Assembly (NCBI GenBank): GCA_017460915.1
Contig: JAFUAA010000010.1
Location: 26,153-90,152 of the forward strand
Source of the DNA: Bacteroidales bacterium
Lineage (GTDB): Bacteria; Bacteroidota; Bacteroidia; Bacteroidales; F082
DNA: 64,000 nt
Reading direction: 5' to 3'
The position numbers and the translations under genes are program-made. The notes under the pieces were generated by a model that made no database searches, was not told the origin of the DNA, and was given only the letters and a program-made list of their open reading frames with translations. Every line of letters starts with the position of its first letter. Position 1 is the first letter of the stretch. This document shows, in pieces, positions 1 through 64,000 of the stretch.

Positions 1-157
1 CATCGTAGTCGGTGACGGTGACCGTGTCGCCCGCCTGCAAGCCGTCGGCGGCGCTATGGATGGCGCCCGAGAAGATCCACGGGTGGAAGCGGCGCACCGC
101 CTCGTCCTTGCCTCGCAGGAGCCTTATGGTAGGGTAGAGAGGGGTTTGTTCTTGCAT
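1..157 (-). CDS. RlmI-like rRNA (cytosine-C5) methyltransferase, N-terminal part only
   Basis: Only the first 52 codons lie in the window; the gene runs off the left edge. The visible peptide begins MQEQTPLYPTIRLLRGK and continues with RRFHPWIFSGAI, the typical opening of the PUA domain in the RlmI/YccW class of SAM-dependent 23S rRNA methyltransferases, followed by a hydrophilic stretch matching the PUA beta-strand (AGDTVTVTDYD). In that family the PUA domain binds rRNA and a C-terminal Rossmann domain transfers the methyl group; the catalytic part cannot be seen here. The start is set by the first ATG, with a Bacteroidetes -7 element 18 bp upstream. Family assignment is fairly secure, the exact target base is not. 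Confidence 0.7.
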   Translation of the reverse strand, partial: MQEQTPLYPTIRLLRGKDEAVRRFHPWIFSGAIHSAADGLQAGDTVTVTDYD

Positions 158-175
158 CGTTCCAAAATTTTGGGG

Positions 176-183
176 CAAAGGTA
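176..183 (-). promoter_or_regulatory. -7 promoter element TACCTTTG
   Basis: TACCTTTG on the minus strand, 18 bp upstream of the RlmI-like start, matches the Bacteroidetes consensus TAnnTTTG. Confidence 0.6.
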
Positions 184-209
184 AGGAAAAATTGGGTTGG
201 TGGACATTG

Positions 210-692
210 TCATAGAAATCCGGTCATATAAACGGGCAAGAGCATAGTCTCTCCGTCCTTGCGTAGTTCTTTTGTGTATACGAGATAGCGACTTTCGACC
301 TTCGATGGAAACTTTTGGCAAAAAGCATCCAATGAAGCATGGGAGTTATAGCTTCCCGATTTGATTTCCAACGGGCAAACCTACTTGTGGGTCTGTGACA
401 TGGAAGGCAAAATTGACCGTCTTGCTATCTCCCAAAGCAATCAGGTAATCTTTCATTTTGTCCGTCTTTACACCTTTAATGACGGATGTCGGATAAAACG
501 TGATACACCGCGAGCAAGCATTGCAGGGATGGCAGCGAAGAGCTTGCCTATCTTGCCCGTTTTGTCAATCTTCCGAAAATCGTCGATGTAGAGTTTCACG
601 ATTTTGCGCTTTATGGCATCCACAGCCCGCAGGTTTTTGGTGTTCAGGTATTCGCTCACAGCCTGCGGCATTCCGCCCACAAGCATATACAA
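210..692 (-). pseudogene. C-terminal remnant of an AAA ATPase with DUF4143 domain
   Basis: Three reading-frame segments on the minus strand join into the C-terminal half of a DUF4143 AAA+ ATPase. The first (about 692-490) reads MYMLVGGMPQAVSEYLNTKN and continues through KLYIDDFRKIDKTGK. A frameshift in a T-run near 485 leads to FYPTSVIKGVKTDKMKDYL, and a second shift near 365-380 restores the first frame for LEIKSGSYNSHASLDAF and LLPVYMTGFL before TGA. LEIKSG is characteristic of the C-terminal fold of the family. The N-terminal AAA module with Walker motifs is absent; an unrelated gene starts on the other strand at 729. Such ATPases are multicopy accessory genes in Bacteroidales. The identity is clear; the fragment is non-functional. 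Confidence 0.75.
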
Positions 693-728
693 CCCTGAAA
701 GAACTTAGATAACAAAAACATAAACGAC

Positions 729-1025
729 ATGGATAATATAAACACAACAAACGCAATTAACGTAGACTACGATGCGTTGAAAAACGAGACAACAGAGTTT
801 TTAGACAATGCTGTTATCAATGCAAACATTGGAAGAAAGAAACTTGGTTCATCAGACACTATTATGTTGCTTCAAATGGCGCGTTATTACGAAGGAAAGG
901 AGCTTATTAATAACGCCAACCTCCTTTTTGCTATCAATGAGATTTCTTCCACTCCTTCAAAACCTACTAAAAAAAATAGTAATAATCATCGATGGGGAAA
1001 GAATGGAAGTGGAAGCGACAAGTGA
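729..1025 (+). CDS. Hypothetical protein, 98 aa
   Basis: A 98-residue protein, mostly helical by composition, beginning MDNINTTNAINVDYDALKNE and ending in a lysine/asparagine-rich tail. I recognise no family. Its end overlaps the next start by 23 bp in a different frame, suggesting translational coupling with the 1003-1653 gene. No -7 element is obvious upstream, and the gene begins only 36 bp after the decayed ATPase remnant on the other strand. Confidence 0.5.
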   Translation: MDNINTTNAINVDYDALKNETTEFLDNAVINANIGRKKLGSSDTIMLLQMARYYEGKELINNANLLFAINEISSTPSKPTKKNSNNHRWGKNGSGSDK

Positions 1026-1653
1026 TGCTGTTTTGGAAAAAGAAGAATATCCAGTCTCACCGGCAGAAATAAAAGGCTTAAACCCTTGCGCGATGATAGA
1101 TTTGAGGAGAAGGGTAATAGAGTTTACGCTTCAACCAGAGGGTATTAAACGGATTGCTGAAGCCAAGGATGTTGGCGTGTATATCGACTCAGACAACTTG
1201 TATGATGCCAATGGGGGCGATATCCAATTCCGCGATGGCAAAGGGAGTTTCCAAATTGAAGGAATACAAGGGGCGATGAAACGCACCTACCATTACTTTG
1301 TGGACGAAAACTGCTATTCGGATTACTGCTCTTCGTTCCTCGAAAGGAAGCAAAAGCTTCTTGCAGAAGAAGAAAAGTGGGTTGAAGGAGAAAGGCAGAA
1401 AAGAAAACAAGAAGAAAAAGAAGAAGAGGAACTTTGGTATAAAGCGAGAAAAAAATACCTGATCATACTGGCTGTTTCTGTTGGTTTGTTCATTATCGGC
1501 TGCATTCTTGAAGTTGCCTTTAATTACGAGGGACCAACATGGCTTCTTTTATTGGAATTTGGTGGATTTCTATATAGCGGATACAAATTATTAGACATGT
1601 ATGGAATAATAGACAATTGGATGGAAAGATATGGCCGTGGAGGCAGTGAATAG
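1003..1653 (+). CDS. Hypothetical membrane protein with charged helix and two C-terminal transmembrane segments
   Basis: The start chosen is the ATG at 1003, preceded by a purine-rich GGGGAAAGA that fits a ribosome binding site; the upstream extension of this frame only mirrors the preceding gene. The 216-residue product has an N-terminal soluble domain of about 120 residues, a strongly charged helix (about 120-150, rich in E, K and R, likely coiled coil), then two hydrophobic segments around 151-172 and 180-200. This places a soluble N-domain in the cytoplasm with a C-terminal membrane anchor. No family was recognised. It overlaps the preceding gene and is followed 2 bp later by the next, so the three probably form one operon. 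Confidence 0.6.
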   Translation: MEVEATSDAVLEKEEYPVSPAEIKGLNPCAMIDLRRRVIEFTLQPEGIKRIAEAKDVGVYIDSDNLYDANGGDIQFRDGKGSFQIEGIQGAMKRTYHYFVDENCYSDYCSSFLERKQKLLAEEEKWVEGERQKRKQEEKEEEELWYKARKKYLIILAVSVGLFIIGCILEVAFNYEGPTWLLLLEFGGFLYSGYKLLDMYGIIDNWMERYGRGGSE

Positions 1654-1655
1654 TT

Positions 1656-2150
1656 ATGGACAAAAAGTATCCACAAAAACTAAGTTATCCCGACTACGAA
1701 CATTCCTTCAGCCCAAGGCTGTTGAACGACTTTGAAGAGGGTCGGCTCGACGGCTTCGACATGGAGACGATGCGAGGCTTGGTTTACGGCTACACCTTCA
1801 CCGAGGACTATACCAAAGGCGTTATTCCCAACGCTTTCAGCATGGACTATTGGGCAGCCAAGCATGGTTGCCCACAGGAACAACTTCTCTTCGATGCCAT
1901 CAGCAGCACTGGTGAGGGATTGAGCAAAGAAGATGCCATTTGCGTGATATGCATTCAGCATGAATACGAGTACCTTAAGAGGGAATGGCCTTTGAAGATA
2001 AAGGGGCAGAAACTGCTTCTTGACAAAAACATCGACTGCATCGAATTTGAAGAAGGACAAATGATTGACAAGCTCTATTTCGACATTAGCCGTTGGTTTG
2101 AGAGGGTGAAGTGTCGGAAATATGAGCCTTTTGGTATTTTCGATGATTAG
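1656..2150 (+). CDS. Hypothetical soluble protein, 164 aa
   Basis: Starts 2 bp after the stop of the membrane protein gene, so almost certainly co-transcribed. The 164-residue protein is acidic, has no signal peptide or membrane segment, and is rich in aromatic residues (for example YDYEHSF-like and SRWFERVKC segments). No catalytic motif or known domain was recognised. Its position with a membrane partner suggests a shared accessory function, but nothing in the sequence shows what that is. Confidence 0.55.
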   Translation: MDKKYPQKLSYPDYEHSFSPRLLNDFEEGRLDGFDMETMRGLVYGYTFTEDYTKGVIPNAFSMDYWAAKHGCPQEQLLFDAISSTGEGLSKEDAICVICIQHEYEYLKREWPLKIKGQKLLLDKNIDCIEFEEGQMIDKLYFDISRWFERVKCRKYEPFGIFDD

Positions 2151-2201
2151 GTGGTGCGATTAAATATTGTATGTTGAAAAAGCACTAAATACACAGCCAA
2201 A

Positions 2202-2489
2202 ATGCTATCCAATTACTTGATTTGTCCAAAGTGCGAGAGCCTTTTTTCGCCCGAGTTTAATGCTTGTCCCATTTGTGGTGCGGCGATAGACACAGATGCA
2301 GAACACCGTGTTTTTCGTATTTTGCCCCATGTGGTTTGCGGCAATTGCGGCAACCTTGTGCCCGAGTCAGCCGATGTTTGCCCTTTCTGTGAAGCACCAA
2401 TGGATTCTCATGCCAAGCGCGAAATCGTGGAGCAACCGGTAGGGTTGGAGATTGTTGGTGCAATAGGGACACCCATTGGCACAGCATGA
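2202..2489 (+). CDS. Double zinc-ribbon protein, 95 aa
   Basis: Two zinc-ribbon modules are visible: CPKC...CPIC at about residues 8-25 and CGNC...CPFC at about residues 46-64, each with the two CxxC knuckles needed to bind one zinc ion. The remainder is a short acidic linker and a hydrophobic Gly/Ile-rich tail. Such proteins usually mediate nucleic-acid or protein contacts, but the specific role is unknown. The gene follows the three-gene cluster by 51 bp, and a strong hairpin terminator lies about 40 bp downstream, so it is likely the last gene of that transcription unit. Confidence 0.65.
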   Translation: MLSNYLICPKCESLFSPEFNACPICGAAIDTDAEHRVFRILPHVVCGNCGNLVPESADVCPFCEAPMDSHAKREIVEQPVGLEIVGAIGTPIGTA

Positions 2490-2527
2490 AGGACTACCAG
2501 CGTTTTGAGAGGTAATAGCCTCGTCTC

Positions 2528-2569
2528 GGGCGAAATCCACCCATTCTCGGTTAGATTTCGCCCATTTTT
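2528..2569 (+). terminator. Rho-independent terminator
   Basis: Ten-base inverted repeat GGGCGAAATC / GATTTCGCCC separated by 16 bases and followed by ATTTTTA, placed just after the zinc-ribbon gene. Confidence 0.7.
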
Positions 2570-2602
2570 ATACCAACCCATTTCCAAATCGGATAAATTT
2601 CC

Positions 2603-2610
2603 TACCTTTG
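2603..2610 (+). promoter_or_regulatory. -7 promoter element TACCTTTG
   Basis: TACCTTTG, 71 bp upstream of the DUF1016 reading frame; fits the Bacteroidetes consensus. Confidence 0.5.
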
Positions 2611-2681
2611 GCCTCGAATTTCAAAACAAAGAATCGGGAAAAGATAGGATTGTAACCACATAGACAAACAAAAGATTGAAC

Positions 2682-3694
2682 ATGGATGACAAGGAATACG
2701 CACAATGGATTGTTGAATTAAAGCATCGCATTAAAAACGCGCAGATTAAGTCGGCAGTAAAGGTTAATCAAGAACTGATCAACTGTATTGGTCTATAGGG
2801 AAGGATATTGTTGAGAAAAAGGCAGAAGACACCATTGGCGGCAATTTCTACAAACGCATCAGCAGCGACTTGCAATCGGAATTCCCTGATATGAAGGGCT
2901 TTTCGGAACGCAATATTTTTTATATGCGCTCCATGTTTCTGTTGTTTTCTCCTCTCGAAACAGAACTGCCACAACTTGTGGCAGTCGATAAAGAACTGCC
3001 GCAACCTGTGGCAGTCAATGTAAAGGAAATCGTCTGCCTCATTCCATGGGGACATATCCGACACATTATCGACAAACACCTGTCGTCCGAGGAAGCGTTT
3101 TTTTATGTTCAGAAAACGTTGGAGAATGGTTGGAGCAGAGCCGTACTGATGAACATGATGGATACGCGGCTCTACGAAGCAAAAGGAAAGGCTATCAGTA
3201 ATTTTTCAACGGTCTTGCCTTCGCCCGAAAGCGACTATGCCTAGCAAATCACCAAAGACCCTTATAACTTCGATTTCCTTACGCTCAACGAAAACTACAA
3301 GGAACTGGAACTGCAAAAAGCTCTTGAACAAAACATTACACGGTTTCTACTGGAATTGGGAAACGGGTTCGCATTCGTGGGACGGCAGGTCAGACTTGAG
3401 GTAAACGGCGATGAGTTTTTCTGCGATTTGCTATTCTATCATATTTCGCTGAAAAGATATGTGGTCGTGGAGCTTAAAACTGTGAAATTCGAACCTGAAT
3501 TCATCAGCAAGGTCAACTTTTATTGCAATGCAGTTAACCATTTGCTGAAAAAGAATGATGACAATGATACAATTGGGCTGTTGATTTGCAAGGAGAAGAA
3601 TGACGTAGTGGCTCAATGGACTGTTGAAAACGCGCCAGTACCAATCGCAATTTCAAAGTACACGCTGCAACATGTTATTCCGTCTTCAAATTAA
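2682..3694 (+). pseudogene. DUF1016 (YhcG-type) PD-(D/E)XK nuclease family protein, frameshifted and interrupted
   Basis: The reading frame begins MDDKEYAQWIVELKHRIKNA and should continue into YWSIGKDIVEKKAED, but a one-base loss near 2785 shifts the frame. The second segment, typical of the DUF1016 N-terminal domain (FSERNIFYMRSM, WGHIRHIIDK), runs to an in-frame TAG at 3242-3244 exactly where homologues have Gln (normally AQQITKDPYNFDFL). The rest, in the same frame, holds the nuclease-like domain: FVGRQVRLEV, EFFCDLLFYH, VVVELKTVKF, ISKVNFYCNAV. The D...ExK pattern of PD-(D/E)XK enzymes is intact (D in FFCDLLF, E and K in VELKT). Family members often accompany restriction or other accessory loci. 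Two independent lesions make this a true pseudogene unless both are sequence errors. Confidence 0.85.
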
Positions 3695-3792
3695 ATGAGA
3701 ATCTGCCTAACATGCTGCTTTGGCATCAAAGAAGATTTCTTTCATGCTTGGGGCATTCCAGAGCCTACGATGACATACAGCGAAAAGGGGTT

Positions 3793-3871
3793 CACGCTTT
3801 TCCAAGAAAAACAATGCAAAGAACTTACGCTTTTCCAATATTTTTTGGCGCAAAATCTTACGCTTTTCCAA
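3793..3871 (+). repeat. Three 33-bp-spaced copies of cacgcttttccaa-type repeat
   Basis: The motif (t/c)(t)acgcttttccaa occurs at 3793-3805, 3825-3838 and 3858-3871, exactly 33 bp apart. In the plus frame from 3695 it encodes an 11-residue period starting TLFQ. The intervals between copies differ, so only the motif is conserved. I see no convincing gene in the 3695-3919 interval; this repeat is its only structure. Confidence 0.5.
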
Positions 3872-3919
3872 TTTTATTGCCGCATCATGAAGTACAACCA
3901 GCATTTCGAGAAATAATAA

Positions 3920-5602
3920 TTACTTATCCCTCACTAACCGCATCGCCGTCCGTGCATGAGGATAATACGGCATCGTGGTATATAGGTGTTCATCATCAAA
4001 ATCAATGCGCCAACAAAACCACGGCTCACAACGTGTGTCCGACCAATAAGCGCCATAAGAACCTGTGATTTCCCACATGGTCTCCCGTTCGGGAACCAAA
4101 CCGCTTGCTGGCAGAAAAACGGCTCCATTGGCTTCCAAAACCTGCTCCCAGTCATGAGCTGAAATGACATTGCTGGAATGACTAGCCAGGAAATCGTTGG
4201 CATAATTGATTGGGAAACAGTTTGATTTCCAATGGTCAAGGAAGAGAACCATTCCGTTGACCCCGTTCACAATGGCTTTGGCATATCGCCAACCGGATTC
4301 GGTATTGCGTTTCTCCAACAAAAACCTCCATTCCTGCATGGTCATAGTCCGCCACAAGCCTTCTTGGTTGCCCCCGTTCACAATCGCGTTATAGCCCCAG
4401 TCGGCTTGTCCGGTCTGTTCGTGCAAGTCGCAACTGTCGCATCCGTATGCGGCATGGGCAAACTGGGCAAAGTCAATGCTTAAATCTGTCTCGCATGGCC
4501 AGGGCTGGTAACACTCAGCCTCATGGTCATAACCGCTTGTGCTCCATGCAAACAAATCGATCCGGCCCTCATAATGATAGGTCGCTAACCTATTGTTGCA
4601 TTTGATGCCGTTTTCAAACACGTTGCCTACCGAGTCGTTTCCCACAAAATCCCATTGGTGTTCGGCAAAACGCCATGTGTTGGTGGAGGCTTGGTATTGC
4701 AAGTTGCCTTTCGAGAAAACCACCTGGTCGCCCGCCTCATTGATGGTGAACAAGCCGTTGATGGCGCCTTCGGGTGCGGCGAGACGAGGCGGAAGAGGTT
4801 CCTCCTTGTTGTTCACCAACCAAACGATGGCTCCGATGAACAATGCCGCAGCCAAACCTAACCCGATTCTCGAAGTGACGAAGGTCACTTCGCTTCGCCG
4901 AATGGCTTTCCGCAATGCCTCAATGCTTTGGTAACGTTCTTTAGGGTCCTTCTTCAAGCATTGCCCGACAATAGATTCCTTGGCTAAATGGTATTGCTGC
5001 ATCAGCTTTCCAAGAGCATAGATGTCGGTGGCGGGCGAGATGAGATGGGTTTTTGCGGCCAATTGTTCAGGTGCGCAGTAGTCGCGGGTATAGCCCAAGT
5101 CGTAAACGAAACTTTCGCTCCAGCCGAAGCCGAGGTCGATAAGCTTGACGTGGTGGCTTCTGTCGGTAATGAGGATGTTGCGCGGTTTCAGATCGAGGTG
5201 GAGCATGCCCTTGTCGTGGACGTAAGCCAAGGCCGAAAACAACTCGTCGAGGAAACGCTTTCAGTTTTCCTTGTTGAGGAAATAGTCGGGATGCTGGGCG
5301 ACGAATTCCTCCAAACTGTCGCCGTCCACATAGTCCATGCGGATGAAGGGACCTTTCGCGTCCTCGTCGCAGGCGAAATAACGCACGATGTTGGGGTGCT
5401 CCAAGTCAATGCCCAATTCAAACTCCTTGCGGAAGAGGCTCATGTAGGCCTCCGATTGGCAGTATTGCGGCTTGGGTCGCTTCACGCAATAGACGCGACT
5501 GTCCTTCACCAGTTTGTAGCAGTCGGCGGTGCCGCCGCCGTCAAACAGGATTTCGTCTTGAACCTGCGCCGCAGGGTTGGTATAGTCGGAATCGGTGGTC
5601 AT
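3920..5602 (-). pseudogene. Hanks-type Ser/Thr protein kinase with transmembrane helix and C-terminal FISUMP-like sensor domain, in-frame TGA
   Basis: One continuous frame interrupted only by TGA at 5261-5263. The first 113 residues form the kinase N-lobe: FDGGGTADCYKL glycine loop, YCVKRPK lysine, HPNIVRYF, then EEFVAQHPDYF. After the stop the frame continues with the C-lobe: HLDLKPRNIL catalytic loop, LIDLGFG in place of DFG, YCAPEQL, and DIYALGKL. A juxtamembrane helix and one hydrophobic segment (IGLGLAAALFIGAIVWLV) follow, then an extracytoplasmic domain of about 260 residues with FSKGNLQYQAS, EHQWDFVG and a closing PYYPHARTAMRLVRDK, resembling the FISUMP-type surface domains of Bacteroidetes. 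CGA to TGA (Arg to stop) would explain the lesion. Downstream restart at the ATG of codon 5242 would lack the N-lobe. All other kinase residues look conserved, so the break may be recent. Confidence 0.8.
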
Positions 5603-5647
5603 GACGTCTCAATGATGGAAAAGGGTAACATCTGCTAAATCTTTTGG

Positions 5648-5655
5648 CAAAGATA
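5648..5655 (-). promoter_or_regulatory. -7 promoter element TATCTTTG
   Basis: TATCTTTG on the minus strand 45 bp upstream of the kinase start. The 5656-5840 interval otherwise shows only a short cttcgacaagctc motif seen elsewhere as a dispersed repeat. Confidence 0.6.
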
Positions 5656-5840
5656 CGGATTTCCGCAAGATATCGAACTGCAAAATGCAAATGGATGAAA
5701 TGGATGGCGCTTCGACAAGCTCTGTGTCCTAATTTGCGCCACGATCATAAGTGAGTTTTATGGAACCTTTGAAGAGTCACCTCCATATGGTGGGCGAGGA
5801 ATAATTTTGATGGTTTGGTAGGGAATCCTTTCCTATTCCT

Positions 5841-5848
5841 TATCTTTG
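5841..5848 (+). promoter_or_regulatory. -7 promoter element TATCTTTG
   Basis: TATCTTTG 16 bp upstream of the adenine deaminase start. Confidence 0.65.
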
Positions 5849-5864
5849 CGCCAAAATTGGGACT

Positions 5865-7499
5865 ATGAACAACAGCTTTACCATCGGGGGTCAGATTGTC
5901 GACCTCGTCAATTCCAGGATTTTCTCGGGAGTCGTAGTCGTCGAAGACGGCAAAATCACCAAGATAGAACAGCAGCCTGTGGGCAACACACAGTACATCA
6001 TGCCGGGTTTCGTCGATGCGCATGTGCACATCGAGAGCTCGATGCTTGTGCCTTCCGAGTTTGCCCGCTTGGCCGTCTGCCACGGGACGGTGGCCACCGT
6101 CAGTGATCCGCATGAAATCGCCAATGTGCTTGGGAAAGAGGGCGTTAAGTATATGATTGAAAACGGCAAGAAAGTGCCGTTCAAGTTCGTCTTCGGTGCG
6201 CCGAGTTGCGTGCCCTCCACGGCCTTCGAAACGGCTGGTGCCGTCCTCGATGCCAACGACATTGAAGAACTGATGGCGTCCGACGACATCCACTACCTCT
6301 CGGAGATGATGAACTACCCGGGCGTGTTGGCCGATGACCCTGAAATCCTGAAGAAAATCGCTGCCGCGCAAAAGCACGGCAAGCCCGTTGACGGGCACGC
6401 CCCTGCCTTGTCGGGCCGCGACTTGCAGAAATACGTCGGCGCGGGCATCAGCACCGACCACGAGTGTTTCACTTTGGCCGAGGCCTTGGAGAAAATCAGC
6501 CTTGGCATGAAAATCCTCATTCGCGAAGGCAGCGCAGCCAAGAACTTCGAGGCACTCATTCCGCTGATGGAGTCGCACCCCGACAAACTGATGTTCTGCT
6601 CCGACGACAAGCATCCCAACGAGCTGGTGAAAGGTCATGTCGACGAGTTGGTGCGTAGGTCTATTGCGTTGGGTTACAACGTCATGGATGTGCTGAAAGC
6701 GGCTTCGCTCAATGCCGTCAGGCATTACAAACTCAACGTGGGCATGCTGCAGGTGGGCGACGATGCCGACTTCATCATGGTCGATGATTTGAGGAATCCT
6801 GTGGCGCAACAGACGTATATCAAGGGTGTGTTGGTGGCCGAAAATGGCACTTCAAACATCAAATATGTGGAGGCTGAGACGCCCAACTATTTTGAATGTC
6901 CTTACCTTCAAGCCGAAGACCTTTTCGTTCCTGACGAAGGGAAGAAAATCAAGGTTATTGAATGCCTTGATGGACAACTGATTACGGAATCCTTCCTCAC
7001 TGAGTCGAAGGTGGAAAATGGGAGCATCGTCAGCGATGTGGAACGCGACATTCTGAAGATGGTGGTCGTCAACCGCTACCAACCGAGCAAGCCTGCCGTG
7101 GCTTTCATCAAGAATTTTGGCCTCAAACGTGGAGCCTTGGCTTCAAGTGTGGCCCACGACAGCCATAACATCGTGGCGGTGGGTGCCAGCGACCGCGACA
7201 TTCTTCATGCCGTCAACCTACTCATTGAGCATGGTGGTGGCGTGACCGCCTATTGTGGCACGGAGATGGTGGCGGTGCCCTTGCCTGTGGCAGGACTGAT
7301 GAGCAACGAAGACGGCTACGAGGTGGCGCAAGCCTACCAAAAAGCCGATACCTTGGCAAAACGCTTTGGTTCAACGCTCTATGCGCCATTCATGACCTTG
7401 GCTTTTATGGCGCTGCTGGTCATTCCCGAGCTGAAGTTGAGCGATCAAGGGCTGTTTGACGTCACGAATTTCGTTTTCACCTCACTCTATGAGGATTAA
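5865..7499 (+). CDS. ade: Adenine deaminase
   Basis: The 544-residue protein matches the adenine deaminase branch of the amidohydrolase superfamily, which hydrolyses adenine to hypoxanthine and ammonia in purine salvage. Visible features are the N-terminal beta-sandwich ([16 protein letters not shown]), the metal-binding [10 protein letters not shown] at about residues 50-60, [34 protein letters not shown], and the metal-ligand aspartate in [11 protein letters not shown]. The C-terminal region [16 protein letters not shown] and [21 protein letters not shown] is diagnostic of the family, and total length is normal. The start follows a -7 element closely. The stop overlaps the stop of rodA by a few bases on the opposite strand, so the two are convergent. 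Confidence 0.93.
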
Positions 7500-8767
7500 A
7501 GCACATTGACGCGGTTGGCGTCCTGCTTCACGAAGATGGCCAACATGATGGTGAAGGCCAGCATGCTAGAGCCGCCGTAACTGAGGAAGGGTAGGGGTAT
7601 GCCGATGACGGGCATCAGGCCGATGGTCATACCTATATTAATGAAGAAGTGCATGAAGATGATACCTGCAATGGCATAGCCATACACGCGGCTGAAGGTC
7701 GACTTTTGTCGCTCGGCCAAGGTGACGATGCGCAGCAGCAATCCTACATAGAGTAGAACCACGGCTGCTGTGCCGAGGAATCCGCCTTCTTCGCCTATGG
7801 TGCAGAAAATGAAGTCGGTGTGTTGTTCGGGGACGAAGTCGTATTTTGTCTGGGTGCCTTGCAAGAAGCCTTTCCCGCAGAAACCGCCCGATCCGATGGC
7901 GATTTTCGATTGGTGCACATTGTAGCCCACGCCTTGGGGGTCGTCTAGTTTGCCGAGCATCACCAAGATGCGGTTTTGTTGGTGCTCTTGAAGCACTTTG
8001 TGGAAGGCGTAATCCACTGAAAACACGAACGCAAACATGAAGGCGAACACGGCCACCATCCTGATGAGGTGCTTCTTTTTGGTGAGCAGATAATAGGTCA
8101 ATGTGAGGACGAAAAGGGCTCCAAGGATGATGTACATCACCTTTTGGGACCACACCAAGGTGAAGATGAACAAGAGAATGACCGCCACACCGGCCACCAT
8201 GAGCCATCCTGCGCCTGGGAGGCCTTCGCGGTAAAGCACGAAGATGAATGACACGAACACGATGGCCGATCCCGTGTCGTTTTGTGCCAAAACCAACGCC
8301 ATGGGTGCAAGCACGATGAGGGTTGCAATAAGCTGGTCTTTGCGCTTTTGCAGGTCAACATCCAGACGGTCGAGGTAGCCGGCCAAAGCCAAAGCCGTAG
8401 CCATCTTGGCGAACTCGGAAGGCTGGAACTTGACGCCGTGTCCGAGGTCGATCCACGAGGTGGCGCCTTTGGTGACTTTTCCATAGGCCAACACGATGAG
8501 CAGCGCGGCCAAGAAAAAGAAATAGACCCAAAACGAGAAAGCATTGAAGACCTTGGCGTCGATGAGCAGGATGAGAAAGCCTGCAAAGAGCGATGCGCCA
8601 ATCCAAAGCAGTTGTTTTCCATAGACTTGCGTGAAGTCGAAGATGCTGGGATGGGCTTCGTTGTAGCGGGCCGAGAAGATGCTGAACCAGCCAATCAGGA
8701 CTAGTGCAAAATAGATGAGCACGGTCACCCAGTCGATTTTTCCTATGATACTGTTCCTTTCGTTCAT
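7496..8767 (-). CDS. rodA: Rod shape-determining peptidoglycan polymerase RodA
   Basis: A 423-residue SEDS protein with about ten membrane segments. RodA polymerises lipid II into glycan strands in the elongasome together with PBP2. Family markers include [40 protein letters not shown], the long loop [34 protein letters not shown] and the end [20 protein letters not shown]. The gene is the second of a two-gene unit: its ATG overlaps the stop of the PBP2 gene by four bases (ATGA), indicating translational coupling. Length is slightly above average because of a lysine-rich insertion ([10 protein letters not shown]) between two membrane helices, as is common in Bacteroidetes. Confidence 0.95.
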
Positions 8768-10623
8768 CGTTCGTTCTTATAGGTGATTCTGCCTTCCATC
8801 ATGCGTTTTTCCAAATCTTCGCGTTTGGTGTAGCCGCGTATGTATTTCTCAATCATGAGGCTGGCGATGGGAGCGGCCCATGTGGCACCATAGCCTCCGT
8901 TTTCGATGATGACGGCCAAGGCGATTTTTGGGTTCTCGTAAGGTGCGAAGGCAATGAAATTGGAGTGGTAGTTGCCATGCGGGTTTTGTGCCGTTCCGGT
9001 CTTGCCGCATTGTGCGATGTCTTTCATTTCGTAGCGTCGGGCGGTGCCGGCTGGACCGCTGAAGACGGTGCGCAAGCCTGCTTTCATCGTCCTGACGTAT
9101 TTGGGGTCGATGCCAGGGTCGACTTTCGTGGTCATCACCTCGGGGATGGCTGTCGAGTCGCCAAAACACTTGATGAGGTGAGGCGGATAATAATAGCCTT
9201 CATTGGCGATGAAAGCGGCAATGTTGGCCAGCTGCAAAGGCGTCACCAGCACCTCGCCCTGCCCGATGCCCAGCGAACGGATGGTCACGGCATTCCATTG
9301 GTCTTGGTACATCTTGTCGTAATATTCGCGTGAGGGTATGTTGCCCGAGCGTTCGGCGGGCACGTCGGTGTTGAACTTGTGTCCGAGACCCAGTTTGTAG
9401 GTCATGTCTTTCCAGTACTCGTATCCCTTTTTCACGCCGCCGAATTTCGGGTTGTTGATGGTGGCCTTGAACGATTCGTAGAAGTAAGGGTTGCAAGAGT
9501 TCATGATGGCGTTGGCGAAATCAGGGCTGGGGCCATGGTGGTGGGTGCACTTGATGGGCAACGATCCTGGGCCGCTGCAATGGAAGCAGGTGGCTGGCGT
9601 GATGCTGCCGCTTTGCATGGCGATGAGGCCGACCACGCTTTTGAAGGTGGAGCCAGGCGGATAGGTGCCGTTGGTGGCGCGGTTGATGAGGGGCTTCATC
9701 GGGTCCTCCTGTAGCTCCTTGTAGTGTTTTCCGCGTTCGCGACCCACCAGCAGGTTGGGGTCGTAGGTGGGGCTGGTAACGAAAGCCAGGATTTGTCCCG
9801 TGGCAGGCTCGATGGCCACGATGGATCCTATCTTGCCCACCATCAGCTGCTCGCCGTAGGCTTGCAATTCGGCATCAAGGCCGAGGTAGATGTCTTTCCC
9901 TGCCACAGGTTCGCGGTCGTATTCGCCGTCCATGAAGTTGCCCATCTCGCGGTTGTGCACGTCGACCATCATCACCTTCAGGCCTTTCACGCCGCGCAGC
10001 TCCTTCTCGTATGATTTCTCGATGCCCGACTTGCCGATGTAGTCGCCTTGGCGGTAATACTTTTCGTTTTCCTTGTCTTTTTCAAGTTCGCCCTTGCTGA
10101 TTTCGCCGATGTCGCCCAAGGTGTGGGCTGCAATGGATTTGGGATAATGGCGCACCGTTCGGGTCTGGAAATAAAAGCCTGGGTAGCGGTAAAGCACCTC
10201 GGCGATGTGGGCGTAATTCTCTTTTGAGACTTGCGTCATGAAAGGCGAAGGCCTGAAATAAGACTCGTTTTTTGCCTTTTCCATGCGCTCGCTAAACGAA
10301 GCCTTGTCGATGTCTAATAGGTGGCAGAAGGTGACGGTGTCGAAAGGGTCGAGCGAGTCGCGTTTCATGGCTTGGCGCGGGATGACCATCAGGTCGTAGA
10401 CAGCCTCGTTGAACACCAAGAGCTCGCCGTTGCGGTCGAAAACCTTGCCTCGGGCGGGGTATTGGGTCACATAGCGCAAGGCGTTGTTGTCGGCCAGGGC
10501 AACGTAGCTTTTGTCGACCACTTGGAGCGAAAACAATTTGAGGATAAAGACCATCCCTACGGTGATGAAGACGCCGATTATCAGTAACTTCCTGGTAGAC
10601 AGACTATTGTTTTTTGTTCTCAT
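8764..10623 (-). CDS. mrdA: Penicillin-binding protein 2, elongation transpeptidase
   Basis: I place the start at 10623 (MRTKNNSLSTRKLLIIG), because the frame further upstream is basic, has no family resemblance and runs across the promoter; the protein is then 619 residues. One membrane segment at about 10-30 is followed by the PBP dimer domain (YPARGKVFDRNGELLVFNE; LGDIGEISKGEL; DYIGKSGIEKSYE) and the transpeptidase domain with catalytic STFK near residue 325, SCN in NSCNPYFYE and CGKTGTAQNP. It crosslinks peptidoglycan during lateral wall growth in partnership with RodA, whose gene overlaps its 3' end by four bases. A hydrophilic insert between SxxK and SxN contains two Cys and three His (ATCFHCSGPGSLPIKCTHHH), reminiscent of a metal site. 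Confidence 0.94.
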   Translation of the reverse strand: MRTKNNSLSTRKLLIIGVFITVGMVFILKLFSLQVVDKSYVALADNNALRYVTQYPARGKVFDRNGELLVFNEAVYDLMVIPRQAMKRDSLDPFDTVTFCHLLDIDKASFSERMEKAKNESYFRPSPFMTQVSKENYAHIAEVLYRYPGFYFQTRTVRHYPKSIAAHTLGDIGEISKGELEKDKENEKYYRQGDYIGKSGIEKSYEKELRGVKGLKVMMVDVHNREMGNFMDGEYDREPVAGKDIYLGLDAELQAYGEQLMVGKIGSIVAIEPATGQILAFVTSPTYDPNLLVGRERGKHYKELQEDPMKPLINRATNGTYPPGSTFKSVVGLIAMQSGSITPATCFHCSGPGSLPIKCTHHHGPSPDFANAIMNSCNPYFYESFKATINNPKFGGVKKGYEYWKDMTYKLGLGHKFNTDVPAERSGNIPSREYYDKMYQDQWNAVTIRSLGIGQGEVLVTPLQLANIAAFIANEGYYYPPHLIKCFGDSTAIPEVMTTKVDPGIDPKYVRTMKAGLRTVFSGPAGTARRYEMKDIAQCGKTGTAQNPHGNYHSNFIAFAPYENPKIALAVIIENGGYGATWAAPIASLMIEKYIRGYTKREDLEKRMMEGRITYKNER

Positions 10624-10641
10624 AGTGAAATTCGCGAATGA

Positions 10642-10649
10642 CAAAGGTA
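10642..10649 (-). promoter_or_regulatory. -7 promoter element TACCTTTG
   Basis: TACCTTTG on the minus strand, 18 bp upstream of the PBP2 start at 10623; it supports that start over the longer frame. Confidence 0.65.
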
Positions 10650-10754
10650 TAAGTTTTTGTTGGTTTCGCGATGCCTCGCGGGCCATTTTTTTCGAAAAAA
10701 TTGCCTTTTCTCCCAAAAATGCGTTTTTTGCCTTCGTCTTCACTTTTTTTTTCG

Positions 10755-10762
10755 TACATTTG
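10755..10762 (+). promoter_or_regulatory. -7 promoter element TACATTTG
   Basis: TACATTTG 25 bp upstream of the GldH-type lipoprotein start, divergent from the PBP2 promoter. Confidence 0.6.
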
Positions 10763-10787
10763 CGCGGTTTTTTATGCACGAAATAGA

Positions 10788-11249
10788 ATGAAGAGAATTA
10801 CCTTTGTGGTCATGGCTTTCTGCCTTTGTTTTTGTGGATGCAAGCAGCAGGCAAAAAACAAGGAACTTATGCAACGCAGCTTCTACGACACGGTTTGGGA
10901 GCGTTTTGATTTTGTCAGAGCCGATGTCGTGGTGGAGGAACCTACGACTTTTGACCTCAGTATGCGCATTAGTTTCACGGAGGAATATCCTTACGACTAT
11001 ATCGATTTGGTGTTTGCGGTCCTCACTAGCGACGGTGACCGCTACCGTGGCAAGGCCTACAAGCCTAAACTGAAGGATGCCGACGGGAACTGGAGCTCCG
11101 AGCTGAAAGACGGTTGCTATACGTTCATCTTGCCTATCAATAAGGAACTGCGCATCAACGATCCCGGCACCTATCGCTTCCAAATCGAACAGAAAATGCC
11201 TATCACTCCATTGGTGGGCGTGAAGGAATTGACGATTTTAAACAATTGA
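10788..11249 (+). CDS. gldH: GldH-family gliding motility-associated lipoprotein
   Basis: The 153-residue product starts MKRITFVVMAFCLCFCGCKQ, a signal peptide ending in a lipobox with acylated Cys. The mature part shows the GldH pattern: FYDTVWERFDF near the N-terminus, EEYPYDYIDLVFAV in the middle, DADGNWSSELKDG and the closing GTYRFQIEQKMPITPLVGVKE. GldH is a small lipoprotein first found as a gliding gene in Flavobacterium; homologues persist in non-gliding Bacteroidales with unknown role. The longer upstream frame is rejected because it reads through the promoter. The polysaccharide export gene follows 16 bp later, so it may be read from the same promoter. Assignment rests on motif resemblance and is moderately sure. 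Confidence 0.7.
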   Translation: MKRITFVVMAFCLCFCGCKQQAKNKELMQRSFYDTVWERFDFVRADVVVEEPTTFDLSMRISFTEEYPYDYIDLVFAVLTSDGDRYRGKAYKPKLKDADGNWSSELKDGCYTFILPINKELRINDPGTYRFQIEQKMPITPLVGVKELTILNN

Positions 11250-11265
11250 CAAACAATCACTTGAA

Positions 11266-12069
11266 ATGAGTATTACAAAAAGGACATTGAAATCTGGGGT
11301 GGCTGCCTTGCTGCTGGCCACCATGTTTGCATCTTGTGTTCCCCAAGAGAAGATGCTTTATTTGAAAGAAGCCCAAATGGCTGCCGAAAACAAGTCGGTC
11401 AATTATGTCAATGAACGCTCTGTCGACTACAAATTGCAACCAGGCGACAATCTCTATATCCGTTTCATCAATTTGGTTGACGAACAAGGCGTCGCTACTC
11501 TGTCGGGCGATGCCTCGAGTCGGAGTTATATGTCAAGCGAGGCCAGCATTTATTTGCATTCCTACACCATCGACGAGCAAGGCTACGTTGAACTCCCTTT
11601 GACCGGAAAGGTCGAACTTAGGAACCTGACGGTCGACGAAGCGAAAGACCGTCTTCAGGAAGTTCTCGATAAATACATGAATGGGACGACTCTTGTCGTG
11701 AAACTGTCCAACTTTAACCTTACGTTGTTGGGCGAGGTGAGCAAGCCGGGTATGTATAAGGTGTACCAGTCGCAAATCAACCTGTTTGAGGCCGTGGCTT
11801 TGGCAGGCAACATGACCAACTTCGCTAAGAGAGATGAGGTGAGAATCATTCGTCAAACCGAAACAGGATCGGAAATCGTCACCGTCGACATAGGTGCGGC
11901 CGACATACTTTCCTCACCTTATTATTATTTGAAACCTAATGACATTGTCTACGTTGAACCGCTTAAGATCAAGTCGTGGGGCTTCTCCACCTTCCCCTAC
12001 TCGACGGTCATTTCCGTCATTACGTTAGGCGTCACGTTGGTCACCTTATTCAATAGACTGAAACAATAA
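11266..12069 (+). CDS. Wza-type polysaccharide export outer-membrane lipoprotein
   Basis: The 267-residue product begins with a signal peptide and lipobox (ALLLATMFASCVPQEK). It then shows the polysaccharide export (Poly_export) domain: YKLQPGDNLYIRFINL, a SLBB-like TLLGEVSKPGMYKV, followed by NLFEAVALAGNMTNFAKRDEVRIIR, VDIGAADILSSPYYYLKPNDIVYV. A single C-terminal hydrophobic segment (STVISVITLGVTLVTLF) would span the outer membrane, as in Wza-like exporters. It acts with the inner-membrane tyrosine kinase encoded 29 bp downstream to move capsule or exopolysaccharide across the envelope. No glycosyltransferases are adjacent, so the sugar polymer served is unknown. Confidence 0.9.
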   Translation: MSITKRTLKSGVAALLLATMFASCVPQEKMLYLKEAQMAAENKSVNYVNERSVDYKLQPGDNLYIRFINLVDEQGVATLSGDASSRSYMSSEASIYLHSYTIDEQGYVELPLTGKVELRNLTVDEAKDRLQEVLDKYMNGTTLVVKLSNFNLTLLGEVSKPGMYKVYQSQINLFEAVALAGNMTNFAKRDEVRIIRQTETGSEIVTVDIGAADILSSPYYYLKPNDIVYVEPLKIKSWGFSTFPYSTVISVITLGVTLVTLFNRLKQ

Positions 12070-12098
12070 TCGACAGAAAACCATAAACATCCATCATC

Positions 12099-14591
12099 AT
12101 GCAAAACGAAACAACTCCATATAAACCCCAACAAGGCAATGAGGAACAAACCGTTGATATCAAGCAACTGATTTACATCGCGCTGAGTCATTGGTATTTG
12201 TTTGTTATTGGTGTCGTTGTGGCACTCGTCATAGGCTTTGTCATCAACCGCTATTCGACAAATGTCTATCAAACCACGGGTACGATTCTCATCAAGGAAG
12301 GACACTCAAGTTATGATCCAACCGCCATTATGACCAACATGAGCTATGGCAATTCCCAAAATGTGTCGAACGAAATGGCCATCCTCAAGTCGTATTCCTT
12401 GACGGATCGCGTCGTGCATACCATGAACATCGAGGTGACGTATATGGAAAAAGGCCGTATCGCTACCACGGAAATGTACCAAAGCTCTCCGTTCAAGGTG
12501 GAGTTTGACCGTAGCGTGCCCCAGACTGTCGGGCTGGTCTACGAAATCACCAAGGTTGAAGACGGTGTCATCACTTTGCATGGTACTTCCGATCACCTGA
12601 GCAAGTATGATTACTTGATCAGCCAAACCACGGAGAGTAGCCAGACCAAAATCGACATCGAGACTGAATGCAAATTGGGCGAATGGTTCGACAACGGCTA
12701 CAACCATCTCCGCATCATCTTCAACGAAGGTGTCGATGCCAAAAGCTTCAATAATAGGAAACTCTCGTTTTGGTTGAATAGTTATCCTAGCTTGGTGAAA
12801 CAAATGAGCTCTTTCACGGTGGGTACTACGAGCAAGCAGTCGTCGGTGGTCTTGGTGACTACGAGCGGAACCAACAAACAGAAAATCGTTGATTTCACCA
12901 ATACCTTGCTGACGGAATACGTCAACCGAGGTTTGGAGAAGAAGAATCTGGTTTCGGAAAACACCATCGAATTCATCAATAGCGAATTGTCGGGAGTCCA
13001 AGAGTCGATGAGCGAAGCTGCAAGCGATTTGAAGAACTTCCGCCAAAGCAACGATCTGATGAACCTCGACTTGCAGTCGAATCAGGTGTATACCAACCTT
13101 CGCGCCTTGGACAAGGAAAAAGCGGAAATGACGGCAAACATAATGATTTATAAACGTTTGCAGGATTACATCAAGGTTCAGATTGACGACCCCGAAAACC
13201 TGGCTTCTCCCAGTACTATGGGTATCAACGACCCTTTGCTTAACCAGTTGGCCCGTGACCTTGTCACCTTGTCTCAAACCAAGGCAACACAATTGCTCAC
13301 CAAGACAGAACAGCACCCCCAAATCGTGAAACTCAACGAGCAGATTGTCACTACAAAGAAGGCCTTGTTGGAAACAATCAACAACCTTGTTGAGAACGCC
13401 CAGTTGAGTCTCAACGAAATCAATCGCCGTATTGCGGCATTAGAGGCCGAGTCGCGCCAACTTCCTGGAAAACAACAGCAACTTATTGATTATCAACGTA
13501 ATTTTGATTTTACTGACGAGACATACAAATATTTGATGCACCGTCGTGCAGAAGCTCAGATCTTGCGTGCCTCCAATACGCCCGACAACGAAATCCTCGA
13601 CGAAGCCCGCCTCGTGAGAACCAATAAGATTTCGCCACGCACCTCGATGAACTACCTCATCGCTCTCATCCTCGGTTTGCTCATCCCGGCTCTGTATCTT
13701 TTCCTGAAAGACTTCTTCAATGTGAGCATCAGCGACAGGAAGGATGTGGAGAAAATCACGAAATACCCCATCATCGGCCAAGTGGCGCAGTCGAGCGACA
13801 AAGACCCGATGGTGGTCATCAACAACCCCAAGGCGCCTATCGCCGAGTCGTACCGCTCAATTCGTACGAACATTGAATTCATCACTCAGGGCAAACCGAA
13901 GAGCGTGATACTGGTTACGGGCGATATGCAAAGCATCGGTAAGACGTTCAACAGCATCAACGTGGCCTCCATCTACGCTCTCTATGGCAAAAAGACGGTG
14001 TTGCTCGGCTTCGATATGCGTAAGCCTAAGCTCTTCCAAGAGTTTGGCTTGAACAACAACGTGGGTATCAGCTCCTTCTTGTCGAACAAGGAGCCGATTG
14101 ACAATGTCATACAGCCATCGAACCACATCCCTACGCTCGATGTCATCACCAGCGGGCCTATCCCGCCCAATCCGGCTGAACTTATCGCTTCCGAGAAATG
14201 CAACGAGTTCTTCGATCTGCTCAAGGAAAGATACGACTACATCATCATCGACACGCCGCCCTTGGGTTTGGTCACCGACGCTTTCTTGTTGATGCGCTAT
14301 TCCGATGTCAACTTGTTCATCGTGCGCCAAGGCGTCACCAACAAGAACATCTTCGGCAGCATCATCAAAGACCTTGAGGATAGGGGGTTCAACACTTCTA
14401 TTGTCATCAACGGCATCGAAACGAACAAGGGTTATGGCTACGGCAAACGTTACGGGTATGGCTACGGTTATGCCTACGGTTACGGCTACGGACGTTATGG
14501 AAGCCACAACTCGGGATATTACGGCAACGGCTACTATGGCGAAGACGGCGACAGCAAGAAGAGAAAGCACAGCAAGCATGGCTCCAAATAA
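12099..14591 (+). CDS. Wzc-type BY tyrosine kinase / polysaccharide chain-length determinant
   Basis: An 830-residue fusion of a Wzz co-polymerase and a bacterial tyrosine kinase. The first membrane helix is near 31-50, a long periplasmic coiled region includes the GNVR-like segment SPRTSMNYLI just before the second helix (517-537), and the cytoplasmic ATPase follows. Walker A reads TGDMQSIGKTF, lacking the usual PGEGKT; Walker A' is GFDMRKPKL and Walker B is YIIIDTPPLGLVTDA. The C-terminus is an extreme Tyr-Gly tail (about residues 775-815) that would be the autophosphorylation cluster controlling polymer length. Its 3' end overlaps the antiterminator gene by 14 bp. The function is secure; the altered Walker A deserves attention. 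Confidence 0.9.
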   Translation: MQNETTPYKPQQGNEEQTVDIKQLIYIALSHWYLFVIGVVVALVIGFVINRYSTNVYQTTGTILIKEGHSSYDPTAIMTNMSYGNSQNVSNEMAILKSYSLTDRVVHTMNIEVTYMEKGRIATTEMYQSSPFKVEFDRSVPQTVGLVYEITKVEDGVITLHGTSDHLSKYDYLISQTTESSQTKIDIETECKLGEWFDNGYNHLRIIFNEGVDAKSFNNRKLSFWLNSYPSLVKQMSSFTVGTTSKQSSVVLVTTSGTNKQKIVDFTNTLLTEYVNRGLEKKNLVSENTIEFINSELSGVQESMSEAASDLKNFRQSNDLMNLDLQSNQVYTNLRALDKEKAEMTANIMIYKRLQDYIKVQIDDPENLASPSTMGINDPLLNQLARDLVTLSQTKATQLLTKTEQHPQIVKLNEQIVTTKKALLETINNLVENAQLSLNEINRRIAALEAESRQLPGKQQQLIDYQRNFDFTDETYKYLMHRRAEAQILRASNTPDNEILDEARLVRTNKISPRTSMNYLIALILGLLIPALYLFLKDFFNVSISDRKDVEKITKYPIIGQVAQSSDKDPMVVINNPKAPIAESYRSIRTNIEFITQGKPKSVILVTGDMQSIGKTFNSINVASIYALYGKKTVLLGFDMRKPKLFQEFGLNNNVGISSFLSNKEPIDNVIQPSNHIPTLDVITSGPIPPNPAELIASEKCNEFFDLLKERYDYIIIDTPPLGLVTDAFLLMRYSDVNLFIVRQGVTNKNIFGSIIKDLEDRGFNTSIVINGIETNKGYGYGKRYGYGYGYAYGYGYGRYGSHNSGYYGNGYYGEDGDSKKRKHSKHGSK

Positions 14592-15162
14592 CCAGTCGGG
14601 TGCTCGGATCGATCAAAACGTTAGGCATTGGCACGCCATATATGTCAGGTCGCGGGCCGAGAAAAAAGTGCTGTCGCAGCTTGAGGAAATGGGCTTGAAG
14701 GCCTATTTGCCCTTGATTACCAAGGTCAGGCAGTGGAGCGACCGGCGCATGAAGGTGGATGAGCCGCTTTTCAGGTCGTATGTGTTCGTTTATTCCAACG
14801 CAAAGGAATACATCCCAATACTGAACGTTTATGGCGTGCTGAAGTTCGTCAGCTTCGAGAATCAAGCAGTCAACGTCCCCGAAAACCAAATCCTCGCCAT
14901 CAAGAAATTCGTGGCCGATTATGAACGAGGTGAGGAATACAGGATGCAGAACTTCGAAGAACTGAAGGAAGGCCAATTGGTGCGCATCATCACGGGCCCG
15001 ATGAAAGGACTGAAGGGCCGGCTCGAATCCATCGAGAACAAACGCCATCTGATTGTCTATATCGATGTGGTGGGACAATACATTCCAGTGCATTTGCCGC
15101 GAGCCAAAGTGGAGCCCGTGTATGACGACGAAAAAGGAAAAAGTAAGCAGATTGGAAGATAA
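14578..15162 (+). CDS. NusG/RfaH-like transcription antiterminator (UpxY type)
   Basis: A 194-residue protein beginning MAPNNQSG, chosen because this ATG overlaps the kinase stop and precedes the conserved NGN domain (HWHAIYVRSRAEKKVLSQL, YLPLITKVRQWSDRR, PLFRSYVFVY). A C-terminal KOW-like domain reads EGQLVRIITGPMKGLKGRL. UpxY/RfaH-type proteins bind RNA polymerase on long surface-polysaccharide operons and prevent termination. Here the gene is last in the export cluster rather than first, which is unusual for an operon-specific UpxY. It could act in trans on another polysaccharide locus. After its stop, 40 bp on, comes a new promoter. Confidence 0.88.
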   Translation: MAPNNQSGARIDQNVRHWHAIYVRSRAEKKVLSQLEEMGLKAYLPLITKVRQWSDRRMKVDEPLFRSYVFVYSNAKEYIPILNVYGVLKFVSFENQAVNVPENQILAIKKFVADYERGEEYRMQNFEELKEGQLVRIITGPMKGLKGRLESIENKRHLIVYIDVVGQYIPVHLPRAKVEPVYDDEKGKSKQIGR

Positions 15163-15166
15163 TTCC

Positions 15167-15174
15167 TATCTTTG
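15167..15174 (+). promoter_or_regulatory. -7 promoter element TATCTTTG
   Basis: TATCTTTG 41 bp upstream of the coiled-coil membrane protein start. Confidence 0.65.
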
Positions 15175-15215
15175 CACGGAAATTGTAGAACGAACCACAC
15201 AAAAACAGATACATC

Positions 15216-16133
15216 ATGGATTCTGAAAGATCAAAGAAACAAACGAGACAGCCGGTTTGGCTCTATGCCATCCTCGGCTTGCTGGCCATCGCCCTCGTCT
15301 TCCTGTTGGTGCGCAACGGCAATATGAAGACCGACCTGAAGGAACTTGAGGCGGAGAAGGAAATGCAACGCATGGATTTCCAAGCCGAAGTCGACAGTCT
15401 GATGAAGGTTCACAACGAGCTGAAAGAAAGCTATGGGGAACTGAGTCAAGAACTGGCTGAAAAAGATAGTATCATCCAAGCCGATGCCGTCGAAATTAAG
15501 AAACTGTTGGATTCGCAGTGGGACTATTATTACGTCAAGAAGAAACTTACACAGTTGCAAGACATTTCGCAACGCTATGTGCGCCAGATGGACTCGCTTT
15601 ATACCGTCAACCGAGAGCTGGTGGCCGAAAACGAGCGTATCCGCGAGGAATACCAAGCCGAACGCCGACAGAACACTAACCTCACTCGCCAGAACGACGA
15701 GCTGGCCAACAGGGTCAGCCAAGCGGCTTACTTGAAGTTGTATAACTACACAGCCCAGGCGGTGCGCTTCAAAGGCGGAGACAAGGAAACCCAAACCGAT
15801 AGGGCCGAACGGGCCGAGCGCATCCGTGTTGACTTCACAGTGGGCGCCAATGACCTTGTGGAACCTGGTTCCAAGCTGTTCTACATACGTATCGCTGACC
15901 CCACCAAGGCCATCCTTGCCAAAGGTTCGGGCGACGAGTACTCGTTCAAGTCGAACGGCGAGACGTTGCAGTTCACCGAAAAGGTGCGTGTCAACTACGA
16001 CGGCACCGAGACCGCCGTGCGTGCCTACTACATCCATCCTTCAGGAACGGTGATGCGTCCTGGCACTTATTTCGTCGATGTGTATGAGCAGGGCGGCAAG
16101 CTGGTGGGACAAACCTCAATAAATTTGAAGTAA
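15216..16133 (+). CDS. Membrane-anchored coiled-coil protein with C-terminal beta domain, unknown function
   Basis: 305 residues. A short basic N-terminus precedes one membrane helix (VWLYAILGLLAIALVFLLV, about 14-32). Residues 37-170 are a long heptad-like coiled coil rich in Glu, Lys and Gln (KELEAEKEMQRMDFQAEV; ELSQELAEKDS). The last 130 residues look like a beta-sandwich: LKLYNYTAQAVRF, RIRVDFTVGANDLV, KLFYIRIADPT, and the closing GTYFVDVYEQGGKLVGQ. The coiled coil would project the C-domain into the periplasm. It has its own promoter after the antiterminator and ends at a hairpin shared with convergent recO. I recognise no named family; a cell-envelope role is inference only. Confidence 0.65.
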   Translation: MDSERSKKQTRQPVWLYAILGLLAIALVFLLVRNGNMKTDLKELEAEKEMQRMDFQAEVDSLMKVHNELKESYGELSQELAEKDSIIQADAVEIKKLLDSQWDYYYVKKKLTQLQDISQRYVRQMDSLYTVNRELVAENERIREEYQAERRQNTNLTRQNDELANRVSQAAYLKLYNYTAQAVRFKGGDKETQTDRAERAERIRVDFTVGANDLVEPGSKLFYIRIADPTKAILAKGSGDEYSFKSNGETLQFTEKVRVNYDGTETAVRAYYIHPSGTVMRPGTYFVDVYEQGGKLVGQTSINLK

Positions 16134-16161
16134 TGTTTTTTCATTCATTTTGATTGTTTGG

Positions 16162-16188
16162 CAAGCCAATCTTCGGCTTGACTTTTTT
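16162..16188 (+). terminator. Hairpin terminator
   Basis: CAAGCC / GGCTTG stem with a seven-base loop followed by acttttttc, 28 bp after the coiled-coil gene and abutting the convergent recO stop. Confidence 0.6.
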
Positions 16189-16913
16189 CATTCCAGCACC
16201 GACTTCAACACTTCGTGGGAGTGGAAGTCGTTCATCACTGGAGCGTGAAGCCGCATGAAAACGATGAGTTTGTCGAGCAAGTCGCGGCGTTGGCTGGTCC
16301 TTAAAGGCACTTGGCAGGTCTCGTCGATGCCCAAATCGAGTAACTGCGACAAGAGAGAGGCCACTTCCGGGTCGAGGTAATAGGGATGCACGGGAAAGTC
16401 GTGGACAAATGAGCCCTCCATCAAGTCGAAACACCAGCCTTCCTGCAGGTTGGCTTTGGGATAGAAACCGAGATGTCGTGTCAGTTCCAAAGTGAAAAAC
16501 AAGGGGAAATTGGCGTAGTGTTCGTCCACCAAATCGAGCCAAAGCATTGAGCGTTCGATGAAATCGAAAAGGGCTTCGTTTTGTTCCTGTTCGGTGATGG
16601 TTTTGGAAAGCAACTCGCTGATGTACATCAATATGGCGCTTTTGTTCATCACAAAAGGAATGCTTTGGAAGACGTGGGCAAGTTGCACGTCTTTCAGGTA
16701 TTTCAAGGAGCCTTTGTTGGGTCGGCTGACTTCCACAAACTGGATGAGATTCAGGTTTTGGAACAAGGCCACACGGTTTTTGGAACCATGGTTAAAGGCC
16801 CCTTTCACCATATAGGATCGCAGGCCCTCATTGCGGGTGAAAATCCTCACAATCAGACTGGTGTCGCCATAGCGAATGGATTGCAGGACAATGCCGTGGA
16901 TTTTGTGGTCCAT
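16188..16913 (-). CDS. recO: DNA repair protein RecO
   Basis: 241 residues starting MDHKIHGIVLQSIRYGDTS; longer upstream frame overlaps porZ and lacks similarity. RecO has an N-terminal OB fold (KIHGIVLQSIRYGDTSLIV, RSYMVKGAF, LFQNLNLIQFV) and a helical C-domain (ILMYISELLSKTITEQEQNE, LTRHLGFYP). It anneals single strands and loads RecA with RecR in the RecF pathway. The start overlaps the porZ stop by one base, so the gene is the second in a porZ-recO unit. The zinc-binding cysteines seen in some homologues are absent here, which is normal for the Bacteroidetes branch. Confidence 0.92.
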   Translation of the reverse strand: MDHKIHGIVLQSIRYGDTSLIVRIFTRNEGLRSYMVKGAFNHGSKNRVALFQNLNLIQFVEVSRPNKGSLKYLKDVQLAHVFQSIPFVMNKSAILMYISELLSKTITEQEQNEALFDFIERSMLWLDLVDEHYANFPLFFTLELTRHLGFYPKANLQEGWCFDLMEGSFVHDFPVHPYYLDPEVASLLSQLLDLGIDETCQVPLRTSQRRDLLDKLIVFMRLHAPVMNDFHSHEVLKSVLE

Positions 16914-19237
16914 CAATTCATGATGAGGATTTTGGTGGCAAACTTGTCGGTGCCTTGCTTGGTGCTGACGAAGATGAGATAGACGCCGGGTTCCACTCTC
17001 TGGCCGTTGATGTTGGTGCAGTCCCAAACGGCTTGGCCGCCTTCCGAAATCAGTTGGGTGACAAAGGCACCGTCAACAGTGGTGATTCTGACCAAAGTGT
17101 TAGCCACCAAGCCTTTGATGCCGACATAGCCTGTGTAGCCTAAACGCACGGGATTGGGGTAAGCCACCACATCGCTGACGTAAGGCTCGGCTGGAGCCGC
17201 CTCGCCGCGATAGGAAATCACGCCACTATCGGTCCCGAAAAACACCTCGCCATTCTTGTCGATAGCCATTGTGTTGACCGCGTTGACGAGCAGGGGACTG
17301 TTGGTCGTGTTGAAGTTGTGGATTTCCTTGGGATTTCCATCGAACGACATCAGATAGACGCCCGATTCGAGGCCAAACCACATCTCGTTGGTGCCATGGA
17401 CGACAGCCATTGAGAGCACGCTTGTACCGTCGAAAAGCCAGTCGAATTGGTCGGTGCCATCGTTGCGAGGAACCCGTTTCTGTGTGGCATCGAAATCAGT
17501 ACCTGTGAAGATTTTGGCACTGTTTTCGAATAGGCACGGACCGTTGTTGGTACCCACCCAAACAGCTCCTTTTTGGTCGAGAGCAAGACAGTTGACCGAG
17601 CCTAATAAATGGCCGTTGCCTAGGGCGGTATTGAGGACGACGGCTTGGTCGTCGGAGGTGAGGTCGAAAGTCCCATTGTCGTTGAAAACAATCAAGGTGC
17701 CATCGCGGGTGATGATCCACTTGTAGTCGTTCGAGTCGATGAGCATCGTCCCGATGTCGATTCCGCTCAGGCTTCCGCCGAGATTGAATGAATGCCAATT
17801 GCCGTTGCGTTCCATCACGGAGAGCATGTTGGTTGCGCCCGTGTTGGCCACCCAAAGGTTGCCTTTGCTGTCGAAGCCGAGACCACTGATATTGATGAGG
17901 TTGGGGTCCTGCACCCAATATTCGAGGGTGCTGTTGTCGGCGTTGTAGACCTCAACGAGTTCTTTGTCCTTGATTTTCAATACGCCATAGCCCCATGTAC
18001 CGACATAAGTGACTGAGGGGTCGTTCGGGTCGGTGGCGGTGCATACGAAGTCGGAAAAGCCATCCAAATCGGCCATAGTGGAGCTGTTGAAGACCGTCCA
18101 CATTCCATCGAAGCGAGCCACGCCTTCCCTCAGATAGCGTTTGCCCCAATTGGAGACGTGACCACCGGTCGAAATCCACACTTGGTCGCCGCAGGCTTGC
18201 AGGTGAAATACGTTTTTCGAGGCGGGACCGTTTGGCATCACGTCCATGTTGTTGAACCCGTCAGAGGTCTTGATAAGACCTCGACGGGTGTCGCCAATCC
18301 AATAATTGCCATTGTTGTCGATAGCGGTCGATAGTGGCTCAATGCCACCTCCTGGCGAGTAGATGTGCTTGATAAGGTTGAGACTACGGTCGTATGCCTT
18401 CACGTTGTAGCGGTTGGTGATGATGAAATGGTCGTCGTAGGCGCGCAATTCATATTTTTGGCTCTTTTCGTTGTTGTCGAAGTAGCCCCATTGGTTGCCG
18501 TTGAGGACAAAGAGCGTGTCGGCCTCGTAACCTCCGTCATAGTTGAGATAGAGTTTTCCGGCAAAGGTCTCCATCTCAGTATAGGCATAATGGGGGTGTA
18601 TCAAGCTGTTGTCGAAATGCCATGCCGAGTAATTGGCCAGATTGGGTGCGTCTTGCGATGCATAATAGACGCCATCGTCGGTGCAGGCGTAAATGCGCCC
18701 GTTGTAGATGGCAACATCGGTAACATTCACCGCATCGCCTTGGTTTCCAATATAATAAGTGTCTTTTACCTCTTCTTTCTTCAGGTCGAAGACTACAATG
18801 CCGAAGCCGCAGGCCACATAAGCCAAGTCGCCGTCGAAGAACACGTTGTTGATGCTTTTGTTGCCCACGATGTTCTTCTCCTTGATGTCGCTCATGTTGT
18901 GGACCTGGTTGTTGGCATTGATAAGGTCGACGTTGGCATTGGTATAAGCCACCAGGAGCTTGCGTTGGCTCTTGCAGTAGCCCATGGTGCTGATGCCGAT
19001 GTCAGACAAACCGTTGATTTTGTTGAGGATGTGGATAGAGTTGTCCTCGGTGTCGTAGTAGAACAGCTCAAACTCGGTGGCGGCATAGATCTTGGTGCCG
19101 ACTGGCTCTACTTGGATAACTTTCTGGTAGGGCAGATGCGTGCGCCAATTGCCGATAGAGACGCCGTCTTGGGCGAAGGCCGATACTGAAACGAGCCATG
19201 TGGCTATGAGGAAGACGATAGACTTCAGGTATTTCAT
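16913..19237 (-). CDS. porZ: Type IX secretion component PorZ (anionic-LPS delivery protein)
   Basis: 774 residues with a signal peptide (MKYLKSIVFLIATWLVSVSAFA). Mature protein starts IGNWRTHLPYQKV, typical of PorZ, and contains repeated beta-propeller blades with two-component-regulator-propeller-like motifs (for example GISTMGYCKSQRKLLVAY, DAVNVTDVAIYNGRIYACTD, NCLALDQKGAVWVGTNNG). The last 80 residues form a type IX C-terminal sorting domain: VVAYPNPVRLGYTGYV, TTVDGAFV, NGQRVEPGVYLIFV, FATKILIM. PorZ is a surface protein of the secretion attachment complex that presents A-LPS to the sortase PorU. Its presence implies that this organism exports CTD proteins, such as the one at 42909-44489. 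recO follows with one-base overlap. Confidence 0.88.
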   Translation of the reverse strand: MKYLKSIVFLIATWLVSVSAFAQDGVSIGNWRTHLPYQKVIQVEPVGTKIYAATEFELFYYDTEDNSIHILNKINGLSDIGISTMGYCKSQRKLLVAYTNANVDLINANNQVHNMSDIKEKNIVGNKSINNVFFDGDLAYVACGFGIVVFDLKKEEVKDTYYIGNQGDAVNVTDVAIYNGRIYACTDDGVYYASQDAPNLANYSAWHFDNSLIHPHYAYTEMETFAGKLYLNYDGGYEADTLFVLNGNQWGYFDNNEKSQKYELRAYDDHFIITNRYNVKAYDRSLNLIKHIYSPGGGIEPLSTAIDNNGNYWIGDTRRGLIKTSDGFNNMDVMPNGPASKNVFHLQACGDQVWISTGGHVSNWGKRYLREGVARFDGMWTVFNSSTMADLDGFSDFVCTATDPNDPSVTYVGTWGYGVLKIKDKELVEVYNADNSTLEYWVQDPNLINISGLGFDSKGNLWVANTGATNMLSVMERNGNWHSFNLGGSLSGIDIGTMLIDSNDYKWIITRDGTLIVFNDNGTFDLTSDDQAVVLNTALGNGHLLGSVNCLALDQKGAVWVGTNNGPCLFENSAKIFTGTDFDATQKRVPRNDGTDQFDWLFDGTSVLSMAVVHGTNEMWFGLESGVYLMSFDGNPKEIHNFNTTNSPLLVNAVNTMAIDKNGEVFFGTDSGVISYRGEAAPAEPYVSDVVAYPNPVRLGYTGYVGIKGLVANTLVRITTVDGAFVTQLISEGGQAVWDCTNINGQRVEPGVYLIFVSTKQGTDKFATKILIMN

Positions 19238-19265
19238 ACAATATAGAATTTGGGCGGTAAAATTA

Positions 19266-19273
19266 CAAAATTA
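19266..19273 (-). promoter_or_regulatory. -7 promoter element TAATTTTG
   Basis: TAATTTTG on the minus strand 28 bp upstream of the porZ start. Confidence 0.6.
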
Positions 19274-19318
19274 TAGGAAGATAACGCAGTTTTTGTCGAA
19301 ATGTTTTTATAACGGCGT

Positions 19319-19554
19319 GTAAAAATCGAACTAATGGACAAAAAATTAGGTTCGAATTTCCGGAAAGCATGGTAATGACTGGCGCTCATCTTCTCCTTCA
19401 GTTCCTTGCTACTGTGGCCGCCATTGGCAATCATCTTCCTCAGCTTCGGGAATCTGTGGAATTTGCCATAGGGGAGTTCATGTTTGACTTCATGCTCGAC
19501 GTGGAGGGTGACAATGCAAAGATTGGGAGATAATAGCATGCTATGACGAAACAA
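19319..19554 (-). other. Possible small open reading frame of unknown nature
   Basis: The 19238-19640 interval has no recognised gene. On the minus strand a frame opening at 19554 reads MFRHSMLLSPNLCIVTLHVE then VKHELPYGKFHRFPKLRKM and GGHSSKELKEKMSASHYHAF, with protein-like composition in its first 75 residues, but it runs on through the porZ promoter to stop at the porZ start. It could be a small gene, a remnant or chance. No ribosome binding site is convincing. Confidence 0.2.
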
Positions 19555-19612
19555 CGGGAATCAAAACCATGGCATACGGTTTTATTTGTGGATTTTTCAT
19601 TATCTTTTTCAT

Positions 19613-19620
19613 TATCTTTG
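19613..19620 (+). promoter_or_regulatory. -7 promoter element TATCTTTG
   Basis: TATCTTTG 20 bp upstream of the nitroreductase start, which argues against the longer in-frame start at 19569. Confidence 0.65.
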
Positions 19621-19640
19621 CGCGATTAAATCCTAATAAA

Positions 19641-20309
19641 ATGACTGAAAAAGACGCTATCGTCGCCCGCCATTCGGTGCGACAATACCTTGAAAAGCCC
19701 ATCGAGGCGGAAAAAATCGAAGAACTGAAAGCCCTCATCGCCGAATGTAACCGCGAGGGTGGAACGCACATGCAATTGGTGACCAACGAGCCAAAAGCCT
19801 TCGCAGGCGGTATGGCCAAATACGGCAAGTTCAGCGGCATCAGCAATTATATTGCGGTCGTCGGGAAGAAAGGCGACGACACCAACCTCGGCTATTACGG
19901 CGAGAAGATGGTCGTCCGCGCCCAGATGCTCGGCCTCAACACCTGCTGGGTCGGGATGATGTTCAGCAAACAGCCCGATTCGTACCAAGTGCTGGATGAC
20001 GAGAAACTGTTATGCGTCATCGCGTTGGGCTATGGCGCCAACCAAGGAGTGCAGCACAAGCTGAAGCCCATCGGGGATTTCGCGGAAGTGAGCGGCCCGA
20101 TGCCCGAATGGTTCCGCCAGGGAATGGAAATGGCCATACTCGCACCTACGGCAGTCAACCAGCAGAAATTTAAGTTCGTGCTTCGCGACGGCAACCGCGT
20201 GGAGGCACAATCCCGCTTTTCCCTCATCGGCTATGCCAAACTCGACCTCGGCATTGCCAAGTACCATTTTGAGGTGGGCGCGGGAAAGGAGCATTTTGAA
20301 TGGTGTTGA
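19641..20309 (+). CDS. Nitroreductase family protein (TM1586-like)
   Basis: 222 residues starting MTEKDAIVARHSVRQYLEKP, the classic FMN-binding opening of nitroreductases with the RxSxR motif. Later parts include GGTHMQLV, GYYGEKMVVRAQMLGLNTCWVGMMF and LGYG in the FMN fold, and APTAVNQQKFKFVLRDG toward the C-terminus, which resembles the putative TM nitroreductase branch that contains two half-domains in one chain. These FMN flavoproteins reduce nitro or quinone compounds using NAD(P)H; the natural substrate is unknown. The next gene starts 5 bp downstream, so both are likely co-transcribed. Confidence 0.82.
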   Translation: MTEKDAIVARHSVRQYLEKPIEAEKIEELKALIAECNREGGTHMQLVTNEPKAFAGGMAKYGKFSGISNYIAVVGKKGDDTNLGYYGEKMVVRAQMLGLNTCWVGMMFSKQPDSYQVLDDEKLLCVIALGYGANQGVQHKLKPIGDFAEVSGPMPEWFRQGMEMAILAPTAVNQQKFKFVLRDGNRVEAQSRFSLIGYAKLDLGIAKYHFEVGAGKEHFEWC

Positions 20310-20314
20310 AACCT

Positions 20315-21148
20315 ATGAAATACTACATTGTTGATGCTTTCACCGACCAACCTTTCGGGGGTAATCCGGCAGGCGTGGTGCTGCTGGAGGGCGAGGCCTT
20401 CCCGGAAGAGAAGCTGATGCTGCAAATCGCGGCAGAACTGCGTTATTCGGAGACGGCGTTCGTCAGGCGACATTCGGAGAAGGAGTTCACCATCCGCTAT
20501 TTCACGCCGAAGGCCGAGGTGGAGCTTTGTGGCCATGCCACGATAGCCTCATTCGCTTTGTTGCACCAAAAAGGCTTGGCCTCGGGCAAATGCCTATGCC
20601 ACACTTTGGCCGGAGACCTGACAATCGAGGCTGGTAAACAGGTGATGATGCAGATGGCCCAGCCTCGCATCGTGGCGAGCGTGGAAAATGCTGACGAAAT
20701 ATACAAGGCATTGGGAATAAACGATTTCCGTCCACAAATGCCCGTTCAAATCGTTTACGCGGGTCTTCCCGATTTTATGATTCAGGTGCCCGATGTGGCG
20801 GTTTTGCAGTCGCTGAAACCCGATATGGAGGCCATCGCCGACATCACCAAGCGGCACGAGGCGGTAAGTTTCCACGTTTTCGCCTTCAGCAACGACGGCT
20901 ACACGGCCCACGTCCGCGATTTCGCGCCCTTGTATGGCGTTCCCGAGGAATCTGCGACGGGCACGGCCAACGCTGCCCTGACCTATTATCTGCAACAATG
21001 CGGCTGCCTCGGCTCCGAGGCGGAGTGCACCTTCATCCAAGGCGAGGCTATGGGGCGGCCTTCCGTCGTTGCCACCCGTATCCAATCCGACGGCAACATC
21101 TATGTGGGCGGCACGGCGGCTATTGTGGCGGAGGGGAATTTGTTGTGA
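20315..21148 (+). CDS. PhzF-family isomerase
   Basis: The start at 20315 (MKYYIVDAFTDQPFGGNPAG) is preferred to the ATG at 20300 that would overlap the nitroreductase. The 277-residue protein has the twofold diaminopimelate epimerase-like fold of PhzF: FGGNPAGVV, LRYSETAFVRR with the catalytic Glu, TPKAEVELCGHATIASFALL in the first half, and AFSNDGYTAHVRDFAPLYG, PEESATGTANAALTYYL in the second. PhzF enzymes isomerise dihydro-hydroxyanthranilate in phenazine synthesis, but most housekeeping homologues have unknown substrates, and no phenazine genes are near. Confidence 0.87.
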   Translation: MKYYIVDAFTDQPFGGNPAGVVLLEGEAFPEEKLMLQIAAELRYSETAFVRRHSEKEFTIRYFTPKAEVELCGHATIASFALLHQKGLASGKCLCHTLAGDLTIEAGKQVMMQMAQPRIVASVENADEIYKALGINDFRPQMPVQIVYAGLPDFMIQVPDVAVLQSLKPDMEAIADITKRHEAVSFHVFAFSNDGYTAHVRDFAPLYGVPEESATGTANAALTYYLQQCGCLGSEAECTFIQGEAMGRPSVVATRIQSDGNIYVGGTAAIVAEGNLL

Positions 21149-21193
21149 AGTGCTAACAAAGTGAAGGTTATAAAAGTAAAAGTTTGAAAACGG

Positions 21194-21550
21194 TTACACA
21201 GCAGAAGAATCTGTTTCGCTTGTGCTTCCCCATTTCAAATCTTCCGCAGCGATAGTGGCTTCGGAATTTGACGGATATGGCCTCCATTGATACACCTCAA
21301 CGATAGGCGCACCAAGCGCATTTTCAATGGCTACCAGGGTGCTAATAGTGAAATTGTGTGTACCTCGCATCCATTTGCTGATTTCAGCCTCGCTTTTGCC
21401 GAGTCTTTGGGCCAAATCCTTCTGTTTCAATCCTTTTTCATCCAGAATTTGATGAATCCTATCAACGATTCGGAATGACAAGGCAACAGACCGACGGATT
21501 TCAGGACTCACCCTTTGGCGTCTTTCCTCTATGATTTTACTCCTCTTCAT
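21194..21550 (-). CDS. XRE-family antitoxin
   Basis: 118 residues with a central helix-turn-helix: LDEKGLKQKDLAQRLGKSEA then EISKWMRGTHNFTISTL, at about residues 38-75. The N-terminus is a basic helix and the C-terminus (VYQWRPYPSNS) is a tail that in such pairs contacts the toxin. Its ATG overlaps the 3' end of the toxin gene by 14 bp, the toxin-first order of HigBA-like systems. It probably binds the palindrome at 22035-22048 to repress the pair. It remains intact while the toxin is frameshifted. Confidence 0.82.
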   Translation of the reverse strand: MKRSKIIEERRQRVSPEIRRSVALSFRIVDRIHQILDEKGLKQKDLAQRLGKSEAEISKWMRGTHNFTISTLVAIENALGAPIVEVYQWRPYPSNSEATIAAEDLKWGSTSETDSSAV

Positions 21551-22026
21551 TTCTGATAAAGTTTAAGTCACCAATGATTTCCTTGTCAACGAGTACGATA
21601 GTTCCGTCTTTTATCCTTGACGAAATGAAACGACTCGTATCTATCAATAGTTTGACGTATGGGGCCAAAGACTTGCTTTCCTGCCAATTCCTTGAATCCT
21701 TGATGCCGCCATTGCCAAACACAAGAATTTTGTCGGACAATCGCAAACAATAAAGCCTGATTTTTGAACCTACATCAATTGGAATTGACACCCACACCAT
21801 CACCATATTTCCCTTCTGGACGAAAATAGCGTTCGAGGGCACCGCGTTCCGCTATCTGATCCAACCACGAAACTACGACATCAATCTCTTTGTCGTATTC
21901 ACAACCCACAGGGAACTTCTCAAAGAACGCTTCCAGTTCTGACATCTCCTCGCCTGCCAACCTTCTGCTGTAGAAGTTGACATTTTCATGTTCTTCTATC
22001 AGCTCAACGGTGTATTCTTGCCTCAT
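21537..22026 (-). pseudogene. Toxin-like protein of a type II toxin-antitoxin pair, frameshifted
   Basis: Frame one reads MRQEYTVELIEEHENVNFYS, LEAFFEKFPV and LERYFRPEGKYGDGV and then stops at about 21776. Frame two carries the continuation: SIPIDVGSKIRLYCLRLSDK, ILVFGNGGIKDSRNWQES, FISSRIKDGTIVLVDKEIIG. Removing one G from GTGGGTGTC near 21790 joins them as DGVVSIPIDVG. This RelE/HigB-like small-toxin layout (R-Y-F-R-P-E, then L-R-L-Y-C-x-R, then ILxxGNGG) is common next to XRE antitoxins in Bacteroidetes. The lesion would inactivate the toxin, unless it is a sequence error or a programmed shift. Confidence 0.7.
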
Positions 22027-22034
22027 CTTTTTCT

Positions 22035-22048
22035 TAACTTTTAAGTTA
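22035..22048. promoter_or_regulatory. Candidate operator palindrome
   Basis: TAACTT-TT-AAGTTA, perfect six-base arms, lies between the -7 element and the toxin ATG. Its position suits autorepression by the XRE antitoxin. Confidence 0.5.
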
Positions 22049-22055
22049 TGTACCG

Positions 22056-22063
22056 CAAAAGTA
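22056..22063 (-). promoter_or_regulatory. -7 promoter element TACTTTTG
   Basis: TACTTTTG on the minus strand 29 bp upstream of the toxin start and 27 bp after the end of pdxT. Confidence 0.6.
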
Positions 22064-22090
22064 CAACCTTTAGTTGAAATAGCAATGAAA

Positions 22091-22660
22091 TTAGCTCAAA
22101 TTCTTCAAAAACCACTCATGCACCCGCAAGTCATCGTCCAGTTCGGGATGGAAGGAAGTGACCAATTGATTGCCTTGCCGAGCGGCCACAATGTGCCCAT
22201 CGACTTCGGCAAGAACCTCGCAATCAGGTGATAGAATTTCTTCAATATACGGAGCGCGGATGAAAGTCATAGGAATGTCGTCGCCAAGGCCTTTCATCGA
22301 GCCCAAAGTGTGGAAACTGCCCAATTGTCGTCCGTAGGCATTGCGCCGCACGCGGATGTCCATCGTGGCGAGACGACGGCGAGAGTCGTTGGTCGTTTCC
22401 TTGGCCAAAAGAATCATCCCTGCGCAAGTGCCGAAGACGGGCAAACCGCGTTCGATGGCCGCTTTGACAGCATCGAACAGGCCGAGGTCGTGCAGCAGTT
22501 TCAGTTGGGTCGTGCTTTCGCCGCCAGGCAGGATGATGCCGTCTTTTTCCCGTTCCCAATCGGCGGGCGAATGGATTTCAAACGCCTCTGCACCAATGCG
22601 ATGGAGCATTTGCAAGTGTTCGGCAAACGCCCCTTGCAATGCGAAAACGCCAATCTTCAT
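22091..22660 (-). CDS. pdxT: Pyridoxal 5'-phosphate synthase glutaminase subunit PdxT
   Basis: 189 residues. Class I glutamine amidotransferase fold with MKIGVFALQGAFAEHLQML, the oxyanion PGGESTTQ, catalytic Cys in FGTCAGMILLAK and the His-Glu pair in TSFHPEL. It supplies ammonia through a tunnel to PdxS, which condenses ribose 5-phosphate and glyceraldehyde 3-phosphate to PLP. The start is 1 bp after the pdxS stop, so the two are translated from one message. Length and motifs are all standard. Confidence 0.96.
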   Translation of the reverse strand: MKIGVFALQGAFAEHLQMLHRIGAEAFEIHSPADWEREKDGIILPGGESTTQLKLLHDLGLFDAVKAAIERGLPVFGTCAGMILLAKETTNDSRRRLATMDIRVRRNAYGRQLGSFHTLGSMKGLGDDIPMTFIRAPYIEEILSPDCEVLAEVDGHIVAARQGNQLVTSFHPELDDDLRVHEWFLKNLS

Positions 22661-22661
22661 C

Positions 22662-23537
22662 TCATTGCCCTCTCTCCGCCATCAGCAGTGCGATTTCCTG
22701 CTCGTTGATGCCCACCATCGCCTCGCCCAAGTCTTCCGAAAGCTCGGCGAGCCGTTTTGCGTCGGTGTAGTTGGTGACGGCTTGCACGATGGCGGCGGCG
22801 CGTTTGGCGGGATTGCCGCTCTTGAAGATGCCGCTGCCCACAAACACGCCCTCGGCGCCAAGTTGCATCATCAGCGCGGCGTCGGCGGGAGTGGCCACGC
22901 CACCGGCGGCGAAGTTCACCACGGGCAGTTTGCCGTTTTCGTGGACGAAAACCACCAAATCGTATGGCACCTGCAGTTGCTTGGCGGCCTCGAAAAGCTC
23001 ATCGTCGCGCATCGCCACAAGTTTCCGGATTTCGCTCTGCATGCAACGCATGTGGCGCACCGCTTGGACAATGTCGCCCGTGCCAGGTTCGCCCTTGGTG
23101 CGGATCATCGTGGCACCTTCGGCAATGCGGCGCAAGGCCTCGCCCAGATTGCGCGCTCCGCACACGAAAGGCACGCGGAACTGGGTCTTGTCGATGTGAT
23201 AGATGTCGTCGGCAGGCGAAAGCACTTCGCTTTCGTCAATGTAGTCAATGTCGATGGCTTGTAGGATTTGTGCCTCGGCGATGTGCCCGATACGGCATTT
23301 TGCCATCACAGGGATGCTGACGGCTTCCTGGATGCCACGAATCATCTTCGGATCGCTCATGCGCGACACACCGCCTGCCGCGCGAATGTCGGCGGGAATG
23401 CGTTCCAAGGCCATCACCGCGCAGGCTCCGGCGGCTTCGGCGATACGGGCTTGTTCGGGCGTGGTCACGTCCATGATGACACCGCCTTTCAGCATCTGTG
23501 CGAGTTGGCGGTTGAGTTGTTGTCTGTCGTTATTCAT
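22662..23537 (-). CDS. pdxS: Pyridoxal 5'-phosphate synthase subunit PdxS
   Basis: 291 residues, a TIM barrel. Recognisable parts are [119 protein letters not shown] and [11 protein letters not shown]. Active-site lysines (MAKCR-type and the K of RTKGEPG) are present. It is encoded 38 bp downstream of a ThiD-like/AraC fusion in the same direction and directly followed by pdxT. No separate -7 element is visible in the 38-bp gap, so it is probably co-transcribed with the upstream gene. Confidence 0.97.
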
Positions 23538-23575
23538 AGTAGTAGTTTAAGTTTTGGGTCGGGCCTTCGACAGGC

Positions 23576-24514
23576 TCAGGCACCTTTTGCTTTATTACGA
23601 TATTGTGTCGGTGATAAGTGTCTCATTTTTCGGAAGAAACGCGAGAGTTGCGCCTGCGAGCTGAAGCCTAATCCGATGGCAATTTCCTGCACGGTTTGGT
23701 CGGAATGCAGCAGCCTTTGCTCGATTTCTCGGACGATGCGTTCGTCAATCATCGTCTTGGGCGACTTGCTGGAAAAGCGTTTTGTGACCTGTGCCAGATA
23801 GCGGCTGCTCACATTGAGTTGTTCGGCATAGAACGCCACGTCGTTGTAATGCGCAAAGAAGCGTTCCACGCTGTCAAGGAAACGGTTGTAGAGCGCGGCG
23901 GCGCGACCGTTTTGCTCAGTCGGCTCGGGCGCGAGTTGTTCCAGATATTTTTCCGCTTCGGCGATGGCGGTCGGCAAATCCGCGCCGCGACTGAGCATCA
24001 CGGCGATGGCCGACGAAAGCAAGTTGCCGTGTCCGTGACCCTGCAATTTATTGATAACCAAAAGTTTTTGGTTTTGGATTTTGAAAAGATCCTTGTCCTC
24101 GGCACGCACGATGACCAAGGTGCACAAAGGCAGCAGGTGTTTCCTGACGGCTTGCATCACCTCGGCGGACATCAGTTCGTCGCCGTTGGCGGAGCGCACC
24201 ACGGGGTCGAAGATGATGTGCTTCGGGCGGTAGCGTTTCAGGATTTCGGTCACGGTCACCACCACATCGGTGCGACGCAACATTCCGATTTTGACGGTCT
24301 GCGGCTCCTCGTCGTTGAAAATCGCCTCAATTTGGCTGCCGACCACGGCGGCGGGCAGGTCGAAGAACGACTGGATGCCCAAGGTGCTTTGTGCGGTGAT
24401 GCTGGTGATGGCGGTGGCGGCCTTCGCGCCCAAGGCGGTGATGGTGCGGATGTCGGCCTGCACGCCCGAACCGCCCGTGCCGTCGCTACCCGTAATGCTC
24501 AAAATGGTTTTCAT
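23576..24514 (-). CDS. ThiD-like (pyrimidine/pyridoxal kinase fold) domain fused to AraC-type DNA-binding domain
   Basis: 312 residues starting MKTILSITGSDGTGGSGVQAD; the longer upstream start adds unrelated sequence. Residues 1-185 follow ThiD (HMP/HMP-P kinase): ITSITAQSTLGIQ, EPQTVKIGML, IIFDPVVRSANGDEL. Relative to E. coli ThiD, about 50 residues spanning the TPN and KGGH nucleotide-binding segments are missing, and the catalytic THGTGC is replaced by GHGHGN, so the kinase step is probably lost while the vitamin-binding half remains. Residues about 205-312 form an AraC double helix-turn-helix: DVAFYAEQLNVSSRYLAQ, KTMIDERIVREIEQRLL, VQEIAIGLGFSSQAQLSRFF. It lies just upstream of pdxS-pdxT in the same direction, so it is likely a ligand-sensing regulator of PLP synthesis. 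Ligand identity (pyridoxal, PLP or HMP) is inference. Confidence 0.85.
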   Translation of the reverse strand: MKTILSITGSDGTGGSGVQADIRTITALGAKAATAITSITAQSTLGIQSFFDLPAAVVGSQIEAIFNDEEPQTVKIGMLRRTDVVVTVTEILKRYRPKHIIFDPVVRSANGDELMSAEVMQAVRKHLLPLCTLVIVRAEDKDLFKIQNQKLLVINKLQGHGHGNLLSSAIAVMLSRGADLPTAIAEAEKYLEQLAPEPTEQNGRAAALYNRFLDSVERFFAHYNDVAFYAEQLNVSSRYLAQVTKRFSSKSPKTMIDERIVREIEQRLLHSDQTVQEIAIGLGFSSQAQLSRFFRKMRHLSPTQYRNKAKGA

Positions 24515-24592
24515 CTCGCTCGAATTTGACTGCAAAGAGCGCAAATTTCCGCGAAACGGCAAAACGAATTTCCGTTTTTGGAAAAGAAAATG

Positions 24593-24600
24593 TATTTTTG
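24593..24600 (+). promoter_or_regulatory. -7 promoter element TATTTTTG
   Basis: TATTTTTG 43 bp upstream of the flavoprotein gene, within the 129-bp divergent region shared with the ThiD-AraC gene. Confidence 0.55.
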
Positions 24601-24643
24601 CGCAAAATTCAATGATTAGCGAATAAAGAGAATACTATCGAAT

Positions 24644-25261
24644 ATGAAAGCACTCTTAATCAACGGCAGCCCGCATGCCAACGGCTGCACCGCCACGGCC
24701 TTGGGAATTGTGGCTAAGGAACTGGAAAAGAACGGCGTAGAGGCCGAAATCGTCCACATCGGGAACAAGGACATTCGCGGCTGTATCGGCTGCTACAAAT
24801 GCAGCGAACTCGGGCGTTGCGTTTTCGATGACTTGGTGAACGAATTGGCCCCTAAATTTGAGCAGGCCGATGCCTTGGTCATCGGCTCGCCAGTGTATTA
24901 CGCTGGTTTGGCGGGCACGATGAACTCGTTCCTTGACCGTTTCTTTTTTAGCACGCCTTTCAGCAAACGCATGAAAGTCGGAGCTGCCGTGGTTTCGGCC
25001 CGTCGCGCTGGCACCACCGCTGCCTTCGACCAGATGAACAAATACTTCACCATCAGCGAGATGCCTGTCGCTTCTGGCCGTTATTGGAACATGGTACACG
25101 GCTATTCGATGGAAGATGTGATGCGTGATGAGGAAGGCGTCCAAAACCTTCGCATCCTTGCCCGCAACATGGCTTTCCTTGTCAAAGCCATTGCCGCCGA
25201 GAAGGAGAAAAACGGTTTGCCCGAACGTGAAGAGACGGTTTACACCAACTTTATCCGTTAA
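24644..25261 (+). CDS. Iron-sulfur flavoprotein / NADPH-dependent FMN reductase family
   Basis: 205 residues with a flavodoxin-like fold: MKALLINGSPHANGCTATA phosphate-binding start, ADALVIGSPVYYAGLAGTMN and FLDRF flavin contacts. Between them is CIGCYKCSELGRC, a C-x2-C-x2-C-x5-C cluster that matches the compact 4Fe-4S motif of Isf-type iron-sulfur flavoproteins. Such proteins shuttle electrons from ferredoxin or NAD(P)H in anaerobes. The gene diverges from the ThiD-AraC gene. A related protein with a longer fourth spacing is encoded at 37817-38473. Confidence 0.8.
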   Translation: MKALLINGSPHANGCTATALGIVAKELEKNGVEAEIVHIGNKDIRGCIGCYKCSELGRCVFDDLVNELAPKFEQADALVIGSPVYYAGLAGTMNSFLDRFFFSTPFSKRMKVGAAVVSARRAGTTAAFDQMNKYFTISEMPVASGRYWNMVHGYSMEDVMRDEEGVQNLRILARNMAFLVKAIAAEKEKNGLPEREETVYTNFIR

Positions 25262-25303
25262 ACCTCACCAGCGCCAAACAAAACCATTGTTTTTGTCAAA
25301 ACT

Positions 25304-25600
25304 ATGGCCACATCAAAAGAATATCTTCAGTTCATTCTCGAACAACTCTCCGAAGCCGACGAAATCAGCCACAGACCTATGATGGGCGAATATGTCATCT
25401 ACTGTCGCGGCAAGGTGTTGGGCGGCGTTTACGACAACCGGTTTCTGGTGAAGCCCGTCAAATCGGCTCTCGCGATGATGCCCGAAGCCGAATTGGTGCC
25501 GCCCTACGACGGTGCCAAACCGATGGTTTTGGTGGACAACGTCGACAACCGCGATTTCCTGAAAAGCCTGATAGAGGCGATGTACGGCGAGCTTAGGTAG
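25304..25600 (+). CDS. TfoX N-terminal domain protein
   Basis: 98 residues covering only the TfoX N-terminal domain: YLQFILEQLSEADEISHRPM, MGEYVIYCRGKVLGGVYDNR, FLVKPVKSA, PYDGAKPMVLVDNVDNRDFL. In Haemophilus TfoX/Sxy activates competence genes, but stand-alone N-domains in Bacteroidetes have unknown function and there is no C-terminal domain here. It follows the flavoprotein by 42 bp. Its last 8 bases overlap the convergent membrane protein gene. Confidence 0.8.
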   Translation: MATSKEYLQFILEQLSEADEISHRPMMGEYVIYCRGKVLGGVYDNRFLVKPVKSALAMMPEAELVPPYDGAKPMVLVDNVDNRDFLKSLIEAMYGELR

Positions 25601-25991
25601 TTTTAACTCGCAATAATTGCCATGACTTCCAAGCAAGGCAGACGCCAATGACAATCATCAACGGCATGATGATGTATTGCGCGGCATTTTCGCTTGGTAG
25701 TTCCATAAAGGCGTGCGCGATATTGAACAGCCCGATGATGCTGGCAATCACGGTATTGACCCAAAGCAGCCATCGTTTTGGTTGTGTGGGTAGCAGACAG
25801 AAGATGCCGCAGGCGGGCAACAACAGGCTTAGAGTGGCCATCATTAGCAACATAGGTTGAGGAACCGTTCCGGAATTGTCGATGGCGATACTTTGGTTCC
25901 AAAACAGAGGAAGCAAATCCATGATGGTGTGGCAGGCGAATCCGCCCATCGTCATCAGCCACAGGACGATAATTTGTGATCTTTTTTGCAT
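25593..25991 (-). CDS. Hypothetical four-helix membrane protein, 132 aa
   Basis: Four hydrophobic segments (about 7-27, 44-67, 73-92, 105-124): for example IIVLWLMTMGGFACHTIMDL, MLLMMATLSLLLPACGIF and YIIMPLMIVIGVCLAWKSW. The loops are short and the C-terminus basic. I recognise no family. It has its own -7 element and overlaps the TfoX-like gene end convergently. Confidence 0.65.
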   Translation of the reverse strand: MQKRSQIIVLWLMTMGGFACHTIMDLLPLFWNQSIAIDNSGTVPQPMLLMMATLSLLLPACGIFCLLPTQPKRWLLWVNTVIASIIGLFNIAHAFMELPSENAAQYIIMPLMIVIGVCLAWKSWQLLRVKTT

Positions 25992-26043
25992 TGTAGTAAG
26001 TATTTAAGATTGTTATTAAGAATGATTCTAAATTATTTAACGG

Positions 26044-26051
26044 CAAAAGTA
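26044..26051 (-). promoter_or_regulatory. -7 promoter element TACTTTTG
   Basis: TACTTTTG on the minus strand 52 bp upstream of the four-helix membrane protein. Confidence 0.55.
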
Positions 26052-26120
26052 CAGCCCTTTCGAATCATCGAGAATCACCATTTGTTGGGATTTTCGAGTA
26101 TGGTGCTCAATAAAAAGTTG

Positions 26121-26128
26121 TAGTTTTG
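26121..26128 (+). promoter_or_regulatory. -7 promoter element TAGTTTTG
   Basis: TAGTTTTG 34 bp upstream of the DUF1905 gene; probably drives the three overlapping genes that follow. Confidence 0.55.
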
Positions 26129-26162
26129 CATCTGAAAACACCCCATATCAACTTTTCAGACT

Positions 26163-26426
26163 ATGGACACTCTTGAATTTGATGCCGCCATCCTGCAAAA
26201 CGAGGATATGGATGCCACCTACGTGGAGGTGCCTTTCGACATTAGGGCCTTGTTCGGCAAAGGCCGGCTGGCGGTCCACGCCACCTTCGACGGCGTGCCC
26301 TACGACGGACAGATCGTCCGCATGGGAACGCCCTGCCACATCATCGGCATCCGCAAGGACATCCGCAAACGGATTGGAAAATCCTTTGGCGATGTGGTGC
26401 ATGTAACTTTTATTGAACGAAAATGA
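26163..26426 (+). CDS. DUF1905 domain protein
   Basis: 87 residues: [39 protein letters not shown] and [20 protein letters not shown] are typical of the small beta-barrel DUF1905 family. No enzymatic residues are known for it. Its stop overlaps the next ATG by four bases, the first of two such couplings in a three-gene unit. Confidence 0.82.
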
Positions 26427-26764
26427 ACAAAATGAAAGAAATGATAGCCTACTGCGGTCTCAACTGCGAGAAATGCGATGCCTACATCGCCACAAAGCAT
26501 AACGACCAAGCGTTGCGCGAGAAAACCGCAAAACGTTGGTCCGAATGGAACCACATCACCATTTTGCCCGAGCAGATTAATTGCGAGGGCTGTCGTATGG
26601 ATGGCAAAAAGACCGTTTTCTGCGAAAGCCTCTGCCAAATCCGCCAGTGCGCGATGAAAAAAGACTTTGAAACCTGCGGCGATTGCGGAGAACTTAAGCG
26701 ATGCAAAATCGTCGAGATGGTTATTGGGAACAGCATGGAAGCATTGAAGAATTTGAATTCATGA
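26423..26764 (+). CDS. DUF3795 domain protein (cysteine-rich)
   Basis: 113 residues beginning at the ATG that overlaps the previous stop (an alternative is 26432). The pattern [17 protein letters not shown], then [26 protein letters not shown] gives at least ten cysteines arranged like a metal or iron-sulfur binding protein, as in DUF3795. The function of this family is not known. Its stop overlaps the next ATG (ATGA). Confidence 0.8.
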
Positions 26765-27594
26765 AAAGAATCCCCCTTTTATCATCCATAGTCTTGCTGA
26801 TGGCAGGGTGTGGACAAAACCAACTAACACTCGGTAAAGTTGAATCTAAATACGTCACTATTGACGACAGCATTCGTGTGCATTACAAAACTTATGGTCA
26901 AGATGATAATACAATATGTTTTGTTCATGGTTTTGGTTGCGACATGAACACTTGGGAAAAACAGTTCGAGGCTTTCCGCGATGAAGATATGCGGATGGTG
27001 TTCATCGATTTGCCTGGCTACGGTCGGAGTGATAAGCCTCGTGTGGATTACATACTCGATTTCTTTGCACATGCCATCGATGAAGTGTTGAAAGCCAACC
27101 ATATCAAGAATACAGTCTTTGTTGGTCATAGCCTTGGCATCCCCGTATGCCGTCAGACCATAATGACTACACCGCATCAAGGGGCGTTGGTTGACATCGA
27201 TGGTGTGTATTGTTTTTATGATGGCACGGTGATGCCTGAGACACCTCAGTATGTGGCATCGAGTACCATGCAACACCTTGTGGAAAGGAAGTGGTGGGAC
27301 AATCGCCAAATTTCGCAGCCTGTGATGGTCGTCTGCACCCAGAACAGCGGCCTCGACCCCGACAACGAACAGAAGATGCAAGCACTTTATCCGCATCTCG
27401 ATTATATGGAGTTGACCACTTGCGGCCATTTCATCCACATGGAGCAGCCCGAGATGTTGAATGAAAAACTGAAAGCATTTGGTGAAAATCATTATAATGC
27501 AAATAACACAACTTCTTATGTCACACGGATTTCTCAGATTACACAGATGTTGCTCGCCGATGGCGAGCGGCTGCCGCGGGCAAAAAATCCGTGA
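26761..27594 (+). CDS. Alpha/beta-hydrolase lipoprotein
   Basis: 277 residues. Lipoprotein signal [20 protein letters not shown]. The hydrolase core shows FVHGFGCDMNTWEKQ oxyanion region, IDLPGYGRSDKPR, the nucleophile elbow FVGHSLGIPVCR and the catalytic His in TTCGHFIHMEQPEML. The cap region between is short. The expected acidic residue may be D in SGLDPDNEQ. The final 25 residues, after the conserved domain ends around AFGENHYN, are translated from a dispersed repeat (27516-27606) and are probably not functional. It is coupled to the DUF3795 gene by ATGA overlap. Confidence 0.82.
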   Translation: MKRIPLLSSIVLLMAGCGQNQLTLGKVESKYVTIDDSIRVHYKTYGQDDNTICFVHGFGCDMNTWEKQFEAFRDEDMRMVFIDLPGYGRSDKPRVDYILDFFAHAIDEVLKANHIKNTVFVGHSLGIPVCRQTIMTTPHQGALVDIDGVYCFYDGTVMPETPQYVASSTMQHLVERKWWDNRQISQPVMVVCTQNSGLDPDNEQKMQALYPHLDYMELTTCGHFIHMEQPEMLNEKLKAFGENHYNANNTTSYVTRISQITQMLLADGERLPRAKNP

Positions 27595-27606
27595 AATCAG
27601 TGCAAT
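27516..27606. repeat. Dispersed repeat with GCTCGCC hairpin
   Basis: Starts cacacggatttctcagatta and ends ccgtgaaatcagtgcaattg; inside is a perfect hairpin GCTCGCC-GAT-GGCGAGC at 27552-27568. The outer parts are related to each other in inverted orientation. It overlaps the end of the hydrolase gene and supplies its last codons. Confidence 0.55.
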
Positions 27607-27675
27607 TGTGTGACACCAGACTTTGAGGCAGAAAACCCAGTTGTATTTTGAATTAGAGCCTGTATTTAACATACT

Positions 27676-28728
27676 ATGAATCCTGTAGCCCTCCGACTCC
27701 TCAACCAGCAACTCGTTGCCCCGCAATTCAGCGACCCTGCCGAGGTGGTGCGCCACATGGGTGCGATGCAGGCGCAGGAATACCGCATGATGCGTTGGGC
27801 GGTGGCGATGCGCACGCAAAAGCCGTCGGCAAAGGCCTTCAAGGAGGCTTACGACAACGGACGGATTGTCCGAATGCACTTAATGAGAGGAACATGGCAG
27901 TTGGTGACCGCCGAGGATTATTGGGCTTGGCTTTCGCTCTGTGCGCCCAAAGCCATCGCCGTGACCAAAGGCTGGATGAGCAGCAACAAAATCACCATCC
28001 CCGATGAGGAGCTGATGCGCATGAGGGAAATCCTCGCACAAACCGCCGCCGACAAGGGGAGCGCCACCAAACAGGATTTCGTGGAGGCATTGGCGGAGAA
28101 GGACATTGTGTTAGACGAACACCGGCTGTCTTACCACATTCGAATGGCGGAGATGTCGGGAACCATCTGTAGCGGCGACTTGCACCCCTCAAAAGCCACC
28201 TACGCCCTCACAGCCAACAAAATAAAGACTCCGCTCGAAAAGACAGAGCGCGATGAAGCCCTGATGCGCTTCACCTGCGCCTATTTCCAAAGCCGTCAGC
28301 CAGCCACCTTGGAGGATTTCGTTTGGTGGTCGGGACTGGGTGTCAGCGACTGCCGCAGGGGCATGGCCCTTTGTAGCAATTACCTCCATGTAGAGACGCA
28401 AAATTTTGCGTCTCTACCACCTAGGAAATTCTATCTCACCGATGATTGCCGCACCCGAGGTTTCCGCAAGGGCAAGTACCTGCTGATTCCGCCTTACGAC
28501 GAATACCTGATTGGCTATAAGAGCCGCAACATCGTGCTCGACCCCGAACACAAGCACCGTGCCCACAACAACAGTGGCATCTTCCAGCCCATCGTCGCCA
28601 AAGACGGCATCGTCTGCGGCAACTGGAGCCCTTTCAAGGACGAAAGCCAGGCCGACTTTTTCCTCGAGGAACACGCTGGCGATTTGCAGGAGGAATGGGC
28701 GAGGTATGGAAAGTTTCTAATAAGTTAA
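27676..28728 (+). CDS. Winged-helix DNA-binding protein (HTH_42 family)
   Basis: 350 residues beginning MNPVALRLLNQQLVAPQFSD with the AMQAQEYRMMRWAVAMR and VRMHLMRGTWQLVTAEDY motifs typical of the winged-helix HTH_42 (AlkX/YcaQ-like) family; later LEDFVWWSGL, YLLIPPYDEYLIGY and NNSGIFQPIVAKDGIVCGNW agree. Some relatives are DNA glycosylases that unhook crosslinks (the key QxQ is here as QAQE), so a repair role is possible. A 28-bp perfect palindrome at 28390-28417 is carried in frame and encodes VETQNFASL between strands of the protein. Confidence 0.82.
   Translation: MNPVALRLLNQQLVAPQFSDPAEVVRHMGAMQAQEYRMMRWAVAMRTQKPSAKAFKEAYDNGRIVRMHLMRGTWQLVTAEDYWAWLSLCAPKAIAVTKGWMSSNKITIPDEELMRMREILAQTAADKGSATKQDFVEALAEKDIVLDEHRLSYHIRMAEMSGTICSGDLHPSKATYALTANKIKTPLEKTERDEALMRFTCAYFQSRQPATLEDFVWWSGLGVSDCRRGMALCSNYLHVETQNFASLPPRKFYLTDDCRTRGFRKGKYLLIPPYDEYLIGYKSRNIVLDPEHKHRAHNNSGIFQPIVAKDGIVCGNWSPFKDESQADFFLEEHAGDLQEEWARYGKFLIS
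28390..28417. repeat. 28-bp palindrome GTAGAGACG...CGTCTCTAC inside a gene
   Basis: Perfect palindrome with arms GTAGAGACGCAAAA, in frame within the winged-helix gene and coding for VETQNFASL. Same family as 47141-47168, 47294-47321 and 59222-59249, which share the outer nine bases on each side but differ at the centre. Confidence 0.85.
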
Positions 28729-28755
28729 ATCTGATGGCATATCGTGGAAAACATG

Positions 28756-28763
28756 TAAATTTG
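28756..28763 (+). promoter_or_regulatory. -7 promoter element TAAATTTG
   Basis: TAAATTTG 26 bp upstream of the acetyltransferase gene. Confidence 0.55.
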
Positions 28764-28789
28764 CCCCGATAAAGAAATCTGTTGAAATC

Positions 28790-29536
28790 ATGGAATACAT
28801 TAGAGTGACGAAAGACAATTTGGAGCAGGAGCACATCTGCTGCGCCATTTCCAACAATAAGGATGTGCAGGTCGCTTCCAAGAAGGCCTGGCTTGCCGGG
28901 CGCTTTGACGACGGACTGGTGTTTCTGAAGAGCGTGGGACGCGGAAAGTGTTTCATCGAATACATTCCAGCCGAGAATGCCTGGAATCCCATCTTGGCCG
29001 ATGGATATATGTATATCGACTGCCTTTGGGTGTCAGGCGCTTTGAAAGGGCATGGCTATGCCAACGCCTTGTTGGAGGCTTGCATCCACGACAGCAAGGC
29101 CCAAGGCAAGAAAGGCTTGTGCGTCCTGTCGTCGGCAAAGAAGAAGCCCTTCCTTTCCGACCCTCAATTCCTGAAGCATAAAGGTTTCACCGTGTGCGAC
29201 GAGGCCAGCAACGGCATCCAACTTTGGTATCTGCCCTTCGCGAAAGATGCTGAGGCGCCCAAGTTGAAGGAATGCGCCAAGCATCCCCATATCGACGAGA
29301 TGGGCTATGTGATTTACTACACTAACCAGTGCCCGTTTAACGGCAAGTACGTCCCGATTGTCGAGGCCGTCGCGAAGGGAAACGACATTCCTTTCAAAGC
29401 CATTCATTTGCAAAGCAAGGAGGCGGCCCAAAACGCCCCAACGCCAGTCACCACCTACGCCGTCTTCCGCAACGGCGAATACATCACCAACGAGCAGATG
29501 AACGACAAACGGTTTTTGAAAATGATTGGGAAATGA
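28790..29536 (+). CDS. GNAT acetyltransferase with YoaP-like C-terminal domain
   Basis: 248 residues. The N-terminal GNAT part contains YIDCLWVSGALKGHGYANAL (motif A with R/QxxGxG-like KGHGYA) and FLKHKGFTVCDE. After about residue 160 a second domain follows: GYVIYYTNQCPFNGKYVPIV, FKAIHLQSKEAAQNAPTPVT and TYAVFRNGEYITNEQMNDKR, which matches the YoaP-type domain with a thioredoxin-like fold and a single Cys in NQCPF. The fusion is common in anaerobes. The substrate is unknown. Confidence 0.83.
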   Translation: MEYIRVTKDNLEQEHICCAISNNKDVQVASKKAWLAGRFDDGLVFLKSVGRGKCFIEYIPAENAWNPILADGYMYIDCLWVSGALKGHGYANALLEACIHDSKAQGKKGLCVLSSAKKKPFLSDPQFLKHKGFTVCDEASNGIQLWYLPFAKDAEAPKLKECAKHPHIDEMGYVIYYTNQCPFNGKYVPIVEAVAKGNDIPFKAIHLQSKEAAQNAPTPVTTYAVFRNGEYITNEQMNDKRFLKMIGK

Positions 29537-29620
29537 ATTTATATGCGACTTGGGCGCAGGCTTGGGTTGCGGAATTTTTATTGCCTTCGTAATTCTAGAG
29601 GCGGATTTCGAAATAATTTG

Positions 29621-29628
29621 TAATTTTG
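29621..29628 (+). promoter_or_regulatory. -7 promoter element TAATTTTG
   Basis: TAATTTTG 30 bp upstream of the AlbA_2/ATPase gene; it also supports the ATG at 29659 over the frame opening at 29626, which would begin inside the promoter. Confidence 0.6.
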
Positions 29629-29658
29629 CGGAGTTGGAAACACCAAGTTAGAACGATA

Positions 29659-31041
29659 ATGATGATTGAAACCAACCGCATAGAATTCAAGCGCGAACTC
29701 ACCCGCGACCTCGACATCGAGCGCGAAGTGGTGGCGTTCCTCAATTACCATGAGGGCGGTGTGGTTTATGTCGGCATTGACGACAATGGAAAAGCCGTCG
29801 GCGTGAAGGATATTGATGGCGATATGCTGAAAATCAAGGACCGCATTCGCACGGGCATTTCGCCGTCTCCGATGGGTTTGTTTGATGTCACCACCGAGCG
29901 TATTGACGATATTCCTGTCATTAAGGTTTTTGTGGCCACAGGGAGCGAGAAGCCATATTACAAAACGAAATACGGCTTGTCCGAGCGAGGCTGCTTCTTG
30001 CGTGTCGGTACGGCTTCCGAGCCGATGACCACCAAGCAAATCGAGGACTTGTATGCGAAAAGGGTGCGTCAATCGCTCAAAAACATACCTTCTCCTTACA
30101 AGGATTTGACATTTCGTCAGTTGCGTATCTATTATGAAAGCCGCAACTTGATGCTCAATGACAGTTTCGCCAAGACACTTGATTTGCTAACGGCAGATGG
30201 AGGGTTCAATTATGTTGCCTATCTGTTGTCCGATACCAACAGCATGTCAGTCAGATTGGCAAAATACGCAGGAACAGACCGTGACGAACTGATTGAAAAC
30301 CACGAATATGGCTATTGCTCACTGTTGAAGGCAACCAATCAAGTCCTTGATCGTTTGCAGATTGAAAACACCGTGAAAAGCAGCATAGGCTATCCTTTCC
30401 GAACCGACACGCCCCTTTGGAATGAACGTGCCGTAAGGGAGTTGGTGATTAATGCCATCGTGCACAACGACTATTTCAACGAGGTCTCACCCAAATTCGA
30501 GTTGTTTTCCGACAGATTGGAAATCACCTCTGCCGGGACGTTGCCGTTTGGGATGAGTAAGGCGGATTTCTTCAATGGAGTGAGCAACCCCCGAAACAAG
30601 GAGTTGATGCGCGTTTTTCGCGATGTAGACATGGTGGAGGCGTTGGGTACTGGGATGCTACGTGTGCTCAAAGTTTACAAGGAGGAGAACTTTGTCTTCA
30701 TGGACAATTTCATTCGGGTTGTGATACCTTACAATTGGATACCTTCAGAAATTGCCAACAGCAGTTCTGAAAACAAAACGGTGTATGTCCCAGAAAATGT
30801 CTTACAAGAATTATCTGAGCGACAGCGTTTTATAATAGATGTTTTGGCCGATGTCGCAGAAAATGTCGCAGAAAATGTCGCAGAAGGAATCAAGGTAAAC
30901 ACCAAGTATTTGTCGGAGCGTTTGGGAGTGAACCGAAAAACCATCCAACGCGACTTGGTGGAACTGGTTGAGAAACAACTCGTCAGATGGGTTGGTTCTG
31001 ACAAAGGCGGCCACTGGGAAGTGATTACAAACAATAAATAA
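29659..31041 (+). CDS. AlbA_2 (Schlafen-type) and HATPase domain regulator with winged-helix C-terminus
   Basis: 460 residues. The N-terminal AlbA_2 domain shows IEFKRELTRDLDIEREVVAF, YHEGGVVYVGIDDNGKAVGV and TERIDDIPVIKVFVATG. An ATPase-like module follows (NERAVRELVINAIVHNDYFN, FELFSDRLEITSAGTLPFGM, NPRNKELMRVFRDVDMVEAL, GTGMLRVLKVY). The C-terminus has a 12-bp tandem repeat giving VAENVAENVAEG and then a winged helix (TKYLSERLGVNRKTIQRDLV). Such ATP-binding predicted regulators are frequent accessory genes in Bacteroidetes; some link to phage defence, but nothing here shows which. It is followed 2 bp later by the ClbS-like gene. Confidence 0.82.
   Translation: MMIETNRIEFKRELTRDLDIEREVVAFLNYHEGGVVYVGIDDNGKAVGVKDIDGDMLKIKDRIRTGISPSPMGLFDVTTERIDDIPVIKVFVATGSEKPYYKTKYGLSERGCFLRVGTASEPMTTKQIEDLYAKRVRQSLKNIPSPYKDLTFRQLRIYYESRNLMLNDSFAKTLDLLTADGGFNYVAYLLSDTNSMSVRLAKYAGTDRDELIENHEYGYCSLLKATNQVLDRLQIENTVKSSIGYPFRTDTPLWNERAVRELVINAIVHNDYFNEVSPKFELFSDRLEITSAGTLPFGMSKADFFNGVSNPRNKELMRVFRDVDMVEALGTGMLRVLKVYKEENFVFMDNFIRVVIPYNWIPSEIANSSSENKTVYVPENVLQELSERQRFIIDVLADVAENVAENVAEGIKVNTKYLSERLGVNRKTIQRDLVELVEKQLVRWVGSDKGGHWEVITNNK
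30851..30886. repeat. Tandem 12-bp repeat (atgtcgcagaaa x3)
   Basis: Three head-to-tail copies, the last with one change at its end. Being a multiple of three, copy-number change would not break the reading frame; it sits in a linker between ATPase and winged-helix parts. Confidence 0.8.
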
Positions 31042-31043
31042 CT

Positions 31044-31583
31044 ATGTCCAAAATCACCACAAAACAAGAACTATTAGCCGCCATCGAAGACGGCTACGCC
31101 AAACTCAATGAGCAAATCGGGAAGATGACGGCGAAGGAAATCGCCGTGCCTTTCAGTTTTGCTGCCGACCCGAAGAAATGCGGCGTGCGCTGGCGATACG
31201 ACCGCTGCCTCCGCGACCTGCTGATTCACCTCTACGAATGGCAGGTGCTGCAACGCCTTTTCGTGCAGAACATCCGCGAAGGTCATCCCAAGGATTACCT
31301 CCCCGACGAATACCGCAAATGCTATCATGAGATGGACAAGATGCTGGTGGAGAAGCACCAGAACACGCCTTTGGAAGAAGCCCAACGCCTGTTGCAACAG
31401 ACCCACAAGGAGATGCTGGACCTCACCGAGAGTTTCACCGAGGAGGAACTTTTCACCAAAGGCTTTTACAAGAACACCTATACCACCAATATGGTGGCCT
31501 ATTTCGAGAGCGTCACCTCAAGCCCTTACGCGCAGGCGGTGAAGCTGCTGAAGACGCATCAGAAGAACTGCAAGGCGAATTAG
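31044..31583 (+). CDS. ClbS/DfsB family four-helix bundle protein
   Basis: 179 residues with the family opening TKQELLAAIEDGYAKLNEQI and WRYDRCLRDLLIHLYEWQVL, then LPDEYRKCYHEMDKMLVEKH and YFESVTSSPYAQAVKLLKTH. ClbS hydrolyses colibactin in E. coli; most relatives, including this one, have unknown substrates and share the DinB-like bundle. It begins 2 bp after the AlbA_2 gene, so probably is in its operon. Confidence 0.85.
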   Translation: MSKITTKQELLAAIEDGYAKLNEQIGKMTAKEIAVPFSFAADPKKCGVRWRYDRCLRDLLIHLYEWQVLQRLFVQNIREGHPKDYLPDEYRKCYHEMDKMLVEKHQNTPLEEAQRLLQQTHKEMLDLTESFTEEELFTKGFYKNTYTTNMVAYFESVTSSPYAQAVKLLKTHQKNCKAN

Positions 31584-31666
31584 TATTTCGGCAGGCACCT
31601 GGTATGCTTGGAAGACGGTTTTGAAGCAAATCAACGGCAAATAGACTTATATCGGTGGAAAACAAT

Positions 31667-31674
31667 TATATTTG
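31667..31674 (+). promoter_or_regulatory. -7 promoter element TATATTTG
   Basis: TATATTTG 54 bp upstream of the copper-chaperone gene. Confidence 0.6.
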
Positions 31675-31728
31675 CAATCGGAAATATTGTGTTTTGAATA
31701 AACCAAATTCAAGTAAAACTTTTTGAAA

Positions 31729-31935
31729 ATGAAACAGATAATAACCGTGAAAGGCCTCAAGTGCAGCCATTGCGAGGCCAAAGTGGAACAAGCATTGTCC
31801 AAAATTAACGGCGTGGAAAGCGCCAAGGCCGACCGTGAAAAATGCCAAGTCGAGGTGAACTTCGCCCCCGAAACCGTCAGTGTTGACGAACTGATGGCGA
31901 CCATCGAGGACTGTGGCTACGAGGCTTCGCTATGA
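31729..31935 (+). CDS. copZ: Heavy-metal-associated (CopZ-like) metallochaperone
   Basis: 68 residues forming one HMA domain, MKQIITVKGLKCSHCEAKVE, with the metal-binding CSHC, followed by INGVESAKADREKCQVEVNF and the closing IEDCGYEASL. Carries Cu(I) and hands it to the cognate P-type ATPase. The stop overlaps the ATPase ATG by four bases (ATGA), so both are translated together. An ATG six bases earlier is possible. Confidence 0.88.
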   Translation: MKQIITVKGLKCSHCEAKVEQALSKINGVESAKADREKCQVEVNFAPETVSVDELMATIEDCGYEASL

Positions 31936-33794
31936 CCGAGCGACAGACCTTCCCCGTAGTGGGGATGATGTGCGCCGCCTGTTCGGCCAACGTCGAGAAA
32001 CGCCTTCGCGAGATGGAGGGCGTGACTGATGTGTCCGTTTCGCTGCCAGGACGCACGGCCATGGTGGATTACGACCCGGAGAAAGTCACCCCCGACGATA
32101 TGCACCGCGAGGTGGCCGCCGCCGGGTATGAGTTGATTATCGACACCGAAACCAATGTGGAGGACCTCCAGCGGCGGGCTTTCGTCAGCTTGCGCTGGCG
32201 CACCATCGTGTCATGGCTCTTCGCTGCTGCCGTGATGGTGCTTTCCATGCATTGGATCCACCTCGGAAGCCATCTGACCAACCACATCGTCTGTTTGGTG
32301 CTGGCGGCAACGAGTATGGTGCTTTGCGGTCGCCAGTTCTACGTTGTCGCGTGGCGGCAACTGATGCACCGCTCGGCCAATATGGACACGCTCGTGGCAC
32401 TGTCCACGGGCATCGCCTTTCTTTTCAGCGTCTACCTGACCTTCACGGGGGCTGAACACACTTGGTTCGACTCTACCACGATGATTATCAGCTTCGTACT
32501 GACAGGCCGTTTGCTCGAAGAACGGGCCAAAAACGGCACGGCCTCGTCCATTCGCGCCCTGATGGGGCTGCAACCCAAGACGGCGCATTTGGTCAATATG
32601 GACGACGACAGCATCTCAGACGTACCCATCGCCACACTCCAGCCCCGCGATATGCTCGAAGTGCATTTGGGCGAGGCCATCCCCGTCGATGGCGTGATGC
32701 GCAGTGGCGAGGCCGCCGTTGACGAGAGTATGATTACCGGCGAGCCGGTAGCCATCCCCAAGCAAAAAGGCGACAAGCTGTTGGCCGGAACCATCGTCCG
32801 CCAAGGAAGCTTGCGTATGAGGGCGCAACAGGTGGGGTCGGAAACGGTTTTGTCGGGCATCATCCGCATGGTGCAGCAGGCGCAAAGCAGCAAGGCGCCC
32901 GTGCAACGCACCGTCGACAAGGTGGCGCTCGTTTTTGTGCCCACCGTGTTGGGCATTGCCCTCATTACCTTTGCCGCGTGGATGCTGGTCAATGGCGACT
33001 TCCAGCACGCGCTCATCTCTGCCGTGTCGGTGCTCGTCATCGCTTGTCCGTGCGCTATGGGCTTGGCCACGCCGACGGCCTTGATGGTAGGTATTGGTCG
33101 CGCCGCCGAACGCGGAATCTTAATCAAGGACGCCACCGCGCTCGAACAACTGCACCGCGTCGATGCCTTGGTGACCGATAAGACGGGCACCCTCACTATC
33201 CCCAACACCGACATCACGGCCACCGACAACCTTGCCTACGAAGAACGCGAGACCCTCAAGCCCCATGCCGAAGAAGCCATTGCCCGTTTGCGACAGATGA
33301 ATGTGGAGGTTTGGATGACCAGCGGCGACCGCGACGATGCAGCCGTCTATTGGGCTGAACGCGCCGGCATCGGGCATTACCGCAGCAAAGTGATGCCGCA
33401 GGACAAGGAAGACCTTGTGAGCGCACTGCAGCAGAAAAACCATACCGTGGCGATGGTGGGCGACGGCATCAACGACACACAGGCTTTGGCCGCCGCCGAT
33501 GTCAGCATTGCCATCGGGCGCGGCACCGATGTGGCGATGGAATTGGCCCAAGTCACCTTGATGGGCGACGACCTCCGTGCCATCCCCGATGCTATCAAAC
33601 TCTCAAGGCAGACTGTCCGCACCTTGCGCGAGAACCTATTTTGGGCGTTTATTTACAACGTCATTTGCATTCCGCTGGCGGCAGGCGTGGTTCCTTCGAT
33701 ACACATCACCCCAATGTGGGCCGCCGCGTTGATGGCCTTCAGCAGCGTCAGCGTGGTGCTGAACAGTTTGCGGTTAAAACTGAAGAAAATCTAA
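31932..33794 (+). CDS. Copper-type P1B ATPase lacking the nucleotide-binding N domain
   Basis: 620 residues against about 730-800 for one-HMA CopA proteins. N-terminal HMA (MMCAACSANVEKRLREMEGV), eight membrane segments, actuator TGEPV (SMITGEPVAIPK), the CPC metal site (VLVIACPCAMGLATPTALM), phosphorylation DKTGTLT, then immediately ERETLKPHAEEAIARLRQM and GDGINDTQALAAADVSIAIG, and membrane helices with IYNVICIPLAAGVV. The roughly 110-residue N domain, with the SEHPL and GxG nucleotide-binding motifs, is missing: only about 15 residues connect DKTGTLT to ETLKP. TGD appears as SGD. All ion-path residues remain. Whether it can be phosphorylated with ATP in the usual way is doubtful. Coupled to copZ. 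Confidence 0.9.
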   Translation: MTERQTFPVVGMMCAACSANVEKRLREMEGVTDVSVSLPGRTAMVDYDPEKVTPDDMHREVAAAGYELIIDTETNVEDLQRRAFVSLRWRTIVSWLFAAAVMVLSMHWIHLGSHLTNHIVCLVLAATSMVLCGRQFYVVAWRQLMHRSANMDTLVALSTGIAFLFSVYLTFTGAEHTWFDSTTMIISFVLTGRLLEERAKNGTASSIRALMGLQPKTAHLVNMDDDSISDVPIATLQPRDMLEVHLGEAIPVDGVMRSGEAAVDESMITGEPVAIPKQKGDKLLAGTIVRQGSLRMRAQQVGSETVLSGIIRMVQQAQSSKAPVQRTVDKVALVFVPTVLGIALITFAAWMLVNGDFQHALISAVSVLVIACPCAMGLATPTALMVGIGRAAERGILIKDATALEQLHRVDALVTDKTGTLTIPNTDITATDNLAYEERETLKPHAEEAIARLRQMNVEVWMTSGDRDDAAVYWAERAGIGHYRSKVMPQDKEDLVSALQQKNHTVAMVGDGINDTQALAAADVSIAIGRGTDVAMELAQVTLMGDDLRAIPDAIKLSRQTVRTLRENLFWAFIYNVICIPLAAGVVPSIHITPMWAAALMAFSSVSVVLNSLRLKLKKI

Positions 33795-33904
33795 AACACC
33801 TTGTAAGCTGATTACGGGAAACGATGGAAATGTTTATAATAATCACCGCTGCCACAAAGTAACACCCTCTATCCAGCCATAACGGTCGAAAGTATAAAAA
33901 GCCG

Positions 33905-35016
33905 TTAGGAAATCGGCGGGAACGGGCGGGTCGTAAATGACGGCCAACAATAATGCTCGTCGACCTGCTCCGCCCATTGGATGTAGCCATATTTTTCGAA
34001 GTTGCGGCCTCGCCTCGACAAATCCCGCCTTATGGCAATCGTCATCGTGTCTATCTCGGGGATATAGCTCAAATATGATGGGTCAAGCCGCCCCAAATAC
34101 TCCTCGTTTCCGACATACACTTGTCGTCCTTTGGCATCGAATCCGTGACTAATGCTATCGGTATAAATCCGATAGCGGTCGCCCACTTTGTGCTTTTTCA
34201 TCCTAGTGACCTCGTTGCCATTCTTTTTCACTCGATATTTCCAAGTATAATAATGGGAAGAATGTTGATAACTACTAGTCTTGGCCGTATCCGCCAAGGA
34301 AAGTATCGCCTTTTTCACGGCTTCAGGAAGCTGCTTAAAATTGCAGTCTTTTGCATCCAGACTCCAATCTTTTGCGAACAATGTTTTCTCATAAAGCCCG
34401 CACGGCTCGTCGTTGCGTCCTTCCACATAATAATAAGTCGGGCCGTTGACGGAATAATCCAGCAATCTGCCCTTAGTGAGATTCAGGTCGGCAGTCCAAT
34501 AGTTGTCATCCCCGTCACAAACGCCGTCAATGTATTGGTAGGCAGGTCTTGAGCCAAACACACTTGGCATCAAGCAGGTGATGCGAACGCAAGTGTCGCC
34601 TTCATCGGTACGACAAAAAACATATTGCCGTGTATATTGGTAAAAGCGAGGCGCAGTGAATGTCCGAAGGATTTGTTATGCCGAATCGGCTCGCTTGTCC
34701 ATAACCGTTGTGAACAAGGTCTCTGCCCGCTGCACTTCGCGAAGCCCGAGATGATGTAAAATGTCTCCTTTCATCCCATAAAACCACCACCAATCACCTT
34801 CAATCAAATAGCCGACGGTCTTTTTGGAGTTGCGGCATTCAATAAAGCGGAGGTCCGTGTCGGCAAAAAGGCCATCGGATATCTGGCGTTCCCTGTTGAA
34901 ATCTGTTTCCACGGGCACCATCTCCGAAATCGTCATGGGCACCAAATGCGGAGGCTTCTGCGCACTTGCATATTGTATGAGCAACAAAAAGGAAGGAGAA
35001 CAAGGATTCTTTTCAT
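33905..35016 (-). pseudogene. Secreted hypothetical protein, frameshift in signal peptide and in-frame stop
   Basis: A signal peptide reads MKRILVLLP, then a one-T deletion in a T-run near 34985 shifts the frame; the proper continuation FLLLIQYASAQKPPHLVPMT appears in the next frame. The mature part contains DLRFIECRNSKKTVGYLIEG and WFYGMKGDILHHLGLREV, then an in-frame TAA at 34676-34678 and, without changing frame, QILRTFTAPRFYQYTRQYVF, DGVCDGDDNYWTADLNLTKG, PTYYYVEGRND. About 370 residues in total. I recognise no domain. Two lesions of different type make it a clear pseudogene. It has its own -7 element. Confidence 0.75.
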
Positions 35017-35042
35017 GGCGTGATTTGTTTTGTTCGTGGCGG

Positions 35043-35050
35043 CAAAGATA
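35043..35050 (-). promoter_or_regulatory. -7 promoter element TATCTTTG
   Basis: TATCTTTG on the minus strand 26 bp upstream of the broken secreted-protein gene. Confidence 0.55.
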
Positions 35051-35156
35051 GAAAAAGTCATAAAATGAGCGTTTGTTTGAAACCAAAAACATACCGATGT
35101 TCGTTTCAGACTAATTTTAATGGCTTGGGATAGAGTTCGTCTCAAATAAATATCCT

Positions 35157-35164
35157 ATCTTTGC
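35157..35164 (+). promoter_or_regulatory. -7 promoter element TATCTTTG
   Basis: TATCTTTG 61 bp upstream of the ferritin-like gene; divergent from the element at 35043. Confidence 0.6.
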
Positions 35165-35225
35165 GGTCATTATTTCGTTTAACCCCTTAAAAAAGAAGAA
35201 GCAACAACTATAAAAATCAAGAATT

Positions 35226-35687
35226 ATGACAAAAGAAGAAGCATTGAAACAGTTTGCCATGTTTGGTGCTGCCTGGTTTGGCAACAGCAAGCAACATTTT
35301 GCTTTCTCGGCCTACGACCGTCTGAACGGCTGGAACAAATTGGCCGACAAATGGAAAGAGGAAGCCGAAGAGGAATGGGACGAGGCCGAGGAAGTGCTGA
35401 ACCGCTTGGTGGAACTTGGCTGCAAGCCCGCCGACCTGCAAGAGGCCATGAAGACGATGGAATTCCCGTTCTATGACGACCCGAAGCAACAAATCGAATC
35501 GGATTACAATCCGGATGCCGTGAGGATGATGAGCGAGATGGCTGAAGCCTTCGCCGACGACTATCCCACCCAGAAGCTGATCTACAAATGGATTGACGGC
35601 GAGAAAGAGCACATGGCTTGGGAAGCACAGTATCTCCATTACATTGAGAAGCTAGGCTACGAGAACTACCTCATTGCTATGATGTAA
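35226..35687 (+). CDS. Ferritin-like four-helix protein
   Basis: 153 residues, strongly helical and acidic. A helix YDRLNGWNKLADKWKEEAEE with Glu-rich continuation EEWDEAEEVLNRLVELGCKP, and a later EKEHMAWEAQYLHYIEKLGY, place E-x-x-H and Glu residues as in diiron ferritin-like proteins; the last helices are short. It opens a run of redox genes (radical SAM, PNPOx-like, rubredoxin, flavoprotein, MBL-rubredoxin), which fits a role in iron or oxygen handling. The metal site is inferred, not proven. Confidence 0.62.
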   Translation: MTKEEALKQFAMFGAAWFGNSKQHFAFSAYDRLNGWNKLADKWKEEAEEEWDEAEEVLNRLVELGCKPADLQEAMKTMEFPFYDDPKQQIESDYNPDAVRMMSEMAEAFADDYPTQKLIYKWIDGEKEHMAWEAQYLHYIEKLGYENYLIAMM

Positions 35688-35792
35688 TTGCCGCGAGCAA
35701 TCAGTGCGCAAAACCGGCTTTTCCCTAAGCCGTAAACCGAACCCGAAAAATGAAGCCTTCGTCATGATAAACATCATCATACTATAGAAACC

Positions 35793-36896
35793 ATGGAAGA
35801 AAAGAAAAACTTTGACTTGGCGGAATACATGAACAATGGTATCCGCAACTTCATGGCGAAGGCATACAAAAACGTGCTTTCCAACCCGCGCGAGGCCCGG
35901 TTTGCCTTCAAGATGCAACGTTCGTTTGAGAAATCGGAGAAACGGCGGCGCAAAATCAAGGAAACGGAAGACCTTGACGTGCCTCCATTCCTCATCAGCA
36001 GCATTGCAACGTCGTGTAACCTGCATTGCAAGGGCTGCTATGCCCGCAGCAACGGCATCGCCAACGACGAAGCCGACGGTCGCAAGCCCTCCTTGACGCC
36101 CGAACAATGGCATGGCATTTTCACCGAAGCCGCCGAAATGGGCGTCAACTTCTCGCTATTGGCAGGTGGTGAGCCTCTAATGCGTCGCGACATTCTGGAG
36201 AAAGTGGCCACGGTGGGCGACATGGTTTTCCCTGTCTTCACCAACGGCACCCTTATCGGCTCGTCGCAAATGGCCTTCTGGCGCGACCATCTCAACATGA
36301 TTCCCATCATCAGCATCGAGGGGACGGCGATGGGCACTGACCGTCGTCGCGGACAAGGCGTCTTCAAACGCGCCATGCAAGCGATGGAAGCATTGGCCGC
36401 CGAGGACTTGTTCTTTGGGACGAGCATCACCGTGACGACGGAGAACTACCAATTCGTCACCTCATCGGAATTCATCGCCCGACTCATTGAATTGGGCTGC
36501 AAAATCGTGTTCTATGTGGAATACGTCCCCACCGAGGCTGGCACCGAGCATCTGGCTTTCAGCGACGAGCACGTCCGCGAGATGGAAAACCTGCTTGAGC
36601 AACGCCGCATGGCGTTCCCCGAGTTGATTTTCTTCTCGTTCCCCGGCGACGAGAAAGAGAGCGGCGGCTGTCTGGCATCGGGCAGAGGATTCTTCCACAT
36701 CGGTCCCGACGGCTCGGCCGAGCCTTGTCCCTTCTCGCCATTCAGCGACAGCAATGTCATCGATCTTGGGCTGAAGGGTGCCATGCAATCGCCACTGTTC
36801 AAAAAAATCAGGGCGGCCAACGCCCTCAACTGGGAGCACACGGGCGGCTGCACCCTGTTCGAGCATCAGGACGAAGTAAAGCAAATGCTAGCATAG
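35793..36896 (+). CDS. Radical SAM protein
   Basis: 367 residues. The cluster-binding motif is SIATSCNLHCKGCYARSNG (CxxxCxxC at about residues 73-80), followed by ITEAAEMGVNFSLLAGGEPL (GGEP SAM contact) and a TIM-barrel-like core. Near the end HTGGCTLFEHQDEVKQM has a single Cys and GGCLASGRGFFHIGPDGSAE holds another, a reduced SPASM-like tail. The substrate cannot be inferred. It is 105 bp after the ferritin-like gene and 42 bp before the PNPOx-like gene. Confidence 0.85.
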   Translation: MEEKKNFDLAEYMNNGIRNFMAKAYKNVLSNPREARFAFKMQRSFEKSEKRRRKIKETEDLDVPPFLISSIATSCNLHCKGCYARSNGIANDEADGRKPSLTPEQWHGIFTEAAEMGVNFSLLAGGEPLMRRDILEKVATVGDMVFPVFTNGTLIGSSQMAFWRDHLNMIPIISIEGTAMGTDRRRGQGVFKRAMQAMEALAAEDLFFGTSITVTTENYQFVTSSEFIARLIELGCKIVFYVEYVPTEAGTEHLAFSDEHVREMENLLEQRRMAFPELIFFSFPGDEKESGGCLASGRGFFHIGPDGSAEPCPFSPFSDSNVIDLGLKGAMQSPLFKKIRAANALNWEHTGGCTLFEHQDEVKQMLA

Positions 36897-36938
36897 ACAG
36901 AATATCCTTAATACAAACATCTTAAATCACTTACACTA

Positions 36939-37337
36939 ATGGAAACTGTACAAAAAGTTTACGATTTCTTGGAAGATGCCAAGACGTTCTATCTGGCCAC
37001 GGTCGAAGGCGACCAGCCCCGCGTGCGCCCCTACGGAGCCATGATGTTCCGCGACGGCAAAATCTACATTATGGCCTTTGGCCAAACCAACGCCACCAGT
37101 CAGATTGCCTCGAACACCAAGGCGGAACTCTGCGCCTTCAAGGGCAAGACCCTCCGCATCGAGTGCAAATTGGTGGAAGACAACCGCCCCGAAGTGCAAA
37201 AAGCCCTCATCGAGAAGATGCCCAGCCTGAAAGCCGCCCTCGGCGAGAATGGCGAAAACGGCGTGATGTACTATCTGGCCGATGCCACCGCCACTTTCTT
37301 CAATCTGATGGAACCCGTTGAAACAATCAAATTCTAA
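36939..37337 (+). CDS. Pyridoxamine 5'-phosphate oxidase-like flavin protein
   Basis: 132 residues with the split-barrel flavin-binding fold: VYDFLEDAKTFYLATVEGDQ, PRVRPYGAMMFRDGKIYIMA, KAELCAFKGKTLRIECKLVE. Members of this group bind FMN or F420 and many are not true PNPOx enzymes. The length is typical of the short bacterial type. Located between the radical SAM gene and a small helix-turn-helix gene. Confidence 0.85.
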   Translation: METVQKVYDFLEDAKTFYLATVEGDQPRVRPYGAMMFRDGKIYIMAFGQTNATSQIASNTKAELCAFKGKTLRIECKLVEDNRPEVQKALIEKMPSLKAALGENGENGVMYYLADATATFFNLMEPVETIKF

Positions 37338-37364
37338 AACATTAACATTTAAAACATTATCGCA

Positions 37365-37538
37365 ATGAAAGAACAAGTATTGCAAGCCATGCGCGAGGCG
37401 GCCCAACCCGTTTCGGCGGGCGATGTCACCAAGGCTTTGAACGCTGACCGCAAGGAAGTCGACAAGGCTTTCGCCGAACTGAAAAAGGAAGGCGCCATCG
37501 TGTCGCCCATCCGCTGCAAGTGGGAACCCGCAAAGTAA
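37365..37538 (+). CDS. Small winged-helix-like protein, 57 aa
   Basis: A short reading frame of 58 codons from ATG at 37365. It reads [40 protein letters not shown] and [17 protein letters not shown]: three helices with a wing-like end, as in minimal winged-helix DNA-binding proteins. It starts 27 bp after the PNPOx-like gene and may regulate the redox cluster, which is inference. Confidence 0.65.
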
Positions 37539-37589
37539 CCACCGACCCATCGATTGCTGCCAACGGCAGCTCGACATTAGGACTTTTTC

Positions 37590-37615
37590 AAGGGAGGGTT
37601 TCGGCTCTCCCTTTT
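37590..37615 (+). terminator. Weak hairpin terminator
   Basis: AAGGGAG / CTCCCTT stem with a ten-base loop and TT end; between the winged-helix and rubredoxin genes. Confidence 0.4.
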
Positions 37616-37651
37616 GGAGATTTTGTACAATTAACTAAAAATCAACAGACT

Positions 37652-37813
37652 ATGACAAAGTTCGTTTGCCCTTGCAAATACAAATACGACCCTGAAAAAG
37701 GCGACCCGAAAAACGGCATTCCAGTCGGAACACCATTTGAAGACCTTCCCGACGACTGGCGCTGCCCGCGCTGCAAGCGCAAGAAGGAGAGGTTTGTTCC
37801 AGTGGAGGAATGA
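37652..37813 (+). CDS. Rubredoxin with CxC first knuckle
   Basis: 53 residues: [52 protein letters not shown]. The second iron-binding knuckle is a normal CPRC, and YDPEKGDP...FEDLPDDW are all rubredoxin hallmarks. The first knuckle is CPCK instead of CxxCG, so one residue is missing between the two cysteines, which would distort the Fe(Cys)4 site. The unusual charge of KRKKERF may also matter. It sits 3 bp upstream of a flavoprotein gene, a likely electron partner. Confidence 0.85.
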
Positions 37814-37816
37814 CAA

Positions 37817-38473
37817 ATGAAGAAAGTAATCATCATCGACGGAGGCCCACGAAAGACTTTCAACACCGCCTCTATGCTACAAAAGTTTGCCGAAGGCGCA
37901 AGCTCTGTCAGTAACGAAATCGAAGTGAAAACGGTGCGCCTTTACGGCCTCGACTACAAAGGCTGCATGTCGTGTATGGCCTGCAAACTCAAGGGCAAGG
38001 CATCCAATGTTTGCAAGTTCAAGGACGCGCTCACTCCTGTTTTGGAAGACATTGCCGATGCCGACGGACTCATATTAGGCTCGCCCAATTATTTCGGCGA
38101 AGTAACCGCCCAAATGCGAGCCTTTTTAGAACGTTTGGCTTTCCCCTGGCTCTCTTACAACGACTACAGCATCACGGCACCGAAACGAATGCCCTTGGTG
38201 TTGGTGGAAACACAAAATGGTGGTGAGAGGAACAACAACTGCAATGGCTTCGGTTCAATGGAGTATTGCATCGCACAAGCCCTCGACAAACCTGAGAAAG
38301 TGACGGCCTACAATACCTACCAAGTGAAGAATTACGACAATTTCGAACTGCAAGGTTTCTCCGAACCTGCCAAGCGGAGATACCGTGAGGAGCATTGGGA
38401 GGAAGACTTACAAAAGGCTTTTGATGCGGGGAGACGGTTGGCGGAAAAGATTGTTTCGGAAATGCAAGAATAA
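37817..38473 (+). CDS. Flavodoxin-fold iron-sulfur flavoprotein
   Basis: 218 residues: MKKVIIIDGGPRKTFNTASM start, CMSCMACKLKGKASNVC cysteine cluster (C-x2-C-x2-C-x9-C), and ADADGLILGSPNYFGEVTAQ, RAFLERLAFPWLSY FMN contacts. Like the protein at 24644-25261 it resembles Isf-type flavoproteins, but with a longer spacing before the fourth Cys. It starts 3 bp after the rubredoxin, so an electron transfer pair is plausible. Confidence 0.8.
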   Translation: MKKVIIIDGGPRKTFNTASMLQKFAEGASSVSNEIEVKTVRLYGLDYKGCMSCMACKLKGKASNVCKFKDALTPVLEDIADADGLILGSPNYFGEVTAQMRAFLERLAFPWLSYNDYSITAPKRMPLVLVETQNGGERNNNCNGFGSMEYCIAQALDKPEKVTAYNTYQVKNYDNFELQGFSEPAKRRYREEHWEEDLQKAFDAGRRLAEKIVSEMQE

Positions 38474-38494
38474 ATAACAGAAAACAGCAGAGCT

Positions 38495-39436
38495 ATGGAA
38501 ATCAAAGCAGTAAAATTCAGAAAAGACGGATTCTATTCCCAGCCTTTTGCCTTTGGCGGTGAGGAAGGTCCCGACAAATTCGACAAGAACATCCGCTATC
38601 GCGGCAGCTTGCAGAATTATGTCATCGACACAGGTTCGGAAGTGATTTTGGTCGATACGGGTCTGCCGGCAGGCTTCCCCGAGGAGGCTGCCGACGAGAA
38701 GGCGATGGCCTACACCGGCAAAACCATCTGTGACTATATGGACGCGCTAGCCGCGTTGGGTTACAAGCCCGAACAGGTGAGCAAAGTGCTTCTCACGCAC
38801 TGTCATAGCGACCATTCGGGGGAGTTGCGCTCGTTCCCCAACGCCAAGATTTATGTCAACGCCGATGAAATGCAGGCCGACGAATTGCAGGGTTTGCCCA
38901 ATCTGGTGCCCGTGCACTTCACCGACGACGCGTATTACAACTTCCCCGAAATGCAGAAGATTTGCCACGGCGTCTATTTCATCAAGGCCAAAGGCCACAC
39001 CCGTGGCAACGGCCTCGTGATTGCCGAGGACGGCGGTTTGTTCTATATGTTCCAAGCCGACATCACCTATGTGGACGAGGCCTTGTATGAGAACAAACTG
39101 TCGGTGGTGTACGACGACCTTCCGGCTGCCCGCGAGACCTTGGACCGCGTGCGCGAGTTCGTGCGCAACCATCCCACGGTCTATATGGGCACCCATACGC
39201 CGCAAGGCTACGAGAACCTGGAAGCCAAACGCGTGATGGACCTTGACCATCCTGTGCCGACCATTTTCGCCGAGGTGGATTTCGAGAATAAGGAAGCCTC
39301 AGGCAAGTATGTCTGCTCCATCTGCGGCTATGTCTATGACCCCGCCGAACACGACGGCGTGGCTTTCGAGGACCTGCCCGACGACTGGAAATGCCCACGC
39401 TGCAAGCGCGGCAAGGAGAAGTTCAACAAGGCGTAA
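38495..39436 (+). CDS. Metallo-beta-lactamase-fold hydrolase fused to rubredoxin
   Basis: 313 residues. The MBL part has [23 protein letters not shown] (HxHxDH zinc site), a later His in [15 protein letters not shown] and [11 protein letters not shown], resembling N-acyl-homoserine lactonase-type enzymes. The last 55 residues are a complete rubredoxin ([39 protein letters not shown]), with a normal CxxC in the first knuckle. Because the metal site is HxHxDH, not the diiron HxExDH of flavodiiron proteins, a hydrolytic rather than an oxygen-reducing role is suggested, though the rubredoxin implies redox coupling. Ends before a strong terminator. Confidence 0.85.
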
Positions 39437-39460
39437 AGCGGTTGAACCCGAAACCCGAAA

Positions 39461-39495
39461 TTCGCGAAACGGCCAAAGCCGTTTCGCGAATTTTT
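39461..39495 (+). terminator. Rho-independent terminator
   Basis: Perfect 13-bp stem TTCGCGAAACGGC / GCCGTTTCGCGAA with loop CAAA, followed by a T-run, 24 bp after the MBL-rubredoxin gene. Confidence 0.85.
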
Positions 39496-39509
39496 CGTTT
39501 CTTTGCAAG

Positions 39510-40289
39510 ATGATAGCAATTGTAATAGGACTATTGATACCCTTACTCGGCACGATGCTCGGCTCGGCTTTCGTCTTCCTGATGAAGGACGAGATGTCGG
39601 CTCGTCTGCAAAAGTCGCTTTTGGGTTTCGCCTCGGGCGTGATGGTGGCCGCCTCGGTGTGGTCGCTGCTGATTCCCGCTATGGAGATGGGTGCTGATGC
39701 TGGCAAATGGTCGGTCGTGCCCGCTGTGGTAGGTTTCCTATTAGGTATGGGTTTCCTGTTGTTGCTCGACGAGGTGACGCCTCACCTGCACTTAGGTTCC
39801 AACACGCCTGAAGGCCCGCGTTCCAAAATCTCGCGCACGGCGATGTTGGCCTTGGCCGTTACCATCCACAATTTGCCCGAAGGCATGGCTGTCGGCGTGG
39901 TGTTTGCTGGCGCCAAAGAAGGTGCCGCAGGGCTTTCTGTTGCCAGTGCGTTGGCTGTCAGCATCGGTATTGCCATCCAGAACGTACCCGAAGGGGCCAT
40001 CATTTCCATGCCCATGCGGGCGGCAGGCAATTCCAAATGGCGCTCGTTCCTCATTGGCAGCCTGAGTGGCACCGTGGAGCCTTTGGGCGGATTGCTCGTC
40101 ATCTGGTTGGCCTCGCTGATGTTGCCGGCTTTGCCTTACCTGTTGGCTTTTGCGGCGGGTGCCATGTTCTACGTGGTGGTGGAAGAACTCATCCCCGAAG
40201 CCTCGGAAGGCGAGCATAGCAACCTTAGCACCATCGGCTTTGCCATCGGTTTCGTGCTGATGATGGTGCTTGATGTGGTGATGGGATAA
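39510..40289 (+). CDS. ZIP-family divalent metal transporter
   Basis: 259 residues starting MIAIVIGLLIPLLGTMLGSA, chosen because the ORF upstream crosses the terminator. Eight hydrophobic helices, with the metal-path motifs TIHNLPEGMAVG (helix 4) and IAIQNVPEGAIISMP (helix 5), and the ending helix with EELIPEASEGEHS. These bind Zn2+ or Fe2+ and import it into the cytosol. The gene begins 20 bp after the preceding terminator; a TTTCTTTG box just 8 bp upstream could be a leaderless-type promoter. Confidence 0.9.
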   Translation: MIAIVIGLLIPLLGTMLGSAFVFLMKDEMSARLQKSLLGFASGVMVAASVWSLLIPAMEMGADAGKWSVVPAVVGFLLGMGFLLLLDEVTPHLHLGSNTPEGPRSKISRTAMLALAVTIHNLPEGMAVGVVFAGAKEGAAGLSVASALAVSIGIAIQNVPEGAIISMPMRAAGNSKWRSFLIGSLSGTVEPLGGLLVIWLASLMLPALPYLLAFAAGAMFYVVVEELIPEASEGEHSNLSTIGFAIGFVLMMVLDVVMG

Positions 40290-40307
40290 CGTATAAAAAA
40301 TGAGTCT

Positions 40308-40955
40308 ATGATTGACTTTCAAATATCCAGCTCAGAGACGATGGAACGCGCCATTCGGGAGGCGGGCATTCTTCCGTTTTTCACGAGCGACATTCCGGGC
40401 TATTCGGTTAAGGAGTTGACGCTGCCCGAGTTTTGGTTCGACGGCGAGGGGGACTCGCTCGGCCCTTGGGACTGGAAAATCGACTGCCTCGAAAGTGGCG
40501 ACATCGCCTACGGCAAATTCCTCTGCGGGAACAAAGCCGCCTTCGCGACGATTCCGTTATACCGCGAGTTGATGAACCTCCGCCGCGCGACCACCCAACC
40601 CGACCCAAACGGGCAGAAAATCATGGCCTATCTTGCCGAGCGAGGCAGTATCACCATCAAGGAGGTGCGGGTCTTGTTGGGCGTGAAGAAGGCTGCCGCT
40701 GATGCCGCCATCGCGAAGTTGCAGCACCAGTGCCGCGTCGTCACGGGCGCGATTGAGCGGGTGTATCGCGGCCCAGAGCAGACTTACAACGGCTGGCAGG
40801 TCTCCTATTTCTGCACGCCCGAGTCGCTGTTTGAGGACGGCATTTCCCTCCAAACGGACCATACGCCCGAAGAATCGCAGGAAATGCTGATAGACCACAT
40901 TGCGAGGCTGTTCCCACAGGCCACGCGCAAGCAGATTTTGAAACTGTTGAAGTAA
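40308..40955 (+). CDS. AlkZ-related winged-helix protein
   Basis: 215 residues. The middle reads QKIMAYLAERGSITIKEVRV, LLGVKKAAADAAIAKLQHQC, a winged-helix-like module; the flanks include PEFWFDGEGDSLGPWDWKID and GWQVSYFCTPESLFEDG. It resembles the short AlkZ-related proteins of Bacteroidetes, truncated relatives of the family at 27676-28728. Function is unknown; it is 18 bp after the ZIP gene. Confidence 0.6.
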   Translation: MIDFQISSSETMERAIREAGILPFFTSDIPGYSVKELTLPEFWFDGEGDSLGPWDWKIDCLESGDIAYGKFLCGNKAAFATIPLYRELMNLRRATTQPDPNGQKIMAYLAERGSITIKEVRVLLGVKKAAADAAIAKLQHQCRVVTGAIERVYRGPEQTYNGWQVSYFCTPESLFEDGISLQTDHTPEESQEMLIDHIARLFPQATRKQILKLLK

Positions 40956-41143
40956 ACTTCCAGGAATAAGAAACCACAAAGTCGGCATCCGGCTCTGCAT
41001 CGTGTTCCTCGTCCAAGTTTTGGCCACGAGGCGTTTCCAGAGTTTGCCGCCTGAAAACAAGGAAAAAGGTGCAAGGGAACGATAATTCTCCAAAATTCGC
41101 TTCTTTCTTTTGCCGACCAATAGGCAGAAACCGAGAAAAAATG

Positions 41144-41151
41144 TACTTTTG
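41144..41151 (+). promoter_or_regulatory. -7 promoter element TACTTTTG
   Basis: TACTTTTG 21 bp upstream of the hypothetical gene at 41173. The rest of 40956-41143 shows nothing recognisable. Confidence 0.6.
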
Positions 41152-41172
41152 CCGCCAAGAATAGATGAAGCG

Positions 41173-41802
41173 ATGCTGCAACCGAAATTCGACACTTGCT
41201 TTTTCGAGCGTTACGCTATGGTTTCGCTGGCCTCTTTGTTGGGCGAGCGCTATGCGCATTTGGTCAACCGCGACCGTCCCGACCTCCAGGACGAGCAAGG
41301 CAATATTGGCATCGAGGTGACGCGCGCCATCCCCGAAAACAAACACGTGGCGAATGCCTTGGTCAATGAAATGGCGGGCAAGGAAGTGGTTGAGGTGAAC
41401 CGCTCGGTGTTGCGCCAAATCAGCCAAAGCGGTTATGCCTATGGCTTGGGCGACGGCAGCCTCATCGGGCGCAACGAGTACGAATACTGGTCGTTAGCCC
41501 TGCCTTTGAAGCGCATCCTCGAGATTAAGATGAACAAGGTGAACGACGGCTTTTATGGCAATTTCGACGAGTTTGGACTGTTTGTCTTCACCAAGGATGA
41601 CCTCGACCTCTCGCAAGTGGAACAAACGATGTTGTTCATGATGGAACACCAGGCCACGCAAAGCCTACGCTACGAAAAACTCTTCATCTCTCAAATCCAA
41701 ACCCTCTATTCGTGCGACCTCGTCTTGGATCAAATCGACCAATTCAAAGTAAGCCGGTCGCGGCGGAAGTTGTTTTACGAGCAGGCCATCGGAGAACCAT
41801 AA
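41173..41802 (+). CDS. Hypothetical protein, 209 aa
   Basis: Starts MLQPKFDTCFFERYAMVSLA. The sequence includes RPDLQDEQGNIGIEVTRAIP and later EYEYWSLALPLKRILEIKMN, and ends KVSRSRRKLFYEQAIGE. The pattern D-x(n)-IGIEVTRA followed by K-rich segments is reminiscent of PD-(D/E)XK-like folds but I cannot place it in a family. It has its own promoter. Its end approaches the stop of the convergent acyltransferase pseudogene. Confidence 0.6.
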   Translation: MLQPKFDTCFFERYAMVSLASLLGERYAHLVNRDRPDLQDEQGNIGIEVTRAIPENKHVANALVNEMAGKEVVEVNRSVLRQISQSGYAYGLGDGSLIGRNEYEYWSLALPLKRILEIKMNKVNDGFYGNFDEFGLFVFTKDDLDLSQVEQTMLFMMEHQATQSLRYEKLFISQIQTLYSCDLVLDQIDQFKVSRSRRKLFYEQAIGEP

Positions 41803-41806
41803 ATAC

Positions 41807-42907
41807 CTAAATCCTCTCCCGAATCTTGACGAACGGCTTTTCAACCAGAATGTGCAACAGATAAGAAACCACCAACACGGCCAGCCAATACACGAAGTAG
41901 GCCAAAAACACTGTGGTCGTGAATCAGTTGCGGACACACCTTGTCCATCGTCAGGACAGTGATGGAATTGGTGAGGAACATGGCATAGGAAAGGATGCTG
42001 ATGCGCGAAACGAAACCTCCGAGGGCGGTTTTGTAGGATTTCCATCGCGTCAGAAGCGGGACCCACATGACCACAGACACAGCTGAAAGCGTGAGATAAA
42101 CCGCATTATGATAGAACGACCCCAACTCGCGCGGGATGATGCGCGTAAGGGCAAACAAAACAAGCCCGACGAAGAAACAAGCCACGGCATACCGATTCCA
42201 CATTGTTTACTGAAATAATACATCAACCAAGCCGCCAGCACACCAATGTAGATGGTCTCGGTGCGCGATGCCACGGTCTTTCGCATCCAAGTGTCCCAAC
42301 TGAAACGATTGGTCACATGATTGACTACGGAAAGGCGAAAACAGATGGAGAGCACGACAAAGAAAAGGCAAAGCCAAGGAATAAACTGTTTAGGTTTCGC
42401 AAAGCGCGTAAGCAACAGCAGAAACAATGGAAAGAAGATATAGAACCACCATTGCACTGGCAACGACCACGACTCCCAATAGAAATTCCAGAACGGAGTG
42501 GCCAAGTTTTGCGTGAAAGTGGCAAAACCCCAAATGGGGAAAGCCTTGGTGTTGCCCGGAATGATCTGATAATGTACCAAAAGATAATTGACAGGCAGGA
42601 TGAAAAGGTAGTGGGGCAGGATGCGCAAGGCCGTTCGGGCATAAAAAGTAAGGATCTTCTGCCTACTGAGGCGGTTTTCGTTCCGTTCGAGGTACAAAAG
42701 GAAAGACTTGCCAATGAGATAACCACTCATGATGAAGAAGATGTTGACGCCATGAGGCACCGGAAGGTCGGTGAAGCGGTCGAGGGCAGTGTCGTAAAGC
42801 AAACGCTCGCCATGCCCTTGCACGACGCAAAAAATGGCAAAAGCCCTCAACAAGTCCAGACCGAAGACTCGTTTAGGGTCAACCTTGATGCGCAAGAAAT
42901 CCCTCAC
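41807..42907 (-). pseudogene. OafA/YrhL-type acyltransferase 3 family, two frameshifts
   Basis: The first 240 residues read DLLRAFAIFCVVQGHGERLL, HGVNIFFIMSGYLIGKSFLL, SRQKILTFYARTALRILPHY and LSICFRLSVVNHVTNRFSWD, a typical acyltransferase-3 membrane protein. At about 42197, AAACAATGTGG needs one extra A to join FSKQ to MWNRYAVACFFVGLVLFALT. A second shift near 41925, correctable by removing one T from GTTTTTGG, restores LAYFVYWLAVLVVSYLLHIL and the end KPFVKIRERI. Such enzymes acetylate surface glycans. Both lesions are in or near short runs, so read errors are possible; otherwise it is a pseudogene. It lies 1 bp after the secreted beta-helix gene. Confidence 0.82.
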
Positions 42908-42908
42908 C

Positions 42909-44489
42909 TCACTTCACCAATCGAGCCACAAAAGTCTTGTCCGAAGCTTGGATCACCAACAAAAAGACACCCGAAGAAAAACGAGAAAACATCTCGCCTA
43001 TTTCCACTCGGTTGACACCTTTCGCGGCAATTCCAACATTCTTGTCAACAAGCAATTTGCCATCGATGGAATACATTTTTGCGGACAAATTGCAAACATC
43101 GTCCAGCTCGATTTCAGCATAACTCTCTGCGGTAATCGGGTTGCCGACGATGTGGAGAGGGCTTCCGTTTTGGACGTTTTCGGCGACGCCGACGTTGGAG
43201 AACTCGTAGGTACCCATGTCGATGCGACTTCCGTTGACGCGAGCATGTCTGTCCAAATCCAGGCCGGCAAGAATCTCAGCAGGGGTGTCGGGCGAACCGG
43301 CATCGATGCATGGACTTTCAGAACCGAGGCGATAGTTCTCGTTAATGGTGTCGACAAAGCGCGGATCTTCATTGATGCAGTTTTCATACACTTGGATGAT
43401 GTCGTTGCCCGAGATGTTCTCCTTGCCATATTGCACCAGACAATTGTGGAACTCCGGCACGAAGTCGTCGTAGGTCCAAATCCACATTTGCACAGGTTCT
43501 TCGAGAGGGACGTAGTTGGTGTTGCCGTAAATGATGCAATTGCGCACGATGGGGCTGCTATGCTGGTAGAAGAAAATGCCGCCGCAGGTGACGCCGTAGG
43601 AATAGTTGCCGACCACGGTGAGGTTGCTCACTTCGGGCGAGGAATCGCTGATGGCCAGGCCGCCGCCAAAATGACTTGATTCGTTGTTGGCGAAGAGCGA
43701 GTTGCTGATGCGGCATGGACGGTCGTAGCAGCGGATGATGTACAAGCCGCCGCCGTTGACGCCGTGGTTATGCTCGAAGCAGCAACGGTCGATGTTGACC
43801 GAGCAACTGTCCAAACTCAAGGCGCCGCCGATGGCACTTTGGCCGTCATTGTAGCGGAAGGCCATGTCGGTGAGTTCCACCTCGCAATTGATGAAGCGGA
43901 GGCCGCCTCCATACATGAAATAAACTGTGTCTATTTCTGTGTAAGTCAAGTTGTTATATACGTTACAATCGTGCATCACCACCTTCGAATGCTCGGCGTT
44001 GAGGGCTCCACCGTGTTCGCGCGAGAAGTTGCAGAACAGGTTGCTGTGGCTGATTTCGACCTCGTCGCAACCAAAGATACGCAACGCACCGCCGTCTTGG
44101 TCATCGTCGAGGCAGGCCTTGCCATATTGGAAACGGCAGTATTCGAACCGGGAAGCGCCAGCTTCTTTGAGTTGGATGCCGTTCCAGCCGCCGCGGCCTA
44201 TATTGAAGAGATGGAACCCCGTCGTGTCGGCCACGGTGAAGGTGATGGAGTCGGATGCGGTGCCGAGGGCGAGAATCGAAGCGTCTTTCTCGGCAGTGAT
44301 GCTGTAATAGCCGTCGAAAAGCACGGTCGTCCCTGCGTTGATGGTCAACGATTCCTCAACGATGACATTGTCGGTGACTTTGATGGTGTCGGCTTCCCAA
44401 GTTCCTGATTGTAAACCTGATACGTTGATAGTTTGCGCTTGGGCGACAAAGCTGCAAAGCATAATAAGCAGCAAAAACTTGTTTCTCAT
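42909..44489 (-). CDS. Secreted right-handed beta-helix protein with type IX sorting domain
   Basis: 526 residues from the ATG of MRNKFLLLIMLCSFVAQAQ, a signal peptide (the longer frame adds an unlikely N-terminus). The body is a parallel beta-helix with Cys- and Asn-rich repeats: ASRFEYCRFQYGKACLDDDQ, HGGALNAEHSKVVMHDCNVY, GGGLYIIRCYDRPCRISNSL, DSSPEVSNLTVVGNYSYGVT, PIVRNCIIYGNTNYVPLEEP. It ends in a type IX C-terminal domain: AKMYSIDGKLLVDKN, NRVEIGEMFSRFSSGVFLLV and KTFVARLVK. It is expected to be exported and anchored by the PorZ-containing type IX system. Polysaccharide-binding or lyase folds share this shape, but no catalytic residues can be assigned. Confidence 0.85.
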   Translation of the reverse strand: MRNKFLLLIMLCSFVAQAQTINVSGLQSGTWEADTIKVTDNVIVEESLTINAGTTVLFDGYYSITAEKDASILALGTASDSITFTVADTTGFHLFNIGRGGWNGIQLKEAGASRFEYCRFQYGKACLDDDQDGGALRIFGCDEVEISHSNLFCNFSREHGGALNAEHSKVVMHDCNVYNNLTYTEIDTVYFMYGGGLRFINCEVELTDMAFRYNDGQSAIGGALSLDSCSVNIDRCCFEHNHGVNGGGLYIIRCYDRPCRISNSLFANNESSHFGGGLAISDSSPEVSNLTVVGNYSYGVTCGGIFFYQHSSPIVRNCIIYGNTNYVPLEEPVQMWIWTYDDFVPEFHNCLVQYGKENISGNDIIQVYENCINEDPRFVDTINENYRLGSESPCIDAGSPDTPAEILAGLDLDRHARVNGSRIDMGTYEFSNVGVAENVQNGSPLHIVGNPITAESYAEIELDDVCNLSAKMYSIDGKLLVDKNVGIAAKGVNRVEIGEMFSRFSSGVFLLVIQASDKTFVARLVK

Positions 44490-44516
44490 AGATGAAATGT
44501 TTAGCTTTAATTTGCG

Positions 44517-44524
44517 CAAAGATA
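44517..44524 (-). promoter_or_regulatory. -7 promoter element TATCTTTG
   Basis: TATCTTTG on the minus strand 27 bp upstream of the beta-helix protein start. Confidence 0.65.
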
Positions 44525-44565
44525 GGAGTTATTTTGCATATTCCGTACAATTCGTCGAAATTCTT

Positions 44566-44573
44566 TACCTTTG
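44566..44573 (+). promoter_or_regulatory. -7 promoter element TACCTTTG
   Basis: TACCTTTG 26 bp upstream of the GH3-family start at 44600. Confidence 0.65.
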
Positions 44574-44599
44574 CACCCCGAATACAAAACCGAAAAGAT

Positions 44600-46156
44600 A
44601 TGGCAATACCCCTTTTAGGTGCGTTGGTGAAAGCCGCCGCCGAGATTAAGAATATACCCGTCGAAATCCGTCAGAACCATACCGACCCAGTGCGAGCCCA
44701 AAGGCGCGAGTTGCGCAAACTTTTGGCCAAGGCGCAGTTCACTGAGTTCGGAAAATTCTACCATTTCGACGAGATTCTGCTCTCGAATGACATCCTTCAA
44801 GAGTTCCGCAGGCGGGTGCCCGTGTTCGACTACAACAAGATGCACGACGAATGGTGGCACCTCAACCTTGAAGGCAAGCGCAACATCGCTTGGCCAGGCA
44901 AAATCAAGTATTTTGCATTGAGTTCGGGCACATCGGAGGCGGCCAGCAAATACATCCCCATCACTCGTGCATTGAACAACACCATCACTCGAGCGGGCAT
45001 CCGCCAGCTGGTGTCGGCTACGCGTTACGACTTTCCCGTGGGCTTCTACAACCGTGGCATCCTGATGATTGGCGGCAGCACCGATCTGCAATACAACAAG
45101 GAGTTCGGCTATTATGCCGGCGACCTCTCGGGCATTTCGGCGGGCAAGATTCCGTCGTGGTTCGAGGCCTTCTACAAGCCAGGACAGAAGATCTCGAAAG
45201 AACGCGATTGGGCCAAGAAAATGGGCCTCATGGTGAAGGCAGCTCCCAAATGGGATATCGGCGTCATCGTGGGCGTGCCGGCTTGGGTGCAAATCCTGCT
45301 CGAACGCATCGTCAAGGAATACCATCTGAACACCATCCACGACATGTGGCCCAATTTGATGGTCTACGTCCACAGCGGCGTGGCCTTCGGCCCTTACGAG
45401 AAGAGCTTCGAGCGACTTTTTGGCAAAGAGGTGCTGTTTGTGGAAAGTTACCTGGCCTCAGAGGGTTACATCGCCTATCAGGTCGACCTGAAGAAGCGTG
45501 TGATGCAGCTTTTGGTCGACAACGGCGTGTATTTCGAATTTGTGCCTTTCAACGACGAGAACTTCGATGAGGACGGCAACATCGTCCTTCATCCCGAAAC
45601 GTTGTTGCTTTCGGAAGTGGAGAAAAACAAGGACTACGCCTTGCTGCTCTCGACTTGTGCAGGCACTTGGCGCTACCTTATCGGCGACACCGTCAAGTTC
45701 ATCAACAAGGAAAACTGCGAAATCGCCATCACGGGGCGCACCAAACAGTTTTTGAGCATCACGGGCGAGCACCTTTCGCAGGACAACATGACGCGTGCGG
45801 TAGACATGATGGCCGAGAAGCTGGGCGTCAACATCAGGGAATTCACCGTGGCAGGCGAGCGACACGACACGATGTATGCCCACCATTGGTATATCGGTTG
45901 CGACGAGCCACTTGATGCCCAAGTTGCCCTCAAGTTGATTGACGACAACCTTTGCCTACTCAACGACGACTATGCCGTGGAGCGCACCCAAGCCATCAAG
46001 GAGCTGTTTGTCGATGTCTTGCCTACCCAATACTTCTACGAGTTCATGGAGCAGAAAATCGGCAAATGGGGCGGAGCTACCAAGTTCCCGCGCGTGATGA
46101 AAGGCAAGCGCTTGAAAATGTGGGAAGAGTACGTGAAAAACCTGAAAAACAAATAG
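44600..46156 (+). CDS. GH3-family acyl-acid adenylating/conjugating enzyme
   Basis: 518 residues. Motifs of the GH3 (JAR1-like) branch of adenylate-forming enzymes: YFALSSGTSEAASKYIPITR (ATP motif), GFYNRGILMIGGSTDL, YVHSGVAFGPYEKSFERLFG, VESYLASEGYIAYQVD, TCAGTWRYLIGDTVKFI, ITGRTKQFLSITGEHLSQDN. In plants these join amino acids to jasmonate or auxin; bacterial members are common in Bacteroidetes with unknown substrates. The start follows a -7 box at 44566. The LysE-type exporter begins 2 bp after its stop, suggesting that the conjugate is exported. Confidence 0.88.
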   Translation: MAIPLLGALVKAAAEIKNIPVEIRQNHTDPVRAQRRELRKLLAKAQFTEFGKFYHFDEILLSNDILQEFRRRVPVFDYNKMHDEWWHLNLEGKRNIAWPGKIKYFALSSGTSEAASKYIPITRALNNTITRAGIRQLVSATRYDFPVGFYNRGILMIGGSTDLQYNKEFGYYAGDLSGISAGKIPSWFEAFYKPGQKISKERDWAKKMGLMVKAAPKWDIGVIVGVPAWVQILLERIVKEYHLNTIHDMWPNLMVYVHSGVAFGPYEKSFERLFGKEVLFVESYLASEGYIAYQVDLKKRVMQLLVDNGVYFEFVPFNDENFDEDGNIVLHPETLLLSEVEKNKDYALLLSTCAGTWRYLIGDTVKFINKENCEIAITGRTKQFLSITGEHLSQDNMTRAVDMMAEKLGVNIREFTVAGERHDTMYAHHWYIGCDEPLDAQVALKLIDDNLCLLNDDYAVERTQAIKELFVDVLPTQYFYEFMEQKIGKWGGATKFPRVMKGKRLKMWEEYVKNLKNK

Positions 46157-46158
46157 AC

Positions 46159-46878
46159 ATGGAAAGCACACCTGTCATCTTCGACAAAATGCCCGAGTTC
46201 AGCCGCATCGGCTCGTTCAGTTTCTTGTTCTGGGCCATTCTGATTGGTTTGTTTCTCTCCGTGGTGGTCAACATGGGGCCGGCCTTCATCACCTTGGTGC
46301 AAACCAGCCTCCACCGTGGCTTCAAGTCGGCGGCATGGTTTGCCATAGGCGTCATCTTCAACGACGCGATGGTCATCTCGCTGTGCATTCTCACTTCGGT
46401 TCAGGTGGTGATGAAATCCAGCTTTGAGGCGGCTTTGGCCTGCATTGGCGCTGGGGTCATCCTGCTTTTGTTTGGCTTGGTCACCTACCAACGAAAGGCA
46501 AAGGAGCGCGACGAGTTGATAGAGAAGAAATCCAACGAAATCATGAAAAACGCCGACGACAAGCCAGCCTGGTTCGTCTTCTTCGGCAAGGGCTTCGTGC
46601 TCAATATCCTCAATCCTTTTGTTTGGCTGTTTTGGTTCACCGCCGTAGCCATGGTGGCAGGCAACATGGGTGGCAACAAACTCAGCACCGTCGTGTTTTT
46701 CGCCATCATTCTTGGCACAACGCTGGCCATGGAGTTGCTGAAGGCCTGGGGAGCTGCCAAACTGAAAGTGTTTTTCAATGCCGAACGCACAACGATAATG
46801 AACAAAATAGCCGGTGTGCTTTTGATGCTTTGCGGGGCTTATTTCATCATTTTCAGAGGGATAGCACATTTGATTTGA
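46159..46878 (+). CDS. LysE-family exporter
   Basis: 239 residues, six hydrophobic segments: FLFWAILIGLFLSVVVNMGP, the family signature GPAFITLVQTSLHRGFKSAA, WFAIGVIFNDAMVISLCILT, a lysine-rich cytoplasmic loop (KAKERDELIEKKSNEIMK), NILNPFVWLFWFTAVAMVAG, and a C-terminal NKIAGVLLMLCGAYFIIF. These export amino acids or small conjugates. It is fused in operon with the GH3 enzyme, whose stop lies 2 bp upstream. Confidence 0.88.
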   Translation: MESTPVIFDKMPEFSRIGSFSFLFWAILIGLFLSVVVNMGPAFITLVQTSLHRGFKSAAWFAIGVIFNDAMVISLCILTSVQVVMKSSFEAALACIGAGVILLLFGLVTYQRKAKERDELIEKKSNEIMKNADDKPAWFVFFGKGFVLNILNPFVWLFWFTAVAMVAGNMGGNKLSTVVFFAIILGTTLAMELLKAWGAAKLKVFFNAERTTIMNKIAGVLLMLCGAYFIIFRGIAHLI

Positions 46879-47140
46879 ATATGGAATGCTGACGAATTAC
46901 AAACACTAATCACAGCGAGTATGCAAATCAAAACATCGAATTCGGGCTGGGGGACGTTCATCGTGAGCGGCCTGGTGGCCGTTGTCGATGGGCTGCTGAC
47001 ACTGTTGGTTGCCTGCGGTCCACATTATGATGACCGTGGGGCGGAGGCATGCCATGACGCATCTCCACAACGGCGATGGGCACAAATCGACAGCCTGATG
47101 CAGCAGAGGCCCGACAGCGCGCTGGCCCTTTTGTTGGATT

Positions 47141-47168
47141 GTAGAGACGGTGTGCACACCGTCTCTAC
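47141..47168. repeat. 28-bp palindrome GTAGAGACG...CGTCTCTAC
   Basis: Perfect palindrome with centre GTGTGCACAC, in frame inside the TPR gene and encoding CRDGVHTVSTN. Same family as 28390, 47294 and 59222. Confidence 0.85.
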
Positions 47169-47293
47169 CAACCCAACCGACCGCCATTATTACCAATTAT
47201 TGCTGGCCGAGGCCTTATATAAAAACGACAGCGCCCAAGCCAACCGCAGGGAATTGCAGCAGGCCATGGCGTATTTCGATTCATTATGTGGTT

Positions 47294-47321
47294 GTACAGA
47301 CGTTGCGCGCAACGTCTCTAC
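47294..47321. repeat. 28-bp palindrome GTACAGACG...CGTCTCTAC
   Basis: One mismatch in the arm (C at the fourth base), centre TTGCGCGCAA, in the same frame phase as the copy at 47141 and encoding CTDVARNVSTN. Confidence 0.85.
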
Positions 47322-48733
47322 AAACCTCGCCTTCCTCTCCGCCCGCGCCCACTACATGAACGGCGTAGGCTACTACCAGAACGACAGCGCGGGGATGCCT
47401 GCAAGGAATACATGAAAGCCTTGGAGGTGATGGAAGACCATTTCAAGGAAAAGGAGTTGGTAGGCTATAAGGCAAAGTTCATGGCGCTGACGTATACGAG
47501 ATTAGCCATGCTGTTCTCGGATTTATATCTTCATGAACAGGCCATATATTTTGCACAGTTGTCGCTTTACTATTACCAAATACAAGATGCACCTTCTTGG
47601 CATCAGGCTAGAATGCTTAGTGAAATAGGATTGCACTATGAAATGTTAGATAATACTGATAGCGCAGGGTGCTATTATCAAAAAGCAATAACAATAATAA
47701 ATGACACAAATGTTTTGATGTACAGAGACATCCTTACACTTAAAACAGGATTAGTATACAAAATAGGCGGACTATCGGACACTATAATTCCACAAATACA
47801 AAAACTCATTTCCTCAGCTCAAAATGAAGAAGAAAAGATAGCTAGATATTTAACTTTAGGCGAAATTTTGTACTACGAAAAACAATTTGATTCCGCATCT
47901 GCATATCTAAATCTAGTTTTTAACGAGAGTATACGAACAAGTTCAAAAAAACAAGCTGCGGAATGGTTAATTGAAATCTGCAAAGCCCAAGGCAGAGAAG
48001 CAGATATCATGGAATATGCCGATTTCTTGGTACCCTTTGCCAATCAAGAAGAGAATAACAGCATCGTAAAATCTCAACTCACCGAATTGTACAACAGTTT
48101 TCGGCAGGAAGTGTTGAATCAACAACATCAGCGCGTTGTAAGGAAAAATGCGCAGTGGACTGCTGTGGCGATAGGTGCGCTACTTATCATCATGTTAGTT
48201 ATCATTTGTTTTTGCTACAAGAACAAACGAAGACTCATGCTGATAGAAGATCAAAAGCTGGAAGAGCCAGCCAAAGCCCAGGACAGGCTTCTTGCCTTTA
48301 TGGAAGAGCCCATTTGCCAAGAGATTGTCCAGTCCGTCCAAGGGCAAAACATCAAGCGCATGGCCACGCCGAAGGCTTTCCCCGAACTGGTACTCACCGA
48401 TGCGCAATTGCAACAATTGTCGCTGGCTGCCAACCGCTATTTTGTCCCAATTGAAATACTGCTCGAGCAGCACGACCTGAAAGCCAAGCCTGCATTGGTC
48501 AACCTGTGCCATCTCTACCTCTTGGGCATGGATGAGAAACAAGCCGCCATCCTCCTCAATCGGGACTATTCGTCGGTGAAGCGGTACGAAAAAACACTAA
48601 AAACAGCTTTTCAGACCCAAGAAAACATGGTGGCATTTATGAGGAATCTTGTTTTAAACTCGTAAGAATCACGCTGTTAAGTGTTGCAACTTTTTGCAAC
48701 CGTGTTTTTTGCCTTCAACCTATTTTTTCGCCA

Positions 48734-48741
48734 TATTTTTG
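48734..48741 (+). promoter_or_regulatory. -7 promoter element TATTTTTG
   Basis: TATTTTTG 31 bp upstream of the DUF3244 gene. Confidence 0.6.
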
Positions 48742-48772
48742 CAGCGTTAAAAACTTAAAAAACGCTACAATC

Positions 48773-49150
48773 ATGCGACACGTAAAAATCATTCAATCCG
48801 CTTTGCTTCTCGGGCTATTGTTACCAGCCGCATGGGGTATTGTTAACAATACTTCATTTAATGACGGACATAGTCACATTGCCTTGAAAGCAAGAATTGT
48901 CCAAGGTGCACCCAAAGGATCCACTATTCAAGCCTCAGTCAACGGACAAACACTATCAGTAATGTTCAGCGAAAACATCGGCCAAGTGGCGGTGGAAATC
49001 ACCACAGCAACAGGCGACACAGTGGATTGCCTTTCGACATTGACCCCCACAGGGTTCCAATGCTACATCCCCAATGCGGGAGATTACATCGTCACTTTCA
49101 CGCTCTCCAATGGAGACGAGTATTATGGCGAGTTTACAGTGACCGACTAA
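48773..49150 (+). CDS. DUF3244 secreted protein
   Basis: 125 residues with a signal peptide (MRHVKIIQSALLLGLLLPAA). The mature part shows ALKARIVQGAPKGSTIQASV, MFSENIGQVAVEITTATGDT and YIPNAGDYIVTFTLSNGDEY, the immunoglobulin-like beta-sandwich of DUF3244. Members of this family sit near TPR regulators in Bacteroidales; the function is not known. It is followed 2 bp later by the LytTR gene. Confidence 0.8.
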   Translation: MRHVKIIQSALLLGLLLPAAWGIVNNTSFNDGHSHIALKARIVQGAPKGSTIQASVNGQTLSVMFSENIGQVAVEITTATGDTVDCLSTLTPTGFQCYIPNAGDYIVTFTLSNGDEYYGEFTVTD

Positions 49151-49152
49151 GT

Positions 49153-49587
49153 ATGGAAGCGCACAGCGACCGGATTATCGTGAGGACGTACAAGGGCTTC
49201 AGGCAGGTGGAGATAGCCCACATCTCGCACATCCTGTGTGAGGACTACCTCTGCACGCTGCACCTTATTAATATGTCGCCCATCACCTGCGCCAAGAGCC
49301 TGCGCCATTTCGAGCAGGCCTTGGCGCCCTATCCGTTCGTCCGCATCCACCACAACGCCATGGTCAACCTCGACTGTGTGGCCGAGGTGAAATGCAAGGG
49401 CCGGCAGCGCCACGCCGTCATGACCGACGGCACGGCGCTGCCCATTTCGGTGCGCAAATGGCCCGCCTTTAGGGACGCCCTCCGCATCCTTATATATACC
49501 GCACAAAACGGCATACTTACGGGAAAAACTGACTCGCTTACAAAAAATATCGACACACCCGCAATCCACAAAGGACAAAGGCTGTAA
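49153..49587 (+). CDS. LytTR-type DNA-binding regulator
   Basis: 144 residues: IIVRTYKGFRQVEIAHISHI, LCEDYLCTLHLINMSPITCA, KSLRHFEQALAPYPFVRIHH and NAMVNLDCVAEVKCKGRQRH form a LytTR domain (residues about 8-105). There is no response-receiver domain. The last 30 residues, GKTDSLTKNIDTPAIHKGQRL, are translated from the start of a direct repeat whose second copy lies at 51502, and the stop codon is also part of the -7 box of the next gene. The gene is 2 bp after DUF3244 and is a plausible regulator of the lipoprotein/barrel modules. Confidence 0.85.
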   Translation: MEAHSDRIIVRTYKGFRQVEIAHISHILCEDYLCTLHLINMSPITCAKSLRHFEQALAPYPFVRIHHNAMVNLDCVAEVKCKGRQRHAVMTDGTALPISVRKWPAFRDALRILIYTAQNGILTGKTDSLTKNIDTPAIHKGQRL

Positions 49588-49736
49588 TTTTGCAACATCG
49601 TTAACGATCAAATCAACAACTTAAACAACAACTTTTAAACAGAGAAAAATGAAAGCAACAAAAACAACACTTATCGTTGGCCTTTTGGCCATGATGCTTC
49701 TTGCTGTGGGATGCAAGAAAGAAAAGACAGAGGAAA
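49515..49736. repeat. Direct repeat, copy 1 (partner 51502-51724)
   Basis: About 222 bp covering the 3' end of the LytTR gene, the leader and the first codons of the first lipoprotein. The segment ttaacgatcaaatcaacaac and the following leader are identical in both copies. Confidence 0.9.
49585..49592 (+). promoter_or_regulatory. -7 promoter element TAATTTTG
   Basis: TAATTTTG 56 bp upstream of lipoprotein 1; the equivalent in the second copy reads CAGTTTCG, so that box is degraded there. Confidence 0.6.
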
Positions 49737-50686
49737 AGGTTGCATCAAATTCAGATGCCTGCATTGGAATGCTACAATTCAACTCGGCAGAAGAGTTTAG
49801 AGAAACACAAGAAAAAGTGCTTGCCATGAACGAAACCGAGCGCCGCGAATGGGAACGTCAACAAGGCTTCAAGTCATATGCAACAAAATGCGAAGAACTC
49901 TTTGAAGAACTTGAAGACAAAGGAATTAATTCCGATGAAGACATTTACAATTTCGTGAAAGAAAACTCAGATTATTTCTATATTCGGGAAGAAGAAGGGG
50001 AGAAGTACTTGACGGCTTATTTGGAGTTCTCTCCTTATTATCAACTTGTTGATGAGAATAGAATGCTTCTTATTGGTAATAATGTGATTAAAATATTTGA
50101 TGAAGGTGTTGTTACAGCGCCCATTGATCAGGAAGAAAATCTCTTAAACATCAATTCATTCTTCGAACCAGCTTATGATAGTTTTAGTTATTATGAAAAC
50201 GAATTGTCGGAATCCTATTTGGAGTCGTATGTTGAATCTAAAGATAATGAAGATGGATGCAATTGCGGTAAGCAAGAAACCATTGTCCGCAAAACCAATG
50301 ATAATGGTTATGAGAGGACTTATGTTAGATTCTACATTAATAATGGAACAATTGCAACTGGAGATACTGGGTATGATGCTTTTTTATATGGACAAGGACT
50401 TCGACATGTTAGTTACCACATGAAAGTAAGGCCATATAGGAAAAATTTAGGTATCTGGTTTTGGTGCCGACGAACAATTTCATATAATGTGGATTATTCT
50501 GTATATGATAATCATGAATGTCGGTTGATTACTGATAATAAACACGGGCAAGATGGTGGCGGAAAACTTGATGTTGTTTTGCATGAGTTTGAAGGATTTC
50601 CCAACTTGGAATTCTTTAGTTCTCTTACTGGATATGCCTCAACTCCTGATGCTTCTTGTGTAATTGCATGTAGTACGATAAATTAA
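49649..50686 (+). CDS. Lipoprotein of duplicated module, copy 1
   Basis: 345 residues. Signal peptide with lipobox GLLAMMLLAVGCKKEK. The N-terminal part (AEEFRETQEKVLAMNETERR) is an acidic helix; the middle (YLTAYLEFSPYYQLVDENRM, NVIKIFDEGVVTAP) and C-terminal WFWCRRTISYNVDYSVYDNH hold Cys-rich beta segments. The end GYASTPDASCVIACSTIN resembles the paralogue at 51637. It may belong to a DUF4848-like group of Bacteroides lipoproteins, but I am not certain. The codon use is more AT-rich than neighbours. Preceded by the LytTR repeat, followed by a beta-barrel gene. Confidence 0.7.
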   Translation: MKATKTTLIVGLLAMMLLAVGCKKEKTEEKVASNSDACIGMLQFNSAEEFRETQEKVLAMNETERREWERQQGFKSYATKCEELFEELEDKGINSDEDIYNFVKENSDYFYIREEEGEKYLTAYLEFSPYYQLVDENRMLLIGNNVIKIFDEGVVTAPIDQEENLLNINSFFEPAYDSFSYYENELSESYLESYVESKDNEDGCNCGKQETIVRKTNDNGYERTYVRFYINNGTIATGDTGYDAFLYGQGLRHVSYHMKVRPYRKNLGIWFWCRRTISYNVDYSVYDNHECRLITDNKHGQDGGGKLDVVLHEFEGFPNLEFFSSLTGYASTPDASCVIACSTIN

Positions 50687-50771
50687 AAACAAGCTAAGAC
50701 TATTTACGACAGTTTGCAATTAATTCGGTCAAATCAGACAATAATTACGCATTTTGTATTGTTTGTTGAGC

Positions 50772-51395
50772 ATGAAAAAGATATTTATAATTCTCAGTGT
50801 AATCAGTCTACTTTTTTTGACCAATGCGAAAGCCCAGGAAAGTAATCCTGTTGTTGGCAAGTCACCTTACATCAAGGGCCAAATGACCGTGACCGCGGCC
50901 TATAGCAAAAGCATCCTTGACCCATTTGAAATCATGAAAGATAATATTATCATATCAACCAGGGCCATGAAGGGAGGGAATATTCAGGTCTTATACGGTG
51001 TTAATAATTGGCTTGAATGTGGACTGGATTTGGATGTTTGCTACAAATCCATTTTCCGAGAAAAAATGTACCCCGATGTAGACTTTTATCATCCTACATT
51101 TCAATGCTATCTTGGAGAAACGGCCAAGATACATTTGCTTAAGGTTTTTTGGCCTCAGCTTTCGTTTGTCGACCCTTACGTTTCAGGGCTCGTTGGGGTG
51201 TTAACCACCTTTTCTCAGAAAGGTTGGCCTGCCGCCCAATTTAGCTTTTATGGGCAATTAGGCGCTGGCATTCGCCTCAACCCGACGCGTCATATAGGTT
51301 TGTTTGCTGAATATGGCATCACTACAAAGAAGACTCCTTATACATTGTTCGGCATCAATGTTCGCTTCAGCGGACTGAAGAAATGGCAAAAATAA
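50772..51395 (+). CDS. Outer-membrane beta-barrel protein, copy 1
   Basis: 207 residues from MKKIFIILSVISLLFLTNAK (signal peptide; the frame upstream is not used). The mature chain alternates hydrophobic residues as amphipathic strands (GQMTVTAAYSKSILDPFEIM, NWLECGLDLDVCYKSIFREK, FSFYGQLGAGIRLNPTRHIG, LFAEYGI) and ends FGINVRFSGLKKWQK. Its paralogue at 52701 ends FGLNVRFPGPKKWQK. Predicted to insert in the outer membrane as an eight- or ten-strand barrel. It forms a pair with the upstream lipoprotein. Confidence 0.7.
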   Translation: MKKIFIILSVISLLFLTNAKAQESNPVVGKSPYIKGQMTVTAAYSKSILDPFEIMKDNIIISTRAMKGGNIQVLYGVNNWLECGLDLDVCYKSIFREKMYPDVDFYHPTFQCYLGETAKIHLLKVFWPQLSFVDPYVSGLVGVLTTFSQKGWPAAQFSFYGQLGAGIRLNPTRHIGLFAEYGITTKKTPYTLFGINVRFSGLKKWQK

Positions 51396-51501
51396 TGGGT
51401 CTGCAGGGCTGTCACATGGTCTTTCGACAAGTTCGGGAACCATGGCAGCCGCTGCAACGAAAAACGGTTTCGGTCATGCACTTACCGACCATATCGTCAC
51501 A

Positions 51502-51724
51502 CTTACAGGGCAAAACCGACACACTTACAAAAAATACCGACACACCCGCTATCCACGAGAGACAAAGGCTGCAGTTTCGCGGCATCGTTAACGATCAAAT
51601 CAACAACTTAAACAACAACTTTTAAACAGAGAAGAAATGAAAGCAACAAAAACGACACTTATCGTTGGCCTTTTGGCCCTGATGTTTCTTGCTGTGGGAT
51701 GCAAGAAAGAAAAGACGGAGGAAA
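51502..51724. repeat. Direct repeat, copy 2 with LytTR remnant
   Basis: Second copy of 49515-49736. It begins within a remnant of the LytTR C-terminus (GKTDTLTKNTDTPAIHERQR), has lost the stop and the intact -7 box and then matches the leader and start of the second lipoprotein. It marks one junction of the tandem duplication. Interval 51396-51636 contains no other feature. Confidence 0.88.
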
Positions 51725-52602
51725 CGTCCAACACAAACACTACACTATCTAAAGACATGTTGCGATTCAATACTTCTGAAGAGTTCTTTAATTATTTGGA
51801 AAACGTCGAAATCAATAACGAAAAGGAGGGGTTCGTTTCATTTGGAAAAATGGCCGACGATGCCTATTATTCCATTAACCCCGAAGAAATGTTCAGTAGC
51901 ATGGACGAAGTTATTGATTATGTATTGGAGCATCGAGACCTGTTCCAATTAATTCTTGGCAGCGATGGAGAATACACCGTAGAAACAAGAATGTATAACC
52001 ATCCTTTCAGAAATGTGGCTAACAAAGATGGTATTTTTCAAGTAGGAGATACTATATATAGAATCTTTGAAGGAGGGTATGTTTATTCCTCATCGGACAA
52101 AATTGAATATTTGAAACAATGTGATGACAATAGAAATCTCCAAAATTCACTGGATTTGAAGTTTTATTACTTTAATGAAAATGTTGACAACGATCAATAT
52201 CGTGATTACTATTTTTGTCCAGATGAAATGTATAATGAAAAGGTTAATGGTAACAACAAGATTACATTAAGAATCAACTACATTACTGGACCAAATGGAA
52301 ATCTATACAATCACGGCTATAAATATTTTGCCAAACCTTATCACAAGTCGATTGGATGGTGGGGCTGCAACCGAACAATAACCGCGAACGTTTATGAGGT
52401 CATTTTGGGTATTCCTGGAGGCATATTTGATATGTCATATCCATGCCCACAAATAATAAATTATGTAGAAGCAGGTAGCAGTCTTTCTCTTTCTTATTCA
52501 ATAATAGATCAGAGTGCCACTGGTAATCGCATTTATTCATGCTATTGTTCCGCCAACACTCCTGATTCTGGAACTGTTTATGTATCTTGTCACGGAGACT
52601 AA
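51637..52602 (+). CDS. Lipoprotein of duplicated module, copy 2
   Basis: 321 residues, identical to copy 1 in the signal (MKATKTTLIVGLLALMFLAV) and diverged after the lipobox Cys. The middle includes EEMFSSMDEVIDYVLEHRDL, TRMYNHPFRNVANKDGIFQV and the C-terminal GWWGCNRTITANVYEVILGI, CYCSANTPDSGTVYVSCHGD with conserved Cys. The rapid divergence outside the leader suggests diversifying selection or domain exchange. Followed by the second barrel gene. Confidence 0.7.
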   Translation: MKATKTTLIVGLLALMFLAVGCKKEKTEETSNTNTTLSKDMLRFNTSEEFFNYLENVEINNEKEGFVSFGKMADDAYYSINPEEMFSSMDEVIDYVLEHRDLFQLILGSDGEYTVETRMYNHPFRNVANKDGIFQVGDTIYRIFEGGYVYSSSDKIEYLKQCDDNRNLQNSLDLKFYYFNENVDNDQYRDYYFCPDEMYNEKVNGNNKITLRINYITGPNGNLYNHGYKYFAKPYHKSIGWWGCNRTITANVYEVILGIPGGIFDMSYPCPQIINYVEAGSSLSLSYSIIDQSATGNRIYSCYCSANTPDSGTVYVSCHGD

Positions 52603-52700
52603 TTCTATTACCCATAGGATTGAATTGAGAGACAAAATATTATTCTATTTTATGCGTTTGATTTGTTTGACTAATAGAACATACAAAAAGCTTACAATAT

Positions 52701-53405
52701 ATGTATAGGAATTGCCCTGTTATCTTGTTTTTGTTATTCATATTTTCGTGCAGTATGACCTTTGCCCAAAGCAAACTTCCAACCACGTCATCAAAGCTTA
52801 TCAATAAAGGCAGTATTATCCTTAAAGTTGGCTATGAAAACCAACTACAGAGCGATTATCGTATTGAAGCACCTAAATTATGTCTTGGCGCTGGATATGG
52901 TTTCACAGATTGGTGTGTAGCGGGCCTTTATGTCGATTATGGTAGGACCTTTAATAGCGCAAGCTTGTTCGTCGGGGGAAAAAATGAACAAGGGGAGGTG
53001 ATTACCGTATATGGGTTAAATTATCACAGTAATTACCTTTGCTATGGTATTCACACAAGTATACACCCCATAACCTTTTTTGCACCAAAGTTTTATTATT
53101 TTGATTTTTATGCAGTGATTCGTGCAGGAATGCATCATTTCATATGTGGTGTCGAAAGCGAATGGGGTTATGACCCTTCGCATACACGGGCATCAGGATC
53201 GTTGAAAAACGAAGCCGCAATTTACGTCGCAGGAGGAGCGGGCGTCGCAATTAACCCATCCAGATATTTTGGGCTCGTTTATGAATTGGCATTTGACAAC
53301 CAAAACAAAAAATATGATCCAAAAACAGAGGGAATGAGGACAACAGCCATCCACCGCTTTGGTCTCAATGTCCGATTCCCTGGACCGAAGAAATGGCAAA
53401 AATAA
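52701..53405 (+). CDS. Outer-membrane beta-barrel protein, copy 2
   Basis: 234 residues, signal peptide MYRNCPVILFLLFIFSCSMTFA. Strands include GSIILKVGYENQLQSDYRIE, KLCLGAGYGFTDWCVAGLYV, YLCYGIHTSIHPITFFAPKF, VAGGAGVAINPSRYFGLVYE. The end HRFGLNVRFPGPKKWQK matches copy 1 at 50772. No promoter of its own is visible, and it is only 98 bp after lipoprotein 2, so they are probably co-transcribed. Confidence 0.7.
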   Translation: MYRNCPVILFLLFIFSCSMTFAQSKLPTTSSKLINKGSIILKVGYENQLQSDYRIEAPKLCLGAGYGFTDWCVAGLYVDYGRTFNSASLFVGGKNEQGEVITVYGLNYHSNYLCYGIHTSIHPITFFAPKFYYFDFYAVIRAGMHHFICGVESEWGYDPSHTRASGSLKNEAAIYVAGGAGVAINPSRYFGLVYELAFDNQNKKYDPKTEGMRTTAIHRFGLNVRFPGPKKWQK

Positions 53406-53411
53406 TAAACC

Positions 53412-54365
53412 ATGAAAATACACCTTATTGTTTTTCTATTTGTGACAATAGCCCTCAGTAGCTGCCGCAAACAAGTCAGCGACTACGACCGCCCCGATTT
53501 TGACCCACAACCCACTTTGAACGCCGTGCTGCAAGAAGACCACCCCGTGTGGGCTCAGGTCACTTTTGCTCAAGGACTTGATTCGGTGCATCCCGCACCC
53601 TGCACCGATGCCGAAGTGCTGCTTTATGTGGACGGGCAGTTTACCGAACAACTGCAACATGAGAGTGATGGACTATATGTCGGCGAAACCACCGCCGAAG
53701 CCTTGCACGAATATGCCTGCAATGTCGTCATTCCTGGCTTCGACACGCTCTTTGCCCAAACCACGATGCCAGAGAAGCCCGTGGTGACCGGCGTTGAAAT
53801 CATGGAAAACGCCACCGTCGACGACGAAGGTCGTCCTTGTCCCGCATTCTTGGTCACTTTTAGGACTGATTCCGACCGAAAACTGTATTACTGCTCGAGT
53901 ATTTACGCTGATTTCCTCAATGAGTACTACGATGCTGAAACACATGCTTATCTCGGCCATTCCACGGAATCAGGCACGATGAACGCATCCATCAACACTG
54001 ACGACCCTGTGTTGCTCAACGAAGGTTCTGACCAGTTGCTGTTTAGCAATGAGATCATCACCGACACGACCTATACCATGAAGGTGAACGCATGGTTCAG
54101 CAACCACGGCTGGGGCGGACAACACATGGGCGGTGTTATAGAGCGTTCAGGCGTGGTGGTGGTCAGAATGCACGGCCTTTCGGAATCAGCCTACCATTAT
54201 ATGAAGAGCCAAAATGCCTTCGAGGAGCCTGATGCCTACACCAACCTCTTCCTCGGTGTCATCACACCAATCAATCTATATAGCAACGTGGAAAACGGCC
54301 GTGGCGTATTTGCCGCCATCGCCCCCATGACCTGCGACACCATTTTTATCAACCACGTAAACTGA
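53412..54365 (+). CDS. DUF4249 family lipoprotein
   Basis: 317 residues. Signal and lipobox MKIHLIVFLFVTIALSSCRK. Motifs of DUF4249: LNAVLQEDHPVWAQVTFAQG, DAEVLLYVDGQFTEQLQHES, LHEYACNVVIPGFDTLFAQT, MPEKPVVTGVE, LFSNEIITDTTYTMKVNAWF. DUF4249 proteins are surface lipoproteins typically encoded directly before a TonB-dependent receptor, as here (6 bp). The role in uptake is unknown. Confidence 0.85.
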   Translation: MKIHLIVFLFVTIALSSCRKQVSDYDRPDFDPQPTLNAVLQEDHPVWAQVTFAQGLDSVHPAPCTDAEVLLYVDGQFTEQLQHESDGLYVGETTAEALHEYACNVVIPGFDTLFAQTTMPEKPVVTGVEIMENATVDDEGRPCPAFLVTFRTDSDRKLYYCSSIYADFLNEYYDAETHAYLGHSTESGTMNASINTDDPVLLNEGSDQLLFSNEIITDTTYTMKVNAWFSNHGWGGQHMGGVIERSGVVVVRMHGLSESAYHYMKSQNAFEEPDAYTNLFLGVITPINLYSNVENGRGVFAAIAPMTCDTIFINHVN

Positions 54366-54371
54366 TGCGCC

Positions 54372-56714
54372 ATGAGAAGAATGCTTTTGATAATGAGCCT
54401 TTTGGCTTCTCTCTTTGTCCAAGCCCAACAAACACATATCTCCGGATTCGTCAATGATGCCAACGACGGCGAGCGCATCATCGGAGCCAATGTCTTCCTG
54501 CAAGACCGCTCAAAAGGCGCGGCCACCGACCAAAAAGGCTATTTCAACCTTGCCGTGGAACTGCCTGCCACGCTTTGCGTTTCGTGCATTGGCTATGAAG
54601 AAACTTGCATCAAGGTGGACCGTGCTGACGAGCCTCTGCAAATCCGATTGAAACCCTTGACCGAAACTCTGCAATCCGTTGAAATCAGTGCCACCAGAAT
54701 CGAGCGAAAAACAAACTTCAACACCTTGACCCTCAACGCCAAGAGCATCGACCAATTACCCACCTTGGGCAGTCGCCCCGACATCATCAAGGCGGCACAA
54801 CAATTGCCCGGCATCGAGGCCGCCACCGAAGCCTCCAGCCTGATGATTGTCCGCGGCGGCAACCCTGGAGAGAATCTATATATGCTCGACAATGTACCGC
54901 TTAGCTATGTCAACCACTTGGGCGGCTTTATGTCGGTGTTCAACTCCGAGATGATCAACACGATGGACATCTACAAAGGCGGTTTCCTGGCACGCTATGG
55001 CGGCAAGTTGTCCTCTATCGTCGACCTCACTTCCAAGAAGGGCGACCCCACCAGGCTGAAAGGCTCCCTCAGCGCAGGCCTCACCGACTTGGCCTTTGCC
55101 GTGGAAGGCCCCGGCGGACTGAAAAACTCCAGCTTCATCGTCACAGGCCGTAAAACCTTGACGGAAGCGCTCATGTATGCCCTGAGCGAAGTCAGCAAGG
55201 AAATGGACGGACAGGATTATAACATCATTTACGGCTTCCACGACATCAACGCCAAATACACTTGGGCTCCCGATGCCAAAAACAGCTTCGCGTTCAATGT
55301 TTACGAGGGCGACGACTACATGCGCATTTGGAAAAACAAGAAAGAAAATGGCGACATCGAGCGCAACAGCATCGGCAACATTTGGGGCAACCTGCTCGTC
55401 TCGGGACAATGGAACAGCGCGGTCAGTTCACGGCTTTTCATGGCCAACACGCTGTCGTTCACGCAATACCGCTTGAAAAACAACATGAAGGCTTATCTTC
55501 AAAACGCTGCGGATACGACGGATTTTTTCGTCAAGACCTCATCGCGCGTCAGTGATCTCTCGCTCCGCTCCGATTGGAAGCTCTTTGTCAGCAATTCGTA
55601 CACTTTGGAATACGGCCTGCAAAGTTCCTATCTCAACTATCGTCCCAACCACTTCACCAGTAGCTTCTTTGATACCAATTTGCCCGATGTTTCGAGCGTG
55701 TTCGACAACTCGATTTATTTGGACAACAAGCTGAAGCTCGGCAATTGGTTCAATGGGTCCATCGGTTTAAGGGTGAATAGTTTCCTGAATAGCGGTTATC
55801 ATCATTTCGCATGGGAGCCGAGGCTGAACCTCAACTTCAACATCGGAGAAAGCACCCTCAACCTGACCACCATGCGCGTCACGCAGAACGCCCATCTGAT
55901 GATGACGCCTGGCTCCATCATGAACAACGAGGTGTGGATTCCCGCCGATGCGCGCATCAAGCCGGCCTCCTCCGACCAGGCTTCAGTTGGCTGGCAACGA
56001 GGCTTTTGGCAAGACCACATCGGCGTGGAAATCGATGCCTACTACAAACTGCTTCGCGACTTGGCCACCTACCGCGAGGGCTACACCACCCTCATCGGCG
56101 ACCCTGATTGGCGTAGCAAAGTGGAAGCAGGCGGCCAAGGTAAGTCGTATGGCTTTGAAATGATGACCCGTTTCAACTTCAACCGATTGGACGGTTATGT
56201 GGGCTACACCTACTCGCACACCACGCGGCAGTTCGGCCACATCAACAACGGCAAGAAATATGTGTTTGAGTACGACCGGCCGCATTCCGTCAACATCAAC
56301 GTGAACTATCAACTGACGGAACGTTGGTCGCTGAGTGCCTTGTGGACTTACCAGACGGGACTGCCTTTCACGTCTGTCATTGGCGTGCAAAGCATCCCCA
56401 TCATCTCGTCTAGTGGTGAGGTTGGTTTTGATGAAGCGAATATTTATGGAGACCGCAATAGCGAGCGTATGCGCGATTATCATCGCCTCGACTTGGCCGC
56501 CAAATTCCTGACCAAGAATGAAAAAGGCCGCAAGGCGGAATGGACGTTCTCAATTTACAACGTCTATTGCCGGCAGAACCCGTACTATTACTATTACGGC
56601 GACCAGAAAGGCGACCCGCTGTATTGGAACCAGTTCCCCGACGACCCGCCGACGCTTTGGCAGCGTAGTTTCTTCCCCATCATCCCGTCGTTCTCTTACA
56701 AGGTCTGGTTTTGA
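54372..56714 (+). CDS. TonB-dependent receptor with carboxypeptidase-regulatory-like domain
   Basis: 780 residues. Signal MRRMLLIMSLLASLFVQA, then a carboxypeptidase-regulatory-like domain (ISGFVNDANDGERIIGANVF, QKGYFNLAVE), a plug (GSRPDIIKAAQQLPGIEAAT, LMIVRGGNPGENLYMLDNVP, DIYKGGFLARYGGKLSSIVD) and a 22-strand barrel ending SFSYKVWF. There is no SusD partner, so it is unlikely to be a classical polysaccharide-utilisation receptor; the DUF4249 protein is the co-encoded partner. The ligand is unknown. Confidence 0.9.
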   Translation: MRRMLLIMSLLASLFVQAQQTHISGFVNDANDGERIIGANVFLQDRSKGAATDQKGYFNLAVELPATLCVSCIGYEETCIKVDRADEPLQIRLKPLTETLQSVEISATRIERKTNFNTLTLNAKSIDQLPTLGSRPDIIKAAQQLPGIEAATEASSLMIVRGGNPGENLYMLDNVPLSYVNHLGGFMSVFNSEMINTMDIYKGGFLARYGGKLSSIVDLTSKKGDPTRLKGSLSAGLTDLAFAVEGPGGLKNSSFIVTGRKTLTEALMYALSEVSKEMDGQDYNIIYGFHDINAKYTWAPDAKNSFAFNVYEGDDYMRIWKNKKENGDIERNSIGNIWGNLLVSGQWNSAVSSRLFMANTLSFTQYRLKNNMKAYLQNAADTTDFFVKTSSRVSDLSLRSDWKLFVSNSYTLEYGLQSSYLNYRPNHFTSSFFDTNLPDVSSVFDNSIYLDNKLKLGNWFNGSIGLRVNSFLNSGYHHFAWEPRLNLNFNIGESTLNLTTMRVTQNAHLMMTPGSIMNNEVWIPADARIKPASSDQASVGWQRGFWQDHIGVEIDAYYKLLRDLATYREGYTTLIGDPDWRSKVEAGGQGKSYGFEMMTRFNFNRLDGYVGYTYSHTTRQFGHINNGKKYVFEYDRPHSVNINVNYQLTERWSLSALWTYQTGLPFTSVIGVQSIPIISSSGEVGFDEANIYGDRNSERMRDYHRLDLAAKFLTKNEKGRKAEWTFSIYNVYCRQNPYYYYYGDQKGDPLYWNQFPDDPPTLWQRSFFPIIPSFSYKVWF

Positions 56715-56740
56715 CGATGAGCAAAAGTCGTTTGGTTTGG

Positions 56741-56778
56741 AACTGACAACTGATAACGGACAACTGATAACTGACAAC
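56741..56778. repeat. Short degenerate repeat aactga(c/t)aac
   Basis: Four imperfect tandem copies of a tg(a/a)(c/t)aac-type unit (aactgacaactgataacgg...) lie between the TonB receptor and the convergent pseudouridine synthase. Confidence 0.4.
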
Positions 56779-56779
56779 T

Positions 56780-57472
56780 TCAAACTTCTAACTGCTCAAA
56801 CGCCGTCCAAGGCGAAACTTGCGGCAAAGGTGCCGTTACTTCGATTTGCGTTTTCAAAACGGGATGCTCGAAGGCGATGCGATAGGCGTGCAGGCTGATG
56901 GAGGCATCGGGATTGCTGCGCGGATAGCCATATTTCAGGTCGCCACGGATGGGGCAACCGATATGGGCCAATTGACAACGGATTTGGTGGTGTCTTCCTG
57001 TAAACAGTTTAATTTCAATCAAATAAAAACTCTCCGATTTCCCGACTACGCGATAACTCAGCCGCGCCAGCTTGGCTTCCTTGGTGCCTTCGGGCACGAC
57101 GAACGACTTGTTCATTTTCTCGTTCTTGACGATGTAATCCTCAAGCACGTCGGCCTGCTTGGGCGGATGGTTTTTCACGAGGGCGAGGTAGGTCTTGCGG
57201 AAGTCGCGGTCTTTCACTTCCACCGTCATGCGCGAAAGGGCTTTGCTCGTCTTGGCAAAGACGACGGCGCCACTCACGGGGCGGTCGATGCGGTGGACGA
57301 GGCCGGCAAACACGTTGCCTGGCTTGTCGTATTTCTCCTTGATGTATTGCTTCACGTCGTCGAGCAGGCACACGTCGCCCGTTTTGTCGCCCTGCACGAT
57401 TTCGGAGGGGAGCTTGTTGACCACGATGAGGTGGTTGTCTTCGTAGAGGATGCGGTTGGATATATTATTCAT
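56780..57472 (-). CDS. RluA-family pseudouridine synthase
   Basis: 230 residues. Core motifs of the RluA clade: YEDNHLIVVNKLPSEIVQGD, VHRIDRPVSGAVVFAKTSKA (catalytic Asp in HRIDR), LIEIKLFTGRHHQIRCQLAH and PIRGDLKYGYP. No S4 domain. It isomerises uridine in rRNA or tRNA; the specific site cannot be assigned. Convergent with the TonB receptor gene. The 67 bp downstream of the start hold the first REP unit. Confidence 0.9.
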   Translation of the reverse strand: MNNISNRILYEDNHLIVVNKLPSEIVQGDKTGDVCLLDDVKQYIKEKYDKPGNVFAGLVHRIDRPVSGAVVFAKTSKALSRMTVEVKDRDFRKTYLALVKNHPPKQADVLEDYIVKNEKMNKSFVVPEGTKEAKLARLSYRVVGKSESFYLIEIKLFTGRHHQIRCQLAHIGCPIRGDLKYGYPRSNPDASISLHAYRIAFEHPVLKTQIEVTAPLPQVSPWTAFEQLEV

Positions 57473-57488
57473 GGTTGTTCGTGTTAGG

Positions 57489-57535
57489 GCAGGGACTGAC
57501 GTCGCCTGCTTATGGGTCTTTCGTCCCTACGGGAC
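57489..57535. repeat. REP unit, single copy
   Basis: GCAGGGACTGACGTCGCCTGC at 57489-57509 followed at 57523-57535 by the hairpin GTCCC-TAC-GGGAC, on the downstream side of the RAYT gene. Confidence 0.85.
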
Positions 57536-57539
57536 TGGG

Positions 57540-57989
57540 TTAAGGTAAATAACGTTCGTCAAATTCTATTCCATTGGCTTCCAAGAAGCGTATAAATTCG
57601 TCACGAACAGATTCTACACAATGATGTTTCTCTTGAGTCTCGATGTAACGTATGGTCTTTTTCAGCAGCGACGGACTGACGCAGAACGCGCCATAGCCTT
57701 CTTGCCAGGCAAACGATTCGTAATAATTGTCAAGGGTTTTTATCCATTTGCTACTGTTGGCCTTGATTTTCTGCACAAACTCAGACACGCTCATGGTCTT
57801 TGGCATGGTGGCCAAGATATGGATGTGGTTTTCTATGCCGCCCACAGTGATAGGATAGCCGCCCACATTGTTGATGATGCCACCGATGTATTGGAAGACT
57901 TGAGGTAAGTCTTCTTTCTGGATGCAGACCCCCGTGCTTTTCACGTGGAAGACGATGTGGATGTTTAGTTTTGTGTAGGTGTTTGCCAT
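57540..57989 (-). CDS. REP-associated tyrosine transposase (RAYT, IS200-like Y1 HUH)
   Basis: 149 residues, MANTYTKLNIHIVFHVKST. The HUH motif is GGIENHIHILATM and the catalytic Tyr is in FAWQEGYGAFCVSPS; later LKKTIRYIETQEKHHCVESV is typical of the short Bacteroidetes type. A solitary single-copy gene flanked by REP units on both sides, with no left and right transposon ends, is the layout described for RAYTs. It probably cuts REP hairpins at a single strand and may spread REPs in this genome. Confidence 0.85.
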   Translation of the reverse strand: MANTYTKLNIHIVFHVKSTGVCIQKEDLPQVFQYIGGIINNVGGYPITVGGIENHIHILATMPKTMSVSEFVQKIKANSSKWIKTLDNYYESFAWQEGYGAFCVSPSLLKKTIRYIETQEKHHCVESVRDEFIRFLEANGIEFDERYLP

Positions 57990-58009
57990 GATATTATGTG
58001 TTTGCTAGC

Positions 58010-58119
58010 GCAGGGACTCACGTCGCCTGCTTATTGATGTGTCACCCCTACGGGGTTCCGTTGTGCTTGCCAGTCCCGTAGGGACGGCATATCACTACGC
58101 AGGTGACGTAAGTCCCTGC
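58010..58119. repeat. REPIN: two inverted REP units
   Basis: Unit 1 GCAGGGACTCACGTCGCCTGC (58010-58030) plus hairpin CCCC-TAC-GGGG (58045-58055); unit 2 in inverse orientation has GTCCC-GTA-GGGAC (58073-58085) and GCAGGTGACGTAAGTCCCTGC (58099-58119). It lies upstream of the RAYT start, and its right edge contributes the end of mnmA. Confidence 0.9.
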
Positions 58120-59183
58120 GACTCTACAATAACTCCACTGCCGATGACATACGGCTCCACCTCATGATAAACCACGCCAAACTGCCCAGGCGCCACGCCT
58201 GAGATGGCGACTTCCGACACAATGTCGGCGCCGCGCTCCGTGAGGCGAATCGTGCCGTAGGTGAACTCCGGCTGATGCCGAATCTTGAAGCGGACGCGCT
58301 GACCGTCAACGAATTGCAGGGCAGGGTTCATCGGCTGCAAGTCGCCCAAGGGGACGATGTTGGTGTATTGCGCCACGGGGTCGTAGCCTTGCGACACATA
58401 GACGATGTTGTTCGGGATGTCCTTTTTCACCACGAACCACGGCCCGCCGCCGAGGCCCAAGCCCTTGCGCTGCCCGATGGTGTGGAACCAAAACCCCTTG
58501 TGACGGCCCAGTTTCTTGCCCGTTTCCAGCTCCACGATGTCGCCAGGCATCTCGCCCAAATATTCACGGATGTAGTCGTTGTAATTGATTTTTCCCAGGA
58601 AGCAAATCCCTTGGCTGTCGTGCCGTTCGGCGCTCGGCAGCTTGTATTGGGCCGCCAACTTGCGCACTTCTGGCTTGGGAATGTCGCCGATGGGGAAGAT
58701 GACCTTGCTCAGTTGCGCGTAGGTGATGCGTCCGAGGAAATAGGTCTGGTCCTTGAAGGTGTCGGCGGCCGTGCCGAGCCAGAAGATGCCGTTTTCGTCC
58801 TCCCACGAGCGGGCGTAGTGTCCCGTCGCGATTTTGTCGAAGTTGTGGCCTTCCTTTTCCTCAAAGGCACCGAGTTTAATCCAGCGGTTGCACATCACGT
58901 CGGGGTTGGGCGTGAGGCCCTTGCGCACCATCTCCATCGTGTATTTCCCGACGGTCTCGAAATACTCGTGCTGCAAATCGACGATGTCGAATTGGCAACC
59001 GTATTTCTTTGCAATATAGGTCGTTATCTCAATATCCTCCTCCGAGGGGCAGCTCGACAAATCCTCTTTGCCTTCCATACCTATTTTGATATAGAAGATG
59101 TGCGGGTCGTAGCCCTGCTCCTTGAGCAGCGGCACCACCACCGAGCTGTCGACGCCCCCCGAAACCAATGCGGCTATGTTCAT
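58095..59183 (-). CDS. mnmA: tRNA-specific 2-thiouridylase MnmA
   Basis: 362 residues. PP-loop MNIAALVSGGVDSSVVVPLL, NPDVMCNRWIKLG with the first catalytic Cys, DQTYFLGRITYAQLSKVIFP, SQGICFLGKINYNDYI with the second Cys, GFWFHTIGQRKGLGLGGGPW. It activates U34 with ATP and inserts sulfur to give s2U in tRNA-Glu, -Gln and -Lys. The last residues VESQGLTSPA and the stop lie in the adjacent REPIN, so the natural C-terminus appears to have been replaced by repeat sequence. It has its own -7 element. Confidence 0.95.
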   Translation of the reverse strand: MNIAALVSGGVDSSVVVPLLKEQGYDPHIFYIKIGMEGKEDLSSCPSEEDIEITTYIAKKYGCQFDIVDLQHEYFETVGKYTMEMVRKGLTPNPDVMCNRWIKLGAFEEKEGHNFDKIATGHYARSWEDENGIFWLGTAADTFKDQTYFLGRITYAQLSKVIFPIGDIPKPEVRKLAAQYKLPSAERHDSQGICFLGKINYNDYIREYLGEMPGDIVELETGKKLGRHKGFWFHTIGQRKGLGLGGGPWFVVKKDIPNNIVYVSQGYDPVAQYTNIVPLGDLQPMNPALQFVDGQRVRFKIRHQPEFTYGTIRLTERGADIVSEVAISGVAPGQFGVVYHEVEPYVIGSGVIVESQGLTSPA

Positions 59184-59198
59184 CGTTCAAAATTTGTG

Positions 59199-59206
59199 CA
59201 AAAATA
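59199..59206 (-). promoter_or_regulatory. -7 promoter element TATTTTTG
   Basis: TATTTTTG on the minus strand 15 bp upstream of the mnmA start. Confidence 0.6.
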
Positions 59207-59221
59207 GGAATTTTTCGTCTG

Positions 59222-59249
59222 GTAGAGACGTTGCGCGCAACGTCTCTAC
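59222..59249. repeat. 28-bp palindrome GTAGAGACG...CGTCTCTAC
   Basis: Perfect palindrome with centre TTGCGCGCAA, intergenic, one base after the GH92 stop on the minus strand. It may serve as its transcription end, though no U-run follows. Confidence 0.85.
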
Positions 59250-59250
59250 A

Positions 59251-61602
59251 TCAATCAGATAGCGAATAAGGTTTATCCTCCGCCTTCAATCCTCTTTCGA
59301 GGTTAGGTTGCGAACCCATTTCGAAAACCAATTCCCCGCCTTGCATCAGCTGCTCGTGCGTGAGGTACAATTGGCTGATTTTCTGACCGTTGAAAACGAC
59401 TTTTTGCACATATCGGTTCTCATCGCTCACCTCCGGCGCCTTGATTGCCAAGGTCTTGCCATTGCCCAAACGCACCTTCATATAAGGCAGGTAAGGCGCC
59501 CCCAGCACATATTGGTCACTGCCTGGGCAAACGGGGTAGAAGCCCATCGCGGAGAAGATGTACCATGCCGACATCTGGCCGCAGTCGTCGTTGCCGCAAA
59601 GCCCGTCGATGTTGTTCTTGTAGAAGCGGTTCATGATCTCGTGCAGCCAATACTGGGTTTTGTAAGGCTTTGAGGTCCAGTTATATAGATAAGCGATGTG
59701 ATGCGCAGGCTCGTTGCCGTGGTTGTAGCAGCCCATCAAGCCTTCCTTGGTGACGTCCTCCGTGTTCTCGAAGAATTCAGGCGGCAATTGCATCACGAAA
59801 AGTGTATCCAAATTGGATACAAACTTTGCTTCGCCGCCCATGGCCTCGATGAGGCCTTTCACGTCGTGCGGCACGTAGAACGAATACACCCACGAGTTGC
59901 CTTCCACGAAGCCCTCGCCCTCGGTGTCGAAGAGGCTGAAGGGCTCTTTCCATGTGCCGTCGCTCATCTTCGGTCGGGCAAAGCCCAATTCGGTGTCGAA
60001 GGTGTTGTGCCAGTTGGCGGCGCGTTGCTTGTAGGTCTCGGCCATTTCGGTGTTGCCGGCCTTCAGCGCGGCTTGGTAGATGGCCCAATCGTCGTAGGCG
60101 TATTCCAAAGTGACGGAGACGCAACCACTGTTTTTGTCGAAGGGCACATAGCCAAGTTGTTGGTAATCATCGAGATTGACGTAATAAGGACAAGTTGAGC
60201 TGCGTTGCATGGCTTTCAGCATCGCATCTTTCTGATTGACAATGTTTTTTGCGTAGGCGTCGGCCAAGACGGAAACGCCATGATAGCCAATCATGCACCA
60301 GTTTTCGTTGCCCATGTGTGACCAAACGGGCAGCAGTCCGTGGACGCTCTGCTCGCTGTGTTTCAGCATCGACTGCACCATGTCGGCATTGCGCTGCGGC
60401 TGCAACAGGTTGAACAACGGATGCAAGGCGCGGTAGGTGTCCCACAACGAAAACACGGTGTAGTTGGTGAAACTCTCGGCTTGGTGGATGTTGTGGTCGA
60501 GGCCGCGATATTGCCCGTCCACGTCCATATAAATGGAGGGATTAATCATCGTGTGATATAAGGAGGTGTAGAGCATCGCCTTTTGGTCTTCGGTTCCATC
60601 GACTTGAATTACAGCGAGTTCCTTGTTCCATTGGGCTTGGGTATCGGCCAAAAGTTGCTCAAAGTTCTTGCCTTCGGTCTCGGCTTGGAGGTTGCGCAAG
60701 GCGCCTTCGGTGCTGGTGGCGGAGAGGGCGACTTTCATCTCCAAAGTCTTCGGGTCGCTGAAGGTGAAATACGCCACGATTTTGCGGCCCGTCATCTCGG
60801 GGAAGTTATGGTTGACACGGAACTTGCCCCAACCGCCGTTGTATTTGGGTTTTTCCAACTCGCGGTAACCATAGTCGGCGATGGACTGGCTGAAGCTGAT
60901 GGCGAAATAGGTGTAATTCGTTCTTGCCCAACCATTTGTGATGCGGTAGCCCGTCAGCAAGGTGTCGTTTTCCACGCGGAGGTTGGCCCAAAGAGTCTTG
61001 CCATCGAAGTTGTAGATGCCATGTTGCAGGTCGAGGATGAGGCTGCCGTCTTGCCCTTCTGGGAAAGTATATCGATGAATGCCAGCGTGTTCCGTGGCGG
61101 TCAGTTGGGCTTTGATGCCGTAATCTTGCAAGAAGACCTCGTAATAACCCGGTGTGGCGATTTCTGTGTCATGCGAAAAGCGCGAACGATAACCTGCATC
61201 GGAATTCGTTTGCGTGCCAGGGTTGAACTTGACCTCACCCGTCACGGGCATCACCAGGATGTCGCCCAAGTCGGAGTGGCCCGTGCCGCTGAAATGGGTA
61301 TGGCTGAACCCCACGATAGTGCTGTCTTTATGCTGGTAGCCCGCGCAGTATTCATACACTCTCGGTTGGTAAACCCCATCGATGTTGTGCGGCACGGTGT
61401 CGGTATCGGGACTGAGCTGCACGATGCCAAAAGGCGCACAAGCCCCTGGAAAAGTATGCCCCATGCCGTTGGTCCCGATGATGGGATTGACGTATTGGAG
61501 GTAGTCGGCGACGGGTTCAGGCTCGGTGGGCGCGGCAGGTTGTTCGCTGCAACCAATCATCGTTAATCCTATGAGAACCCATAGAGAATGATGTATTTTC
61601 AT
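59251..61602 (-). CDS. GH92-family alpha-mannosidase lipoprotein
   Basis: 783 residues starting MKIHHSLWVLIGLTMIGCSE, signal with lipobox; the frame upstream is rejected because it crosses the -7 box. GH92 motifs: YVNPIIGTNGMGHTFPGACA, APFGIVQLSPDTDT, VGFSHTHFSGTGHSDLGDIL, NWCMIGYHGVSVLADAYAKN, GNDDCGQMSAWYIFSAMGFY, VCPGSDQYVLGAPYLP. These are calcium-dependent exo-alpha-mannosidases that act on alpha-1,2, -1,3 or -1,6 linkages in N-glycans and yeast mannan. No polysaccharide-utilisation partners (SusC/D) lie next to it, so it acts alone here, exposed to the cell surface or periplasm. Confidence 0.93.
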   Translation of the reverse strand: MKIHHSLWVLIGLTMIGCSEQPAAPTEPEPVADYLQYVNPIIGTNGMGHTFPGACAPFGIVQLSPDTDTVPHNIDGVYQPRVYEYCAGYQHKDSTIVGFSHTHFSGTGHSDLGDILVMPVTGEVKFNPGTQTNSDAGYRSRFSHDTEIATPGYYEVFLQDYGIKAQLTATEHAGIHRYTFPEGQDGSLILDLQHGIYNFDGKTLWANLRVENDTLLTGYRITNGWARTNYTYFAISFSQSIADYGYRELEKPKYNGGWGKFRVNHNFPEMTGRKIVAYFTFSDPKTLEMKVALSATSTEGALRNLQAETEGKNFEQLLADTQAQWNKELAVIQVDGTEDQKAMLYTSLYHTMINPSIYMDVDGQYRGLDHNIHQAESFTNYTVFSLWDTYRALHPLFNLLQPQRNADMVQSMLKHSEQSVHGLLPVWSHMGNENWCMIGYHGVSVLADAYAKNIVNQKDAMLKAMQRSSTCPYYVNLDDYQQLGYVPFDKNSGCVSVTLEYAYDDWAIYQAALKAGNTEMAETYKQRAANWHNTFDTELGFARPKMSDGTWKEPFSLFDTEGEGFVEGNSWVYSFYVPHDVKGLIEAMGGEAKFVSNLDTLFVMQLPPEFFENTEDVTKEGLMGCYNHGNEPAHHIAYLYNWTSKPYKTQYWLHEIMNRFYKNNIDGLCGNDDCGQMSAWYIFSAMGFYPVCPGSDQYVLGAPYLPYMKVRLGNGKTLAIKAPEVSDENRYVQKVVFNGQKISQLYLTHEQLMQGGELVFEMGSQPNLERGLKAEDKPYSLSD

Positions 61603-61623
61603 GTGTTTGGTAGTTTTAAATGG

Positions 61624-61631
61624 CAAAATTA
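61624..61631 (-). promoter_or_regulatory. -7 promoter element TAATTTTG
   Basis: TAATTTTG on the minus strand 21 bp upstream of the GH92 start. Confidence 0.6.
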
Positions 61632-61679
61632 GAATAAAAAAATGAGAACTTCTACAAGAAACGAATAATGGATTTTGAC

Positions 61680-61687
61680 TATATTTG
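61680..61687 (+). promoter_or_regulatory. -7 promoter element TATATTTG
   Basis: TATATTTG only 6 bp upstream of the ATG at 61694, so transcription should begin at or almost at the start codon. Confidence 0.55.
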
Positions 61688-61693
61688 CAGCCG

Positions 61694-64000
61694 ATGAAAA
61701 CCTATTTGCATATCGTCGTGTTGTTATTGTTGATGGTGATGGGCTGTGCCCGAACCGTTGATGATGGGGTTGAAGAGGTGGTGGCCACACTGTCTCTTTT
61801 AGAATTATCTGCCATCGACAGCCTGATGTGGCGGCAGGCGGATAGTGCTTTGACGGTGATGTTGGAGTTTGTGGGGAGTGATGTGGCGGATAGTCTGGAT
61901 GAGTTTAATGGGCACTATTGCCAGGTGTTGGTTGCGGAGCTGCTGTATAAGAATGATTGGAAACAAAGCAACCGCGCGGAATTGCAGCAGGCTGTGAATT
62001 ATTTCGACAGCCTAACCCTCACCTTGAACGACCCCCCTCACGCCTCTAAGAGTCATTGCGGACTTGATCCGCAATCTCCCAACAGAAATGACAACATCGT
62101 TTTCCTTTCCGCTCGGGCACATTATATTAATGGTGTGGGGTTTTATGAGCAGGGCGACGTGGTGAATGCCTGTGCGGAATACCTGAAGGCCTTGGAGGTG
62201 ATGGAAGCGCATTTTGAGGAGAGGGAATTGGTGGGGCATAAGGCGCGATTCTTGGCCTATACCTACAACCGGCTTGGTGACTTGTTTTCAGAGCAGTTTA
62301 TGATGGAATCCGCCATCTCTTGCTATGAGAATGCGCTTGTGTACTGCAAAATATCGCCTACTTCGCCTATTGGCATTCCCAATATTTTATATCGGATTGG
62401 CAAACAATTTGATAAGAAAAATGAGATAGAAAACGCCAGTTTGTATTATGCTCAGGCTTTAGAGAACATGGCAGCAACTGATAATATGGTGTATAGAAAT
62501 ATCGTTGCTAGCAAGGCTCTTTGTGACTATGAAATGAATGGTGATGTAAACCAAGCTTTGGATGAACTTAACTATACCCTCATTCATGCGAGGACAGATA
62601 ATGAACAACTTAATCGCTATCTGACCATTGGCGGGATTCATTTTTTGGAGCGTAATTATGACTCTGCCATATTCTATTTGGAACCTGTGTTTGAAAATAA
62701 TGAAGCGGGGCTACAAGCCCAAGCAGCAGGTTATTTGCGTATTGTTTATGATAGCATAGGAGACGTTGAGAAATCTAATGTCTATATGCGGTTTTTGACA
62801 AATCAGAAGAAACCTGATGGGGAAAGCAAGGCCTTGGTCTCGAAACTCGAGGGTATGTATAAGAACTATTCGAGCCAAAAATTGGAGAAACAAGCTGAAG
62901 CTGAACGAAAAAAGGCCGAGAAGCGGGTGATGAACACTATTATTCCTATCGCTATCACAGTTGCTTTGGCTATATTTTGCGTGTTGATATGGAGAGACAG
63001 GAGACAGCTGAAGCATCAGCAAGAAAAAGCGGACAGGGCATTTGGAGAGGCGAAACTAAAATACGAAAAGGAACTGAGGCTAAGACAAGTTGAGGCCGAC
63101 AAGACATTGGAAGAGACCAAGAAGAAATACGAGGGAGAACTAAGACAAATGAGAGTGGAGACCGACCAACAGTTGGAGGAGGTGGAGAGGAAGCACCAAC
63201 AGAGGATGGCTGAGGCCAAAGAGCGACACTCAGAAGAGTTAAGGACACAAAAAGACAGGGCTGACAAGGAAATAGAAAAAACCAAAAAGCGGCACGAGGA
63301 ATTGGAAGCGGAGCGGTTGGCCTACCAAGCGGAAATGGCGGAGAAAGAGGCCAATGCACAGGCAGAACGCAGACTGCACGAGGAAGCGTTGATAAGGCAT
63401 CAGGTTGAAACCGAACAGAGGATGACAGCGGCCGAGCGAAAGCATCAGCAAAAACTGAAAGAGACTGCCCGGAAGCATGAACTGGAGATGCTGGCGCAGC
63501 AAGACAAGACCAAGAAAGAGGCAGAACAGACACGAAAGCGACATGCATTGGAGCTGGAGGCTGAACGGATGGCCTACCAAAAGGAACGGGAAGCCTTGCG
63601 GCAAAACCTCCGGCAGCGTGAAGAACAGGTGAACGCCTTGGAAACGGCCATGGTCCAGCAACGCGAGGAGGCAGAGCGGAGGCGCGAGGCTTTCCTGAAG
63701 GAGCCGATATGCCAACACATCAACGAACTGTTGCATGGCAGGCACATCACCACGCGCGACACGTGGTTCAAGCACGAAGCCATCGCCCTAAAGGAAGAGG
63801 ACTACAAGCAACTCAAGGAGGCCGTGGAGCGGCATTACGCAGGATTTGACAATGCGCTATTGAGCCGCTGCCCTAGTTTGAGGCACAGCGACTTGGCGCT
63901 TTGCCACCTGCATCTGATGGGGTTGGGAGAAGGCGAGATAGCGGCCTTGAGAAGCCGGACTTACTCGGGAATCAAGAAACAAAACGAGAGCTTGCAGGAG
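61694..64000 (+). CDS. TPR membrane regulator with long coiled coil and HTH-like C-terminus (runs off the window)
   Basis: 769 codons visible, 3' end missing. Signal-anchor with lipobox LLLLMVMGCART; a TPR region to about residue 400 (IDSLMWRQADSALTVMLEFV, LDELNYTLIHARTDNEQLNR); membrane helix IIPIAITVALAIFCVLIW at about 414-434; a coiled coil of about 240 residues rich in Glu, Lys, Arg and Ala; then FLKEPICQHINELLHGRHIT and LALCHLHLMGLGEGEIAALR, paralogous to the C-terminus of the gene at 46921-48665. That arrangement suggests sensing in the periplasm and DNA binding by the HTH-like end in the cytoplasm; this is inference. An ATTGCGGA palindrome lies in frame at 62055-62075. Confidence 0.75.
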   Translation, partial: MKTYLHIVVLLLLMVMGCARTVDDGVEEVVATLSLLELSAIDSLMWRQADSALTVMLEFVGSDVADSLDEFNGHYCQVLVAELLYKNDWKQSNRAELQQAVNYFDSLTLTLNDPPHASKSHCGLDPQSPNRNDNIVFLSARAHYINGVGFYEQGDVVNACAEYLKALEVMEAHFEERELVGHKARFLAYTYNRLGDLFSEQFMMESAISCYENALVYCKISPTSPIGIPNILYRIGKQFDKKNEIENASLYYAQALENMAATDNMVYRNIVASKALCDYEMNGDVNQALDELNYTLIHARTDNEQLNRYLTIGGIHFLERNYDSAIFYLEPVFENNEAGLQAQAAGYLRIVYDSIGDVEKSNVYMRFLTNQKKPDGESKALVSKLEGMYKNYSSQKLEKQAEAERKKAEKRVMNTIIPIAITVALAIFCVLIWRDRRQLKHQQEKADRAFGEAKLKYEKELRLRQVEADKTLEETKKKYEGELRQMRVETDQQLEEVERKHQQRMAEAKERHSEELRTQKDRADKEIEKTKKRHEELEAERLAYQAEMAEKEANAQAERRLHEEALIRHQVETEQRMTAAERKHQQKLKETARKHELEMLAQQDKTKKEAEQTRKRHALELEAERMAYQKEREALRQNLRQREEQVNALETAMVQQREEAERRREAFLKEPICQHINELLHGRHITTRDTWFKHEAIALKEEDYKQLKEAVERHYAGFDNALLSRCPSLRHSDLALCHLHLMGLGEGEIAALRSRTYSGIKKQNESLQE
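62055..62075. repeat. Palindrome ATTGCGGA-CTTGA-TCCGCAAT inside a gene
   Basis: Eight-base perfect arms with five-base loop, inside the second TPR gene and translated in frame as SHCGLDPQSPNR. The same palindrome type is widely dispersed in Bacteroidetes genomes. Confidence 0.8.

Follow-up and report, generated by a model that had tools for sequence, protein, structure and literature searches.

A kinase-dead ThiD-like domain fused to an AraC DNA-binding domain, a candidate regulator of PLP synthesis genes in Bacteroidales

The fusion gene and its neighbours

The window, by which we mean the whole stretch of 64,000 nucleotides analysed here, encodes a protein that joins a ThiD-like part to an AraC-type DNA-binding domain, and this gene is followed on the same strand by pdxS and pdxT (Table 1). 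The coordinates give exactly the 38 bp between regulator and pdxS, in the same direction, that the first-pass annotation of the sequence had reported. With Pfam, we detected Phos_pyr_kin (4e-46, best stretch residues 11–135) and HTH_18 (PF12833, residues 229–307, 4.7e-20, 72.1 bits versus a cut-off of 33.6). The protein covers only positions 1–124 and 190–232 of the Phos_pyr_kin profile, i.e. the whole-length ThiD fold is absent. When aligned to solved ThiDs, it runs ungapped as far as residue ~138, and the match picks up again near the GTGC region; compared to 4jjp, residue 137 corresponds to 144 and residue 141 to 195, such that about 50 residues are gone, with KGGH among these. The same alignment places IVR at the TPN position and GHGN at the GTGC position. 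Pfam and the solved ThiDs thus bear out the earlier claims that a ThiD-like domain is fused to an AraC HTH, that a TPN and KGGH stretch of about 50 residues is missing and that GTGC reads GHGN.

Table 1. Features of the regulator-pdxST locus (positions in the window)
Feature	Position	Strand	Remark
ThiD-AraC regulator ORF	23576..24514	-	312 aa; dead truncated ThiD-like part (residues 1 to ~195) and AraC HTH
ThiD-like sensor part (putative)	23930..24514	-	TPN reads IVR; KGGH lobe absent (~50 aa); GTGC reads GHGN
AraC HTH_18 DNA-binding domain	23591..23830	-	residues ~229–308; Pfam
pdxS, PLP synthase subunit (SOR/SNZ)	22662..23537	-	SOR_SNZ 1.7e-107
pdxT, glutaminase subunit (SNO)	22091..22660	-	SNO 5.1e-58
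Candidate operator half-site CCAAAAACGGAA	24570..24581	-	GGAA ends 33 bp before TTTGC
Candidate -33 element TTTTG	24560..24564	-	putative; after the consensus in the available part of PMC7366714
TTTGC core, candidate -7 element for the regulator-pdxST operon	24532..24536	-	GCTCTTTG

The same truncated gene also precedes pdxS in two other genomes (L098 and L099, 98% and 71% identity), and the dN/dS of the truncated ThiD part between the window and these two is 0.05 and 0.14. We thus conclude that the window gene is not a local assembly error. No Rfam families and no tRNAs were found in the window, which gives no sign of RNA control.

The cassette of regulator and pdxST (22091–24514) has a G+C content of 0.572, compared to a mean of 0.502 and a maximum of 0.575 for 2.4-kb stretches of the window. 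Its PdxS is 90–91% identical to copies from Prevotella and Prevotellaceae and 77–79% identical to those from species of its own genus that carry a full-length fusion. Both observations point to a possible horizontal gain of the cassette. A protein of the PhzF family is encoded near pdxST (20300–21148, plus strand); PhzF-related COG384 genes are reported from MocR PdxQ regulons in the available part of PMC5320631.

A family of dead ThiD-AraC fusions linked to pdxS

Relatives were collected from 295 genomes of the order, 173 genomes of the family and GTDB contigs, from which open reading frames were extracted. We found at least 34 distinct ThiD-AraC fusion genes in Bacteroidales (the window gene, 19 and 14 others). 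The scan of GTDB contigs, which covered the best 80 of 580 relatives, contributed at least 16 fusion loci, or at least 14 once the duplicates L101 and L107 are removed. Four extra fusions that were found later (L245, L246, L247 and L249) are outside the 34-gene counts. Among the carriers are Palleniella muris (Prevotellaceae) and MAGs of Prevotella, Prevotellaceae and Paludibacteraceae; in addition, Candidatus Colimorpha merdihippi carries a paralogue of the fusion. In the scan of 395 Bacteroidota genomes (first-look candidates at E ≤ 1e-40, up to five scored per genome), which listed only five further genomes of the window's order, none of the matches listed for genomes other than the window genome extended past profile position 245 into the AraC part, and a plasmid collection contained no place with 80% query coverage. 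A 280-aa AraC-type protein without ThiD (L043:7328–8170, plus strand) is 41% identical to the window protein in its C-terminal part and may be close to the origin of the fused HTH.

Ten of the 34 fusions are truncated like the window protein, whereas the other 24 have the full kinase length (one of these, L097, is cut by the contig end). In a tree of 33 fusions (without L097) and seven ThiDs, all fusions form one clade with support 100/100. The ten truncated fusions also group together, with moderate support (85/74), and lie close to the full-length fusions L109 and L110. From this grouping, a single fusion event followed by a single trimming is the most parsimonious account.

For the motif counts, the 34 fusions were aligned with 69 ThiDs that have no AraC part. 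The catalytic Cys of GTGC, the Asn of TPN and the Lys of KGGH are each present in 69/69 ThiDs and in none of the fusions, where the position of the Lys is deleted in ten. We take the TPN Asn and the KGGH Lys to form the nucleotide/Mg site of ThiD. The Thr of GTGC is likewise found in 67/69 ThiDs and in no fusion. At the position of the TPN Asn, the fusions have Arg (19), Lys (13) or another residue (two), and the former Cys loop now contains Gly, Asn, Ser or Ala. As full-length fusions, which might still fold around ATP, also lack the motifs, catalysis was probably gone before the lobe. Among the 34 fusions, no homologue with intact motifs thus contradicts the kinase-dead reading of the window protein.

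Other residues are retained: all 34 fusions have the Asp of GSD, the Asp of QAD, the Lys of KIGM and the His-Gly of HGTGC. The Gln of AQ(N/S)T is found in 27/34 fusions and is replaced or deleted in the other seven (0/69 in ThiDs); in L095 and L096 the AQNT loop is wholly deleted. The Asp of DPV is found in 12/34. Across the family, the substrate half that the first-pass annotation had called preserved is therefore not uniformly so. The dN/dS of the ThiD part is 0.05–0.14 in seven of nine pairs, with two pairs saturated, and is similar to the value for the AraC part. One full-length dead fusion (L102:269–1336, plus strand) reaches 207.9 bits with the NCBI model TIGR00097, for which the equivalog cut-off is 204.95; L108 and L118, the other two fusions scanned, are below it.

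When looking at the genomic context, we observed that 29/34 fusions are immediate 5' neighbours of pdxS, with 23 in the same orientation (gaps of -8 to 511 bp) and six divergent. The five fusions that are not beside pdxS are L034, L118, L120, L108 and L097, the last being cut by the contig end. Seen from pdxS, the picture depends on the sample. In the window's family, pdxS occurs in 13/173 genomes, the fusion occurs in the same 13 and the two are adjacent in 13/13, but these co-occurrences are not independent as all genomes come from one genus. In the family of G111, pdxS is found in 7/15 genomes with the fusion adjacent in 6/7. In the order sample, 13/295 genomes have pdxS, of which six have the fusion and seven have none. 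The adjacency to pdxST that the first-pass annotation had proposed to follow in relatives thus holds for most fusions, and from the side of pdxS it holds within both families but in only about half of the order-wide cases.

In the order sample, PdxS is 84–100% identical to that of the window in the six genomes with the fusion and 68–81% identical in the seven without. This identity is no general divider, as PdxS of the full-length group of the window's genus is at 77–79%. The neighbours of the seven fusion-less pdxS genes are, by eye, not MocR-like. Three fusion-less loci from one family (L210, L211 and L212) have pdxST after a galactose-mutarotase-like gene, named by reading the sequence, and thus share a context of another kind. 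Across 29 loci including the unlinked one of P. muris, identities of regulator and PdxS correlate (Spearman 0.54; Mantel 0/2000). Linkage and correlated identities would fit a co-inherited unit; plain vertical descent fits too.

Some loci deviate from this arrangement. Truncated paralogues with HGRCNE for HGTGC and no adjacent pdxS are found at L034:7773–8687 (minus strand), L118:3983–4927 (plus) and L120:3971–4906 (plus). No pdxS match was found in the genomes of L118 and L120, and genome G018 holds both fusion types, the paralogue and the pdxS type. In P. muris, the fusion (L108) and pdxS (L207) are on different contigs. About 3.2 kb from this unlinked fusion lies a further kinase of the ThiD fold (L108:8243–9064, minus strand; 27% identity to ThiD), which is cut by the locus end. 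The loci of the window's genus with full-length fusions (L087–L096) have no pdxT beside pdxS in a blast search with the window PdxT, with L095 being cut inside pdxS.

A candidate operator at pdxS promoters

The available part of PMC7366714 gives TAnnTTTG at -7 and TTTG near -33 as the consensus of the primary sigma factor in Bacteroides. The -7 candidate in the window, GCTCTTTG, is an imperfect match to TAnnTTTG. With this placement, the candidate half-site immediately precedes the -33 position, a common place for activators of the AraC type. Its consensus across loci is approximately TCAAAATSGGAA, with GGAA ending 33 or 34 bp before TTTG(C/T), and this spacing is more regular across loci than the tandem arrangement described below.

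We counted this element in representatives of the regulator clusters at 65% identity, with 723 unrelated upstream stretches as the background. We found the strict form GGAA-N33/34-TTTGC in 8/14 regulator clusters compared to 2/723 background upstreams, the loose form [ACG]GAA-N33/34-TTTG[CT] in 12/14 compared to 13/723 and a half-site-aware form in 10/14 compared to 2/723; the spacing rule had been noticed on the same loci that were later counted. Among five loci that were fetched afterwards, the loose form is present in L245, L247 and L248 (within 300–390 bp) and absent in L246 and L249; L248 has no fusion within 1.5 kb. The element is absent from 7/7 fusion-less pdxS promoters, and it was not found in the 200 bp tested of L037, L103 and L039. 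The match in L035 looks like chance. In P. muris, the strict element is present at pdxS with the fusion elsewhere, which suggests that the fusion acts in trans; however, this element need not belong to the fusion as an ordinary AraC regulator is encoded there, 2.4 kb past pdxT.

Ten loci of the window's genus with full-length-type fusions (L087–L096) have two TCGGAATA-like half-sites 21 bp apart, the second of which ends 58–64 bp before the pdxS start codon. These loci served as the training set of a tandem matrix, whose scores were compared to 300 shuffles. The score was reached by no shuffle at L098, L099, L111, L102, L106 and L100, by one at L104 and at the pdxS promoter of P. muris (L207), by four at L103 and by six at L113. 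Further loci were reached by 11 (L036), 14 (L038), 19 (L110) and 21 shuffles (L109), or by 71 (L112), 80 (L037), 107 (L039), 108 (L035) and 199 (L105). For the seven fusion-less pdxS promoters the number was 30–253. The tandem match in the window is weak (13/300) and is carried by the half-site at 24570–24581 alone. Beyond the training loci, most matches are a single strong half-site, with both halves clear only in L102, L111 and L099, and the best tandem match in L104 and L100 is on the opposite strand. As direct repeats about 21 bp apart, the sites are clear in the training loci and in L102. Upstream of the paralogue L118 itself, a half-site matches strongly (0/300). A free motif search resulted in a log-likelihood of 197 compared to 100–118 in eight shuffles, a value that is inflated by close relatives.

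Genome-wide, the pattern AAAANSGGAAN{33,34}TTTG is found at the pdxS locus in 8/12 fusion genomes, and it is the sole match in G358, G365 and G151. It misses the pdxS locus in the other four (G348, G018, G055 and G293). Four fusion-less genomes have 3, 4, 3 and 0 matches. In the window genome, the pattern occurs at five places, one of them at the regulator locus, compared to eight in the reversed control; as there is no excess over this control, further regulon members are unsupported in this genome.

Proposed function and relation to known regulators

We consider it likely that the window protein is a dedicated transcription regulator of PLP synthesis, with a B6-vitamer sensor built on a dead kinase and an AraC part acting at the half-sites. 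The fusion, the motif loss, the retained residues, the linkage, the co-occurrence and the conserved promoter-proximal element are features of the genomes; DNA binding at this element, activation, the ligand and the sign of control are predicted from them. In this model, a single fusion event in Bacteroidales would have joined a ThiD-type kinase to an AraC HTH, and catalysis would then have been lost. In the window's branch, the lobe that binds ATP would have been lost as well, so that the half that binds the vitamer would remain as a sensor. The AraC part would bind half-sites of the TCAAAATSGGAA type, which one group with many sampled loci has as a tandem spaced by 21 bp. At the promoter of pdxS, or of regulator and pdxST together, it would sit immediately before the -33 region and activate pdxS from there. 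The most likely signal would be a B6 vitamer, either PLP or one without phosphate, that occupies the former kinase pocket, and B6 sufficiency would switch activation off. In the case of PLP, the phosphate could be held by the Arg or Lys that replaces the Asn of TPN.

The pathway context was surveyed in the genomes that carry the fusion. PdxJ is absent in 12/12 fusion genomes tested and also in three fusion-less genomes of the genus; without it, de novo synthesis in the 12 fusion genomes would seem to depend on PdxST alone. MocR regulators have about 450–500 aa. No GntR frame of this size was found in the same 12 genomes, whose GntR frames of 117–185 aa, plus one of 348 aa, are thus too short to be MocR. 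In the window genome (95.7% complete), we found no full-length Phos_pyr_kin protein, only one partial match at the cut-off in a 503-aa frame. In this context, PLP would be the most natural signal, and the ligand is probably a B6 vitamer. A more specific form of the model is a product sensor, in which the former kinase pocket holds PLP, the Arg or Lys (32/34) takes its 5'-phosphate and the Cys loop has been emptied; we put this at somewhat below an even chance. To our knowledge, such a protein would be the first PLP sensor to derive from a kinase, with no relation to the MocR type.

Alternatively, the protein could regulate pdxST by sensing HMP or another thiamin precursor, thereby coupling B6 synthesis to thiamin status. 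The domain scores best with HMP/HMP-P kinase models (TIGR00097), and the AQNT Gln, which is presumably an HMP contact, is retained in most fusions. In addition, 2/29 pdxS-linked loci, L092 (6427–13161, minus strand) and L094 (1336–10114, plus strand), have a same-strand thiamin cluster upstream of fusion and pdxS, with ThiD, TMP synthase, ThiC, Thi4 and a second TMP synthase; the two come from related species of the window's genus. However, in the other 27 pdxS-linked loci no counterpart of the five L092 thiamin genes was found beside the fusion (blast at 1e-8, on unequal and sometimes short stretches), the window genome is without an evident ThiD to use HMP and the Gln is lost in seven fusions compared to no ThiD. 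We thus regard a thiamin signal as unlikely. A role that needs no small molecule, with the ThiD-like part serving as a dimerisation or structural module and control being exerted by DNA binding alone, appears quite improbable to us. ThiD folds dimerise, the catalytic and nucleotide motifs are gone in 34/34 and two fusions have lost even the AQNT loop; yet the GSD Asp, the QAD Asp, the KIGM Lys and the HGTGC His are kept in 34/34 despite the lost catalysis, and selection on the ThiD part is comparable to that on the AraC part.

The conserved Asp, Lys and His of the pocket could also be those of an enzyme of changed chemistry, e.g. a phosphatase or a B6 chaperone, that also binds DNA. As the window branch has lost the nucleotide lobe, and linkage and promoter element indicate regulation, we think that there is very little chance of this. 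We give practically no credence to a decaying pseudogene that is beside pdxS by chance: the domain is truncated, but its dN/dS is low in all pairs that are not saturated, the truncated form is common to ten genes that group together and 29/34 fusions are linked to pdxS. Compared to these alternatives, we favour the B6-sensing regulator. The interpretation of the first-pass annotation is thus largely supported: the linkage fits its view that the gene is placed to control PLP synthesis, with the candidate operator at the pdxS promoter as added support, whereas vitamin sensing and the identity of the vitamin are predictions.

Regulators whose sensor is an enzyme domain from the pathway they control are already known as a concept from MocR-type PdxR and ThiN repressors. 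ThiN-domain repressors of thiamin genes in archaea were reportedly described by Hwang et al. 2017. They resemble the fusion in concept, as an enzyme domain of a vitamin pathway is reused in a repressor, but differ in enzyme, HTH, vitamin and domain of life. According to the available part of PMC5320631, PdxR, a MocR protein with a GntR wHTH and an aminotransferase-like domain, regulates pdxST and occurs mostly in Proteobacteria, Firmicutes and Actinobacteria, with some MocR regulators listed in Bacteroidetes. Its sensor is a converted PLP-related enzyme fold (PMC5320631, available part), and in this, as in the proposed control of pdxST, the fusion resembles it. Both domains are unrelated, however: the window protein has neither a GntR wHTH nor an aminotransferase-like domain in Pfam, and the fusion instead combines an AraC HTH with a ThiD-like kinase fold.

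Compared to ThiD and ThiD2, i.e. HMP-P kinase and the pyridoxal kinase of that fold, homology is clear at residues 1–135 and around the GTGC helix, whereas all 34 fusions are without the Cys, the TPN Asn and the KGGH Lys and the window branch is without the ATP lobe. The fusion shares the C-terminal double HTH (HTH_18) with AraC/XylS regulators, and one group has tandem candidate sites at 21 bp beside the core promoter, but a dead vitamin kinase replaces the usual ligand domain. In the literature on ThiD, AraC and pdxST in Bacteroidales, consisting mostly of papers outside subscription, we found no description of such a regulator; the family, the domain pair and the operator appear to be new.

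For Bacteroidales that depend on PdxST (Prevotellaceae, Paludibacteraceae and others), our results present a candidate B6 regulator together with a candidate operator. They also reveal a path from enzyme to sensor of which all steps are extant, from active ThiD to the full-length dead fusion to the half-kinase fusion. As the full-length L102 passes the TIGR00097 cut-off, automatic annotation can name a dead fusion as a working HMP kinase, and such mislabelled fusions can distort predictions of thiamin and B6 auxotrophy. Some bacteria of the gut and rumen seem to have made a vitamin-processing enzyme into a gene switch, probably for the synthesis of B6.
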